This document shows positions 1 to 49,496 of a stretch of 49,496 bases of DNA, piece after piece; the stretch's first letter is position 1; each line of letters begins with the position of its first letter. The notes under the pieces were generated by a model that was not told the origin of the DNA, made no database searches, and saw only the letters and a program-made list of their open reading frames with translations. The translations under genes and the position numbers were made by a program. Source of the stretch: an uncultured Nitrosospira sp. (GTDB taxonomy: Bacteria; Nitrospirota; Nitrospiria; Nitrospirales; Nitrospiraceae); contig CAADGK010000005.1 of the NCBI GenBank assembly GCA_900696515.1, forward strand, positions 1 to 49,496, written 5' to 3'.

Positions 1-1
1 C

Positions 2-802
2 GGCAATATCAGTCGTGGGTATGAAGCGCCCATCAATATCCACCTCATGCAACCGATCAGTGCGCAAGGCCTGTTGCCGACCGGCGCCTTTCTCGACGTG
101 GATGCGCAGCGGGCCTGGCAATTCGAACTGGGGTATCGCGGAACGGCGCGTGAGGGGGACGTGACCTGGGATCTCACAGCCTATGATCTGGAAATGCGCA
201 AGGAGCTCCTGATCACAGCGGTGAATGTGCCGGGAGTCGGAGAGGTGGCGACATGGCGGAATGCCGGCGCATCCCGTCACCTGGGGGTCGAGGCGGGCGG
301 GAGCCTATTACTGGCCAAAGGTCTAACGGCGGCGCGTGCCGATCGGCCTCCGGACCGATTGACATTGCGAGCCGCCTATACCTGGCGACACTATCGATTT
401 CTGGACGATGTTCACAAAGTCAGTAACGGCGTCTCCGTGATCGATGCGAAAGACGGTAACGCCATTCCCGGCATACCCGCGCATTGGATCACCGGCGAAT
501 TGAGGTACAGTCACCCCAGCGGCTGGTGGATCGCGCCGAACGTCGAATGGTCTCCCGTCGGATACTTCATGGACTTTGAGAACCGGCTGAAGAATCCGCC
601 TTTCGGCCTCGTCAATCTCAAACTGGGCTACACGATGAAGCAGTGGACGCTATTTTTCGAAGGCCGGAATTTGACCGATCAAAACTACGCCGGATCAGTG
701 GCCGCCGGAGGCATTAATGGCGCAAACGCCGGCACCTCCCGATTATTCTTTCCCTCATGGCCGATCAGCTTCTTCGGCGGTATCTCGGTGCAGGCATTTT
801 GA
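2..802 (+). CDS. TonB-dependent receptor, C-terminal part (5' end outside window)
   Basis: The reading frame is open from the first bases of the window, so this is the 3' end of a longer gene. The 266 visible residues are alternating amphipathic strands of an outer-membrane beta barrel: an early SRGYEAP stretch typical of TonB-receptor barrels, a late FEGRNLTDQNY motif, and a terminal phenylalanine (SVQAF) that fits the C-terminal OMP assembly signal. The family imports siderophores, cobalamin or other large substrates with TonB energy; the substrate cannot be told because plug and TonB box lie outside the window. It converges with the LuxR-type regulator downstream, 92 bases away. The first in-frame ATG at 47 is internal, not the start. 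Confidence 0.88.
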   Translation, partial: GNISRGYEAPINIHLMQPISAQGLLPTGAFLDVDAQRAWQFELGYRGTAREGDVTWDLTAYDLEMRKELLITAVNVPGVGEVATWRNAGASRHLGVEAGGSLLLAKGLTAARADRPPDRLTLRAAYTWRHYRFLDDVHKVSNGVSVIDAKDGNAIPGIPAHWITGELRYSHPSGWWIAPNVEWSPVGYFMDFENRLKNPPFGLVNLKLGYTMKQWTLFFEGRNLTDQNYAGSVAAGGINGANAGTSRLFFPSWPISFFGGISVQAF

Positions 803-894
803 AAAGGCCTCTGCCGCTCTCGTGGATTCACGGGACGACAACACGATACACCACGATGTGGCCACAGCATCGGCATTATTTATAGCCACCACCC

Positions 895-1983
895 TCACCT
901 TCCGCGTTGTACTGTTTCCATCACCAGCGCCATCGCCGCATGGCGGTTTTCCACACCAAGCTGCATGTAGATGCGCCCCAGGTGCTTGTGCACGGTACGA
1001 GGACTAATGTTGAGAATTGCCCCGATCTCCGGATTGGTTTTGCCCTGCGCGACCCAGATCAAGATTTCGGTCTCGCGCGGGCTTAACCCAAGCGGCTTGA
1101 GTATGGCCGGTGACAGTCCCGTACGATGTTCATCGAGTAGCAGCAGTCGTTTCGAGCCGTCAAGAACGAGTCGGATCGTGAGGGTCCGATCCTCCCGAAT
1201 CAGAACCAGCGGGGTCAGCGGAGCAGACATTTCACCGCACCTATCAATGTTGGACAAGGTGTGCCTGACCCATTCCCGAAGCGGAGCGGGCAGGCAATCG
1301 GACCGCCGACGGGGGTCCGGCCAATACTCAGTCAACTGCTGGTAGGCACGAGGGGTAGCCCACTGAATACGGGCTTGTGATGTGAACGACAACACCGCGT
1401 GATCCAGCTCTTCGATGGCGCGATGGAAGGTAGACAGTTGCTCTTGTAAGACCGTGATGCGCTCGGCATTACCATACGCCTGGACAAGATGGGGGCGAAG
1501 CACGTCCAGGACGGCCAGATCGTCATCCGTGAAGTCTCGTTTCACACGATTGAAGCCGATGGCGACCGTCGAGTCTTTCGTCAGGGCGATAGCTGTCCCC
1601 ATGTTATAGGGCAGTTGTAGCGGACGATAGTATTCATTGTAGAGCGCCGTCGTTCGGAACTGCCGCTGGGCCAGAAAGTCCGTAATCTTGTGACTCGTCA
1701 GGTCCTTGGTGCGTTCCACATGGGTGAGGAGAGGATGCTGATGCGCATAGCGCCCGAGGATTTCCGCCGCCTGGGGAATCGAGGGATGGTTGTCCGGCCA
1801 ACCTCGATAGGCCGCATAGCGCCGGCGCGAGCTCATATCGTTGTACGAGCAAATATCGGTGGGGATCAGCGTAGGAAGACTATTCAGTACGTGCGTGGTC
1901 AGCTCATCCCATGACCGGATGGCATAAAGGTCGTGGAGAAACGCGAACATTTGTTTCACGGTCTGCCGGCGAAATCGATGCAT
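895..1983 (-). CDS. LuxR-family transcriptional regulator with GAF-like sensor region
   Basis: The protein has 362 residues. The C-terminus (about 298-355) is a LuxR/GerE helix-turn-helix: LSPRETEIL, then a G-K-T-N-PEIG turn, then a recognition helix around SPRTVHKHL and the closing QLGVENR. The N-terminal 200 residues look like a GAF/autoinducer-type sensor fold, followed by a linker; no receiver domain with phosphoacceptor Asp is apparent, so it is probably a ligand sensor and not a two-component regulator. The ATG at 1983 is preceded by AAAGGATGG. An inverted repeat GGGTC-N6-GACCC lies at 2011-2026 upstream and could be an autoregulatory operator. Target genes are unknown; the adjacent TonB receptor is one possibility. 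Confidence 0.85.
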   Translation of the reverse strand: MHRFRRQTVKQMFAFLHDLYAIRSWDELTTHVLNSLPTLIPTDICSYNDMSSRRRYAAYRGWPDNHPSIPQAAEILGRYAHQHPLLTHVERTKDLTSHKITDFLAQRQFRTTALYNEYYRPLQLPYNMGTAIALTKDSTVAIGFNRVKRDFTDDDLAVLDVLRPHLVQAYGNAERITVLQEQLSTFHRAIEELDHAVLSFTSQARIQWATPRAYQQLTEYWPDPRRRSDCLPAPLREWVRHTLSNIDRCGEMSAPLTPLVLIREDRTLTIRLVLDGSKRLLLLDEHRTGLSPAILKPLGLSPRETEILIWVAQGKTNPEIGAILNISPRTVHKHLGRIYMQLGVENRHAAMALVMETVQRGR

Positions 1984-2010
1984 GGCACCATCCTTTAGAT
2001 TACTTGGACG

Positions 2011-2026
2011 GGGTCATTCACGACCC
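2011..2026. promoter_or_regulatory. Inverted repeat upstream of LuxR-type regulator
   Basis: GGGTC at 2011-2015 and GACCC at 2022-2026 form a five-base inverted repeat with a six-base centre, 28 bases upstream of the regulator start. Position and symmetry fit an operator for a dimeric HTH protein. The arms are short and this could be chance. Confidence 0.25.
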
Positions 2027-2171
2027 GACCCAATCGTGTGAGTCACAACGACGGAATAGACGGACACCCCTCACGCAACAATAATCCTCGCATCCTCATC
2101 GACCGTATCCTCACCGAATCTCATCCGGCACAAGGCTCATCGCATCTGCTACCCGTCCGGTACAACCACTG

Positions 2172-2567
2172 ATGGGACTGCCCGGGCAGCCACTGTATCG
2201 CGCTCATCCCGCAGCGAGCAATCTGCTTCATGCCCCTACGGGAAGCACCGTACTCATGGTGGCGCATCGACGAAGCCGAGTGATTCGCCCATGGTGCATC
2301 CACCTCGGCAAGAGAAACGTCATCGGGATCGCAAAGGGTAGGATCTGGAGCGCAGCGTTGGGAAAAGACTTGTCGATGAGAGAGCAAGCAGTGCTGGCGC
2401 TGCTGCGAAGAGGCCAATCGAACAAAGAGATGAGTGCGGTCTTAGGCATCTCGACTCGGACTGTTCAAACCTATCTGCGGCGCATCTATTGGCATCTGGG
2501 TGTCCAGACAAGGGCCGAAGCCATTGTGGCGCTGTATGAGAAAAGAAGCCGCGGCACGGGCACCTGA
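2172..2567 (+). CDS. Short LuxR-type HTH protein
   Basis: A frame of up to 131 residues ends in a complete LuxR/GerE HTH (about 67-131): LSMREQAVLALL, SNKEMSAVLGIS, TRTVQTYLRRIY and HLGVQTR. It is clearly related to the HTH of the regulator at 895-1983. The N-terminal 65 residues match no receiver or sensor domain I recognise, so this is either a stand-alone HTH protein or the truncated end of a larger regulator. The start is uncertain: ATG 2172 has no Shine-Dalgarno sequence, while the in-frame ATG at 2256 has GGGAAG about ten bases upstream. DNA binding is well supported, the regulated genes are not. Confidence 0.6.
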   Translation: MGLPGQPLYRAHPAASNLLHAPTGSTVLMVAHRRSRVIRPWCIHLGKRNVIGIAKGRIWSAALGKDLSMREQAVLALLRRGQSNKEMSAVLGISTRTVQTYLRRIYWHLGVQTRAEAIVALYEKRSRGTGT

Positions 2568-2826
2568 CAGCGACGACTCATTTTCAAAGCGTACGGTGTT
2601 CACCGTACGCCATTTAGGAACTGTGAATAGCACACATCGCTATGGTACGACACCCTGCCCCATCGACCCTACAAGACGGTTGGATGAAGCGTCTTGGGCG
2701 AGAGGCAGCTGGAGAGACACTCGGTGCTGAGAGAAAAGAGGATCGCCCATCTTCGGAGCAAACTGAAGCAACAGGACACAGCACCAAAAGACAGGCACGC
2801 CTTGTACCGAATGAGGTGCCTGTCCA

Positions 2827-3216
2827 ATGACCGCCTCTGATCTGAGATGGCACACGATCATCTTGATAGCAATCTGTTGGGTCGATGGCCCGCTCCAAGT
2901 TTCTGCGCAGACGACCCTCCTCAGTTCCCAGACGTCCTTAACAAGCGAGCAGCAGATCCAAGACGAAGTGCGCTACTTGCAGGAGGAAACCATCGGTCTT
3001 GCAGACCAGCATGATCAACTGCTGGTTCAAGCGGCATCTATTAACGACCTGCCCACTGACGACAACACCCTGGACGCCAGCAGGACGGATCTTCTCATGC
3101 GTCTCCGACAAGGACACACCATCGGAATGATGCCATTGAGCACGCGAGGCTTCACTCTCAGCCTGCAAGGGGAAAAATCAAGGGATGGACGATACGCTCA
3201 TGATTTGGCCCCCTAA
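2827..3216 (+). pseudogene. Small exported protein resembling an eroded TonB-receptor N-terminus
   Basis: The frame encodes 129 residues with an N-terminal signal peptide (hydrophobic core IILIAICWV, likely cleavage after VSAQ). The part that follows, DEVRYLQEETI, is the kind of sequence I associate with the start of Nitrospira TonB-dependent receptors, and TDLLMRLRQ followed by FTLSLQGE lines up with the plug signature (A)TDLPTVLRR...NVSVRG. The usual 'VITDEDI' strand is unrecognisable and the frame stops where the plug should continue into the barrel. I therefore read it as the decayed 5' end of a receptor gene, though a functional small periplasmic protein cannot be excluded. It ends about 200 bases before the large SBBP gene on the same strand. 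Confidence 0.45.
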
Positions 3217-3415
3217 ATACTCAGATTGCGATGGTCACACGAGGTCGCTTGCCGGAGTTCCTAACCAGCACGTCGATTTCATCAAGCAAGAGAGCAACCA
3301 AGCATCTCTGTTCGTGACACGAGTGCACGACTATCTTTCGATGTCACGTACCTGAACATACAAATCGAGGCAAAGACCGGACGGTGCGAGTGAATCAGAC
3401 AAGAGGAGGGAGAGT

Positions 3416-6400
3416 ATGAGTCAACCACAACGGGCCAGCATTCTGAGCATCTTGTTTATGGGGCTAATCTTGACCGGTCAGGTCGCATTGGCACACACCG
3501 GCACAGCCACTCAACCAATCCAGAATGACCATCGCAGCGGGCCGCAACCAGTAACCGCATCACTACTCAATCTGCCCATCCAGTTCGAAGCGAACCAGGG
3601 CCAGGTCGATCAACAGGTCAAGTTTCTCGCGCGTGGCAAGGGCTACAATCTCTTTCTGACTCCAACTGAATCGGTGATGGTGCTCACCGGGCGTGATGCG
3701 TCACGCGTAACGGGTGACACGGGATCGGATCCGACGGATGCCCTAGGCCATGAGCCCCAGGCGTACAAGCACAGCGTGGTGCGGATGAAGCTCGAAGGGG
3801 CCAATCCCTCACCGGCCATTGATGGGATGGAACAGCTGCCTGGCATCGTGAACTACTTTATCGGCAACGATCCCGCCAAATGGCGCACAAAGATTCCCAC
3901 CTATGCAAAGGTCCACTACAAAGAGGCCTATCCGGGAATCGACCTGGCCTACTACGGAAACCAGGGCAAGCTGGAATATGACTTCATCGTCTCGCCTGGA
4001 GCCGATCCGAACCAGATCAAGCTGACCTTCGAGGGCGCGTCGGACATCACAGTGGCCGACAGCGGCGATCTGGTGCTGACCACGGCGCTCGGCGACGTGC
4101 GGGTCCAGAAACCGATTGTCTATCAATTGGAGAAAGATGGGCACAAAACACTGGTGGCTGGGAACTATATTATCGACATGGCATCAGATCGCTCGCAGAT
4201 AGCCTCCAGTCATTTGCTGACACATCGTGTCGGCATCCAATTGGCGGCCTATGATCATAAACGACCGGTAGTGATTGATCCAGTGCTGCTTTATTCGACC
4301 TATCTTGGTGGTGGTGCCGGTGAATTGGCACCCGGAGACGGTGCAGCAGGAATTGCGGTGGATGCTAGTGAAAATGTGTATATTGCTGCAGGGACAAATA
4401 CCACAGATTGGCCTGGAGCAACTGGCAGCGGAATACAGCACACGCTAGGCGGTGGGGGCGATGCCGTTGTTACAAAGCTGAATCCGACAGGATCGGCGAT
4501 TGTGTATTCCACCTATTTGGGTGGAACTGGGAATGATGGTGCTCGGAGTATAGCCGTGGACAACTCGGGCAATGCCTATGTGGTGGGCCAAGCAAACTCC
4601 GTAAACTTTCCAGTAACCGCAGGCAGCTTTCAGCAAAGCAAGGGTGGTGGAGCTTTTGACGCATTTGTAACCAAAATTAATCCATCTGGAACAGCTCTTA
4701 TCTACTCCTCATTCCTTGGTGGCAGCAGTGATGAAAACGCAAATGGACGAGGATCTTCGAGTATCGCTGTCGATGCATCGGGCAATGCGTATGTCACCGG
4801 GGTCACCTTTTCAACAAATTTCCCGGGCGCGTCGACGAGTGGAATACAACCAACCTTAGGTGGCGTCTCAGATGGGTTTCTTGTCAAAATTAACCCAAGT
4901 GGCTCTGCGCTCCTCTATTCAACGTACTTGGGAGGGGGGGGAAGTGATGAGGCATCCTCTGTCGCCATTGACGGGATTGGGAACGCATACGTAGCAGGGT
5001 TTACTAATTCTTCAAACTTCCCAGGGACAAGCTCAAGCGTAGTTCAACCCACCTTTGGTGGCGGATTTGATGGGTTCGTTCTCCGCATAAATCCACTCGG
5101 AACAGTCAGAGACTTTGCAACCTATCTAGGTGGTAGCGCAGACGATCGTATTATAAGCATTGCCGTCGATAATACAGGCAATATGTACGTGACTGGGAGT
5201 ACTGCGTCGTCAAATTTTCCTGGCACAGCCAGTAGTCCTATCCAGCCAACCTTCGGTGGTGGCATCAATGTTTTCATTACCAAGTTGGCTCCAGGACTTT
5301 CAGGAATAGTATATTCCTCTTATCTCGGCGGGTCCCCCAACGGTCAAGGTGCCAGTATTGCAGTAGATAGTGCAGGAAACGCTTTGGTTGCTGGATTTGG
5401 TGGAGTAATTTCCATTACTCCAGGCGCAATTCAGTCTACTCCAGGAGGAAATCAGGACGCCACTCTAGTCAAAGTGAATCCGTCTGGAACAAGTATTACT
5501 TACTCGACTTATCTCGGTGGACTCAGTGGAGATGGTGCGAAAGGGATAGTTGTAAGCCAGACTGGCACAACAGCTTACCTTGGGGGTACGACATGCTCGA
5601 CCAATTTCCCAATGATGAATCCGTTGCAGTCGTCGCTCGCGGGCTTGTGCGATATCTTTGTTGCAAAAATAGGATTACGGCCAACAGCCAATGCCGGCCC
5701 CGATCAATCGGTATCGATGGGCACGGTAGTGACGCTGGACGGAAGTGGATCAACCGGCGGAACCTTGACGTATAACTGGACCCAAGTTCCCGGGGGACCG
5801 ACCGTGGTGCTCAGTGGAGCCTCCGCCACCCATCCGACGTTTACGGCGCCGAACGTGCCCGTTGCTGGAGCGACCATCACCTTTCAGCTGGACGTCTGCG
5901 AAGGGACCAGTAGCAATTGCGGTGATCCCGATACGGTCAATGTCCATATCATGAACGTCAATCGTCCTCCAGTGGCCGAGGCGGGGCTGGATCAAACGGT
6001 GCAAGAAGGCAGTCCGGTCTTACTCAATGGGAGTGCCAGTTACGATCCGGATGTTGAATCCATCACCTATACCTGGCTCCAGGTCTTTGGGCCGACGGTG
6101 ACGCTGGCCTATCCGAATAGCGCTACACCGAATTTCACAGCGCCTCCTGTTGGGGCCAGTGGAGGACAGGTAGATTTCGAGCTCATTGTCACCGATACGC
6201 GGGGCTCGAATCACGCTGATTATGTCTCGGTCTTCATTTCGAACGTGAATCAGCCACCGGTCAGCAACGCCGGCCTGGATCAAACCCGAAACGAGAACAC
6301 GCTCGTGACGTTGGACGGAAGCAACAGCACAGACCCCGATCTGGATACTCTCCACTTCACTTGGAACCAGACCGGTGGGCCAACCGTGACACTCACGGGA

Positions 6401-6922
6401 GCGAACACGCCGAGTCCAACCTTTACCGCCCCGAATATCGGCCCTGGTGGGGCGCTGTTGACTTTCCAACTCGTGGTCACCGATGGACAAGCGAGCGGTG
6501 GGGCCGATACCGTGCAGGTCGCGGTCCAAGATGTCAATGATCCACCGGTCTGTACCTTAGCGCAGCCTAGTGTGGCGGTGCTCTGGCCACCGAACCATAC
6601 GATGGTGGAGGTGAGCATTCTGGGCGTCACAGATCCGAACAACAGCGCCGTCACGATTTCCTATCCTCACGTAACTCAGGATGAACCGATCAACGGCTTG
6701 GGCGATGGGGACACGGGGCCGGATGCCTTCGAGTCGGGCAACAATATCCTGCTGCGGGCAGAGCGGGCTGGTTCGGGAAACGGGCGGGTCTATGCGGTGC
6801 AATTCCGTGCGACAGATCCAGACGGAGCCAGCTGTACCGGCACAGTCAAAGTCTCTGTACCAAAGAGCATCAAGGACACCGCCGTGGACAGTGGTCAGAC
6901 CTACAATTCCTTTGGGCCATAG
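3416..6922 (+). CDS. Exported DUF7948/SBBP beta-propeller protein with PKD-like repeats
   Basis: The protein has 1168 residues and starts at an ATG preceded by AGAGGAGGGAG. The layout is: signal peptide (1-27, hydrophobic FMGLILTGQVALA), a DUF7948-type domain (about 50-285, beginning FEANQGQVDQQVKFLARG), seven SBBP blades (about 288-755) each with a YSTYLGG motif and an AVD-x-x-GNAYVxG motif, three PKD/REJ-type Ig-like domains (about 755-848, 849-944, 945-1040; each begins near NAGPDQ or AGLDQT and contains FTAPN), and a final domain with VLWPPNHTMV. It is a secreted or surface protein; the family is thought to mediate binding or adhesion, but no catalytic residues are evident. No C-terminal sorting signal was recognised. 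The propeller section has visibly lower GC than its flanks. Confidence 0.87.
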   Translation: MSQPQRASILSILFMGLILTGQVALAHTGTATQPIQNDHRSGPQPVTASLLNLPIQFEANQGQVDQQVKFLARGKGYNLFLTPTESVMVLTGRDASRVTGDTGSDPTDALGHEPQAYKHSVVRMKLEGANPSPAIDGMEQLPGIVNYFIGNDPAKWRTKIPTYAKVHYKEAYPGIDLAYYGNQGKLEYDFIVSPGADPNQIKLTFEGASDITVADSGDLVLTTALGDVRVQKPIVYQLEKDGHKTLVAGNYIIDMASDRSQIASSHLLTHRVGIQLAAYDHKRPVVIDPVLLYSTYLGGGAGELAPGDGAAGIAVDASENVYIAAGTNTTDWPGATGSGIQHTLGGGGDAVVTKLNPTGSAIVYSTYLGGTGNDGARSIAVDNSGNAYVVGQANSVNFPVTAGSFQQSKGGGAFDAFVTKINPSGTALIYSSFLGGSSDENANGRGSSSIAVDASGNAYVTGVTFSTNFPGASTSGIQPTLGGVSDGFLVKINPSGSALLYSTYLGGGGSDEASSVAIDGIGNAYVAGFTNSSNFPGTSSSVVQPTFGGGFDGFVLRINPLGTVRDFATYLGGSADDRIISIAVDNTGNMYVTGSTASSNFPGTASSPIQPTFGGGINVFITKLAPGLSGIVYSSYLGGSPNGQGASIAVDSAGNALVAGFGGVISITPGAIQSTPGGNQDATLVKVNPSGTSITYSTYLGGLSGDGAKGIVVSQTGTTAYLGGTTCSTNFPMMNPLQSSLAGLCDIFVAKIGLRPTANAGPDQSVSMGTVVTLDGSGSTGGTLTYNWTQVPGGPTVVLSGASATHPTFTAPNVPVAGATITFQLDVCEGTSSNCGDPDTVNVHIMNVNRPPVAEAGLDQTVQEGSPVLLNGSASYDPDVESITYTWLQVFGPTVTLAYPNSATPNFTAPPVGASGGQVDFELIVTDTRGSNHADYVSVFISNVNQPPVSNAGLDQTRNENTLVTLDGSNSTDPDLDTLHFTWNQTGGPTVTLTGANTPSPTFTAPNIGPGGALLTFQLVVTDGQASGGADTVQVAVQDVNDPPVCTLAQPSVAVLWPPNHTMVEVSILGVTDPNNSAVTISYPHVTQDEPINGLGDGDTGPDAFESGNNILLRAERAGSGNGRVYAVQFRATDPDGASCTGTVKVSVPKSIKDTAVDSGQTYNSFGP

Positions 6923-6941
6923 CATGGCCCAGTGAGAATCC

Positions 6942-6967
6942 GGGGCCGGCTCACCTGAGCCGGCCCC
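6942..6967 (+). terminator. Hairpin after the SBBP gene
   Basis: A perfect 12-base-pair stem (GGGGCCGGCTCA, two-base loop, TGAGCCGGCCCC) starts 20 bases after the stop codon of the SBBP gene. No T-run follows, so it may act as a rho-assisted or structural 3' end and not as a classical intrinsic terminator. Confidence 0.55.
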
Positions 6968-7066
6968 ACAGTTCACCTATGGCTCCATTCATCTCACTCA
7001 AATGCATTGGTATGAAGCAACCGGGATAGGCCGGAAAGAATATACGATCAAGTGACTGCGTTAAGA

Positions 7067-7090
7067 ACCCCCCGGACATGTCCGGGGGGT
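7067..7090. terminator. Perfect 24-base GC-rich palindrome between converging genes
   Basis: The arms ACCCCCCGGACA and TGTCCGGGGGGT are exactly complementary with no loop bases. It lies between the plus-strand SBBP gene and the minus-strand antitoxin gene, 62 bases past the latter's end, so it can work as a bidirectional transcription stop. No T-run is present on either side. A protein-binding site is the alternative. Confidence 0.4.
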
Positions 7091-7151
7091 CGGATTGTGT
7101 ATCGTAAGCGCCGGTAGAATCCTAGAGGCACGTGTCCTCAAGGCGGACAAC

Positions 7152-7433
7152 TTAATTTGTCTGAGCCGTCGAGCGGCTCACGTATTTATGAAGGATACTG
7201 GCGATCAGGCTTTGATACGGCAGGCCTTCCTCTGCGGCTCGCCGCTTCAGCATTTCCAGATCTGCAGTCGATAATCGAATATTGATCCTGGCGTCCTTGC
7301 GTGTATAGCGTTGGGCCGCCTCCATCGCTTCCCGTCTGACCCTGTCCTGCTGCTTGACCGGTCTGAAGGCGCCTCGTTCGTACTCAGCAATCAACTGTCC
7401 TTCCTCTTTATCCAGCACAGCTTTCTTCTTCAT
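7152..7433 (-). CDS. Antitoxin of BrnTA-like type II module (RHH/CopG-like)
   Basis: The protein has 93 residues, is highly charged, and ends in a ribbon-helix-helix-like segment (about 50-88): RINIRLSTADLEMLKRRA followed by GLPYQSLIASIL, the typical strand-helix-helix of CopG/BrnA-type antitoxins that bind their own promoter. The first 45 residues, rich in K/E/R, would be the toxin-binding part. Its ATG overlaps the stop codon of the upstream toxin gene by the ATGA arrangement (7430-7433), so both are translationally coupled in the order toxin then antitoxin, as in brnTA modules. The exact family name is an inference from layout and motifs. Confidence 0.7.
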   Translation of the reverse strand: MKKKAVLDKEEGQLIAEYERGAFRPVKQQDRVRREAMEAAQRYTRKDARINIRLSTADLEMLKRRAAEEGLPYQSLIASILHKYVSRSTAQTN

Positions 7434-7717
7434 GACGTCCTTCCTTTCATGCGGTTTCTGGTGGCCTTTCGGCTCGGATAGATCGTCTTTAAAAACAGGG
7501 TCTGGTCTACTCTCACGACCGGGACAACGTACACATATCCATTCACATCGACTTCATAGAGCAGCTGGTTGGGATAGCGCTTACGGTCGTGGTGCTCCAG
7601 CACCTGAATGAGATAGCCATCTTCGATCAGCGCGATGATCTGTTCGAAACTGACCCCTCGCTCACGAATGAGCCAGGCATTCTTATTCGGATCGAAGGCA
7701 TAGTCCCATTCATGCAT
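7430..7717 (-). CDS. BrnT-like toxin (putative RNase)
   Basis: The protein has 95 residues with the BrnT-type plan: an N-terminal strand (YAFDPNKNAWLIRERGVSFEQ) where BrnT has FEWD..K...N..KHGVSFE, a helix with EQIIALIEDG, then three central strands (LLYEVDVNGYVYVVPVVRVD) and the closing LKTIYPSRKAT, matching the usual I(Y/S)ARKAT-like end. BrnT proteins are RelE-fold ribonucleases. The start is set by the family N-terminus; no Shine-Dalgarno sequence precedes ATG 7717, and the promoter found just upstream predicts a leaderless message. The coupled antitoxin follows directly. Confidence 0.65.
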   Translation of the reverse strand: MHEWDYAFDPNKNAWLIRERGVSFEQIIALIEDGYLIQVLEHHDRKRYPNQLLYEVDVNGYVYVVPVVRVDQTLFLKTIYPSRKATRNRMKGRTS

Positions 7718-7722
7718 AAGGC

Positions 7723-7751
7723 ATGCTATGACGGTGTATGCCTATTGTCAA
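7723..7751 (-). promoter_or_regulatory. Sigma-70-type promoter of the toxin-antitoxin pair
   Basis: On the minus strand TTGACA (7746-7751), a 17-base spacer and TAGCAT (7723-7728) precede the toxin. The -35 is a full consensus match and the -10 matches four of six. GGCAT...ATGCC arms (7720-7742) overlap the -10 and could be the antitoxin operator. The start of transcription would fall on or next to the A of the ATG at 7717. Confidence 0.55.
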
Positions 7752-8295
7752 CATTGAGCCAGTCCCGGACGTAGCCCACCCAAGACACACACTGTTCACA
7801 CAGGGCCCTGGAGCAGGCCTTGTTCTATTATCTGCCCTCCTCGGAACGGCGTATAAGAGTGCATACCATGTCTAAAGGCCTGCCGCTCCACCCAAAAACT
7901 GCGGCTCGCAACAAGGTGCAAGTCCGCCATATCACTCTTGGGAGAGAACGGTTCCGTTACTTGCCGCAAGCCGCGATGAACTTCTAAAACTTTCTGGCGG
8001 TTTACCGCACGACGGATTCCCAACCTTCACCGGCACTTTCATCAGCACTGCACCAGGTCCATGATGGTGCAGACGCTGGACCAAGGAGTCCATTCCGCAT
8101 TGGATTGGTATTCCAACAATCTACCGGCCAGCGGCATATCCGGCTCATACTTTCAGAAATGTCGTGCTTCGAGAGCCGCCCATGGCGACTTTCAAATTGC
8201 ATTTGGCTTCCTTCCCGAGCCATACGCTATCTTCCATTGTGACAAGAATGGGATGGCAGATTGCGTTCTACTACCAGTTTTTCCAATCCTGCCCG
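7752..8295. other. Intergenic stretch without recognisable gene
   Basis: The interval between the toxin promoter and the lipoprotein-operon promoter has only short overlapping open frames on both strands (up to about 86 codons). None has a recognisable domain, a convincing ribosome-binding site or coding-like composition. I see no tRNA, known riboswitch motif or repeat. It may hold remains of a deleted gene or an uncharacterised RNA. Confidence 0.4.
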
Positions 8296-8324
8296 TTGAC
8301 ACATTCCCTTTGGCGCAGTAGCCT
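8296..8324 (+). promoter_or_regulatory. Sigma-70-type promoter of the lipoprotein operon
   Basis: A consensus TTGACA (8296-8301), a 17-base spacer and TAGCCT (8319-8324, three of six matches) lie about 53 bases before the ATG at 8377. The strong -35 and correct spacing support it, the weak -10 limits confidence. It argues that the longer in-frame start at 8164 is not used. Confidence 0.4.
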
Positions 8325-8376
8325 ATTCTCATGTCATTCCCGAACCGCACAAGGTGAATGGAAAGGAAGAGCTACG

Positions 8377-8763
8377 ATGACCTCTCGATGGAGCGCGCTG
8401 TGTCTGTGTCTCGTTGCCGCAGGTTGCGGCGGCACCCGGGCTGAAATCAAGGAAGACCGCCTGACGGTCGGGAAGGTGCAGGGCGAAATCAAAGTCGGCA
8501 TGTCCGCCGCCCAGGTGGCCGAGCTCCTGGGAAGCCCCAATATCGTGACCACCGACGACAAACGCCGCGAGGTCTGGATCTATGACAAGGTGTCGACCGA
8601 TCGCGTGGATACGTCCAGCTCATCCTTTGCCGGCCTCATTATTCTTGGCGCCGCATCCCGCGACAGTTCCAGCTCACAGCGCCAACGGACCTTAACGATC
8701 ATCATCAAATACGACGAAGAGAAGAAAGTCCACGACTTTGCCTATAACTCCACACAGTTCTAA
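8377..8763 (+). CDS. SmpA/BamE-like outer-membrane lipoprotein
   Basis: The product is 128 residues from ATG 8377, which has AAAGGAAGAG upstream; the in-frame start at 8164 would put the lipobox 88 residues in and is rejected. The first 20 residues are a lipoprotein signal with lipobox VAAGC (Cys about residue 18). Residues 35-65 contain IKVGMSAAQVAELLGSPN followed by VWIYD, the hallmark of SmpA/OmlA (BamE-type) folds, whose members assist the outer-membrane assembly machine or regulate other complexes. A Ser-rich segment (DTSSSSF, DSSSSQ) interrupts the fold. It heads four consecutive lipoprotein genes; the next ATG starts one base after its stop codon. Confidence 0.75.
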   Translation: MTSRWSALCLCLVAAGCGGTRAEIKEDRLTVGKVQGEIKVGMSAAQVAELLGSPNIVTTDDKRREVWIYDKVSTDRVDTSSSSFAGLIILGAASRDSSSSQRQRTLTIIIKYDEEKKVHDFAYNSTQF

Positions 8764-8764
8764 C

Positions 8765-9373
8765 ATGCCCCGATCTGTCACTCGGCGGACGCTTATAACG
8801 GTGGCATACCTGGCCCTATCGAGCCTGTTCATCGGGTGTGTGGCGCACACGCAACCGGCTGAACTGTTTCAGCTGGAACCGGAGAGCGCCGCCCATCGGG
8901 CCATGCAAACCCGCCTGTTCGAAACCAAGGATGGAACGGAGCTCCTGTCCGCTTCAGCCGCAGTTCTCCAAGACCTGGGTTTCCAGGTCGAGGAAAGCGT
9001 GCGTGAAGTCGGATTCTTGCGGGCGACGAAAGAACGGAGCGCTCGAGAGTACGGCCAGGACATCACCCGCTTTGTCGTCTTTCTTCTGAGCACGCCGCTG
9101 GTGCTGGTCCAACAGCCTCCGATCGTCATGCCCGTCGATCTGCATCAAAAGATCGCCGCCACACTGGTCACCAGGCCGGTCAATCCGGAAGCCACGCGAC
9201 AGGAAGTCAGGGTCGTGTTCTACCGGGTCGTGTGGAAAGGAGGGGGGTCGTCCGGCCAACAGGGCATTCCGCCAGGAGAACAACGGATGGAAATGCTGCG
9301 GGACCCTGTCATGTACCAAACCTTCTTCGCAAAACTGTCGAAAGCCGTGTTTCTCGAACCCTTCGCACTCTGA
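8765..9373 (+). CDS. Lipoprotein of tandem paralogous family, copy 1
   Basis: The product is 202 residues from ATG 8765, one base after the previous stop; an in-frame start at 8738 would overlap the upstream gene. The signal has lipobox LFIGC. Shared with the next two genes are an early Q-T-R-x-F-E segment (MQTRLFETKD), an LQDLGF motif followed by a V-x-E strand and a GFLRATK segment, and an ending YQTFFAKLSKAVFLE. Between them this copy carries a unique hydrophobic stretch (FVVFLLSTPLVLVQQPP) that could be a membrane-contacting loop. I do not know the function; a periplasm-facing membrane-anchored role is all the sequence supports. Confidence 0.72.
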   Translation: MPRSVTRRTLITVAYLALSSLFIGCVAHTQPAELFQLEPESAAHRAMQTRLFETKDGTELLSASAAVLQDLGFQVEESVREVGFLRATKERSAREYGQDITRFVVFLLSTPLVLVQQPPIVMPVDLHQKIAATLVTRPVNPEATRQEVRVVFYRVVWKGGGSSGQQGIPPGEQRMEMLRDPVMYQTFFAKLSKAVFLEPFAL

Positions 9374-9386
9374 ACATGAGGTACTG

Positions 9387-9821
9387 ATGAAGCTGGAGAA
9401 CCTGGCAGGAATCCTTGTGTTTGCCGTCCTGGTCATCATGCATGGCTGTGCCGCGCCGCAACCCAGTCCCGATCTGTTGGCGCCGACGGAGGCACAGATG
9501 AAGATTCGGAGCGTCCAAACGCGGTCCTTCGAGATCAAGGATCGTCAACTGGCCATACGCGGCGTCATTGCAGCGCTCCAGGACCTCGGATTCATCATCG
9601 AACGAGCCAACGAGCCTCTGGGGTTGGTGACGGCGGCACGGTTCGCCGAGCCGAACTTCTATGATGTCGTCGGAGTGACCGTCACGGTGCGCTCCGAAGC
9701 CGATGGTCGTATGATGATTCGCGCCAACGCCATCTACAACAACAAACCCATCGAAGATCCCAAGGTCTACCAGAACTTCTTCGCCACACTGGAACGCTCT
9801 CTCTTCGTGACCAAGAGTTAA
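9387..9821 (+). CDS. Lipoprotein of tandem paralogous family, copy 2
   Basis: The product is 144 residues, the shortest and probably the core form of the family. The signal sequence ends at a permissive lipobox (IMHGC). The conserved parts are MKIRSVQTRSFEIKD, ALQDLGFIIERAN, LGLVTAARF, the strand pair VTVTVRSE...MMIRANAIYNN, and the ending YQNFFATLERSLF. Its stop codon shares one base with the ATG of the next gene, so the two are coupled. The function is unknown. Confidence 0.72.
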   Translation: MKLENLAGILVFAVLVIMHGCAAPQPSPDLLAPTEAQMKIRSVQTRSFEIKDRQLAIRGVIAALQDLGFIIERANEPLGLVTAARFAEPNFYDVVGVTVTVRSEADGRMMIRANAIYNNKPIEDPKVYQNFFATLERSLFVTKS

Positions 9822-10438
9822 TGGACATGGTCACCCACCAGAGTAACTGTGGAAAATCCCATCCGGCTTTTCCATGGCTAGGCCGGCTGCACCGCTGGCT
9901 GTTCGTTGGTCTCTGCCTGTTGCTGCAGGGATGTCCCACGCCCTACGAACTCCGGCATGTTAACCAATGGGACTCGCGTGAGCAGATCTGGCTTTCGGAA
10001 GAAAGCCAAGTCAAGATTCGCACTGCGCAGTCGCGTGTGTTCGATACATCGGATCGGCGTCAGATGCTGGCGACGATCGTATCTGCCCTCCAGGACTTGG
10101 ACTTCAAAGTGGAAATGCTTGATGAAGACCTGGGCCTCGTCTCCGGCAAGAAATATGTCGAGAATGAGGCAATCTATGGCCTCGACTTGACTTACCTGCT
10201 CTATCAACCCGACACCTTACTGGTGCTCAACCGTCATGACCGGACGTGGGGTCCCTTTAGTCACCGCAGTAATCTGGTCCGCTTGACCGTTACCGTCCGC
10301 AAGCGCAACGAGATGCAACTTGTGGTACGAGCCAGTGCTCAGTTTTACCTTCGTGCCGTCGAGGATCCCACGCCCTACCAGCAGTTCTTTCGCACGCTGG
10401 AGCAAGCCGTCTTCCTGGAAGGTCATTCTGTGGAGTAG
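9821..10438 (+). CDS. Lipoprotein of tandem paralogous family, copy 3
   Basis: The product is 205 residues with a lipoprotein signal (LLLQGC, Cys about residue 38; the in-frame ATG at 9827 would give a more usual signal length). It repeats the family motifs: VKIRTAQSRVFDTSD, ALQDLDFKVEMLDEDLGLVSGKK, LTVTVRKR, VVRASAQFY and the end YQQFFRTLEQAVFLE. Compared with copy 2 it has an insert of about 35 residues after the GLVSGKK motif, at the same place where copy 1 has its hydrophobic stretch. It is the last gene of the operon and converges with the HDOD gene, whose end lies 52 bases on. The function is unknown. Confidence 0.72.
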   Translation: MDMVTHQSNCGKSHPAFPWLGRLHRWLFVGLCLLLQGCPTPYELRHVNQWDSREQIWLSEESQVKIRTAQSRVFDTSDRRQMLATIVSALQDLDFKVEMLDEDLGLVSGKKYVENEAIYGLDLTYLLYQPDTLLVLNRHDRTWGPFSHRSNLVRLTVTVRKRNEMQLVVRASAQFYLRAVEDPTPYQQFFRTLEQAVFLEGHSVE

Positions 10439-10489
10439 CCCGGGTGAGGTTTCAAGACCCCGCCGGTTCACGCACACTTCTCCAGCATC

Positions 10490-11347
10490 CTACGCAGCCA
10501 TCGTGTAGGGCTGAACCATTGTCAGAGCCTCTTGCAGCTGGGCCCGAACTGCGGCAAGGAGTGTCGGGAGATCGGCAGGCACAAACCCTGTGGCCGTGAT
10601 GGCTTGTGGACTGAACGGCGCGATTGCGGAGCGCCGACTGGAATCCATTTCTTCATAATCAGCAGCCACACCGGCCAGGTGGACAATAGATGCCACCAGG
10701 ATGAATTCACCGGCATCCTTTGGGCTCAGTTGGCAACGGATCGCCTGTTCGATCTGGACAGGCAAACCCCATGATCGGATGAGTTCCGCGCCGACTTCAG
10801 CAAAGTCGCATCCGATATTGGACTGTTCTACTTCGGCCAGGGATGCTTCCAGATACCCCGCTTCGATCAACGCCGACTGGGCCCGCTGTGGAACAGTCTG
10901 GTAAAGGACCAAGTGACCGATGTCGCGCAACAGGCCGGCGACGTAGGATTGTTCATGGCTATCGACACCACAGGACTTCGCAATGGCTCGCGCCAGGAGG
11001 GCGCAGAAGACACTCTTTCGCCAGAATTTTGACAGATCCATGAGATGAACCGGCAACCCCGCGAAGGTTTGACCGACGGTCGTGGTCGCGATGACATCGG
11101 TGATGCCTTGCTTCCCAAGGAGTTGGACCGCATGGGTCACGGTGTCAACCCCTCTGGATGGTCCATTCGGGAGATTATTGGCCATGCGAAGCAGCCTCAC
11201 GACGATACCCGGATCCAGCTGAAGAGCTTTGACTCGATCTTCCGACGTTGCGTTGGGATCCTCCACCACATCTCGCACTCGACAATACACTTCCGGCAAT
11301 GTCGAGACTGCGGCGCACGCTTGGACCAATTCACTCGCCAATGGCAT
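10490..11347 (-). CDS. HDOD-domain protein, paralogue A
   Basis: The protein has 285 residues and is a single HDOD (modified HD) domain, about residues 10-210: LPEVYCRVRDVV, QLDPGIVVRLLRMAN, AVQLLGKQGITDVI, and ARAIAKSCG...VAGLLRDIGHLVLY. HDOD proteins act in signalling of motility, chemotaxis and stress, generally without HD catalytic metal chemistry. AAGGAGGGG precedes the ATG. It aligns without gaps to the gene at 13420-14277. The usual NS-x-x-YG segment after LLRM is altered here (NNLPNGPSRG). A sigma-28-like promoter lies about 50 bases upstream. Confidence 0.87.
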   Translation of the reverse strand: MPLASELVQACAAVSTLPEVYCRVRDVVEDPNATSEDRVKALQLDPGIVVRLLRMANNLPNGPSRGVDTVTHAVQLLGKQGITDVIATTTVGQTFAGLPVHLMDLSKFWRKSVFCALLARAIAKSCGVDSHEQSYVAGLLRDIGHLVLYQTVPQRAQSALIEAGYLEASLAEVEQSNIGCDFAEVGAELIRSWGLPVQIEQAIRCQLSPKDAGEFILVASIVHLAGVAADYEEMDSSRRSAIAPFSPQAITATGFVPADLPTLLAAVRAQLQEALTMVQPYTMAA

Positions 11348-11398
11348 GGTCGAGCCCCTCCTTCCTACCTGTCGATACAGACCGGCTCTCCACTTTCT

Positions 11399-11426
11399 CT
11401 ATCGGCTGGGAATGGGAAAAACTATC
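11399..11426 (-). promoter_or_regulatory. Sigma-28 (FliA)-like promoter of HDOD paralogue A
   Basis: On the minus strand GATAGTTT (11419-11426), 12 bases, then GCCGATAG (11399-11406). The FliA consensus is TAAAGTTT-N11-GCCGATAA; matches are six of eight and seven of eight, with one extra spacer base. Predicted start of transcription about 45 bases before the ATG. Confidence 0.5.
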
Positions 11427-11603
11427 GCGGAAGCAGGCTATGGAACTGCGTACGTCCTGCCATCGTCATGAATTTTAGCTCTAAAATGGTTGAATCGACT
11501 ATCAGATTGCCGTTCCCTGCATACGGCCATGCCAGTCGGAAGGGCGGATCATCACATGATTCCGGATGGCTTGTGCGGCATCTGACTTCGATCGATCATA
11601 CCC

Positions 11604-11631
11604 TCAAGGTTGGCGTGCGTCTCACCGATAG
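11604..11631 (+). promoter_or_regulatory. Sigma-28 (FliA)-like promoter of the HDOD-GAF gene
   Basis: TCAAGGTT (11604-11611), 12 bases, then ACCGATAG (11624-11631). Each half matches the FliA consensus in six of eight positions, and the spacing is identical to the sites before the two other HDOD genes. It sits 28 bases before ATG 11660, which supports that start. Confidence 0.4.
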
Positions 11632-11659
11632 GGTATCTGATCTCCCATTGGAACCTTCT

Positions 11660-13246
11660 ATGTCTTCCTCAATTACGGCCACGGAATCGGCCCTCATCGA
11701 CTCGATCCGCCCGCGGCTCCATCCGAAGCTCAAGCCGCTGTTCGATGAATCCAGCCGTTGCTTGCCGATCCTCCAATCTACCTGCCAGCAAATCCTGGAT
11801 GATGCAGGCCAACAGTCCACTCCCGACAATCTGCTCCACGTGATCAGCCGGGACCATGGGCTCACCTGCAAAGTCCTGCAAGTGGCAAATAGTATCGCCT
11901 ATAGCCCGCAACAGACGATCAGCGCCATTCCCCACGCCGTGAGTTGGCTCGGACTCGATACCGTTCGCGCTCTCGTCGCTGCCGCGCATCTGGTCGAGCA
12001 ATTGCAGCATTGGCCGGCCCGTCAGCAGGAACTCCGAAATTTGATCGCCAAATCCCTGGTCTCCGCCACCTACGCCAATGAGTTCGGAGCCGCGATCAAC
12101 TACCCGCAGCCCGGTCAGTTGTTTACCGCGGCACTCCTGTACGCGATCGGGGACCTTGCCATCGCCTATCAGGATCCGGATCTCTTTGAATCGCTCCAGG
12201 CCATTTCCCGGAACACCAAACACCGCGCCGACCGTGTCAGTCAAGAGACCAGGCTCATCGGAGTTCCCCGGCTGTCGTTAGCCCGAGCCTTGGCAAGACT
12301 GTGGAAACTCCCGGACAATCTCGTGGACCTCTTCGACAGTGCCGGAGAATTGCAGGCTGGACATTGGCAGAGCGCTCCACAGACCTATCGAGGTCTCGTA
12401 GTTGGCTCGATCCAACTGGTTGACGTCATGACGGGCTCAGGGTCCGCTACTGCCGTCGAAGAAGCGAAGCGGACGCTCCGGCTCGGAAGCGGATTGTCTT
12501 CAGCCCGGTTTGCAGATGTGATGGTCCAGGCTATGGACCGGGGGCTCCAGCTGACCCGATCCATGGGACTGGTGGTCGATCAGTTTTGCGACTCATCGGC
12601 CACGTCGAACGGACACTCCCTCACCGAACCGACTGCGCTCTCGTCCTCATCCGCCAACCCATCACGTCAAGACCAGGCATGCGCTCCGCAGAGGGGTTCT
12701 CCCGCGCGTGATGAGCCGGCGGCGCCCATTCGAAGCAACCCGCTCAAAACACTGCAGGCTTTTCAGGACTCGTTGCAGAGTGCGAAGGATCTGAACAGCC
12801 TCCTGGGAATATTTGTCCGATCGCTTCATCACGATGCAGGGCTGGATCGTGTCGGACTGGCATTGCTCAATCCAAGCGATAGTGATCTCCTGGTTGGAAG
12901 GCTGGCGCTCGGTGTTGCTCCCCCAGCCCCCTATCTCTCGTCTCTTTCTGGCTCTCTCAGCCGAGAACATCCCTTTTTCCTCTCGATTCTGAAACGGGTC
13001 GATCCACTCCTGGTTCCACGCTTTTCCGACCAGCCGGCTGGGACCATCAAGCAGGACTTTCTTGATGTCTGGCACCCCGCCTCGGCAATCCTCGCCCCGT
13101 TGCGAGTAGGGGTGAGACCCATCGGGCTTGTCTACTGTGACCGGATATCGAGCTGCCTGCCGGTGCAGGCTCAGGACTACCAGGCCTTTCAGTTATTCTT
13201 GAGCCAGACGACATTGGGAATGAATCGCTTAGCCGGCATACTCTAA
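11660..13246 (+). CDS. HDOD-domain protein with C-terminal GAF-like domain
   Basis: The product is 528 residues from ATG 11660. The in-frame ATG at 11468 would add 64 residues of no recognisable fold and lies upstream of the likely promoter. Residues about 20-235 form an HDOD domain: LPILQSTCQQIL, SRDHGLTCKVLQVANSIAY, AVSWLGLDTVRAL, TAALLYAIGDLAI. Residues 280-355 are a low-complexity Ser/Pro linker. Residues 362-520 look like a GAF domain (ALLNPSDSDLL, APLRVGVRPIGLVYCD). This pairing of HDOD and GAF is typical of signal-input proteins, where GAF binds a small ligand. It is divergent from paralogue A and converges with paralogue B. Confidence 0.83.
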   Translation: MSSSITATESALIDSIRPRLHPKLKPLFDESSRCLPILQSTCQQILDDAGQQSTPDNLLHVISRDHGLTCKVLQVANSIAYSPQQTISAIPHAVSWLGLDTVRALVAAAHLVEQLQHWPARQQELRNLIAKSLVSATYANEFGAAINYPQPGQLFTAALLYAIGDLAIAYQDPDLFESLQAISRNTKHRADRVSQETRLIGVPRLSLARALARLWKLPDNLVDLFDSAGELQAGHWQSAPQTYRGLVVGSIQLVDVMTGSGSATAVEEAKRTLRLGSGLSSARFADVMVQAMDRGLQLTRSMGLVVDQFCDSSATSNGHSLTEPTALSSSSANPSRQDQACAPQRGSPARDEPAAPIRSNPLKTLQAFQDSLQSAKDLNSLLGIFVRSLHHDAGLDRVGLALLNPSDSDLLVGRLALGVAPPAPYLSSLSGSLSREHPFFLSILKRVDPLLVPRFSDQPAGTIKQDFLDVWHPASAILAPLRVGVRPIGLVYCDRISSCLPVQAQDYQAFQLFLSQTTLGMNRLAGIL

Positions 13247-13419
13247 CCTCACGGCCGACACACGAATCGGGCACCACACTGTCGAACGGCTCCCTACTCA
13301 TCCGGATTAGACAACAGGAAGGGCTCTCACAGAGACGCGTCGGTACTACCTGACAATCAGGATATGCAGATCGTGTCGGAGGGGGCTGAGGTTCGGCTCC
13401 CCGATAGATTGCGACACGG

Positions 13420-14277
13420 TTACACAGCGACGGCCTGGGGGTAGACAAGCGCAAGCATATCGCCCAACTGGGCCTGCGCATACGCCATCAGCTCCGGAAG
13501 ATTGGCCAACACAAAACCTGTCGTGTGCAAGGCCTGCGGATCAAACGGCACTTCAGTGGGGCGCTGCTTCGAGTCATGCTCCACACAGTCGACAACCGCT
13601 CCAGCCAGATGGACGATGGACGCATGCAGGATATAGTCACCGGCCTCGCTTGGGCTCAGCTGATGACGGATAGCCTGTTCAATTTGTGCAGGCAGCCCCC
13701 AGGATCGGACAAGTTCGGCTCCGACTTCTGCAAAATCACACCCAATGTTGGACCGCTCCACCTCAGCAAGGGACACGTCAAGATGGCCCGCCTCAATGAG
13801 CGCGGACTGTGCCCGCTGCGGGGCATATTGATAGAGCACAAAGTGACCGAGGTCTCTCAGCAGGCCTTCCACGAAGTGGCGCTCGCTGTCCTTAATGCCG
13901 CAAGACTTGGCGATCTTTCCGGCCAGCAACGCGCAGAGCACACTTCGATGCCAGAACTTTGATACATCCATCAGTTGAATCGGGACTCCGGCAAAGGTCT
14001 TGCCGACCGTCGTCGCCGTGACAAGATCAGTAATGGCTTGTGTCCCGAGAAGACTGACGGCACGAGAAATCGTCTCGACCTGTTTCGGAAACCCATACAC
14101 GGGGCTATTGACGATGCGGAGGAGTCTGGCCGAGATGGCTGGATCCAGCTTGAGAACATCGGCAAGATCCCCCATGGTCGAATTGGAATCATCGACCACC
14201 TCCCGTACACGGAAGTAGATCTCCGGCAATGTAAAAATGGAGGTGCAGGACTGCACCAGTTCTTGTGCCGATGGCAT
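13420..14277 (-). CDS. HDOD-domain protein, paralogue B
   Basis: The protein has 285 residues, the same length as the gene at 10490-11347, and they align without gaps; long identical blocks include PQRAQSALIEAG and SNIGCDFAEVGAEL. It keeps the standard segment LLRIVNSPVYGFP that paralogue A has lost, so it is probably nearer the ancestral form. HDOD domain about 10-210, then about 75 residues of variable tail. HDOD proteins are regulatory, often linked with chemotaxis, c-di-GMP signalling or surface motility. A sigma-28-like promoter stands about 60 bases upstream of the ATG. Confidence 0.88.
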   Translation of the reverse strand: MPSAQELVQSCTSIFTLPEIYFRVREVVDDSNSTMGDLADVLKLDPAISARLLRIVNSPVYGFPKQVETISRAVSLLGTQAITDLVTATTVGKTFAGVPIQLMDVSKFWHRSVLCALLAGKIAKSCGIKDSERHFVEGLLRDLGHFVLYQYAPQRAQSALIEAGHLDVSLAEVERSNIGCDFAEVGAELVRSWGLPAQIEQAIRHQLSPSEAGDYILHASIVHLAGAVVDCVEHDSKQRPTEVPFDPQALHTTGFVLANLPELMAYAQAQLGDMLALVYPQAVAV

Positions 14278-14336
14278 GATGGCGATTCCTCGTCGTCGGG
14301 CGCCTCGCTGCCTCTACAGCTGGGCCTTCACTGTCT

Positions 14337-14364
14337 CTATCGGCTATGAACGGACAGAACTGTA
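14337..14364 (-). promoter_or_regulatory. Sigma-28 (FliA)-like promoter of HDOD paralogue B
   Basis: On the minus strand TACAGTTC (14357-14364), 12 bases, then GCCGATAG (14337-14344). Matches to the FliA consensus are six and seven of eight. The -10 box and the bases after it (GCCGATAGAGA) are the same as in front of paralogue A, while the surrounding sequence has diverged. Confidence 0.5.
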
Positions 14365-14419
14365 GCAGTCAACTGACCAGGACCTTGTTCAGAACGCCGG
14401 GGTTGGGGACAAACTGAGA

Positions 14420-14439
14420 CCGGCTTCTGCGACAGCCGG
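14420..14439 (-). terminator. Possible hairpin downstream of the ABC-F gene
   Basis: CCGGCT (14420-14425) and AGCCGG (14434-14439) form a six-base-pair stem with an eight-base loop, about 54 bases past the ABC-F stop codon. No T-run follows and the stem is short, so this is a weak candidate. Confidence 0.25.
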
Positions 14440-14492
14440 CTGACCCCAGGAGCAGCACGTCCATCCAATTCTGCTCTTCGCGGGTTATAAGT

Positions 14493-16319
14493 TTAGGGTT
14501 TTACCCCCTGGGCTCGCTTTTCTTCCAGCTCAGCCCATCTGGCATAGAGCCGTTCGACATCCTCCTGTGCCGCATGGAGCGTTGCATATCGTGCCTGCAA
14601 TTCGGTCGAGGACGAGGCGACGGCCGGATCATTGGCCGCAACTTGAGCGACCGTCACCTGCCCTTCAGCCTCCAGAATTGCTGTTTCAATCTGATCCCAT
14701 TCCTTTTGTTCTTTGTATGACAACCCTTTTCGTTTGTTTCCCCCTCCGGGTGTCAGACGCTCCTCTGATCTCTGCGATTTGACGTCTTCCTTCTCGTTTC
14801 TCCTCTGCGCCGACTCCCATTGGGCATAATCGGCAAACCATTCGGCACGCCCCGTTCCATCCAATGCCAGCAGCCTGGTGGAAACACGGTCCAGCAGCCA
14901 TCGGTCGTGTGTCACGAGAACAAGTGCCCCGGTGAATTCCAGCAGACTGTCTTCCAACACATCGAGCGTGGGAATATCCAGGTCGTTGGTCGGCTCATCA
15001 AGGATCAAGAGATCCGCAGGCTGAAGCATCAGTCGGGCAATCAACAATCTGGCCTGTTCCCCACCGGAGAGGCGAGAAACCGGAAGATCCAGTTGTTCCG
15101 GGCGGAACAGAAAACGCTTGGCCCATGAGACCAGATGGACGGACCGGTCCTGATACACCACCCCATCGCCGCCGGCCGGCGCAAGGGCTCGCCGTAATGA
15201 GGCCTGCTGATCCAGCGACTCTCGATGTTGCTCGAAGGTGACAATACGCAACCGATCGGCACGAGTGATCGTGCCGGCATCGGGCATCAAGGTGCCGGCC
15301 AACAGTTTGAGCAGCGTGGACTTGCCGCTCCCATTCGGTCCGAGCAACCCAATCCGCTCGCCAGGCCCGACTTGCAGATCAAGATTGCCTACAATCGGTT
15401 GCGCGTCCAGCGTCTTCGCCAGACCGATCACCTCGACCAGTTTCTTGGACCGCCGTCCTGAGGCGGTGAAGTCGATCCCGGCCGACGCCTTGGATTGCCG
15501 CGACTCCATATCAGTTAATTCGCTGATCATCCGACCGGCCTGGTCAATCCGAGCCTTGGCTTTGGTCGTCCTTGCTTTGGGGCCTCTCCGCAGCCATTCC
15601 ACCTCCCGCCGAACTCTATTGGCCAACGAGGCCTGATAGTCGGCCTGCGCTTGGAGTGCCGCGTCACGCTGCTCCAGGAACTCGCTGTATCGCCCCCGCG
15701 CCTCAAAGAGGCCATTGGGATACTGGCGATTCAATTCCCAAATCCGGGTGGTAACCGCTTCCAAGAAACGCCGGTCGTGACTGATCACGATGAAGGCACG
15801 GGGCTCGGCTTTTAGAAGGCCTTCGAGCCAGAGAATGCCCTCGACGTCCAGATGGTTGGTCGGCTCATCCAGGAGCAGTACATCCGGCTCCAACATCAGC
15901 GACCGGACAATCGCCAGTCGCTTCTTCCATCCACCGGATAACGTCGAGACCACTTGATCAGTACGGACAAACCCGCCGAGGCCCATGGCTCTGGCGATGC
16001 GCCCGCCCTGCTCATGGGGGTCCATCCCCTCGTCGAAAAGTACTTGAGCCAGCGCATCGTCGACTGAGTGCTGTTCGGCAAACGACGGTTCCTGCGGCAC
16101 ATAGCCGATCCTGAGCTGTCGACGCACAGAACGAGTACCGCTGTCTGGTGCCTCACATCCAGCGAGAATTTTGAGCAACGTCGATTTCCCAGACCCGTTC
16201 GGCCCGATGAGGCCGACATGATCCCCTTCGCTCAATCCGAGCGAGAGGTCGGTGAACAACGGTTTCACCCCATAACTTTTCCCAAGAGACTCACAACTCA
16301 GAAGGATGGCAGGCGGCAT
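14493..16319 (-). CDS. uup: ABC-F family ATPase (Uup-like)
   Basis: The protein has 608 residues with two ABC cassettes and no membrane segments. Cassette 1: Walker A GPNGSGKST (39-47), signature LSGGWKKR, Walker B LLLDEPTNHLD. Cassette 2: GLLGPNGSGKST (about 325-336), signature LSGGEQARL, Walker B LILDEPTNDLD, switch VTHDRWLL. The linker is rich in R/K (RRGPKARTTKAKAR) and a charged coiled coil forms the last 75 residues, the C-terminal domain that marks Uup, as opposed to EttA or YheS. ABC-F proteins act on ribosomes or DNA-repair intermediates; Uup is linked to transposon excision and ribosome quality control. It is apparently a single-gene unit. Confidence 0.85.
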   Translation of the reverse strand: MPPAILLSCESLGKSYGVKPLFTDLSLGLSEGDHVGLIGPNGSGKSTLLKILAGCEAPDSGTRSVRRQLRIGYVPQEPSFAEQHSVDDALAQVLFDEGMDPHEQGGRIARAMGLGGFVRTDQVVSTLSGGWKKRLAIVRSLMLEPDVLLLDEPTNHLDVEGILWLEGLLKAEPRAFIVISHDRRFLEAVTTRIWELNRQYPNGLFEARGRYSEFLEQRDAALQAQADYQASLANRVRREVEWLRRGPKARTTKAKARIDQAGRMISELTDMESRQSKASAGIDFTASGRRSKKLVEVIGLAKTLDAQPIVGNLDLQVGPGERIGLLGPNGSGKSTLLKLLAGTLMPDAGTITRADRLRIVTFEQHRESLDQQASLRRALAPAGGDGVVYQDRSVHLVSWAKRFLFRPEQLDLPVSRLSGGEQARLLIARLMLQPADLLILDEPTNDLDIPTLDVLEDSLLEFTGALVLVTHDRWLLDRVSTRLLALDGTGRAEWFADYAQWESAQRRNEKEDVKSQRSEERLTPGGGNKRKGLSYKEQKEWDQIETAILEAEGQVTVAQVAANDPAVASSSTELQARYATLHAAQEDVERLYARWAELEEKRAQGVKP

Positions 16320-16447
16320 AATTAGCGATGGCCCATTTCTATGGTGATCCTGTTAGCCCCGCGCTGGCGCCTTTCCGAAGACATGGTCAACAACCCGCTT
16401 GACCAGGCTGACGCACTGCAGGATGGCCTTGCAACCGGACTGGATGG

Positions 16448-17209
16448 TTAGGACGGTTTCAACTCTTCAAAGGCTCGGAGGAGATCGGACACAGCAAGTA
16501 CACCGATAATGGTGGCATCAGCCGTCACGGGAAGATGTCGGATCCCCTGTTTCTTCATGAGTGCCCTTGCTTCGGACAAGGACTCATCCTCTTCAATCGT
16601 GACGATGGAGCGGCTCATGCAGGTTGCCACTGTCGTCGTGTTCGGATCAAGCCCTTTGGCGACCGCCTTCCTCGTCAGATCTGAATCAGTCACAATGCCG
16701 ATATACCGTGAGCCATCGTCCACAATGAGCGACCCCACCTTGTACTTCTGCAACAGCTGCCCTGCTTGTTTGATCGTGGCGTCTTTATGGATACTCCGTA
16801 CCTCATGCGACATATAGTCGGCGACGAGCCCCTGGTCAAGTCCCTTGCCCTTCCTTGTCGCCTGCAGGCGGCGACGCAGCTCAAGATCCGCCAAACAACT
16901 TTCCAGCACTTGCCGACGCTGGTGGAGGCTTTCACGCTCTATATTGTGCGTCCCGCTCTCCTGCGCTTCTTCCGGCAAGAGTGCCGACTCACCGGACTTT
17001 GCAAAGAAGTAGGCTTCGGATTCATCTGATGCCGCACCGAACACCTGCCCGATCAGCTCTTCAGCCGACTCATCAAACTCCTCTAGAGACAGTGAGGTCC
17101 GTTTGCGTGAAAGGAAGGGCTGAAATTTTACGAGCTGCTGTTTAAACCGATCGACATACCGATCGAGAATATCACTCCGGGTCAACCCTGTACGGACTCG
17201 TTTCGGCAT
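16448..17209 (-). CDS. Double CBS-domain protein
   Basis: The protein has 253 residues. Two CBS motifs fill the C-terminal half: the first about 130-190 (VADYMSHEVRSIHKDATI, KVGSLIVDD, YIGIVTDSDLTR), the second about 192-250 (VATCMSRSIVTIEEDESL, IRHLPVTAD, IIGVLAVSDLLRAF). Paired CBS domains usually bind adenine nucleotides and act as an energy or ligand sensor. The N-terminal 120 residues are polar and helical, with no known domain; they could bind the partner. No target enzyme lies beside it, so the role is unassigned. Confidence 0.85.
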   Translation of the reverse strand: MPKRVRTGLTRSDILDRYVDRFKQQLVKFQPFLSRKRTSLSLEEFDESAEELIGQVFGAASDESEAYFFAKSGESALLPEEAQESGTHNIERESLHQRRQVLESCLADLELRRRLQATRKGKGLDQGLVADYMSHEVRSIHKDATIKQAGQLLQKYKVGSLIVDDGSRYIGIVTDSDLTRKAVAKGLDPNTTTVATCMSRSIVTIEEDESLSEARALMKKQGIRHLPVTADATIIGVLAVSDLLRAFEELKPS

Positions 17210-17379
17210 CGGCGCCCTCCTCTGTTGTGAGCGAGAGAATACCCTATGCGATGACGCTGCTCAAGCTATCCCTGATGCAGGAAGAAGCCCAGCGGCGGAT
17301 CCCACAAATTCCCGCTTGATTTTTCTGCCCGGGACCCCGTATGTCCATCCCGTCCACTATTCACGTAACCAGGCGTTCG

Positions 17380-17790
17380 ATGTCAAACCGGATCGCTCCC
17401 AATACATTAAGCCTTCTATCCGTCGTGCTGATTGTCTGGGCCAGCCCAGTTTTTGCGGGATGGATTGCGCTCGAGAAGCAGTACCAGCCGGCCGGGATTG
17501 AGACGATCTATGTTGATCCCGAACAGATTCAGCAAACAGGCACTCGCGCGACCCTTTGGCAGCTCACGGATCTCAAGTGGAACAGCACCACCCGCTTCCT
17601 CTCGTTGAAAACACACAAGGAATTCGACTGTGCGAACTCGCGAGTACGAACACTCCAAGTGATCGAGTTTTCCCGCCAGATGGGTACTGGCCGGTCACGC
17701 TCTGGCTACATTGAAAATGGCAACTGGCAGGCGATCGGCACCCAGGGTGTTGATCGCGCACTTTCGAAGGCGGCCTGCGGGAAGCCTTGA
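17380..17790 (+). CDS. Small secreted protein, surface-adhesin E-like
   Basis: From ATG 17380 the product is 136 residues (a longer in-frame start at 17341 would lengthen the signal peptide unusually). A signal peptide (LSLLSVVLIVWASPVFA) is followed by a mature domain beginning GWIALEK and containing IETIYVDPEQI, LWQLTDLKW, KEFDCANSRVR and a late AAC, i.e. two cysteines placed to form one disulphide. This is the pattern of the surface-adhesin E family, small periplasmic or surface proteins of unclear role. Its end forms the left arm of a hairpin shared with convergent glnA. Confidence 0.65.
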   Translation: MSNRIAPNTLSLLSVVLIVWASPVFAGWIALEKQYQPAGIETIYVDPEQIQQTGTRATLWQLTDLKWNSTTRFLSLKTHKEFDCANSRVRTLQVIEFSRQMGTGRSRSGYIENGNWQAIGTQGVDRALSKAACGKP

Positions 17791-17815
17791 TGCGTGATCG
17801 CCCCAGGCTTCCCGC
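17777..17815. terminator. Bidirectional hairpin between the adhesin-E-like gene and glnA
   Basis: GCGGGAAGCCT (17777-17787) and AGGCTTCCCGC (17805-17815) form a perfect 11-base-pair stem with a 17-base loop. The left arm lies within the last codons of the plus-strand gene, and the right arm is 23 bases past the stop codon of minus-strand glnA, so one structure could end both transcripts. There is no marked T-run. Confidence 0.5.
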
Positions 17816-17837
17816 CCATGCCGATGATTGACGGGTA

Positions 17838-19247
17838 CTAGACGTCGTAATACATGAAAAACTCGTACGGATGCGGGCGCAGGCGCATCGGATCAATTTC
17901 TTTGTTCCGCTTATAGCCGATCCAGGCTTCGATCAGATCTTCCGTAAACACCTCTCCCTTGAGGAGGAACTGATGGTCTCGCTCCAAACTGTTGATGGCA
18001 TCATCCAAGCTTCCGGGCATGGTGGGAATGCTGGCCGCTTCCTTCGGATCGAGATCGTACAGGTCTTTCTCTGCCGGCTCGCCTGGGTTGATCTTGTTCT
18101 GAATCCCATCAAGCCCCGCCATGAGCATCGCTGAAAATGCCAAATAGGGATTGCAGGATGGATCTGGAAATCGCACTTCGATTCGCTTCGCCTTGGGGCT
18201 CGGCGAATACATGGGAATACGGACGCCTGCAGATCGGTTCCGACTGGAGTAGGCCAACAGCACTGGCGCTTCGAAGCCCGGGGTAATGCGCTTGTAGGAG
18301 TTTGTCGTCGGATTCGTAAAGGCCGCCAGGGCCGGCGCGTGCTTGAGAATCCCGCCGATATAATACAGGCAGAGCTGCGAAATTCCTGCGTAGTCTTTCC
18401 CGGCAAAGAGAGGCTTCCCCTCCTTCCAAATGCTCTGGTGCGTGTGCATCCCAGATCCTGCATCGCCGAAAAGCGGCTTGGGCATGAAGGTCACCGTCTT
18501 TCCATGCCGACGAGCCACATTCTTGACGATGTACTTGTACATCATCATCTTGTCCGCCGTACGCAGGAGCGTATCAAATCGAATGTCGATCTCAGCCTGG
18601 CCGGCAGTGGCGGTCTCGTGGTGGTGCTTTTCCACCTCAATACCGATCTTTTCCATTTCCAGGACCATTTCACTCCGGATATCTTGCTGGGTGTCGGCCG
18701 GCGCGACGGGGAAGTACCCTTGCTTATGTCGGAGCTTTCCCCCGAGGTTGATTCCCTCTTGCCCCATGTTCCACGCGCCTTCTTCCGAATCGAGGTAATA
18801 GAAGCCGCTGTGGCTCGTCTGATCATAGCGCGCATGATCAAAAATAAAGAACTCTGCTTCCGGTCCCCAGAACGAGTTATCGCCGATCTTGGTGCTTTGG
18901 AGATAGCGTTCCGCCTTTTGTGCGATAAACCGCGGATCGCGCTCATAGTTTTCACGGGAAATCGGATCCACGACATTACCGGTCAAACTGAGCGTGGGCA
19001 CAGCCGTAAACGGATCCAGGAAGGCCGTTGCCGGATCAGGGACCACCAGTAAATCGCTGTTGTTGATCGCCTTCCATCCACGAATCGACGATCCGTCAAG
19101 TCCGGATCCGTCCTTGAACAAGGTTTCCGTCAGTTCGCTCACAGGGATGGTCATATGCTGCCACACACCCGGCAGATCGATGAATTTCAAGTCCACCATC
19201 TGCACTCTGTGCTTCTTCGCGAACTCCAAGACCTCACGCACGTTCAT
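17838..19247 (-). CDS. glnA: Glutamine synthetase type I
   Basis: This enzyme makes glutamine from glutamate, ammonia and ATP, the main ammonium assimilation step. From ATG 19247 it has 469 residues, the normal GSI length. AAAGGAGG lies six bases before this ATG, whereas it directly abuts the in-frame ATG at 19253, so 19247 is preferred. Visible motifs are DGSSIRGW, the ATP-binding region [18 protein letters not shown], the NRSAGVRIP loop and [11 protein letters not shown], whose tyrosine is the adenylylation site of the GSI-beta subtype. It is the second gene after glnB, 59 bases apart, so the PII regulator and its target enzyme are probably cotranscribed. Confidence 0.96.
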
Positions 19248-19306
19248 TGCCATCCTCCTTTGGAGATCCTCAGCGATGACTGTTCACCACTCAAGTCTCG
19301 TTCCCC

Positions 19307-19672
<366 letters not shown>

Positions 19673-19796
19673 TCACAACCCATACGAGGCACTGAAGGGA
19701 GCACCCTAGGAACACCCTCCGGCGAGCAGGAAGACTTGGGCTCTTGGCAGACCACCGCCCACCCACTCATCATGCCGTCCTTACTTTGGGGCGAAT

Positions 19797-19825
19797 ATAA
19801 TAGCCTATCCATTGCTGTCGCTCAA
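19797..19825 (-). promoter_or_regulatory. Sigma-70-type promoter of glnB-glnA
   Basis: On the minus strand TTGAGC (19820-19825), a 17-base spacer and TATTAT (19797-19802) match the -35 in four and the -10 in five of six positions. Transcription would start near 19790, leaving a leader of about 145 bases. I searched the leader by eye for a sigma-54 GG...GC pair and saw none. Confidence 0.5.
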
Positions 19826-19948
19826 TGTAGAAATCACGAAGAGGCCGTCCAGGTGCTGGAACTCGGACTGCTGGGCCCAGGATCCCTCTGTGGGATAGAG
19901 CAACTCCACATTGAGCAGGAAACACTCGCCCCCATGAGCAGTACCCAT
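19805..19948 (-). CDS. Possible 47-residue small protein between nadE and glnB
   Basis: An ATG at 19948 opens a 47-codon frame (beginning MGTAHGGECFLLNVEL, ending near ISTLSDSNG) that starts 32 bases after nadE. Its composition is protein-like, with an aromatic and aliphatic core and acidic residues, but the ribosome-binding site is weak (CGGTGG) and its 3' end overlaps the glnB promoter. I recognise no family. It may equally be untranslated spacer. Confidence 0.3.
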   Translation of the reverse strand: MGTAHGGECFLLNVELLYPTEGSWAQQSEFQHLDGLFVISTLSDSNG

Positions 19949-19979
19949 GCATAAGCCACCGAAAACAGGAGGGGAGCCA

Positions 19980-21749
19980 CTACAACCTCCGATATCCGTT
20001 GGTAATGGGCATCCGTCGATCCTTGCCGAGCGCGCGAGGCGTGATTTTGACGCCAATGGGCGCCTGATGGCGCTTGAATTCGCTGTGATCAACCATCTTG
20101 ACAACCCGATCAACCGTGGCGCGATCGAATCCGGACTTGATGATTTCGTCAGGGGAACGATCCTCTTCAACATATGCCTGAAGAATCAGATCAAGGACAG
20201 AATAGGGGGGTAACGAATCTTCATCCTTTTGATCCGGCCGTAACTCGGCACTGGGAGGCCGATCCAGCGTCCGCTCCGGGATCACGGGCGAGGAGCCGAG
20301 GCCATTCCGAAACGTTGCCAGTGCGTAGACCATCGTCTTCGGCACATCCTTGATGACGGCGAAACCGCCGGCCATATCACCATAGAGCGTGGCATACCCC
20401 ACACTTAACTCGCTTTTGTTCCCAGTCGTCAGTACGAGATCCCCGAACTTGTTCGATACTGCCATGAGAATGGTCCCGCGAATACGCGCCTGCAGATTTT
20501 CTTCCGTCGTATCGACCTGCCGGTCCCCAAACGTCGGGCCTAGCGCGCGACAAAATGATTCAAACGTAGGGGTAATCGATATTACACTTAAGTCAATACC
20601 CAGACGTCGCACAAGCTCAGACACATCCGCTTCACTTTCCTGTGATGTGTAGGGAGACGGTAGAAAGATCCCCCGCACTCGATCAGCTCCGAGTGCATCC
20701 ACCGCGACCACCGCCGTTAACGCTGAATCAACCCCACCACTCAATCCAAGCGCCACCCGCGCAAAGCCATTCTTCTTCACATAATCCTTGACCGCCAGCA
20801 CCAAGGCCCGATAGATCTCTTCAATTTCCTCAATCGGTTCGGTCACGGTCGATCCGATCGGAGGCCGCATCTTCTCCATGACCGGCATTTTCACCGAATA
20901 GCGATCAAGATCGGCACCGATGGTCTCGGCCATCCGAGTCTTCCGCCTCTGAGTCCGGCGTCCAGACGGAACCGCATCCACGCCTACATCAGCCACCACC
21001 AACTCTTCTTGAAACGCACCACCGCGAGCCAGCACTCCACCGGCTCTATCAAGGATCACGCTGTTCCCATCAAACACCAACTCATCCTGACCACCGACCA
21101 TGTTGGTATATGTGACAATCACTTTATTTTCTCGTGCGCGAGCCGCCAAGGACCGCTCTCTCAAACGGCTTTTCCCACGATGGAAGGGCGACGCATTGAT
21201 GTTGACGATGACATCAGCCCCCCCGTCGGCTTGCCTGCGGATGAGCCCGTTTGAACATTCCAGATCTTCACAGAGCGTCACACCGATCCGTACCCCATGA
21301 ACACGGAGTAGCGGGAGTCGTTGCCCAAGCTGAAAATATCGACCTTCGTCGAAAACCCCATGGTTCACCAGAGACCGCTTGTGATAGTTCCCGAGCAACC
21401 TGCGATCAGCAATCAACGCCGCCGCGTTATAGAGCACGGGTCCGCCTGCTTCGCTGTTCAGGACCCTTGGGTTGCGCTTCACATCTTGCCCCACATAGCC
21501 CACGATGGCCACCAGCCCACGACAGGCCAGAATGATCTCTTGCAAGGCCCGTCTATTTTCACTCACAAACCATGGCTTCAGCAGAAGATCTTCCGGGGGG
21601 CATCCCGTAATCGCCAGTTCTGGAAACGCCACAAGGTCGACCTTGGCTCTTCTTGCCTCACGAACCCAACTCAGAATCTGACAAACATTCCCGTTCAGAT
21701 CCCCAACCGTCGGATTCATCTGTGCGAGTGCGATTCGTAGGATCTTCAT
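19980..21749 (-). CDS. nadE: Glutamine-dependent NAD+ synthetase
   Basis: The enzyme amidates deamido-NAD to NAD with glutamine-derived ammonia. From ATG 21749 (KILRIALAQMNPTVGDL) it has 589 residues; five extra residues from 21764 are unlikely. Residues 1-270 are the nitrilase-fold glutaminase with the E-K-C triad visible (FPELAITG, NYHKRSLVN, VTLCEDLE). Residues about 325-580 are the synthetase with the ATP pyrophosphatase loop LSGGVDSALT, then TTGNKSELSVGYATLYGDM and the C-terminal HSEFKRHQAP. It lies in a minus-strand series between aroB and glnB. Confidence 0.95.
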   Translation of the reverse strand: MKILRIALAQMNPTVGDLNGNVCQILSWVREARRAKVDLVAFPELAITGCPPEDLLLKPWFVSENRRALQEIILACRGLVAIVGYVGQDVKRNPRVLNSEAGGPVLYNAAALIADRRLLGNYHKRSLVNHGVFDEGRYFQLGQRLPLLRVHGVRIGVTLCEDLECSNGLIRRQADGGADVIVNINASPFHRGKSRLRERSLAARARENKVIVTYTNMVGGQDELVFDGNSVILDRAGGVLARGGAFQEELVVADVGVDAVPSGRRTQRRKTRMAETIGADLDRYSVKMPVMEKMRPPIGSTVTEPIEEIEEIYRALVLAVKDYVKKNGFARVALGLSGGVDSALTAVVAVDALGADRVRGIFLPSPYTSQESEADVSELVRRLGIDLSVISITPTFESFCRALGPTFGDRQVDTTEENLQARIRGTILMAVSNKFGDLVLTTGNKSELSVGYATLYGDMAGGFAVIKDVPKTMVYALATFRNGLGSSPVIPERTLDRPPSAELRPDQKDEDSLPPYSVLDLILQAYVEEDRSPDEIIKSGFDRATVDRVVKMVDHSEFKRHQAPIGVKITPRALGKDRRMPITNGYRRL

Positions 21750-21875
21750 CACGCTCCAAGTCATGAAACACTGCTCGGGGATACTTCACTGACGGGTAAA
21801 TGGGAAAAGTCCCCCACGGTCAGAGAGGCACTCAATCAGACCATCACGCAGAGCAAGTAGGGTGATCGAGTCGGC

Positions 21876-22961
21876 TCATGACTGAGCCACCCACTGATCA
21901 AAGACCTCTTTGCCCAGCGGAGCCATGCGAACCTCTCCAATACGTATCGGCCACACGCCAATCACCTGTCCGGCCGACACCTTTTTGTCGTGCAGCATGG
22001 CCTTCCAAATCTTTGTCGGCGTCGCGTGGGGCATACGGTCGCTTAGCCCTGCCCTGGTGACCATACGCCGAATGGCTTCGACTACCTTGTCGGTACAGAA
22101 ACCTTGAAAACATGCAAGCTCAGCTTCCTGCACCAACCCGATACCGACGGCTTCCCCATGCACAAGTGATGTGTACCCTCCCAATGCTTCAAGCGCGTGT
22201 CCGATCGTATGGCCGTAGTTGAGAATTCTCCTCCGGTCGGATTCCCGCTCATCCGCCGCCACGACCTCGGCTTTGATCTCGCAAGACCGTTTCACCACGC
22301 TGGCCACGACCTGAGGGATTTGTTTTTGCAGCGCAGGCATCTTTCGCTCCAGATACGCAAAAAATGCTTCGTCTGCAATGATCCCATACTTAATGACCTC
22401 GGCAAGACCGGCGACCCACTCGCGCCTGGGCAACGTACGCAGGGTCAGCGGATCGATCCACACTGCATGCGGCTGATAGAACGAGCCTATCAGGTTCTTC
22501 CCTAGTTGATGATCGACACCGGTCTTTCCTCCGACGCTGGAATCCACTTGCGCCACAAGCGTCGTTGGCACTTGGATATATGGAATGCCACGTTGGTATA
22601 TCGAGGCTGCAAACCCGGCTAGATCCCCGACCACCCCACCTCCCAATGCCAGAAGATGCGACGACCGTTCAAACCGGTGTCTGGCCAACACATTAAGAAT
22701 GTGTTCCACTGTTTGTAACGTCTTGGACCGTTCCCCAGGCACAAGGATGATCGGGACGGGTTCAAGCCCGGACCGCTTCGCGGACTCGACAATCTTCTTC
22801 AGATAATGCTGCGCGACATTCCTGTCCGTGACAATTCCAATTTTCCCCTTCAGTCCGCAGCGCTTCATTTCCCTTCCAAGTTTCTCCAAAAGCCCAGCTC
22901 GGATAGCAATCTCGTAGCTCCTGTCAGCCAGAGAAACGGTAACGGTTGACCCAGAAGTCAT
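21876..22961 (-). CDS. aroB: 3-Dehydroquinate synthase
   Basis: This is the second enzyme of the shikimate pathway, converting DAHP to 3-dehydroquinate with NAD+ and a divalent metal. It has 361 residues, the usual size. Motifs are VPGERSKTLQTVE, the glycine-rich GGGVVGDLAGFAASIYQRG, PTTLVAQVDSSVGGKTGVD, and the metal ligands in EVIKYG, LNYGHTIGHALE and HGEAV. It follows pilQ after 244 bases that include a large palindrome, an arrangement that recalls the proteobacterial pilMNOPQ-aroK-aroB series, here without aroK. Confidence 0.96.
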   Translation of the reverse strand: MTSGSTVTVSLADRSYEIAIRAGLLEKLGREMKRCGLKGKIGIVTDRNVAQHYLKKIVESAKRSGLEPVPIILVPGERSKTLQTVEHILNVLARHRFERSSHLLALGGGVVGDLAGFAASIYQRGIPYIQVPTTLVAQVDSSVGGKTGVDHQLGKNLIGSFYQPHAVWIDPLTLRTLPRREWVAGLAEVIKYGIIADEAFFAYLERKMPALQKQIPQVVASVVKRSCEIKAEVVAADERESDRRRILNYGHTIGHALEALGGYTSLVHGEAVGIGLVQEAELACFQGFCTDKVVEAIRRMVTRAGLSDRMPHATPTKIWKAMLHDKKVSAGQVIGVWPIRIGEVRMAPLGKEVFDQWVAQS

Positions 22962-23140
22962 ATGGCACCCTCATCGAACGTCATACTCAGAAATCCCGTG
23001 GCGACGGACACCCCGGCAGACCGCGTCCGCTGTCAAACGAAGCGGCATGGTAACACAGCACCGGTGAACTAAAAAGACAGGCACAATCCCCACGGGCTAC
23101 CGATCCATAGATGAAGAATTGTGATCTCGGTGTGTCAAAC

Positions 23141-23182
23141 GCAAAGGCCTGCGGATGCGAGCTCGCATCCGCAGGCCTTTGC
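23141..23182. terminator. Perfect 42-base palindrome downstream of pilQ
   Basis: From 23141 to 23182 the sequence is its own reverse complement, with half-site GCAAAGGCCTGCGGATGCGA and centre GAGCTC. It begins 24 bases past the pilQ stop codon on the minus strand. As RNA it would form a 19-20 base-pair hairpin, suitable to end the pil transcript; only GTTTG follows and not a long T-run. Confidence 0.6.
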
Positions 23183-23205
23183 AGCTGAAGAGTATGAGGT
23201 CAGCG

Positions 23206-25185
23206 TCAAGTTTTAATGATGCTCGGAGTCAGGAAGATGAGCAACTCCTGCTTGGACACCGTCTCAGACTTATTCTTAAACAACCAACCCAACACCGGCA
23301 TTCGGGACAGATAAGGAACCCCCTGCACGTTGTTCCCCTGCGTATCGACGAAGACACCCCCGATCACCATGGTCTCCCCGTCTCTGACGATCACCTGGGT
23401 CGTCGCTTCTCGCCGGTCAATGCTTGGGCCGGCAGGATTACTCCTCGCACCGACGGCATTGCGAGTCGCGCGGACACGCATTAGGATTCGCTTCGATTCT
23501 TCCTTTGGATCTCGCGAGGTGATTTGCGGGGTAACATTCAGCTCCAGATTTGCGTCGACAAACGTCGTTTGAGTCCCCTGCAATGACGTGGTTTGGAAGG
23601 GGATCGATTCCCCTTGGGAAATCTTGGCTTCTCGCTTATCCAGCGTCGTGATTTTTGGAGACGCTATGACCTTACTCAATCCCAGTAATTCCCCGGCCGA
23701 TAACCGCATATCCAAAGCAAAATCTCCACCCAGCTTCCCAAAAGTCCATCCGATCGACGGAACGGCCGGCAACCCACCGACTTGAGCGGGTAAGTTGACC
23801 AAGAAGGTTCTATCGATCGTACTGCTCCCTGTTCCGGCAATCTGTCCAAACGGACCACTCAGGCTCGAGACGGCGAAGAAATCGGAGAGCGTGCGATTCC
23901 CTGCCTGGAATCCCCACTGAATCCCCAGCCCCCGAGCGTAGACCGTATCAGCCTGAACAATACGCGCTTCGATCTGAACCTGCGGCACCTCCAGATCAAG
24001 CCCTTCGACAAGCTGCCGAATGATTCCCAGTTTGGTTTCTGTATCCCGCACGATCAACGCATTACTCCCGGCATTGAACTGCATGAGCCCGCGTGGGCTC
24101 AAGTTTTGTCGCAGCGAGACCATCAGCTCTTGCGCCTGAAGGTTTCTGATATAAAAGACCCGGTCGACTAATTCTTCCGCCTTGGTCTTCGAGTCCTTCG
24201 CTCTTGCCTCTTCATCTTGTTGCTTGGCGATATTGGTCAATGAATCGACCCACACGATACTCCCCTGCCGAATCATGCCGAGTCCGTTCATCTTTAACAA
24301 CATTTCCAACGCCTGGTCCCATGGCACGCTCACCAACTTCATGGTAACTTTTGACTTGACCCCTTCACCGACTACGATATTGAAGCCGCTGACCTCCGCA
24401 ATCAATCGGAGAATATTGGTGATATCCGCCTGTTGAAAGTCGAGGGAAATACGCCGCCCCACATATCTGGTTTGTCCGACCACGAGATCATCGGACCGTT
24501 CGTCTTTTTCAGGAGAAACCGCTTCTCCTCCCATTTGCACTCGTTGTATTTTAAATTGAGCGTGCGTTGGGCTTATGATGCGCGCCGTTCGCTTCACTAA
24601 ATGATCCGCCGGCTCATGCACGCCTTTACGATTTTTCAGAACAACGACCGACGGTCCTTTCTTCTCGAACGATCCCGCAACCATCGCATTAGCTCGCCGC
24701 TCACTCGGCTTCAAGGTAATGAACACCCTGTTTTCATCACGAGTCACAGAATAAATCGGACGTTCCGGCACATCGAACACCAGTCTCACCTTGTCGGCAT
24801 GATGCCCCACTCGGATCTTCTTGAGAAGATAATGATCGGCCTGCACCACGGAACGCCGAAGAGTAGAGGACACAGCCGGAATATCAATAATCAGCCTCGA
24901 CTCATCCAAGAAGTTGGTTTCGGGGAACAGTTGGCCATCCCCGGCAATGACAACCGTAACCAGGTCCGACTCCGGACGAATTTCGATCGACGTCAGGGTC
25001 TGCGCCAAATAGCGCGTAGACGAACTTTCAGCCAAGGTCACAGCCTTTGGCGTGACCCCGTTTATCTCGTCCGCCAGAGCAGGTATCTCCCCGGCCGCAA
25101 TCCAGCCGGCAACAGCCAGCCCGCAGGGCACGAGAATATGTCTCGCCGTCAGGACACTATTGATGCCGGAGAATAATAGTTTCAT
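23206..25185 (-). CDS. pilQ: Type IV pilus secretin PilQ
   Basis: The protein has 659 residues and forms the outer-membrane channel through which the pilus passes. After a signal peptide come an AMIN domain (about 65-165, peptidoglycan binding), an STN/N0 domain (about 245-320, ISLDFQQADITNILRLIAE), an N1-type domain (VFYIRNLQAQELMVSLRQ) and the secretin barrel (about 400-655) with KITTLDKREAKI, VRDGETMVIGGVF, GVPYLSRMPVLGWLFK and LLIFLTPSII. Its ATG overlaps the pilP stop codon (ATGA), so it is the coupled last gene of pilMNOPQ. Confidence 0.96.
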   Translation of the reverse strand: MKLLFSGINSVLTARHILVPCGLAVAGWIAAGEIPALADEINGVTPKAVTLAESSSTRYLAQTLTSIEIRPESDLVTVVIAGDGQLFPETNFLDESRLIIDIPAVSSTLRRSVVQADHYLLKKIRVGHHADKVRLVFDVPERPIYSVTRDENRVFITLKPSERRANAMVAGSFEKKGPSVVVLKNRKGVHEPADHLVKRTARIISPTHAQFKIQRVQMGGEAVSPEKDERSDDLVVGQTRYVGRRISLDFQQADITNILRLIAEVSGFNIVVGEGVKSKVTMKLVSVPWDQALEMLLKMNGLGMIRQGSIVWVDSLTNIAKQQDEEARAKDSKTKAEELVDRVFYIRNLQAQELMVSLRQNLSPRGLMQFNAGSNALIVRDTETKLGIIRQLVEGLDLEVPQVQIEARIVQADTVYARGLGIQWGFQAGNRTLSDFFAVSSLSGPFGQIAGTGSSTIDRTFLVNLPAQVGGLPAVPSIGWTFGKLGGDFALDMRLSAGELLGLSKVIASPKITTLDKREAKISQGESIPFQTTSLQGTQTTFVDANLELNVTPQITSRDPKEESKRILMRVRATRNAVGARSNPAGPSIDRREATTQVIVRDGETMVIGGVFVDTQGNNVQGVPYLSRMPVLGWLFKNKSETVSKQELLIFLTPSIIKT

Positions 25186-25814
25186 TCTGAGCCCTCTTTG
25201 GGATGTAGGAGCTTCACGTGCTCCCGTTCCTGCTTCTTGCCGTACACATCCGTAAATCGCTCCTGAACGATGATTCCGCGCTCGGTGACCGCGCTGACGA
25301 CCCCGTTGTTCTGACCCATCCGAGTACCTCGCCGAACGGTATACCCATGACCTTCAGGGGTCTGTACCATTGCCGTGTATCCGTAAGCCCCCCATACAAT
25401 GGCGATCAGGTTCAGCTCCGTCAGTGTCACCCGTTGTAACGGGGGAAGCGTGCTGTCCGTTTTCCCCGCCTGAAGCTCCTGGATAATGGGGGCAAACGGA
25501 TCACGACGACCGGAAGGGTCATATCCTAACCCCGACATCCCTTCGGCTAACGGCAATTGGGATGTGGCTTGAAGGTTTCCAGTCGGCGATATCGGCTCCA
25601 TCGCGGAAGGAGCTGGATGAGAGATCTCGGGCACGGGGGACACCCTGAGCGCATCATGCCTCAATGGCGCTATCTGTCCAGGAATGGGAGAGGATTCGGC
25701 TTGGGCGTGTCCTCCTCCGCCCCAAACACCCCACCAACAAACCGCGCAGACTCCAGCCACCTGCGCATACCGCCGTGCTCTCTCCTGAGCCCGCTCGAAT
25801 GCTATGACATGCAT
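25182..25814 (-). CDS. pilP: Type IV pilus assembly protein PilP
   Basis: The protein has 210 residues. The N-terminus is a hydrophobic export or anchor segment (VAGVCAVCWWGVWGGG) without a clean lipobox. A proline-rich linker with GYDPSGRRDPFAPI leads to the HR beta domain (about 125-200): LQRVTLTELNLIAIVWG, VQTPEGHGYTVRRGTRMG, and VQERFTDVYGKK. PilP bridges the PilNO inner-membrane pair and the PilQ secretin. It lies between pilO and pilQ, overlapping pilQ by four bases. Confidence 0.92.
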   Translation of the reverse strand: MHVIAFERAQERARRYAQVAGVCAVCWWGVWGGGGHAQAESSPIPGQIAPLRHDALRVSPVPEISHPAPSAMEPISPTGNLQATSQLPLAEGMSGLGYDPSGRRDPFAPIIQELQAGKTDSTLPPLQRVTLTELNLIAIVWGAYGYTAMVQTPEGHGYTVRRGTRMGQNNGVVSAVTERGIIVQERFTDVYGKKQEREHVKLLHPKEGSE

Positions 25815-25828
25815 TGGTTCCGCATCCT

Positions 25829-26473
25829 TTACTTCCCAGCTTGCGCCACTTTAGGAGTCGGTACCGGCTGCGCTGTTCCGGAAACCGGTTTGTCCTGCGG
25901 AGCTGCGTAGGCGATGAGGTCAAACGTGGTCTGCGAAATAAATCGCCCCTGTTCCATTTTCGGAGACCCCATTTTCAACCCTGACACCGTGATGATTCTT
26001 GGTAGCCGATTGATCCGGTCAAAAAACAGCGCCGCAGTATGGTACACTCCCGCCACCTCTACATTGACCGGCATCTTGACAAACAATTTCGACGGATCTT
26101 CAGCCTGCGCTCCAGGCCGCCATAGCTTGATGTCTAGTCCGAGTCGGACTCCAAGATCAGAAACTTGCTTGAGCAACATGATGGCCTCTTCCTCGGGAGG
26201 AAGCCGCTCTTTCTTCTTGGCCAATTCGATTTCCAACTGCTTATTTGCCGCGACCAGCTCATCGAGATGTTTCACCTTGATCGTCAGCGTTTGAATCTCA
26301 CTCTCCAGCTTGGTGTTCTCCGCCTCAAGGGCCGCGATACTTTGGGACTTGGGTTCCGCGATATAGAAATAGAAACCGGCAATCATGCCGCCGATCAGGA
26401 GCAGCAGAAGAGCCACCTTTTGCGAAGCAGGCACACTGCGGAGCGCATCAAGGTTAAGTTGAGGCAACGCCAT
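25829..26473 (-). CDS. pilO: Type IV pilus assembly protein PilO
   Basis: The protein has 214 residues: one transmembrane segment (about 18-38, KVALLLLLIGGMIAGFYFYIA), a coiled coil (about 45-95, heptads rich in L/E/K), and a C-terminal ferredoxin-like domain (VEVAGVYHTAALFFDRINRLPRIITV). PilO pairs with PilN to form the alignment subcomplex. It begins two bases after the pilN stop codon. The tail is Pro/Gln/Ala-rich. Confidence 0.93.
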   Translation of the reverse strand: MALPQLNLDALRSVPASQKVALLLLLIGGMIAGFYFYIAEPKSQSIAALEAENTKLESEIQTLTIKVKHLDELVAANKQLEIELAKKKERLPPEEEAIMLLKQVSDLGVRLGLDIKLWRPGAQAEDPSKLFVKMPVNVEVAGVYHTAALFFDRINRLPRIITVSGLKMGSPKMEQGRFISQTTFDLIAYAAPQDKPVSGTAQPVPTPKVAQAGK

Positions 26474-26475
26474 AT

Positions 26476-27030
26476 TTATCCCTTTAGGCGAAACGCCAAC
26501 CGAAATTGATAGAGATTGATCTTATTCTCCACCGCGGCCTTACTTTCCTGCAGATTAATCCCTGTAAAATAATCCGTCCGGCGCAGGTTGTTCACAAATT
26601 CCACGACATCGTCGTTGGTTAACGCCTTTCCTTCCAACTCGACCGTTTCCGACGCGACACCAAGCTTGGTCAACCACACCTTGAGCGGTTCCAGGCTTTG
26701 ACTGACATGGTCGAGCACCTTCACAGGCCCCATTCTTGACTGTTCCAGCTGATCAATGATTCGATTTTTGTCTTCAAGCAGTTTCTTTTTTTGTTCAAAA
26801 TCCTGAACTTGTTTGACTTGTTCTTTCAGTTGAGCAACTTGTTTTCCCTTCGCCTGCTTCTCCTCTTGCTTGGCCTCCAGCTCACCATCCAACACGGCGG
26901 AATACCACCAACAACCGGCCAGCGTAATGACGACCATTCCCACCCCAAGTAATGCTTGGGCCCGTACATCGTACTGCGGTTTTGCTTGTCGTCCCTTGGA
27001 TCCGCCGGGAAGGAGGTTAATCCGTATCAT
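26476..27030 (-). CDS. pilN: Type IV pilus assembly protein PilN
   Basis: The protein has 184 residues. The cytoplasmic N-terminus IRINLLPGG is the conserved motif that docks into PilM. One membrane segment (about 27-48) is followed by a long coiled coil (50-105) and a ferredoxin-like periplasmic domain ending in YQFRLAFRL. Its ATG overlaps the stop codon of pilM (ATGA), so PilM and PilN synthesis is coupled. Confidence 0.94.
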   Translation of the reverse strand: MIRINLLPGGSKGRQAKPQYDVRAQALLGVGMVVITLAGCWWYSAVLDGELEAKQEEKQAKGKQVAQLKEQVKQVQDFEQKKKLLEDKNRIIDQLEQSRMGPVKVLDHVSQSLEPLKVWLTKLGVASETVELEGKALTNDDVVEFVNNLRRTDYFTGINLQESKAAVENKINLYQFRLAFRLKG

Positions 27031-28133
27031 CGGTCACCCACCGCTCGTAAGGCCAGTCCAACACCGACAGCCGCCGATGGCGCGATCTCTGCAAGTAGAT
27101 CAGGATCCATCTCACACCCGGTCGTATCGATCTCAGCAAAGGGATCCGCCACTTCGACCGGTACTTGCATACGATCGCTCAGTTGCTGGATCAGTCCTTT
27201 CGCCTTGGCGACACCTCCGCAGACCAACACCCGATTCAGATCGGCGTTCGCACTGGAGGTCTTGAAGTAATCCACCGTTCGAGCGATCTCAGAAGCGACT
27301 TCCGCATTGACACTGTCCAGGACGTTCCCCACCGATAGCCCGGTGGATTCGCCGCCTCCGTCTTTCTTCTTGCTCTCTTCCGCCTCTTCAAACGACAGCC
27401 CCATCTCGCGTTGAATCGCTTCGGTGTATCGGTTTCCTCCCAACGGGATATCGCGAGTAAAGAGAGAAAATCCCGCGCGTATGATATTCACGTTCATCAC
27501 ACTGGCACCTAGATTGACCAGCGCTGTCGTCTCTTCCTGAGCCAATGGATAGTTGATCCCATGCATGTTTTCGATCGCAAACGCATCGACATCCATGACC
27601 ATCGGAACAAGCCCCGCGGTCTTCACCAGTTCAGTCAGCTCGTTGATTTTGTCTTTTTTTGCCGCAACGAGGATCACCGCCATATCACCTTGACCATCAC
27701 CCGACGGATCCGGCGGCAAGACATGGAAATCAATATTGACTTCATTGATATCGAAGGGAATATATTGCTCGGCAGCCAACTTGACCTGGCCTTCAAGTTC
27801 TTCATCCGGCATCGGCGGGAGACTAATTTTCTTTACAATGACGGCATGACCCGAAATCGAGATGGCGACGTACTTATTCTTGACATTTGCTTCCGCGAAT
27901 AGTTCCTGAATGGCCGAAACGACACGCCCCTCATCCATCACCGTCCCATCCACGATCACTTCGGGCTCAAGCGACTTCACCCCGAACTTCTGAAGCGAGT
28001 AGCGTCCCTTACTTTCCTTGAGTTGCGCAACCTTGATTGCGCTGGACCCAATATCAAGACCCACCAGCTGCCGGCGGGGAGTCAGCATCGAAATAATGTC
28101 CGTTTCAACGAGTTTTTTTAATGAACTCATCAT
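27027..28133 (-). CDS. pilM: Type IV pilus assembly ATPase-fold protein PilM
   Basis: The protein has 368 residues and an actin/FtsA-like nucleotide-binding fold: phosphate-1 LVGLDIGSSAIKVAQLK, KKISLPPMPDEEL, VDVDAFAIENM, phosphate-2 ALVNLGASVMNVNI and the adenosine motif VLVCGGVAKAKGL. PilM is cytoplasmic and binds the PilN N-terminus. Two successive ATGs (28133 and 28130) are both usable. It follows the small MerR-type gene by 14 bases, in the same transcript. Confidence 0.95.
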   Translation of the reverse strand: MMSSLKKLVETDIISMLTPRRQLVGLDIGSSAIKVAQLKESKGRYSLQKFGVKSLEPEVIVDGTVMDEGRVVSAIQELFAEANVKNKYVAISISGHAVIVKKISLPPMPDEELEGQVKLAAEQYIPFDINEVNIDFHVLPPDPSGDGQGDMAVILVAAKKDKINELTELVKTAGLVPMVMDVDAFAIENMHGINYPLAQEETTALVNLGASVMNVNIIRAGFSLFTRDIPLGGNRYTEAIQREMGLSFEEAEESKKKDGGGESTGLSVGNVLDSVNAEVASEIARTVDYFKTSSANADLNRVLVCGGVAKAKGLIQQLSDRMQVPVEVADPFAEIDTTGCEMDPDLLAEIAPSAAVGVGLALRAVGDR

Positions 28134-28147
28134 ACGTCACCTGAACT

Positions 28148-28378
28148 CTACACGACGCCCTTCCTGGCACAAATGACTTTCTCGATTTCATCCATATTCT
28201 TTGGTGTATAGAGTCGCCAATTCCTCCAGTCCCTCATCGGGCGCGCAATCACTCCATCTCGTTCCCATCGAAACAACGTGGCTTTGGAAATATCGAATAG
28301 CTGACACACCTGATTCGCCTTAATTCCTTCACTTCCATTATCTAATTTACGCTTTTTCACTTCAGTAATTGCACCCAA
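28148..28378 (-). CDS. Small MerR-type helix-turn-helix protein heading the pil operon
   Basis: About 70-76 residues: GIKANQVCQLFDISKATLFRWERDGVI is a MerR-type HTH and the following WRNWRLYTPKNMDEIEKV is the wing and helix, with no effector domain after it. The frame also has an ATG at 28480, but a near-consensus promoter lies inside that extension (28407-28434), so translation must begin downstream, at TTG 28378 or GTG 28360. Neither has a strong Shine-Dalgarno sequence; TAGGGGC precedes the TTG. It is 14 bases from pilM, so a role in control of pilus genes is plausible but only inferred. A DNA-modification-related excisionase-like role is an alternative. Confidence 0.7.
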   Translation of the reverse strand: MGAITEVKKRKLDNGSEGIKANQVCQLFDISKATLFRWERDGVIARPMRDWRNWRLYTPKNMDEIEKVICARKGVV

Positions 28379-28406
28379 TACTGTGCCCCTACCACTCCCA
28401 ACGAGA

Positions 28407-28434
28407 AGTATAGTCAATATGCTCACTCTGTCAA
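28407..28434 (-). promoter_or_regulatory. Near-consensus sigma-70 promoter of the MerR-pilMNOPQ operon
   Basis: On the minus strand TTGACA (28429-28434), a 16-base spacer and TATACT (28407-28412). The -35 is perfect and the -10 matches five of six positions. Transcription would start near 28400, just upstream of the small HTH gene, and continue through pilMNOPQ. Confidence 0.65.
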
Positions 28435-28492
28435 GGAAACGGCTGGAAGTGACTTCCGGGGAGGAGACTATCCCGTGCAAACTGATGACGGC

Positions 28493-29359
28493 TTAGGCCT
28501 TATCGATATCTCTATGCTTGAGACCCACGTGGTAGCCCAACGCGGCAAGACGCTCACAGAGATGTCCGGCAATCACTACTGAACGATGTCGTCCGCCGGT
28601 GCATCCGATTGCAATGGTCAGATAGCTACGTCGTTCACGCTGATATAACGGCAGGAGAAACTTAAGAAGCCCTTCGACATGTTCCACAAGCGCACTTGCT
28701 TCGGAATCTGTCAACACGAACCTGCGGACCCGCTCATCTTTGCCAGACAGTGGCTTGAGGTCAGGCACAAAGAAAGGGTTTTTTAGAAAACGCACATCGA
28801 ACAACAGATCAATGTCGTAAGGGACCCCGAATTTATACCCGAACGTCAAAAAGGAGATCGTGAGGCGTCGCTCGGAGGAATCCTGAAGAAACTCTTTCCC
28901 AAGCAGGTCACCCAGCTCATGTACCGTGAGATCCGATGTATCGATAATCCGATCCGCCTGTTGGCGTAACTCGGCGATGCGTTCCGTTTCAAATCGAATA
29001 CCCTCGCCAACGGGTCGATGTGGCAAAAGTGGATGAGGTCTTCGAGACTCTGAAAATCGCCGGATGAGCACCTCCTCCCTGGCTTCAAGAAAAATTACCC
29101 GTACGGCATGGCCAAGAGTTTTGATCCGTTCCAGAATCCCTACAAAGTCTGCAAAGAAGCCCCGCTCTCTCACATCAACCCCAAGCGCGACATTTGCAAT
29201 TTCACTATGTTGCTGGTGACAAAGATCAACGAAGGTTGGAAGGAGGGCAGGAGGAAGGTTATCGATGCAGAAGTACCCGGCGTCTTCGAAAGCTTTCAAC
29301 GCATAGGATTTCCCGGAGCCGGACAATCCACTGATAATGACTAGATTGAGTCGCGCCAT
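28493..29359 (-). CDS. rapZ: RNase adapter / nucleotide-binding protein RapZ
   Basis: The protein has 288 residues. A P-loop GLSGSGKS (11-18) opens an ATP/GTP-binding domain, and the C-terminal domain has the family signature IAIGCTGGRHRSV (about 250-262) close to the end. In enterobacteria RapZ binds glucosamine-6-phosphate and hands the GlmZ sRNA to RNase E; in other phyla (YvcJ type) it links cell-wall precursor level to regulation. It lies after hpf as in many rpoN clusters. The role here is family-based. Confidence 0.94.
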   Translation of the reverse strand: MARLNLVIISGLSGSGKSYALKAFEDAGYFCIDNLPPALLPTFVDLCHQQHSEIANVALGVDVRERGFFADFVGILERIKTLGHAVRVIFLEAREEVLIRRFSESRRPHPLLPHRPVGEGIRFETERIAELRQQADRIIDTSDLTVHELGDLLGKEFLQDSSERRLTISFLTFGYKFGVPYDIDLLFDVRFLKNPFFVPDLKPLSGKDERVRRFVLTDSEASALVEHVEGLLKFLLPLYQRERRSYLTIAIGCTGGRHRSVVIAGHLCERLAALGYHVGLKHRDIDKA

Positions 29360-29529
29360 GTGACTCCGCTCATCTTCATGGATCCCTGATTGCCGACCAC
29401 GAACGACGGCACTTCAACTCATCGTGCCGTGGAAGCAGGACCCAACCAACAAGTCATTCCACCCATAGCGCGTGAGGCAACTCAATGCATCCAAGCGGCC
29501 CAGAGGACAACCTCCGCAATAAAGAGGCC

Positions 29530-29853
29530 TCACGGAGCTACTTTTCGCTTCTTCGGCTTGTCTGGTTTGTGACTAACAAGGCGCTCCTTCAATTTACGAA
29601 ACTGCGCGTCTACACGATCCACGAGTGCATCAATGGTGGCATACATCTCCGGCGTTGTGACCTTAGCCTGTACTCGCTTGCCGCTCACTATTCCGGTCAC
29701 TTCCGCCTTATGTTGAAGCTTTTCAACTCCTAAGATGACTTGTAACGACCCAACCCTTAGCCCATAACGATCCAGCCGGCTAAATCGAGTGTCGACATAG
29801 CTTCTCAACGCTGGCGTCACGTCCATGTGGCGGCCTGTGATTTTCAATTTCAT
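29530..29853 (-). CDS. hpf: Ribosome hibernation promoting factor (short form)
   Basis: The protein has 107 residues, which is the short HPF/YfiA class with no dimerisation tail. It begins MKLKITGRHMDVTPALRSYV and has LQVILGVEKLQHKAEVT and MYATIDALVDRVDAQFRKLKERL, the beta-alpha fold that sits in the decoding channel of idle ribosomes. The Lys-rich tail (HKPDKPKKRK) is usual. It lies between rpoN and rapZ. Confidence 0.93.
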   Translation of the reverse strand: MKLKITGRHMDVTPALRSYVDTRFSRLDRYGLRVGSLQVILGVEKLQHKAEVTGIVSGKRVQAKVTTPEMYATIDALVDRVDAQFRKLKERLVSHKPDKPKKRKVAP

Positions 29854-29895
29854 GCCTACCTCCCATCAATCCAGCCTGTTACGATGTCACGTCCA

Positions 29896-31401
29896 TCAAA
29901 AAAACTGCTTCCGCTGGCTAGCCGACGCAATGTTCAATTCCGCTCGATATTTGGCCACCGTCCTCCTTGCAATGCGCACGCCCTGGCCAAAAAGCCTGGC
30001 TGCTATCTCTTCATCCTTTAATGGCCGCTTAGTATCCTCTTCCGCTACCAAGGTTTTGATCATATCTCGAACCGAGACCGAAGAGTGCATGCCGGACGGT
30101 TCGTCCGCCCGCTGGAGTCCGGCATTGAAGAAGAACTTGAGCTCCAACATGCCTTGGGGACAGTACATGTATTTATTGGCTGTCACGCGACTGATCGTGG
30201 ACTCATGCATCCCAATATCCTCAGCCACCTGTTTTAAAACTAAGGGCTTTAGATACTGCACTCCGTGTTCAAAAAACTCCTCTTGAAACTTGACGATACT
30301 CGAAACCACTTTCACAATGGTTCTGTTACGCTGCTCGATACTTCGAATCACCCACTGCGCGGCCCTCATTTTTTCGTCCATATAGGCTTTTGTCTCAGGC
30401 GTGCCATTCTGCCCTGACGAAATGAGTTGCTTGTAATACGGACTGATTCTCATCCGTGGCAATCCGTCATCGTTTAACAGCACCACCCACTCCCCTTCAT
30501 TCTTGACGACAAACACATCCGGCACGATGACGTAGTTTTGAGTATTAATGAATGGTCGCCCTGGTTTCGGCTCAAGCTCCCCAATAACCTTGGTTGCGTG
30601 AAAGACGTCCTCGACTGTCACGTTCAGCGCCTTCGCAACTTTTGCGTATTGTCTCCTTTCCAAATCTTTCAAGTGGTGGAGCACAATGGCTTCGATAACG
30701 GACCCCTTGAGTGCCCCGGGAGGCGCGCCAAGCGACCCGAATGGGTTACGACCTAAATGCCGCAATTGCAGAAGAAGACATTCCGGAAGATCCCTGGCCG
30801 CGACCCCGGTCGGATCAAAAGTCTGAACGTCTTTCAGGACTGACTCCGCCTCCGATTCTGTAAAGTCTGTTCCAGCGATCACCTCAGCCAAGGACATGCG
30901 CAGATAGCCGTCGTCATCTAGATTCCCAATGATCAAACGGCCGGCGGTCTTCTCTCGATCCGTAAGTGTCGATAACGACAACTGCCAGAGCAGATGTTCT
31001 TCCAGCGAAGTGGGCTTGGCCACCGTCTGCTCATAGGAAGGCAGGTCATCCTGCGTGGCAGCATATTCAGAATCCCCACCTCGCCGATCTCTGCCGATAT
31101 ACTCTTCCCAACCCGATGCGGAGAACTCTTCCGGTGCTCCTCGCTCTTCTCTCGATTCATCCTGAACGCTCTGTTCCTGCCCAGCCGGCATCACACCTTC
31201 TTCTGCCTTCCCTTCACTGACCGAGGATTCTCCCTCTTCGACATCGGATTGGACTTCGTCTAGCAGGGGATTCTCCAAGAGATGCTGCGTCAGGCTCTGT
31301 TGCAGTTCAAGGCGTGACAGTTGCAAAAGCTTAATCGCCTGTTGCAACTGTGGCGTCATGATGAGTTTTTGGCTGAGTTTGAGATCAAGACGAAGTTTCA
31401 T
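29896..31401 (-). CDS. rpoN: RNA polymerase sigma-54 factor
   Basis: The protein has 501 residues. Region I (1-50) is Gln/Leu-rich (LSQKLIMTPQLQQAIKLLQL), region II is acidic (about 52-120), and region III carries core-binding repeats, a promoter-contacting HTH (VAEDIGMHESTISRV) and the RpoN box ARRTVAKYR (478-486). It directs transcription from -24/-12 promoters with AAA+ activators. It follows lptB by 18 bases, the position common to many Gram-negative bacteria. Confidence 0.97.
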   Translation of the reverse strand: MKLRLDLKLSQKLIMTPQLQQAIKLLQLSRLELQQSLTQHLLENPLLDEVQSDVEEGESSVSEGKAEEGVMPAGQEQSVQDESREERGAPEEFSASGWEEYIGRDRRGGDSEYAATQDDLPSYEQTVAKPTSLEEHLLWQLSLSTLTDREKTAGRLIIGNLDDDGYLRMSLAEVIAGTDFTESEAESVLKDVQTFDPTGVAARDLPECLLLQLRHLGRNPFGSLGAPPGALKGSVIEAIVLHHLKDLERRQYAKVAKALNVTVEDVFHATKVIGELEPKPGRPFINTQNYVIVPDVFVVKNEGEWVVLLNDDGLPRMRISPYYKQLISSGQNGTPETKAYMDEKMRAAQWVIRSIEQRNRTIVKVVSSIVKFQEEFFEHGVQYLKPLVLKQVAEDIGMHESTISRVTANKYMYCPQGMLELKFFFNAGLQRADEPSGMHSSVSVRDMIKTLVAEEDTKRPLKDEEIAARLFGQGVRIARRTVAKYRAELNIASASQRKQFF

Positions 31402-31419
31402 GGTCGACCGTTCATGTTC

Positions 31420-32202
31420 CTACAACCGAAACTGTTCTCCAAGATACACCGCTCTGGCTGTTTCGCTCCGCACAATCACGTCAGGGGGGCCCGATTCTAG
31501 GATCACTCCTTCATTGATGATGTACGCTCGATCAACGATAGAGAGCGTTTCCTGGACATTATGATCAGTAATCAAGATGCCGATTCCTTTGACTTTAAGC
31601 CGCGTGATGATCTGCTGAATATCTGCCACCGCGATCGGATCAATTCCCGCAAATGGCTCATCCAGCAGCATAAAGGATGGGGTAGCCGCCAGAGCGCGCG
31701 TGATCTCCAGTCGCCGACGCTCTCCTCCGGAAAGGGCGTAGGCCATGCTCTTTCGAATGTGCTGGAGGTCCAATTCTTTAAGCAGTGCATCGACCCGTTG
31801 AGTTCTATCTTGACGAGCATATCCCAGCATTTCCAGAATGGCCAGAACATTATCTTCCACGGAGAGGCGACGAAACACCGACGACTCCTGCGGCAGGTAC
31901 CCGATACCCTTCCGCGCGCGCCTATACATTGGAAGATTCGTGACGGATTCGCCCTTGAAGTTGATCTGTCCCTCATCCGGTTGACATAATCCGACCATCA
32001 TGTCGAAAATAGTCGTCTTGCCGGCTCCGTTAGGCCCAAGGAGACCCACGACTTCACCGGCAAAGACTTCGATTGCCACGCCTTTCACGACCTTTCGGCC
32101 ACGAAAGCTTTTCACGAGTCCATTCGCCTTTAGTGACGCACCGTCCCCTCGTCCCACGCTCTCCACCACTATCCTCGGGTCTTCCTCAATGCTTGGAGTC
32201 AT
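31420..32202 (-). CDS. lptB: LPS export ABC transporter ATPase LptB
   Basis: The protein has 260 residues: Walker A GLLGPNGAGKTT (about 53-64), Q-loop GYLPQESSVFRRL, signature LSGGERRRLEI and Walker B FMLLDEPFAGIDP, followed by a H-loop in LITDHNVQET. It powers LPS extraction from the inner membrane with LptF/LptG, which are not in this window. The N-terminal 25 residues before KSFRGRKVV are an extension with no clear role. Its ATG overlaps the lptA stop (ATGA). Confidence 0.95.
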   Translation of the reverse strand: MTPSIEEDPRIVVESVGRGDGASLKANGLVKSFRGRKVVKGVAIEVFAGEVVGLLGPNGAGKTTIFDMMVGLCQPDEGQINFKGESVTNLPMYRRARKGIGYLPQESSVFRRLSVEDNVLAILEMLGYARQDRTQRVDALLKELDLQHIRKSMAYALSGGERRRLEITRALAATPSFMLLDEPFAGIDPIAVADIQQIITRLKVKGIGILITDHNVQETLSIVDRAYIINEGVILESGPPDVIVRSETARAVYLGEQFRL

Positions 32203-32810
32203 TGTCCATTCTGCCCTTCGCCTTCAATGCGGATATGCGATCCTCCTTCCACCACGCTCCGTTCCTCCGCCAAATAGATGGTAATCTGTTTACCGCTGAC
32301 GCGCGCCCCCTTTTCCCAAGCCACCGGATCACCCGTCAATACAACCTTGTCACCATCCGAGAAATAGACAGCCTTTTGACAAGTCGCATTGCCATTTTCA
32401 TACTTGATTTTCACGTGATGCGCCTCTCCGATCGCTTCAACTCGGTTTACGGAACGGCTGGACATCGCTGCTCCTGAATGCCCAGGTTGCCCGAGAGATG
32501 CGGGCTGAACGGATTCACGTTGATCTGGCCCCTTGCGCTCCGTTGGCGCCGCATCAGAATTCTTTGGCTGGAAGGACACGATCATCTTATCGGAGTGAAC
32601 GACCAAGGAGCCTCGAGTAAGCACCACCGCCCCCTCAAAGACAGCCCGGCTCTCCTGATTCCGTACCGTCATCCGATTAGAGGTAATGGTCGTTGGAACA
32701 CCAGGCGCTTCTACGCTCCGCTTCAGGCTTCCGGAGTCAGCGGCTGGAGCGGCGGCCGAAGTGGCTGATACTACGACACTAAGAAGGAGACACCAGATCC
32801 ACATGAACAT
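32199..32810 (-). CDS. lptA: LPS transport periplasmic protein LptA
   Basis: An OstA/LptA-type domain (about 45-190) holds TITSNRMTVRNQESRAVFEGAVVLTRGSLVVHS-type strands characteristic of the beta-jellyroll bridge that carries LPS across the periplasm. A central insert of about 40 residues rich in S/P/Q separates the two halves. ATG 32810 (or 32804) gives a good signal peptide ending in SATSAAA; the in-frame TTG at 32825 is less likely. All starts overlap the end of lptC. Confidence 0.88.
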   Translation of the reverse strand: MFMWIWCLLLSVVVSATSAAAPAADSGSLKRSVEAPGVPTTITSNRMTVRNQESRAVFEGAVVLTRGSLVVHSDKMIVSFQPKNSDAAPTERKGPDQRESVQPASLGQPGHSGAAMSSRSVNRVEAIGEAHHVKIKYENGNATCQKAVYFSDGDKVVLTGDPVAWEKGARVSGKQITIYLAEERSVVEGGSHIRIEGEGQNGQ

Positions 32811-33369
32811 CTTGAAGTATCTCAAACTCTTCCGATGATATTCGCCCCATCAACCCTTGCCCGCGGATCTCCAACCCATGGCCCACAATCCGAACCGGAG
32901 CCGTCGTCCGAATCTCCCGCACTGCCTCGACCCATTCCAGTCTCTTGGTATAAATGGTATACCCACTCCTCGTTTGTACGACGATAGGAGCGTGTTGATT
33001 GGCCAGCACAAAATCCTTCGTGGCCGTATTAAAAGTACCCTCTTCACCCTGAACCGTCACCTCATCTCCTGACCCTCCATAAAACCTAAGGATAACCTCA
33101 TGCAGAACTGCACGCTTTTCCTGCTCAAAGAGGCGTGCCTGTTTGGCTTGAATCTGCCATTCAACGGCATCCCCCTTCGACTGAGTAAATGTAAACTCCT
33201 CGAGCTTCGCATCCGCCTTTTCGATTGCGCCTGATAAGATGGGCCTGCTACTAGGAGAAGATGCTGCATTTCTGAAGAGAAGATAACCAAGAAATATCGC
33301 CAGAAGTACACTCAAGGAAAGAAGGGCACGGCGCGCAAAAACTTCCAACATATCTAACCGGTTCTCCAC
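32779..33369 (-). CDS. lptC: LPS export protein LptC
   Basis: Up to 196 residues: a single N-terminal membrane anchor (about 13-32, ALLSLSVLLAIFLGYLLF) and an LptC-type beta domain (FTFTQSKGDAVEWQIQAKQ, EGTFNTATKDFVLANQ). LptC receives LPS from LptBFG and passes it to LptA. Start is GTG 33369 or ATG 33351; the ATG gives a shorter cytoplasmic end. It is the first gene of the lptC-lptA-lptB-rpoN-hpf-rapZ run. Confidence 0.88.
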   Translation of the reverse strand: MENRLDMLEVFARRALLSLSVLLAIFLGYLLFRNAASSPSSRPILSGAIEKADAKLEEFTFTQSKGDAVEWQIQAKQARLFEQEKRAVLHEVILRFYGGSGDEVTVQGEEGTFNTATKDFVLANQHAPIVVQTRSGYTIYTKRLEWVEAVREIRTTAPVRIVGHGLEIRGQGLMGRISSEEFEILQDVHVDLVSPS

Positions 33370-33452
33370 GCATAAGATTATGAATCAACTTCAAAAACTG
33401 GCACGATCTTAGCATGCGATATCAATCAAGTAAACGCCTCCTCGGAAAAGAA

Positions 33453-33488
33453 AAAAGACTCCCATGCCTCTCGGCATGGGAGTCTTTT
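33453..33488 (-). terminator. Intrinsic terminator of the ribosomal operon
   Basis: A perfect 16-base-pair stem (33453-33468 with 33473-33488, loop of four) lies 32 bases past the rplQ stop codon. Read on the minus strand, the stem is followed by a T-rich run (TTTTTTCTTTTC), the classical rho-independent form. It separates the ribosomal gene cluster from lptC. Confidence 0.9.
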
Positions 33489-33519
33489 CATGTGACGGCT
33501 ATTTTAAAATGGCAGAAAA

Positions 33520-33951
33520 CTAGGCCGATGTACCAGCTCCAGCCGGTTGAGACTGCCCTTGGCTTGTAGCCGATTTCTTCTGGGGCATCGTGTCTTGACG
33601 CGCAACCAACTCAATGGCGACCATTTCCGCCGCATCTCCGATACGACGGCGAGTCTTGATGATTCTAGTGTAGCCACCTGGTCGATCCTTAAACCGCGCG
33701 GCAACATCGTCAAAAAGCTTTGAGACCACGGACTTACTTCGAAGAAACCCCAAAGCTCTCCGTCTGGCAGGAAGCGTCCCTTCCTTCCCAAGCGTAATCA
33801 TGCGGTCAGTAAAACCCCTTATTTCCTTGGCTTTTGCTTCCGTCGTTTCAATACGTTCCTGATCCAGCAACGACGTGACGAGGTTTCGAAAAAGGGCCCC
33901 TCTGTGTTTGGTCTGGCGGCCAAGTTGTCGGCCTTTTTTTCTATGTCGCAC
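33520..33951 (-). CDS. rplQ: Large-subunit ribosomal protein L17
   Basis: 143 residues from a GTG start ([11 protein letters not shown]). It has the L17 core ([38 protein letters not shown]) and a Ser/Gln/Ala-rich C-terminal tail of about 25 residues beyond the core. It is the last gene of the cluster, after rpoA, before the terminator. Confidence 0.97.
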
Positions 33952-33975
33952 GGTGTTCCCCTTGGCTAAGAATCA

Positions 33976-34980
33976 TCATTCCGACTTCGGACTTCCGTTA
34001 TGTGGCGACGACGCCGTTTCAACCTTCGTCCCTAATGAAAGCCCCATTTCAGTGAGAATCTCCTTGATTTCGTTCAGAGACTTTTTCCCGAAGTTCTTTG
34101 TCCGTAACATCTCCCCTTCAGACTTTTGCACTAAATCTGCGATCGTCTTGATATTCGCATTTTTCAGGCAATTGGCAGCCCGAACAGACAGCTCTAGCTC
34201 ATTCACACTTCGCGAGAGGTTCTTGTTCACCTCGCGATGAGACTCCTCATACCCCGCCTCGCTCTTCCCTTCACTGCGCTCCTCTGGATTGATGAAAATA
34301 TCCAGATGCTCTCGTAAGATCCCCGCGGCATTGGATAGGGCATCTCTTGGGCTAATGGTGCCATCGGTCCAGATCTCCATCGCCAGTTTGTCATAATCGG
34401 TCATACGACCGACGCGGGCATTTTCCACGTGAAAGTTTACCCGTTTGATCGGAGAAAATACCGAGTCAATGGCGATCACGCCAATCGGCAACCCTTCTTC
34501 CTTGTTGCGTTCCGCCGGGACATATCCGCGCCCATGCTTCACCGTCATCTCAATATCCAGCGTGGCATCCTTATCGAGGGTCGCAATATGCAAATCAGGG
34601 GTCAGAATCGTTACCTCAGCATCATGAAGGACATCGGAGCCTTTCGCTTCGCCAGGCCCCTTCTTCTTCAAGCGAATGGTCTTCGGTTTGTCCGTATGGA
34701 GCGCCAAGCGAAGACTCTTAATATTCAAGATAATGGCCGTGACATCCTCCGTCACGCCGGAGATAGTTGAAAATTCATGAACAACCCCCTCGATCTTCAC
34801 CGTGGTCACCGCAGCACCCGTAAGCGACGACAACAAAATGCGACGGAGGGCGTTACCAATCGTGGTACCGAACCCCCGCTCAAACGCTTCCGTTGTAAAG
34901 CGGCCGAACGTGGGGGACTGTGTATCCTTGTCGACTTCCACCCGCATTGGGATCTGAAAGTCCTTCATCGCTTTGATCAT
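33976..34980 (-). CDS. rpoA: RNA polymerase alpha subunit
   Basis: 334 residues. The N-terminal assembly domain (about 10-235) has [22 protein letters not shown] and a late [14 protein letters not shown]. The C-terminal domain (about 260-322) has [22 protein letters not shown] and [13 protein letters not shown], the helix-hairpin surfaces that bind UP elements and activators. It lies between rpsD and rplQ as in most bacteria. Confidence 0.98.
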
Positions 34981-35056
34981 GACCCACCCTCCCTACCATC
35001 GAGTGAGAAACACATTGACGGCTTATACCTGATTGACCAATGGCCAGACCAGTGAG

Positions 35057-35683
35057 CTACCGAGAGTATAATTCCACCACCATCTGCTCGTTCACTGGCA
35101 GCGTGATCTGGTCTTTGGCAGGAAGCGCCCGTACGATCCCTTTGAACGCTCCCCGGTCCAGCTCCAACCATTCTGGAATTCCGCGGCTATCAACCGATTC
35201 CAAGGCAGCCTGAATCGCCATCAGATCTCGACTCCGCTCCCGAATCTCGATCACATCGCCAGGTTTCACTAAAGCCCCGGCTACTGTAATCTTTTTGCCA
35301 TTCAACGTGAAATGACCGTGACTGACTAGCTGGCGCGCCTGCTTACGCGACGCCCCGAAGCCCAATCGATACGCGACGTTATCCAGACGGCATTCGAGTA
35401 GACGCAATAAGGCATCTCCCGTGACTCCAGTTTGTCGTTCGGCACGTTCAAAGACGCCCCGAAACTGACATTCTTGAAGGCCATAAATCCGACGGAGTTT
35501 TTGCTTTTCACGAAGCTGCAAGCTATAGTCGGATGTTCTTTGGCGCCCCTGTCCATGTTGACCTGGGGGATAGCTGCGGCGTTCGATCGCACATTTTTCC
35601 GTCATGCAGCGCGTGCCCTTCAGAAAGAGCTTTTCCCCTTCGCGCCGACACAACCGACAGACAGGACCACGATACTTTGCCAC
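35057..35683 (-). CDS. rpsD: Small-subunit ribosomal protein S4 (zinc form)
   Basis: 208 residues from a GTG start (AKYRGPVCRLC). It has four N-terminal cysteines at 9, 12, 26 and 31, the zinc-binding form of S4. The S4 RNA-binding motif is at about 98-160 (CRLDNVAYRLGFGASRKQARQLV). S4 nucleates 30S assembly and often autoregulates its operon. Confidence 0.97.
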   Translation of the reverse strand: MAKYRGPVCRLCRREGEKLFLKGTRCMTEKCAIERRSYPPGQHGQGRQRTSDYSLQLREKQKLRRIYGLQECQFRGVFERAERQTGVTGDALLRLLECRLDNVAYRLGFGASRKQARQLVSHGHFTLNGKKITVAGALVKPGDVIEIRERSRDLMAIQAALESVDSRGIPEWLELDRGAFKGIVRALPAKDQITLPVNEQMVVELYSR

Positions 35684-35772
35684 TGATGCCTCCTCGGAAA
35701 AGAGCTGCCCGAGTCGTTGATTACCGCGTCACCTGAGACTTCAAACCTCTACGACTCATTCGCTCGCATGAA

Positions 35773-36156
35773 TTAGACTCGACGCCGCTTGGGTGGACGA
35801 CACCCATTATGCGGAATCGGCGTCACGTCACGAATCAAGTTGATCCGCAATCCGGCCCCCTGCAGGGAACGGATCGCCGACTCGCGTCCAGAACCAGGTC
35901 CATTCACATACACATCGACCTGGCGCATTCCGCTTTCCATTGCCTTTCTTGCCGCCGCTTCTCCTGCACGCTGTGCTGCAAATGGTGTACTCTTGCGGGA
36001 GCCTTTAAACCCTTGATTCCCGGCACTTGCCCAGACCACCGTATTACCACTCATGTCCGTGATGGTGACAATGGTGTTATTGAACGAGGCCTGCACATGA
36101 GCCACCCCACTCTGAACGATCCGGCGCTCTTTCTTTTTGCCTTTTTTCACACTCAT
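35773..36156 (-). CDS. rpsK: Small-subunit ribosomal protein S11
   Basis: 127 residues with a basic N-terminus, central [14 protein letters not shown] and the conserved end [15 protein letters not shown]. Part of the 30S platform; follows rpsM by 27 bases. Confidence 0.97.
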
Positions 36157-36183
36157 ACTCGCTCCTCTCGATGGTGGAGTAGA

Positions 36184-36582
36184 CTACGCACGGGGCCCCG
36201 GTTTAGCTGTAGTCGGTCTTGGCTTACTACTCACACCGGCACGACGTCCTTTTCTGGTTCTGGCATTGGTTTTGGTCCGCTGCCCTCGAACAGGCAAGCC
36301 TTTCCGATGCCGGAGGCCTCGGTATGTCCCGGTATCAACCAGCCGCTTAATATTCAACGACACTTCTTTCCGAAGATCTCCCTCGACCCGATAATCACGC
36401 TCAATAATCTCACGCAATTTCACAATTTTATCTTCGCTTAAATCCTTCACACGAACGGCACCATCAATACCGGCTTCAGCGAGAATTTGCTGAGCCGAGG
36501 TCCGACCAATCCCGTAGATATACGTGAGTCCGATATCCGTTCGTTTATTCCTCGGCAAATCGACACCAGCAATACGTGCCAT
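36184..36582 (-). CDS. rpsM: Small-subunit ribosomal protein S13
   Basis: 132 residues beginning [13 protein letters not shown], with the H2TH region [14 protein letters not shown] and the end [25 protein letters not shown]. About ten residues of Ala/Pro/Lys tail follow the usual end. S13 forms head contacts with the P-site tRNA and 50S. Confidence 0.97.
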
Positions 36583-36682
36583 TCTTCCTCCAGCTATGAG
36601 CGTCAGGTACGAGCCACCAGGCTGCCCTGCTCTCCTGAATCTACATGTACCGAACTCAGCATCACTGCTCCATCACCCAACG

Positions 36683-36796
36683 CTACCCTTGTCGCTGCTT
36701 ATGCCGCGGGTTTTTACAGAGAATCCGCACGACACCACGACGGCGTACGACCTTACACTTTGCACAAATAGGCTTTACTGACGACTTGACCTTCAT
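36683..36796 (-). CDS. rpmJ: Large-subunit ribosomal protein L36 (zinc form)
   Basis: This 37-residue gene is short enough to be missed by length filters. It reads [17 protein letters not shown] and ends [11 protein letters not shown]. The zinc ligands Cys11, Cys14, Cys27 and His32 are all present, so it is the C+ form. It lies in its standard place between infA and rpsM. Confidence 0.95.
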
Positions 36797-36814
36797 GGCA
36801 ATCCTCAACTCCCG

Positions 36815-37033
36815 TTACTTAAATCGATAGGTGATTCGACCCCTGGTCAAATCGTACGGAGACATCTCCACCGTAACCTTGTCACCTGGCAAAATGCGAA
36901 TGAAATGCATGCGCATTTTGCCAGAGATGTGAGCCAATATGACATGGCCGTTTTCCAGCTTGACTCGAAACATGGCATTGGGAAGCGTCTCGGCAACCGA
37001 ACCTTGAACCTCAATAATGTCTTCTTTTGCCAT
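36815..37033 (-). CDS. infA: Translation initiation factor IF-1
   Basis: 72 residues, the standard length, with the S1-like OB fold: [43 protein letters not shown] and the end [10 protein letters not shown]. It occupies the A site during initiation; it lies between map and rpmJ. Confidence 0.97.
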
Positions 37034-37068
37034 ATCCGTGGCTGAACCTTCTTCTTAACAACGGTAAT

Positions 37069-37827
37069 CTAAGAGCACTCCAATTGACTCAAAATACGCG
37101 GAACGCCTGTTGGTTGTATGGCAATCGTGTGCTCAAAGTGTGCGGATAAACTTCCATCCACGGTAACCGCCGTCCAGCGATCATTCAAGATACGAACAGC
37201 ACTCCTCCCCATATTCACCATCGGCTCGATCGCCAGGACCATACCAGACTGCAAGCGAGGCCCTTGCCCGGATTTTCCATAGTTAGGAACTTGGGGCTCT
37301 TCGTGTAACTGCCGTCCAATTCCATGGCCCACAAACTCCGTAACGACTGAAAACCCGGCAGCCTCTACACAGGCCTGGACCGCATACGAAATGTCCGTTA
37401 CACGATTGCCGACAACCGCCTGCTGAATTCCAAGGTAAAGCGCCTCTCGTGTCACCCGCACTAACTTTTCCGTTTCAGATTGGATGTGACCCACGGCAAC
37501 AGTCACAGCTGAATCACCGTAAAAGCCCCCCACAATCGCGCCAAGATCCAAACCGATGATGTCTCCGTCCTTCAGTTTTCTACGCGATGGAATGCCGTGA
37601 ACTACTTGCTCATTCACAGAGGCGCAGAGCGTCTTGGGATAGTTTCTATACCCTTTAAACGCCGGGATTGCACCGCGCGCCAGAATTTCCTTCTCCGCGA
37701 TCGAATCAAGTTCGTCCGTGCTGATACCTGGACAAACAGCCGCCTTTACAATATCGAGAACCTCAGCCACCACTCGTGAAGCCGCCGCCATAACTTCGAT
37801 TTCGGCTGGCGTTTTCAGAATGATCAT
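37069..37827 (-). CDS. map: Methionine aminopeptidase, type I
   Basis: 252 residues. The five metal ligands are visible: Asp in GLDLGAIVGGFYGD (two Asp ten residues apart), His in EFVGHGIGRQLHEEP, Glu in LAIEPMV and Glu in AHFEHTIAI. It removes the initiator methionine from nascent proteins. Its ATG overlaps the adk stop codon (ATGA). Confidence 0.97.
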   Translation of the reverse strand: MIILKTPAEIEVMAAASRVVAEVLDIVKAAVCPGISTDELDSIAEKEILARGAIPAFKGYRNYPKTLCASVNEQVVHGIPSRRKLKDGDIIGLDLGAIVGGFYGDSAVTVAVGHIQSETEKLVRVTREALYLGIQQAVVGNRVTDISYAVQACVEAAGFSVVTEFVGHGIGRQLHEEPQVPNYGKSGQGPRLQSGMVLAIEPMVNMGRSAVRILNDRWTAVTVDGSLSAHFEHTIAIQPTGVPRILSQLECS

Positions 37828-38480
37828 GCCGTCTGGTATACCGACAGGGTGCGCATGAGTTCTTGATAGACATCCTCAACCGATTCAGCGCCATTGAGAT
37901 GAGACAATAATCGCCGCTGCTCATAGAAACTAATCAATGGGGCGGTTTGCTCCTCATACACTTTCAGACGCATTTCAATTGCCTCTCGCTGATCATCACT
38001 ACGCTGAACCAAAATCTCACCGCATCGATCACAGGAGTCATCACTCTTTGGCGGAGCAAAATCAATATGATAGGTGGCTTGACACTTAGGACAGCTCCTT
38101 CGACCACTCAAGCGCTTGATAATCTCTTCCCTTGAAACACGAAAATTGATGACACGATCGAGCGGGATCCCCTTCCCATCCAGCACCTCGGCGAGTGCTT
38201 CTGCCTGGGGAACGGTTCTTGGGAACCCATCCAGAATGAATTCCTTCGGTTTCGGTATTTCAGTTAGTTTTTCCTTCACTAATCCAATGACGACTGAATC
38301 GGGAACGAGCCGCCCCTCATCCATATGTCCCTTGGCTTCTAGGCCAAGCGATGTCTTATTACGAACAGCTGCTCGGAGCAAGTCACCAGTCGATATCTTG
38401 GCGATCTGATAATGGGCAACGACTCTTTCAGCTTGTGTGCCTTTACCAACACCGGGAGCGCCGAGAAAGACCACCCGCAT
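37824..38480 (-). CDS. adk: Adenylate kinase
   Basis: 218 residues: P-loop GAPGVGKGT (7-15), NMP-binding STGDLLRAAV, DGFPRTVPQAEAL and a long LID with four cysteines (CPKC...CDRC), the zinc-binding LID found in Gram-positive and many other bacteria in place of the polar tetrad of E. coli. It keeps AMP, ADP and ATP in balance. It follows secY by two bases. Confidence 0.97.
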   Translation of the reverse strand: MRVVFLGAPGVGKGTQAERVVAHYQIAKISTGDLLRAAVRNKTSLGLEAKGHMDEGRLVPDSVVIGLVKEKLTEIPKPKEFILDGFPRTVPQAEALAEVLDGKGIPLDRVINFRVSREEIIKRLSGRRSCPKCQATYHIDFAPPKSDDSCDRCGEILVQRSDDQREAIEMRLKVYEEQTAPLISFYEQRRLLSHLNGAESVEDVYQELMRTLSVYQTA

Positions 38481-38482
38481 AA

Positions 38483-39802
38483 CTAACTACTTCTCCCACG
38501 CAGTGGAGCCATACCTTTTCCAAGGAATCCCTCGTAATTGCGCATGAGCATATGAGATTCAATTTGCTGAGCGGTATCCAACCCGACCCCGATCACAATC
38601 AAAAGCGAGGTGCCGCCAAAATAAAACGGCACGTTAAGCTTATAAATCAAGAGCTCAGGGATGACACACACGATGGCAAGGTACATGGCTCCGGCAAAGG
38701 TGATTTTAGTTAATACACTATAAATATAATCTGACGTTCGCTGACCCGGCCTGATTCCAGGGATAAAGCCCCCATACTTTTTCATATTGTCGGCCATATC
38801 GACAGGATTGAGCACAACCGCAGTGTAGAAGAAACAGAAAAACACAATTAAGCCAACGTACATCAATGTGTAGAGAAGTGAGCCCGGTGCCAACTGAGCA
38901 CCAATGGCTTGGACCCAGGGAGTCTCAAAGAAACCCGCAATCGTAGCGGGGAAGGCAATAATGGACGAGGCGAAAATGGGAGGGATAACACCTGCCGTAT
39001 TGATCTTCAACGGTATGTGTGTACTTTGCCCCCCGTAGACACGTCGGCCGATTACACGCTTTGCATATTGGACGGGGATTTTTCTTCGTCCACTCTCCAA
39101 GAAGACGATAGCCGCAACCACCGCCACCATCAAAAGCGCCAACCCAATAAGCAAAAAAGCATTAAGCTGACCAATCTCGTAGAGATTGTATGTCTGCGCC
39201 ACGGCCGCGGGCAATCTGGCTACAATCCCGGCAAAGATGATCAAAGATATGCCGTTACCAATCCCTCGTTCGGTAATTTGCTCACCCAACCACATTAAGA
39301 ACCCGGTACCAGCAGTGAGGGTGATCACTGTCATCAGTCGGAATCCCCAACCGGCATTGAGGACAAAGGCCCCTTGATTCATTTGTTCAAGCCCGATAGC
39401 AATGCCAAACCCCTGAATCAGGGCGATGCCAATAGTCCCAAATCGCGTATACTGGATAATCTTCTTACGGCCCCGCTCACCTTCCTTAGCAAGTTTGGTT
39501 AAATGCGGGATAACAACCGTTAACAGCTGAAGAATAATCGACGCGCTGATGTACGGCATGATGCCGAGGGCAAAGATCGTCAAACGGGACAGGGAACCGC
39601 CTGAAAAAATATCCAAAAACCCGAGCAACGAACCGCCCTGTTTTTGAAGGAATTCCGAAAGGGCTTCGCCATTGATCCCAGGTGTCGGGATATGGGACCC
39701 GATCCGATACACAACCAGCATCCCGAGCGTAAACAGGACACGAGTACGCAGCTCGGGGATTTTAAAAATATTCTGAAAGCTAGTCAGAAGACGTTCAAGC
39801 AC
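38483..39802 (-). CDS. secY: Preprotein translocase subunit SecY
   Basis: About 439 residues from GTG 39802 (LERLLTSFQNIFKIPELR), which has GAGG upstream; the in-frame TTG at 39817 lies too close to its Shine-Dalgarno-like GGGAG. Ten membrane segments, plug region with GSLLGFLDIFSGGSL, TM2b region YISASIILQLL and the late cytoplasmic loop GFIPGIRPGQRTSDYI are evident. It is the channel of the Sec translocon and overlaps the end of rplO. Confidence 0.97.
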   Translation of the reverse strand: MLERLLTSFQNIFKIPELRTRVLFTLGMLVVYRIGSHIPTPGINGEALSEFLQKQGGSLLGFLDIFSGGSLSRLTIFALGIMPYISASIILQLLTVVIPHLTKLAKEGERGRKKIIQYTRFGTIGIALIQGFGIAIGLEQMNQGAFVLNAGWGFRLMTVITLTAGTGFLMWLGEQITERGIGNGISLIIFAGIVARLPAAVAQTYNLYEIGQLNAFLLIGLALLMVAVVAAIVFLESGRRKIPVQYAKRVIGRRVYGGQSTHIPLKINTAGVIPPIFASSIIAFPATIAGFFETPWVQAIGAQLAPGSLLYTLMYVGLIVFFCFFYTAVVLNPVDMADNMKKYGGFIPGIRPGQRTSDYIYSVLTKITFAGAMYLAIVCVIPELLIYKLNVPFYFGGTSLLIVIGVGLDTAQQIESHMLMRNYEGFLGKGMAPLRGRSS

Positions 39803-40244
39803 CGCCGATAACCTCAACTCTCCCGCCAGCCGCTTGAATCTTAGCCTCTGCTGATTTACTAAACTTATGCGCCTGAACGACTAGCGGTTTCTTCAGCTCT
39901 CCAACTCCGAGAATCTTGATCGGTAGGCACTTGCGTTTAACCAATCCGGCATCAACCATCACCTGGGGAGTAACCGTCCCTTCCCGCGTCCATTGCTCGA
40001 AACTCTTCACGTTGACAATGGCATACTCGATCCGGGATGGATTCCTAAAACCAAACTTGGGCAGCCTCCGGACCAATGGCATTTGCCCACCCTCAAACCC
40101 CGGGCGCTTTCCTCCACCGGATCGTGCCAAAAGCCCCTTATGTCCTTTAGTTGCCGTCTTGCCATGACCAGAACCTGGGCCGCGGCCAATACGCTTCCGG
40201 CGCTTTTTCGATCCTGGTGCTGGTGTTAAATTATGTAGATTCAT
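39795..40244 (-). CDS. rplO: Large-subunit ribosomal protein L15
   Basis: 149 residues beginning MNLHNLTPAPGSKKRRKRIGRGPGSGHGK-like, with the glycine- and arginine-rich extension that threads into 23S rRNA and the C-terminal KFSKSAEAKIQAAGG motif. It overlaps rpmD by four bases. Confidence 0.97.
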   Translation of the reverse strand: MNLHNLTPAPGSKKRRKRIGRGPGSGHGKTATKGHKGLLARSGGGKRPGFEGGQMPLVRRLPKFGFRNPSRIEYAIVNVKSFEQWTREGTVTPQVMVDAGLVKRKCLPIKILGVGELKKPLVVQAHKFSKSAEAKIQAAGGRVEVIGGA

Positions 40245-40459
40245 GGACGTCCAACCTCGAGCAGATAGCTAACTTTTTGAATCATCCCTTGGACTTGGGG
40301 GGTATCCGGACGAATCACCGTCTGACGAATATGTCGGAGCCCCAATCCTCGCAAGACAAGTCGGTGGCCTTCTGGTGTACCTATCGGACTACGCCGCAAG
40401 GTCACTCGCACAGTCTGCGCCTGAGATACCTTGGATTTTGTGGTTGTTGTTGGTCCCAT
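40241..40459 (-). CDS. rpmD: Large-subunit ribosomal protein L30
   Basis: 72 residues. The core VRVTLRRSPIGTPEGHR, LRGLGLRHIRQTV and VQGMIQKVSYLLEV is standard L30; the first 15 residues (Thr/Lys-rich) are an extension compared with the usual 60-residue form. Its ATG overlaps the rpsE stop by one base and its end overlaps rplO. Confidence 0.95.
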   Translation of the reverse strand: MGPTTTTKSKVSQAQTVRVTLRRSPIGTPEGHRLVLRGLGLRHIRQTVIRPDTPQVQGMIQKVSYLLEVGRP

Positions 40460-40968
40460 TATACTGCCGCCCTTTCACGCCCTTCACCCGCTGCTTGCCG
40501 ACGGAAACGAAGCACATCATCGATATTTCTCAACTGCATGAGGCCATCAAGTGTGGCACGCACCGCATTGAATGGATTCCCGCGTCCCAAGGTTTTAGCA
40601 ATGACATTGTGAGCACCAACCAATTCCACCACCGCACGAACTGCACCTCCTGCAATGATCCCCGTTCCGTCAACAGCAGGTTTTAGCAGCACATGCTCTG
40701 CCCCAAAGAGACCATGCACCTCATGTGGGATCGTCCCTCCCTTGAGAGGAACATGGACCAGGTGCTTCTTGGCCTGTTCCACGGCTTTGGAAATCGCAAC
40801 AGGGACCTCGGCAGCCTTACCTTTGCCAATCCCAACCCATCCATGGCCATCACCGACGACCACGAGTGCGCAAAAATTAAACCGTTTTCCGCCCTTGACG
40901 ACCTTTGCCACACGGTTAATAAACACCACTTTGTCTTTCAGACTCAACTCATCGGGATTGACTCGCAC
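40459..40968 (-). CDS. rpsE: Small-subunit ribosomal protein S5
   Basis: 169 residues from a GTG start. The double-stranded RNA-binding part ([38 protein letters not shown]-like) and the C-terminal domain with [18 protein letters not shown] are plain. S5 contributes to decoding accuracy at the mRNA entry site. Confidence 0.97.
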
Positions 40969-41056
40969 GCTCGCACCCCTCAGTCCAATGTTCTGTTAAA
41001 TGCTGACACAGAGAATCGCCGCCGATCCTTCGACCCATGCCACTCAAGACGCAGTG

Positions 41057-41422
41057 TCAAAACCGAAGCCCACCCTCGCGAGATGCATCAGCCAAAGCTT
41101 TGATGCGACCGTGATACATTCGTCCACCTCGGTCAAAGACCACTGCGGTAACTTTCACCGATTTTGCACGATCGGCAATCAACTTTCCGACCGCCTTGGC
41201 CGCCTCAATTCCTCCTGTCGACTTCACTGATGTGCGAATCGATTTATCAAGCGACGAAGCGGCAGCAAGCGTGGTTCCTCGAATGTCATCGATAACCTGA
41301 GCATAGATGTGAGCAGTACTCCGGAAAACATTCAGACGAGGACGCTCCGATGTACCCAGGATCACCTGTCGCACACGTTTGCGCCGGCGTTCAAGCTGTC
41401 GAACTTTATCTGCAGCATTCAT
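41057..41422 (-). CDS. rplR: Large-subunit ribosomal protein L18
   Basis: 121 residues: [44 protein letters not shown] and the end [24 protein letters not shown]. Binds 5S rRNA with L5. About 88 bases separate it from rpsE, one of the larger gaps in the cluster, with no gene seen. Confidence 0.97.
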
Positions 41423-41431
41423 TGTCAGTCC

Positions 41432-41968
41432 CTACTTCCCGGTTTTACCTTCTTTTTTGCGCAAGGTTTCGCCAGCATAACGAACACCCTTTTGCTTATA
41501 CACATCAGGAGGCTTAATCGCTCGCAGATCGGCCGCAACCTGACCAACCAATCGCTTATCAACTCCTTTGACGTTTATGAGCGTTTGCTTATCAACCTTC
41601 ACATCAATCCCGGTCGGGACTTGATACAAAACTGGGTTGATGTAGCCGACATTAAAGCTCAACGTTCTGCCCTGAAGTTGCGTCTTGTAGCCAACCCCGG
41701 TGATCTCAAGCGAGCGTTCATACCCCTTGGTAACGCCCTGGATCATATTGTTCAACTCCGCACGTGTGAGCCCATGCAGAGCTCTTACTTTGCGATCATT
41801 GCTGGATCGTCCGACAAGGACCTGACCGTCCTTAACAGCCACATCAAGCCCCTGGACCATGGACCAATCCAACTTCCCCAAGGGGCCCTTGACAGTCACA
41901 GTCGACCCGACGGTCTTTACTTCCACTCCGGCTGGAATGGCAATCGGTTTTTTCCCAATACGCGACAT
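41432..41968 (-). CDS. rplF: Large-subunit ribosomal protein L6
   Basis: 178 residues: start SRIGKKPIAIPAGVEV, centre GLTRAELNNMIQGVTKGYE and GVGYKTQLQG, and the end KQKGVRYAGETLRKKEGKTGK. Two tandem L6 folds near the sarcin-ricin loop and factor-binding site. Confidence 0.97.
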   Translation of the reverse strand: MSRIGKKPIAIPAGVEVKTVGSTVTVKGPLGKLDWSMVQGLDVAVKDGQVLVGRSSNDRKVRALHGLTRAELNNMIQGVTKGYERSLEITGVGYKTQLQGRTLSFNVGYINPVLYQVPTGIDVKVDKQTLINVKGVDKRLVGQVAADLRAIKPPDVYKQKGVRYAGETLRKKEGKTGK

Positions 41969-42011
41969 GATCTCCTACACCCTTCATCCGAGGTCCGAAC
42001 GACCGGTATTC

Positions 42012-42407
42012 TTACCACACCGAGCAAAGAACCTCGCCCCCAAGATGACTCTTGCGAGATTCCTGATCCGTCATAATTCCTTTGGATGTTGAAAGGATTG
42101 ACACACCAATCCCATTCCGAACTTTTTGAATATCTTGACTCCCGACATAGACCCGACGACCTGGCTTACTGATACGCTCAAGCCCTGTAATCATCGGTTG
42201 TCCCTCCCCGACATATCGGAGACGCACATGAAGAACGGGATGCCCATTTTCAGTGCCATCTTCAATCCCCTCAACGTAACCCTCTCTCTTTAATATTTCG
42301 AGAATCGCACGCTTGAGCTTGGACGTCGGAACCGTCACTGTTTCAAAGCGCCGTTGGGCGCCATTCTTTAACCGAACGAGAAGATCGCCGATTGGATCGG
42401 TAACCAT
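42012..42407 (-). CDS. rpsH: Small-subunit ribosomal protein S8
   Basis: 131 residues: start VTDPIGDLLVRLKNGAQRR, centre ILKREGYVEGIED, and the end GIGVSILSTSKGIMTDQESRK with GGEVLCSVW. Central 30S assembly protein; in many bacteria it also represses the spc operon. Confidence 0.97.
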   Translation of the reverse strand: MVTDPIGDLLVRLKNGAQRRFETVTVPTSKLKRAILEILKREGYVEGIEDGTENGHPVLHVRLRYVGEGQPMITGLERISKPGRRVYVGSQDIQKVRNGIGVSILSTSKGIMTDQESRKSHLGGEVLCSVW

Positions 42408-42471
42408 GCTATGTCCTTCTACCCCTCAGTGCTATTCTTTCGTTGACTGCCATTCCAGCCGTGAATACCGG

Positions 42472-42657
42472 CTACCAGCTCGACTTCCTCACTCCGGGAA
42501 TCTCTCCCCTGAGCGTCAAGACACGAAAACAAATTCGACACATCCGAAACCGACGCAAATACCCGCGAACCCTCCCACACACACCACATCGATGATATTG
42601 ACGGGTGGAGAACTTTGGTTTTGTCGCAGCTTTATTTCTCAATGCTAAGCGTGACAC
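42472..42657 (-). CDS. rpsN: Small-subunit ribosomal protein S14, zinc type
   Basis: 61 residues from GTG 42657 ([15 protein letters not shown]), the short type Z form. Zinc ligands are Cys24, Cys27, Cys40 and Cys43 (CGVC...CRIC). It ends [11 protein letters not shown] as usual. It lies between rplE and rpsH. Confidence 0.96.
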
Positions 42658-42704
42658 AGAGACTCCTTCCGTCCGACCAACACCAAATACTCGCGTTGCC
42701 TTCC

Positions 42705-43346
42705 TTACGTTCGGAAAGGCATCCCGAGATGCTTTAACAGAGCCTTGCCTTCGTCGTTTGTTTTTGCAGTGGTGACCACCGTGATATCCATACCATGAAT
42801 GGAAGCCACCTCATCGTACTTGATCTCCGGGAAGATCAGCTGCTCTTTCAACCCAAGGGTATAGTTGCCACGACCATCAAATGCCTTAGGAGAGATGCCC
42901 CGAAAATCACGGATTCGAGGAAGTGCTAACGTCACCAACCGATCGAAGAATTCGTACATTCGTCGGCTGCGCAGTGTAACCTTGGCACCAATGGGAAGGC
43001 CCTGTCTGAGCTTGAATCCTGCAATGGCCTTCTTCGCACGAGTCACCACCGGCTTTTGCCCGGTGATCATACTTAATTCGGTCACGGCACTTTCAAGAAG
43101 CTTCACATTTTGAATTGCTTCACCCATGCCGACATTCAGCACAACCCGCTCGAGCTTAGGAACCTGCATCACGTTTTTGTAGCCAAACTCCTTCATCAAC
43201 GCCGGCACCACTTGCTGTTCGTACATATCGCGAAGTCTGGGCCGAAACTTGGACTCCGCACTCCCCTGATCGAGCTGAGGGGCCTCTTTCTTAGAAGCTT
43301 TCCTGTCGGCAGGTTTACTCGTTCTGCTTTTTGGTTCCTTAGCCAT
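42705..43346 (-). CDS. rplE: Large-subunit ribosomal protein L5 with N-terminal extension
   Basis: From ATG 43346 it has 213 residues; an in-frame TTG at 43352 would add two. The L5 core starts near [19 protein letters not shown] (about residue 41) and ends [11 protein letters not shown]. Usual L5 has about 180 residues, so the first 35 (rich in K, S, A, with [10 protein letters not shown]) are an extra basic extension. L5 binds 5S rRNA and contacts the P-site tRNA. Confidence 0.96.
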
Positions 43347-43354
43347 TGCCAACC

Positions 43355-43684
43355 CTATTCCAAAATCTCGTTAGATTTCTTGCTGAAGCGCACTCGCCGC
43401 CCATCGGCTTGCGTCCGCATTCCTACCCGCGTCGGCTTCTGCGTGACCGGACAGAAAAACATCACGTTGGAAATTTGCAGGGGGGCCTCTCGCTCCAGGA
43501 TCCCTCCCTGCTTCGCCTTCTGATTAGGTTTCGTGTGTCGCTTGATAATATTCAGCTTCTCGACGACCACTTTCCCCTCACGAAGATCTACCGACAAGAC
43601 TTTTCCCGTCTTGCCGCGCTCTCGACCGGAAACAACAATTACCGTGTCGCCTTTTCTAATTCTGCTTTTTCGGAGTACTTGCAC
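43355..43684 (-). CDS. rplX: Large-subunit ribosomal protein L24
   Basis: 109 residues from a GTG start. The KOW motif is at the N-terminus ([22 protein letters not shown]), followed by [22 protein letters not shown] and [11 protein letters not shown]. One of the first proteins to bind 23S rRNA. Confidence 0.97.
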
Positions 43685-43706
43685 AACACCCCTCGCTCGT
43701 TCGACG

Positions 43707-44075
43707 CTACAAAACTTCCGGTGCCAATGAAATGATCTTCATGAACTTCTTCCAACGCAGCTCGCGCGCGACAGGACCAAAGATACGCGTACCGATTGGC
43801 TCACCGTCTTTATTGATCAAAACACAGGCATTTCTGTCAAACTTGATGTAGGACCCGTCTTCCCGACGAACTTCTTTCGTCGTTCGAACAATAACAGCCC
43901 GACTCACATCCCCTTTTTTGACACCAGCCTGCGGGATCGCTTCCTTCACTGCAACCACAACGATATCGCCCAGCGATGCATAGCGGCGACGCGTTCCTCC
44001 AAAGACATGAAAACACATCGCCTGCTTGGCTCCGGAGTTGTCCGCCACGTCCATGTATGTATAGTTCTGAATCAT
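43707..44075 (-). CDS. rplN: Large-subunit ribosomal protein L14
   Basis: 122 residues, standard: [20 protein letters not shown] at the start, [18 protein letters not shown] in the middle, and [24 protein letters not shown] at the end. Forms an intersubunit bridge. Confidence 0.97.
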
Positions 44076-44125
44076 TGATATAATCCTACAAAGCTCAAGT
44101 GCCGAACATCACCGAAAGAACGTTT

Positions 44126-44392
44126 CTATTTTTCAGGCTGCCCCTTTTCCATCACTTGAACTACTCGCCAATTCTTTTCTTTGCTGAGCGGCCTCGTTTG
44201 GACCAGCTTCACCCGATCCCCGACCTTGCACAAGCCGCCTTCATCATGTGCCTTCAACCTTGTCACCCGCCTGAGGACTTTCTTGTAGACGGGATGGACA
44301 ACGGATCGGGACACCACCACCACCACAGTCTTCTGCATCTTGTTACTGACGACGTCACCGTACCAGTGCCGCCGTTTTACAACCTCAGCCAT
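44126..44392 (-). CDS. rpsQ: Small-subunit ribosomal protein S17
   Basis: 88 residues with the S17 OB fold: WYGDVVSNKMQKTVVVVVSR, KKVLRRVTRLKAHDE, and KVGDRVKLVQTRPLSKEKNWRVV. It starts eight bases after the rpmC stop codon. Confidence 0.97.
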   Translation of the reverse strand: MAEVVKRRHWYGDVVSNKMQKTVVVVVSRSVVHPVYKKVLRRVTRLKAHDEGGLCKVGDRVKLVQTRPLSKEKNWRVVQVMEKGQPEK

Positions 44393-44400
44393 AGCATCCC

Positions 44401-44616
44401 TTACCTTTTCGACTCGTCGGTTTGGCTTCGGACCTGATTAAGGACCGTCTTGATTCGTGCAATATCACGCTTCGTCTTTCGAATTTGCATCGGATTCTCG
44501 AGACGACCCGTGCCGAACTGAAACCGGAGCGTAAACAGTTCCTGCACAAGCTGCTGCTCCTTTTCCTGAAGCTCTCCAGTACCCATGCCCTGCAATTCCT
44601 TCAAATCAAGCGCCAT
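44401..44616 (-). CDS. rpmC: Large-subunit ribosomal protein L29
   Basis: 71 residues, a two-helix protein: KELQGMGTGELQEKEQQLVQELFTLRFQ and the signature NPMQIRKTKRDIARIKTVL. Sits beside the polypeptide exit, a docking site for trigger factor and SRP. Confidence 0.96.
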   Translation of the reverse strand: MALDLKELQGMGTGELQEKEQQLVQELFTLRFQFGTGRLENPMQIRKTKRDIARIKTVLNQVRSQTDESKR

Positions 44617-44657
44617 ATAGGTCCCCTGTTTCCTTCACAAGCTTACGCGTAACCCCT

Positions 44658-45074
44658 TCACCCAAACTCGCCACGGATGACTATCTTGGTAGCGACCGGC
44701 AACTTGTGAGATGCAAGACGAAAAGCCTCACGAGCAGTCTCTGGCGTGACACCGTCCATTTCATACAGAATCCGCCCCGGCTTTACCACTGCTACCCAGT
44801 ACTCAGGATTGCCCTTTCCCTTTCCCATTCGAGTTTCAGCGGGCTTTTTCGTGATTGGCTTGTCCGGGAAAATTCTGGTCCAGACTTGCCCACCTCGCTT
44901 TACATATCGCGTAATAGCGATACGGGCTGCCTCAATTTGACGGCTCGTCACCCACCCCGGCTCTAGCGCCTTCAACCCGAACTCACCGAGGGTAATTTGA
45001 CCGCCACGATAGGCCTTCCCATTCATCCGGCCTTTTTGCATCTTTCTGAATTTTACTTTCTTAGGGGCTAACAC
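44658..45074 (-). CDS. rplP: Large-subunit ribosomal protein L16
   Basis: 138 residues from GTG 45074 ([18 protein letters not shown]). Further motifs are [41 protein letters not shown] and the end of an RLASHKLPV helix. Binds near the peptidyl-transferase centre and A-site tRNA. Confidence 0.97.
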
Positions 45075-45086
45075 AGCTCGATCTCC

Positions 45087-45758
45087 TCACCCAAACCGTC
45101 TATCCAATGTTGATTCTGCTTTCATGGGTTGCACGGGCAGAAGTTCACCCTTATAAATCCATGTCTTCACCCCGATCTGCCCCATGGTTGTATGAGCCTC
45201 GGCAAAGCCATAATCGATTTCAGCTCGAAGCGTATGTAGAGGCACTCGTCCTTCTCGATACCACTCCGTCCTAGCGATTTCTGCACCGCCCAAGCGGCCG
45301 GCCACCATGATCTTGATCCCTTGAGCACCAAGCCGCAATGCTGATTGCACGCTTCGCTTCATGGCTCGCCTGAATGCAACACGCTTTTCCAACTGCGTCG
45401 CGACATTCTCACTGACAAGCTGTGCATCCAGCTCCGGCTTCTTAATTTCTTTTACGGTGATGTAGACTTGCCCACCATATTGCTTTTCAAGGTCGGCCTT
45501 GAGCTTGTCAACTTCAGCGCCCTTTCGACCAATGATGATCCCGGGTCGAGCTGTATGAATAATGACCCGAGTTTGATCCCCAGAACGCTCAATTTCAACT
45601 TTCGCAACACCAGCATGGTAAAGGCGAGCCTTCACCACCTTTCTGATCTTTACATCTTGATGGAGCAACTTGGCATAATCTTTCCCAGCATACCAACGAG
45701 AGCTCCAGGTATAGTTGTAACCGAGCCGATAACCTATTGGATGTGTTTTCTGACCCAT
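45087..45758 (-). CDS. rpsC: Small-subunit ribosomal protein S3
   Basis: 223 residues: start [23 protein letters not shown] domain with [22 protein letters not shown], and the C-terminal domain [34 protein letters not shown]. Forms part of the mRNA entry helicase site. Confidence 0.97.
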
Positions 45759-45789
45759 GCGCGCTATGCCTCAATAATTAAAAATCAGC

Positions 45790-46146
45790 TTACTTCGTTT
45801 GATGCCGACGTTCTGATGCTGCAACCACCACGGTAATGTGACTGGTACGCTTCTGGATCGCATTCGCCCTTCCCATGGATCTGGCCCTCACACGCTTATA
45901 TGTTGGGCCACAGTTGACAAACGCCTTGGAGACCACCATGGACTCACTATCACCTAGCTCTTTTAACTCGGCGTTCGCCACGGCAGAGCGAAGCAGTTTC
46001 TCCACAACGCGTGCTGCGTGTCGAGGCGTGTGCTTTAACATGGCCAGTGCCATTGGAACTTGTTGACCCCGGATCATATCGATCACCGGTTTAGCTTTTC
46101 TCGGCGCAACACGGACAAACCTAAGAATGGCATGTGCTTGACTCAT
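45790..46146 (-). CDS. rplV: Large-subunit ribosomal protein L22
   Basis: 118 residues: start AHAILRFVRVAPRKAKPVID, middle VEKLLRSAVANAEL, and the exit-tunnel loop MGRANAIQKRTSHITVVVA. The loop lines the nascent-chain tunnel near the macrolide site. Confidence 0.97.
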   Translation of the reverse strand: MSQAHAILRFVRVAPRKAKPVIDMIRGQQVPMALAMLKHTPRHAARVVEKLLRSAVANAELKELGDSESMVVSKAFVNCGPTYKRVRARSMGRANAIQKRTSHITVVVAASERRHQTK

Positions 46147-46231
46147 CGTAGAATCCCGTTACCCTTCAACATCCCTAAAATCAAATGATTCAGATCCTGT
46201 CTCCAACCGCGCAAACACCGCACGCCAGAGA

Positions 46232-46519
46232 CTACTTCAGAGCAACAGCCTTCTCAGTCTTTGCCTGACCGTGCCCCTTAAAGAAACGCGTCGGCGCAAA
46301 TTCACCAAGCTTATGGCCCACCATATTCTCAGTGACAAAGACCGGAATGAACTTCTTTCCATTATGGACCGCAAAGGTGTGACCAATCATGTCAGGCACC
46401 ACTGTTGACCGCCTTGACCATGTCTTGATCAGCTTCCGATCCTTAGTCTGATTCATCTGATCGACTTTTTTTAGAAGATGGCCGTCCACAAAGGCCCCTT
46501 TACTGACTGATCTAGGCAT
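46232..46519 (-). CDS. rpsS: Small-subunit ribosomal protein S19
   Basis: 95 residues: [43 protein letters not shown] and [19 protein letters not shown]. The ATG overlaps the rplB end by eight bases. Confidence 0.97.
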
Positions 46520-47354
46520 TGCGCACTCCTGACTTACGTCGGGAAATTATGAACTTATCGGTCTTCTTATTGTGCCGCGTTTTATATCCCTTTGTAGGAA
46601 GACCCCATGGAGAAACTGGGTGCGGATTACCCTGGCCAGATTTACCTTCACCGCCACCATGCGGATGATCAACTGGATTCATTACCACACCTCGCACGTG
46701 CGGTCTCTTACCTTTCCAGCGATTTCTACCCGCCTTCCCCACACTGACGTTTTCGTGATCGACATTCCCTACCTGTCCCACCGTGGCCATGCAATGGCCT
46801 AAAACCCTTCTCATCTCTCCAGACTTAAGGCGAACCTGCACATAATCTCCATCACGCCCCATCACCTGAGCAAATCCACCAGCACTCCGTATCAGCTGCC
46901 CGCCCTTACCAGCCCTCAATTCAATGTTATGAATTGTCGTTCCGAGCGGCATATTAACCAGGGGCAACGCATTACCGGGCCGAATTTCCGCCTTCGGGCC
47001 GGACTGCACTTCGTCATGAAGAGCAAGCCCGACTGGCGCCAAAATATAGCGCTTCTCGCCGTCGCGGTATTTCAAGAGCGCAATTCTTGCCGACCGGTTC
47101 GGATCATACTCAATAGCCGCAACCTTCGCCGGAATACCCACCTTATCTCGACGAAAATCGATAATGCGATACAACCGTTTATGACCAGCGCCGCGAAACC
47201 GAATCGTCATTCGACCATCATTATTTCGGCCACCCGTCCTGAGATGAAAAGAGGTTAAGGACTTCTCAGGCTTCTTATTAGTCAATTCCTCTGTACCCAC
47301 TGCCGTCATTCCTCGACGACCAGGAGAAGTGGGCCGATATACTTTTAATCCCAT
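46512..47354 (-). CDS. rplB: Large-subunit ribosomal protein L2
   Basis: 280 residues: start [18 protein letters not shown], middle [24 protein letters not shown], and the conserved end [17 protein letters not shown] with [10 protein letters not shown]. The histidine implicated in peptidyl transfer (DHPHGGGEG region) is present. Confidence 0.98.
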
Positions 47355-47409
47355 AACGAAGACTCCTACATTTCCGCCATCAGAGACAGACTAACAAAAC
47401 GTACACGGA

Positions 47410-47703
47410 CTAGGCGCTTTCATACATCTCAAGCTTTTCGCCTTCTTTCAGTGTGACAAAGGCTTTCTTCCAATCGGAGCGTCTTCCTGCAAACCTGCCA
47501 AGACGCTTCATCTTCCCACGTACATTCATCAAATTCACTTTTTCAACTTTGACCTTCAACAGCGACTCGACTGCCTGCTTCACCTGGACACGATTAGCTT
47601 CAGGATGCACCACGAAGCCCACCGTATTCGTTTGCTCCCGAAGCCCTGTAATCTTCTCAGTCAATAGCGGCTGTATCAACACCCACTGCATGCCCACCTT
47701 CAT
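47410..47703 (-). CDS. rplW: Large-subunit ribosomal protein L23
   Basis: 97 residues from ATG 47703; a TTG two codons earlier is unlikely because the ATG overlaps the rplD stop in an ATGA arrangement. It has LIQPLLTEKITGLREQTNTVGFVV, VNLMNVRGKMKRLGRFAGRR and DWKKAFVTLKEGEKLEMYE. Tunnel-exit protein; docking site of trigger factor. Confidence 0.96.
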   Translation of the reverse strand: MKVGMQWVLIQPLLTEKITGLREQTNTVGFVVHPEANRVQVKQAVESLLKVKVEKVNLMNVRGKMKRLGRFAGRRSDWKKAFVTLKEGEKLEMYESA

Positions 47704-48323
47704 GACCAAACCTCATTTATCGGACCAAGCTCAGCCTGGGTAATCACTACAACTTGAGCGCGAACAACATCATACACATTAAGCTGATCCGCACTGAGCA
47801 CCTTGACCCCTACTAAGTTACCAGCAGCCTGCATGACACCGGGCTCAGTTTTTCCCGCAACCAGAAGCACCTCCGCCCCGCCACCAAACCCGCTCAAGGC
47901 ATGAGCCAGGAGCTTGGCTTTTGGTTGCTGCAGAGATAGATCCGCCACCACAAACAACTTTCCATCGGCCAACTTGGCAGACAAAGCACTCTGAAGGGCA
48001 GCGCGATACTTCTTCTTCGGCATCGAATAGGCATAACTTCTTGGCTTTGGCCCAAACACACTCCCGCCATGACGCCAGACGGGAGAGCGAAGCGATCCCG
48101 CCCTCGCACGCCCTGTATGTTTCTGCTTCCAAGGCTTCTTCCCCGATCCGCTCACCTCACCACGGCGCAAGGTAGAAGCTGTCCCACGGCGTTCACATGC
48201 ACGCTGCATGACAACCGCTTCGTGAACCAGCGCTACTCGCGGCTCACAACCAAAGACTTGATCCGACAGGTCGACTGTGCCAACCTTCTTATTTCCCAAA
48301 TCAACTAGATCGATCGTAGGCAT
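47700..48323 (-). CDS. rplD: Large-subunit ribosomal protein L4
   Basis: 207 residues from ATG 48323 (PTIDLVDLGNKKVGTVDL), one base after the rplC stop; a longer in-frame start at 48422 would run back into rplC and is rejected. The tunnel loop motif KKPWKQKHTGRARAGSLRSP and the GGSVFGPKPRSY segment are clear. L4 lines the exit tunnel and in enterobacteria regulates the S10 operon. Confidence 0.97.
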   Translation of the reverse strand: MPTIDLVDLGNKKVGTVDLSDQVFGCEPRVALVHEAVVMQRACERRGTASTLRRGEVSGSGKKPWKQKHTGRARAGSLRSPVWRHGGSVFGPKPRSYAYSMPKKKYRAALQSALSAKLADGKLFVVADLSLQQPKAKLLAHALSGFGGGAEVLLVAGKTEPGVMQAAGNLVGVKVLSADQLNVYDVVRAQVVVITQAELGPINEVWS

Positions 48324-48324
48324 A

Positions 48325-48945
48325 CTAACTCTTCTTTGATTTCCGAACGACAACGATCCCATTCGTAGCTCCAGGAACCGCCCCTCGGATAAATAAGAGA
48401 TTTTCTTCAGATCGTGACTCAACCACCTTCAGCCGTTGAACCGTCACACGTTCTGCCCCCATATGTCCAGGCAACGTCTTGCCTTTCCAGACCCGAGACG
48501 GAAATGAGCTCGCCCCAATCGAGCCGGGAGCACGATGAAACATGGAACCATGCGATTCAGGCCCTCCCGCATAGTGATGTCTCTTTACGACACCCTGAAA
48601 TCCTTTTCCCTTTGATACACCGATCACATCAACCCAATCACCCTTCTTAAACATTCCTACCGTGACAACCTGCCCAACCGCCGCATCGCCCTCCTTCTTA
48701 AACTCTCGCAAGACGCGGCTTGCAGGGGCCTGATTCTTCTTCAAATGCCCAAGCTCCGCGCCAGAAAGACGACGCTCTTTCACCTCACCGAAGGAGAGCT
48801 GGACCGCCTCATAACGCTCTCGCTCCTTGGTGCGAACCGTCACCACTCGACAGGGTCCCGCCTCGATTACGGTTACCGGAGTAAGACGAGTTTCATCGAA
48901 GACCTGTGTCATGCCGAGCTTTTTACCAATTAATCCGTTTGTCAT
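48325..48945 (-). CDS. rplC: Large-subunit ribosomal protein L3
   Basis: 206 residues from ATG 48945 (TNGLIGKKLGMTQVFDE), matching the family N-terminus; eleven further in-frame residues upstream are not needed. The motif GVSKGKGFQGVVKRHHYAGG, HRAPGSIGASSFPSRVWKGKTLPGHMG and VIEAGPCRVV are standard. L3 folds near the peptidyl-transferase centre. Confidence 0.97.
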   Translation of the reverse strand: MTNGLIGKKLGMTQVFDETRLTPVTVIEAGPCRVVTVRTKERERYEAVQLSFGEVKERRLSGAELGHLKKNQAPASRVLREFKKEGDAAVGQVVTVGMFKKGDWVDVIGVSKGKGFQGVVKRHHYAGGPESHGSMFHRAPGSIGASSFPSRVWKGKTLPGHMGAERVTVQRLKVVESRSEENLLFIRGAVPGATNGIVVVRKSKKS

Positions 48946-49017
48946 GTTGTCCCAACTATCTCGTTCGTTCAAAACCACATAATTACACGCTCAAAGCGTA
49001 ACCGCGAGACACTCAGC

Positions 49018-49329
49018 TCATAACTTGATCTCAACATCCACTCCTGCCGCGAGATTGAGCTTCATCAATGAATCCATTGTCTCCGGAGTCGCCTCCATAA
49101 TATCCAACAGCCTCTTATGGGTGCGCATTTCAAACTGCTCGCGGGACTTCTTATCCGCGTGCGTCGATCGCTGAACCGTAATTTTTTCAATTCGAGTAGG
49201 AAGAGGAATGGGCCCAACGACTTTTGCTCCACTCCTACGAACGGTTTCAACTATCTCCCCTACCGACTGATCCAGAACACGGTAGTCAAATCCCCTCAAC
49301 CGAATTCTTATACGTTGATCGACTTTCAC
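49018..49329 (-). CDS. rpsJ: Small-subunit ribosomal protein S10
   Basis: 103 residues from a GTG start ([19 protein letters not shown]). It has [31 protein letters not shown] and [32 protein letters not shown]10 is first of the S10 series and also the NusE antitermination factor. It follows tuf by 36 bases. Confidence 0.97.
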
Positions 49330-49365
49330 TTCTTTACTCCTGCGGTCTCAACAACCGCCCACCCA

Positions 49366-49496
49366 TTACGCCAAGATTTCCGTCACGACGCCAGAGCCGA
49401 CCGTCTTACCACCTTCGCGCACCGCAAACCGCAACCCCTGATCCATCGCGATCGGACTGATCAACTCCGCCGTCACACTCACATTGTCCCCCGGCA
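49366..49496 (-). CDS. tuf: Elongation factor Tu, C-terminal end (5' part outside window)
   Basis: The last 42 residues are visible: [42 protein letters not shown], then TAA. This is the highly conserved end of EF-Tu domain III. Its place directly before rpsJ is the common str-S10 junction, so fusA and rpsG/rpsL are expected beyond the right edge. Confidence 0.96.

Follow-up and report, generated by a model that had tools for sequence, protein, structure and literature searches.

Three neighbouring genes for HDOD proteins in a Nitrospira genome are preceded by sites which are, with high confidence, genuine FliA-type (sigma-28) promoters. These sites assign all three genes, HDOD1, HDOD-GAF and HDOD3, to the regulon of late flagellar genes in Nitrospira. 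FliA binding and transcription of the HDOD genes are predicted here from sequence. The genome (4.59 Mb, 144 contigs, 99.99% complete) carries the three genes on contig C5, which is the window analysed (the whole stretch of 49,496 nucleotides). The genes and their putative promoters are located as follows.

10490 to 11347, minus strand: HDOD1, 285 amino acids, HDOD domain only (Pfam PF08668, 151 bits), start codon at 11347
11399 to 11426, minus strand: FliA-type promoter of HDOD1, GATAGTTT-N12-GCCGATAG, 51 bases 5' of the start codon
11604 to 11631, plus strand: FliA-type promoter of HDOD-GAF, TCAAGGTT-N12-ACCGATAG, equivalent to TCAAG-N15-ACCGATAG, 28 bases 5' of the start codon
11660 to 13246, plus strand: HDOD-GAF, 528 amino acids, HDOD domain (Pfam, 117 bits) and GAF domain (22.9 bits), start codon at 11660
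13420 to 14277, minus strand: HDOD3, 285 amino acids, HDOD domain only (Pfam PF08668, 186 bits), start codon at 14277
14337 to 14364, minus strand: FliA-type promoter of HDOD3, TACAGTTC-N12-GCCGATAG, 59 bases 5' of the start codon

Direct reading of the DNA bore out the description in an earlier note on this window, namely the coordinates of the three sites, their common 12-base spacing and their agreement with the halves TAAAGTTT and GCCGATAA (6+7 of 8 positions for HDOD1, 6+6 for HDOD-GAF and 6+7 for HDOD3). The distances measured to the HDOD start codons (51, 28 and 59 bases) fall within the 28 to 60 bases given there, and Pfam agrees on an HDOD domain in all three proteins and a GAF domain in the second. 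All three sites possess a -10 element resembling GCCGATAA (GCCGATAG, ACCGATAG and GCCGATAG, respectively). At the -35 position, where a TAAAG-like element is expected and TCAAG is used in this genome, HDOD-GAF has TCAAG and its relatives have TTAAG, whereas the elements of HDOD1 (GATAG) and HDOD3 (TACAG) are weaker and unlike the TCAAG of the flagellar genes, yet conserved among orthologues. At 65% DNA identity, HDOD1 and HDOD3 form a pair of tandem paralogues, so their sites have a single evolutionary origin and are not independent; the earlier observation of three sites is real and stronger than first stated, but two of them share ancestry. A search for a sigma-70-like promoter near the HDOD starts found none. 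HDOD3 and HDOD-GAF are convergent, and synteny comparison showed that the arrangement of this pair is retained in most relatives. Wherever the HDOD-GAF gene occurs in named records, the genome is from Nitrospira or Nitrospiraceae/Nitrospirae. Elsewhere in the window, positions 3416-6922 encode a large protein of 1168 amino acids with DUF7948, SBBP beta-propeller repeats and PKD domains.

Absence of fliA had been named as a finding that would speak against the proposal, but the genome does harbor the gene: one family member scores above the curated FliA/WhiG cut-off (255.6 bits, cut-off 189.6). It lies on contig C143 together with flagellin, two MCP genes, flgM and other flagellar genes. The local motif as defined by the genome's own flagellar genes is TCAAG-N14/15-RCCGATA, with the following reference promoters.

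Flagellin promoter: TCAAG-N14-GCCGATAA
flgM promoter: TCAAG-N15-ACCGATAA
Promoter of the YcgR-like PilZ gene: TCAAG-N15-GCCGATAG
HD-GYP gene promoter: TCAAG-N15-ACCGATAA

The HDOD-GAF site fits this motif perfectly and is one of the 19 matches to TCAAGN{14,15}RCCGATA found genome-wide, as compared to a single match for the reversed-pattern control. The genes behind the matching sites include, besides HDOD-GAF, those for flagellin, flgM, a YcgR-like PilZNR protein, an HD-GYP protein with DUF3391, an MCP-type sensor, a basal-body rod protein and a PilZ protein; part of the matches are intragenic or ahead of unrelated frames. The earlier note had also named equally good matches in front of random genes as evidence against the proposal, but these were not seen: the genome-wide set consists mostly of flagellar, chemotaxis and c-di-GMP genes, and no FliA-type site was found before the three other HDOD genes of this genome. 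These counts come from genome-wide pattern searches supplemented with about 0.4 Mb of stretches rather than from a weight-matrix scan. The pattern AGTTN13RCCGATAR occurs at five sites only, in front of HDOD1, HDOD3, HD-GYP, flgM and one unknown gene.

The spacer of the HDOD sites is one base longer than that of flagellin and corresponds to that of flgM, YcgR and HD-GYP; the extra base is present at 8 of the 19 motif sites. It is no objection to a FliA assignment, because the flgM spacer itself varies among six species (N14 in three, N15 in three). Sites mapped for E. coli FliA include ycgR (TTAAG-N14-ACCGATAA) and flgK (TCAAG-N14-GCCGATAA) (PMC4183435), so the -35 variants of Nitrospira are known for this sigma factor.

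These sites might instead be bound by some other regulator, or by a further alternative sigma factor whose recognition sequence is similar, which would leave HDOD expression unlinked to flagella. The HDOD1 and HDOD3 -35 elements that differ from those of flagellar genes, the several further sigma-70 family genes in the genome and the location of the HDOD genes outside the flagellar contig would all fit with this. Those further sigma genes score below the FliA cut-off, however, which only one family member passes, and the HDOD-GAF site shares both elements and the spacing with flgM, YcgR and HD-GYP. Moreover, the elements stay while the spacer drifts by a base, as is typical of sigma promoters, and the motif is less dense in fliA-negative genomes (median 2.3 per Mb) than in fliA-positive ones (4.4 per Mb, p = 0.005). 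We consider recognition by another regulator quite improbable as compared to recognition by FliA.

The numbers from the window do not by themselves distinguish real promoters from chance matches. Sites with both halves at 6/8 or better and a spacer of 12 occur 10 times in 315 kb of this genome, the three HDOD sites included (0.0016 for a 100-bp upstream region read on one strand), and the window count of 4 versus a Markov mean of 1.2 is merely suggestive. Heptamers resembling GCCGATA are common, and three could have been picked from many; GCCGATAGAG by itself shows no enrichment in the genome (22 versus 25 for the control) and the window count is barely above that of shuffled sequences. Against this stand the low background of T[CT]AAG-N14/15-NCCGATA (0.0008 per 100 bp) and, above all, position-specific conservation in dozens of genomes from several genera, amid diverging intergenic DNA. 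It is this conservation in relatives that, at the level of sequence, settles the reality of the sites; chance matching is already ruled out by it and carries next to no weight. Summed over the 52 fliA-positive genomes, TYAAGN{14,15}RCCGATA gave 855 matches versus 156 for the control.

The comparison of upstream regions in related genomes, which the earlier note had suggested, showed near total conservation of the sites across the genus. The HDOD-GAF site is present in 36 of 36 genus-sample genomes with an intact gene, and extra genus loci from an order-level search agree. Outside the genus, 7 of 7 homologues from three further genera of the family carry a comparable site; their spacers range from 14 to 16, and some have TAAAT or a weaker -35 element. 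Alignment of 30 distinct HDOD-GAF upstream regions revealed that T[CT]AAG (TYAAG) and ACCGATA are conserved while spacer and flanks drift. Nearly every readable HDOD3 orthologue has TACAG or TATAG together with NCCGATA, at a spacing of N15 or, in one lineage, N14; the exceptions at -35 are CCACG in one and TATGG in two. HDOD1 occurs in fewer species, and GATAGTTT-N12-[AG]CCGATA is found at equal distance in 6 of 6 relatives. The NCCGATA -10 element is conserved at all intact homologues. An apparent lack of the site in homologues of about 51% identity was rejected, as it arose from a motif with R at the first -10 base; these homologues have TTAAG-N15-TCCGATAC. Three HDOD-GAF copies stand in tandem in G043 and G014 (L178, L179); every copy has a FliA-type site of its own, and the -10 elements differ (ACCGATAG, TCCGATAC).

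HDOD-GAF co-occurs with fliA and flagellin. Of the 59 genus genomes, 52 carry fliA and seven do not. One of these seven, G054, does have flagellin; as it is just 87% complete, its assembly probably misses fliA. The other six also lack flagellin. All 36 genomes with intact HDOD-GAF and its site have fliA or, in the incomplete G054, flagellin, whereas an intact gene occurs in none of the six genomes without both, three of which are less than 80% complete (Fisher p = 0.0022, a statistic that ignores phylogeny). In G021, which is 99% complete and has neither fliA nor flagellin, HDOD-GAF is broken by a deletion and a frame change while the promoter is intact (L176, G021:C85:36600-38600), possibly the result of a recent loss of flagella. 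The flagellated G024 also carries a decayed copy, and an intact HDOD-GAF is absent from 17 of the flagellated genomes sampled. The gene is therefore an accessory of motility rather than a core or required component.

Because their start signals are of the FliA type and strongly conserved, the HDOD regulators are probably made with the flagellum, as the cell builds its swimming apparatus. The idea of an HDOD set switched on with motility is thus supported as an interpretation, but in a weaker form than originally put, since the switching follows from promoter type and co-occurrence. In other bacteria FliA is subject to an established checkpoint in which the sigma factor is freed from FlgM once the hook-basal body is complete. 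By the same route, a finished hook-basal body in Nitrospira would release FliA from FlgM, and the freed FliA would transcribe the HDOD genes beside flgM, flagellin, the YcgR-like PilZ gene, HD-GYP and other late genes. The HDOD proteins might then act as non-enzymatic adaptors that tune either the output of the motor or the expression of chemotaxis genes, and the GAF domain of HDOD-GAF would be a likely signal-sensing module. By analogy with HDOD proteins studied elsewhere, the most likely role would be that of a feedback adaptor which acts on motor or chemotaxis and uses GAF as sensor. We more tentatively propose, as an arrangement that falls somewhat short of even chances, that Nitrospiraceae possess a dedicated post-assembly HDOD signalling module, composed of an HDOD-GAF sensor and HDOD-only partners. 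Conserved promoters that differ stepwise in -35 strength would make it part of the FliA regulon and so tie HDOD output to completion of the flagellum.

HDOD proteins are widespread and their function is mostly unknown. Several have been connected to swimming without known catalysis: loss or overexpression of GsmR (Xanthomonas), Cj0248 (Campylobacter jejuni), PSPTO_4229 (Pseudomonas syringae) and I2285 (Burkholderia) alters it (PMC11813219, PMC11004494, PMC9040570), and PFL_0554/PFL_5871 likewise alter swimming. PSPTO_4229 is similar to HDOD1 and HDOD3 in size (about 270-285 amino acids) and in having the HDOD domain only, whereas the HDOD-GAF architecture differs from that of GsmR, Cj0248, PSPTO_4229 and I2285. 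GsmR is described as controlled by Clp and as acting on genes for flagellum synthesis, whereas the proteins of Nitrospira are predicted to be downstream of FliA. Additionally, an HDOD domain is linked to chemotaxis gene transcription in the 2019 work on CheP/CheQ, as cited in PMC6416229 and PMC9040570; going by the description in these citing papers, HDOD-mediated indirect control of chemotaxis gene expression may be a shared mechanism.

The promoters could also be FliA-dependent with the HDOD proteins serving a process other than swimming, for example surface attachment, so that the flagellar programme provides timing only. HDOD is a regulatory domain of varied roles, and the flagellated genomes without an intact HDOD-GAF are consistent with such a function. 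We nevertheless regard it as rather unlikely, though less remote than another regulator, given that HDOD proteins elsewhere repeatedly affect swimming or chemotaxis (PMC11813219, PMC11004494, PMC9040570, PMC6416229) and that genomes without flagella have no intact HDOD-GAF. The three HDOD proteins appear to lack the HD catalytic signature, judged by eye from the sequences, with RDxGH or YAxGD at the place of the usual HDxGK of HD proteins. Solved structural relatives are 3m1t, 3mem, 3hc1 and 1vqr. In the AlphaFold model of HDOD-GAF a GAF fold is predicted at 353-528 (Z 18.5 to 3oov), but it matches many GAF domains and is thus uninformative on the ligand; the HDOD part is of low confidence, so no argument is built on it.

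Similar to the E. coli FliA regulon (including ycgR and yhjH), that of Nitrospira has a bipartite promoter and c-di-GMP output proteins among the late genes; unlike the E. coli system, it adds a spacer base at many sites and three HDOD genes as targets. The HDOD promoters are thus not a novel kind of system but a new and well-supported branch within a type of regulon that is already known. The literature searched contained HDOD-motility links but no FliA-dependent HDOD gene or other FliA-HDOD link, and nothing was found in it on flagellar control in Nitrospira. For the HDOD proteins studied here, the conserved FliA-type promoters point to a condition under which they would be expressed and to a role in motility that can be tested. 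The analysis also yields a usable FliA motif, T[CT]AAG-N14/15-NCCGATA, and an initial list of regulon genes in Nitrospira, a genus of nitrifiers in which genetic manipulation is difficult.

Further FliA-like sites were observed in the same genome. At C135:27778-27805 (L166), TTAAG-N15-GCCGATAG lies 48 bases ahead of the gene for an uncharacterised protein of 304 amino acids with no Pfam match, and a near-identical counterpart exists in the relative G006 (C14:32415). On the flagellar contig, TCAAG-N15-GCCGATAT at C143:27155-27181 (L078) precedes a gene for a 76-amino acid HTH_17 protein by 10 bases. On the same contig, the YcgR-like PilZ and HD-GYP genes have two divergent FliA-type promoters (C143:54302-54426; L080, L081), an arrangement also found in G006 and G042.
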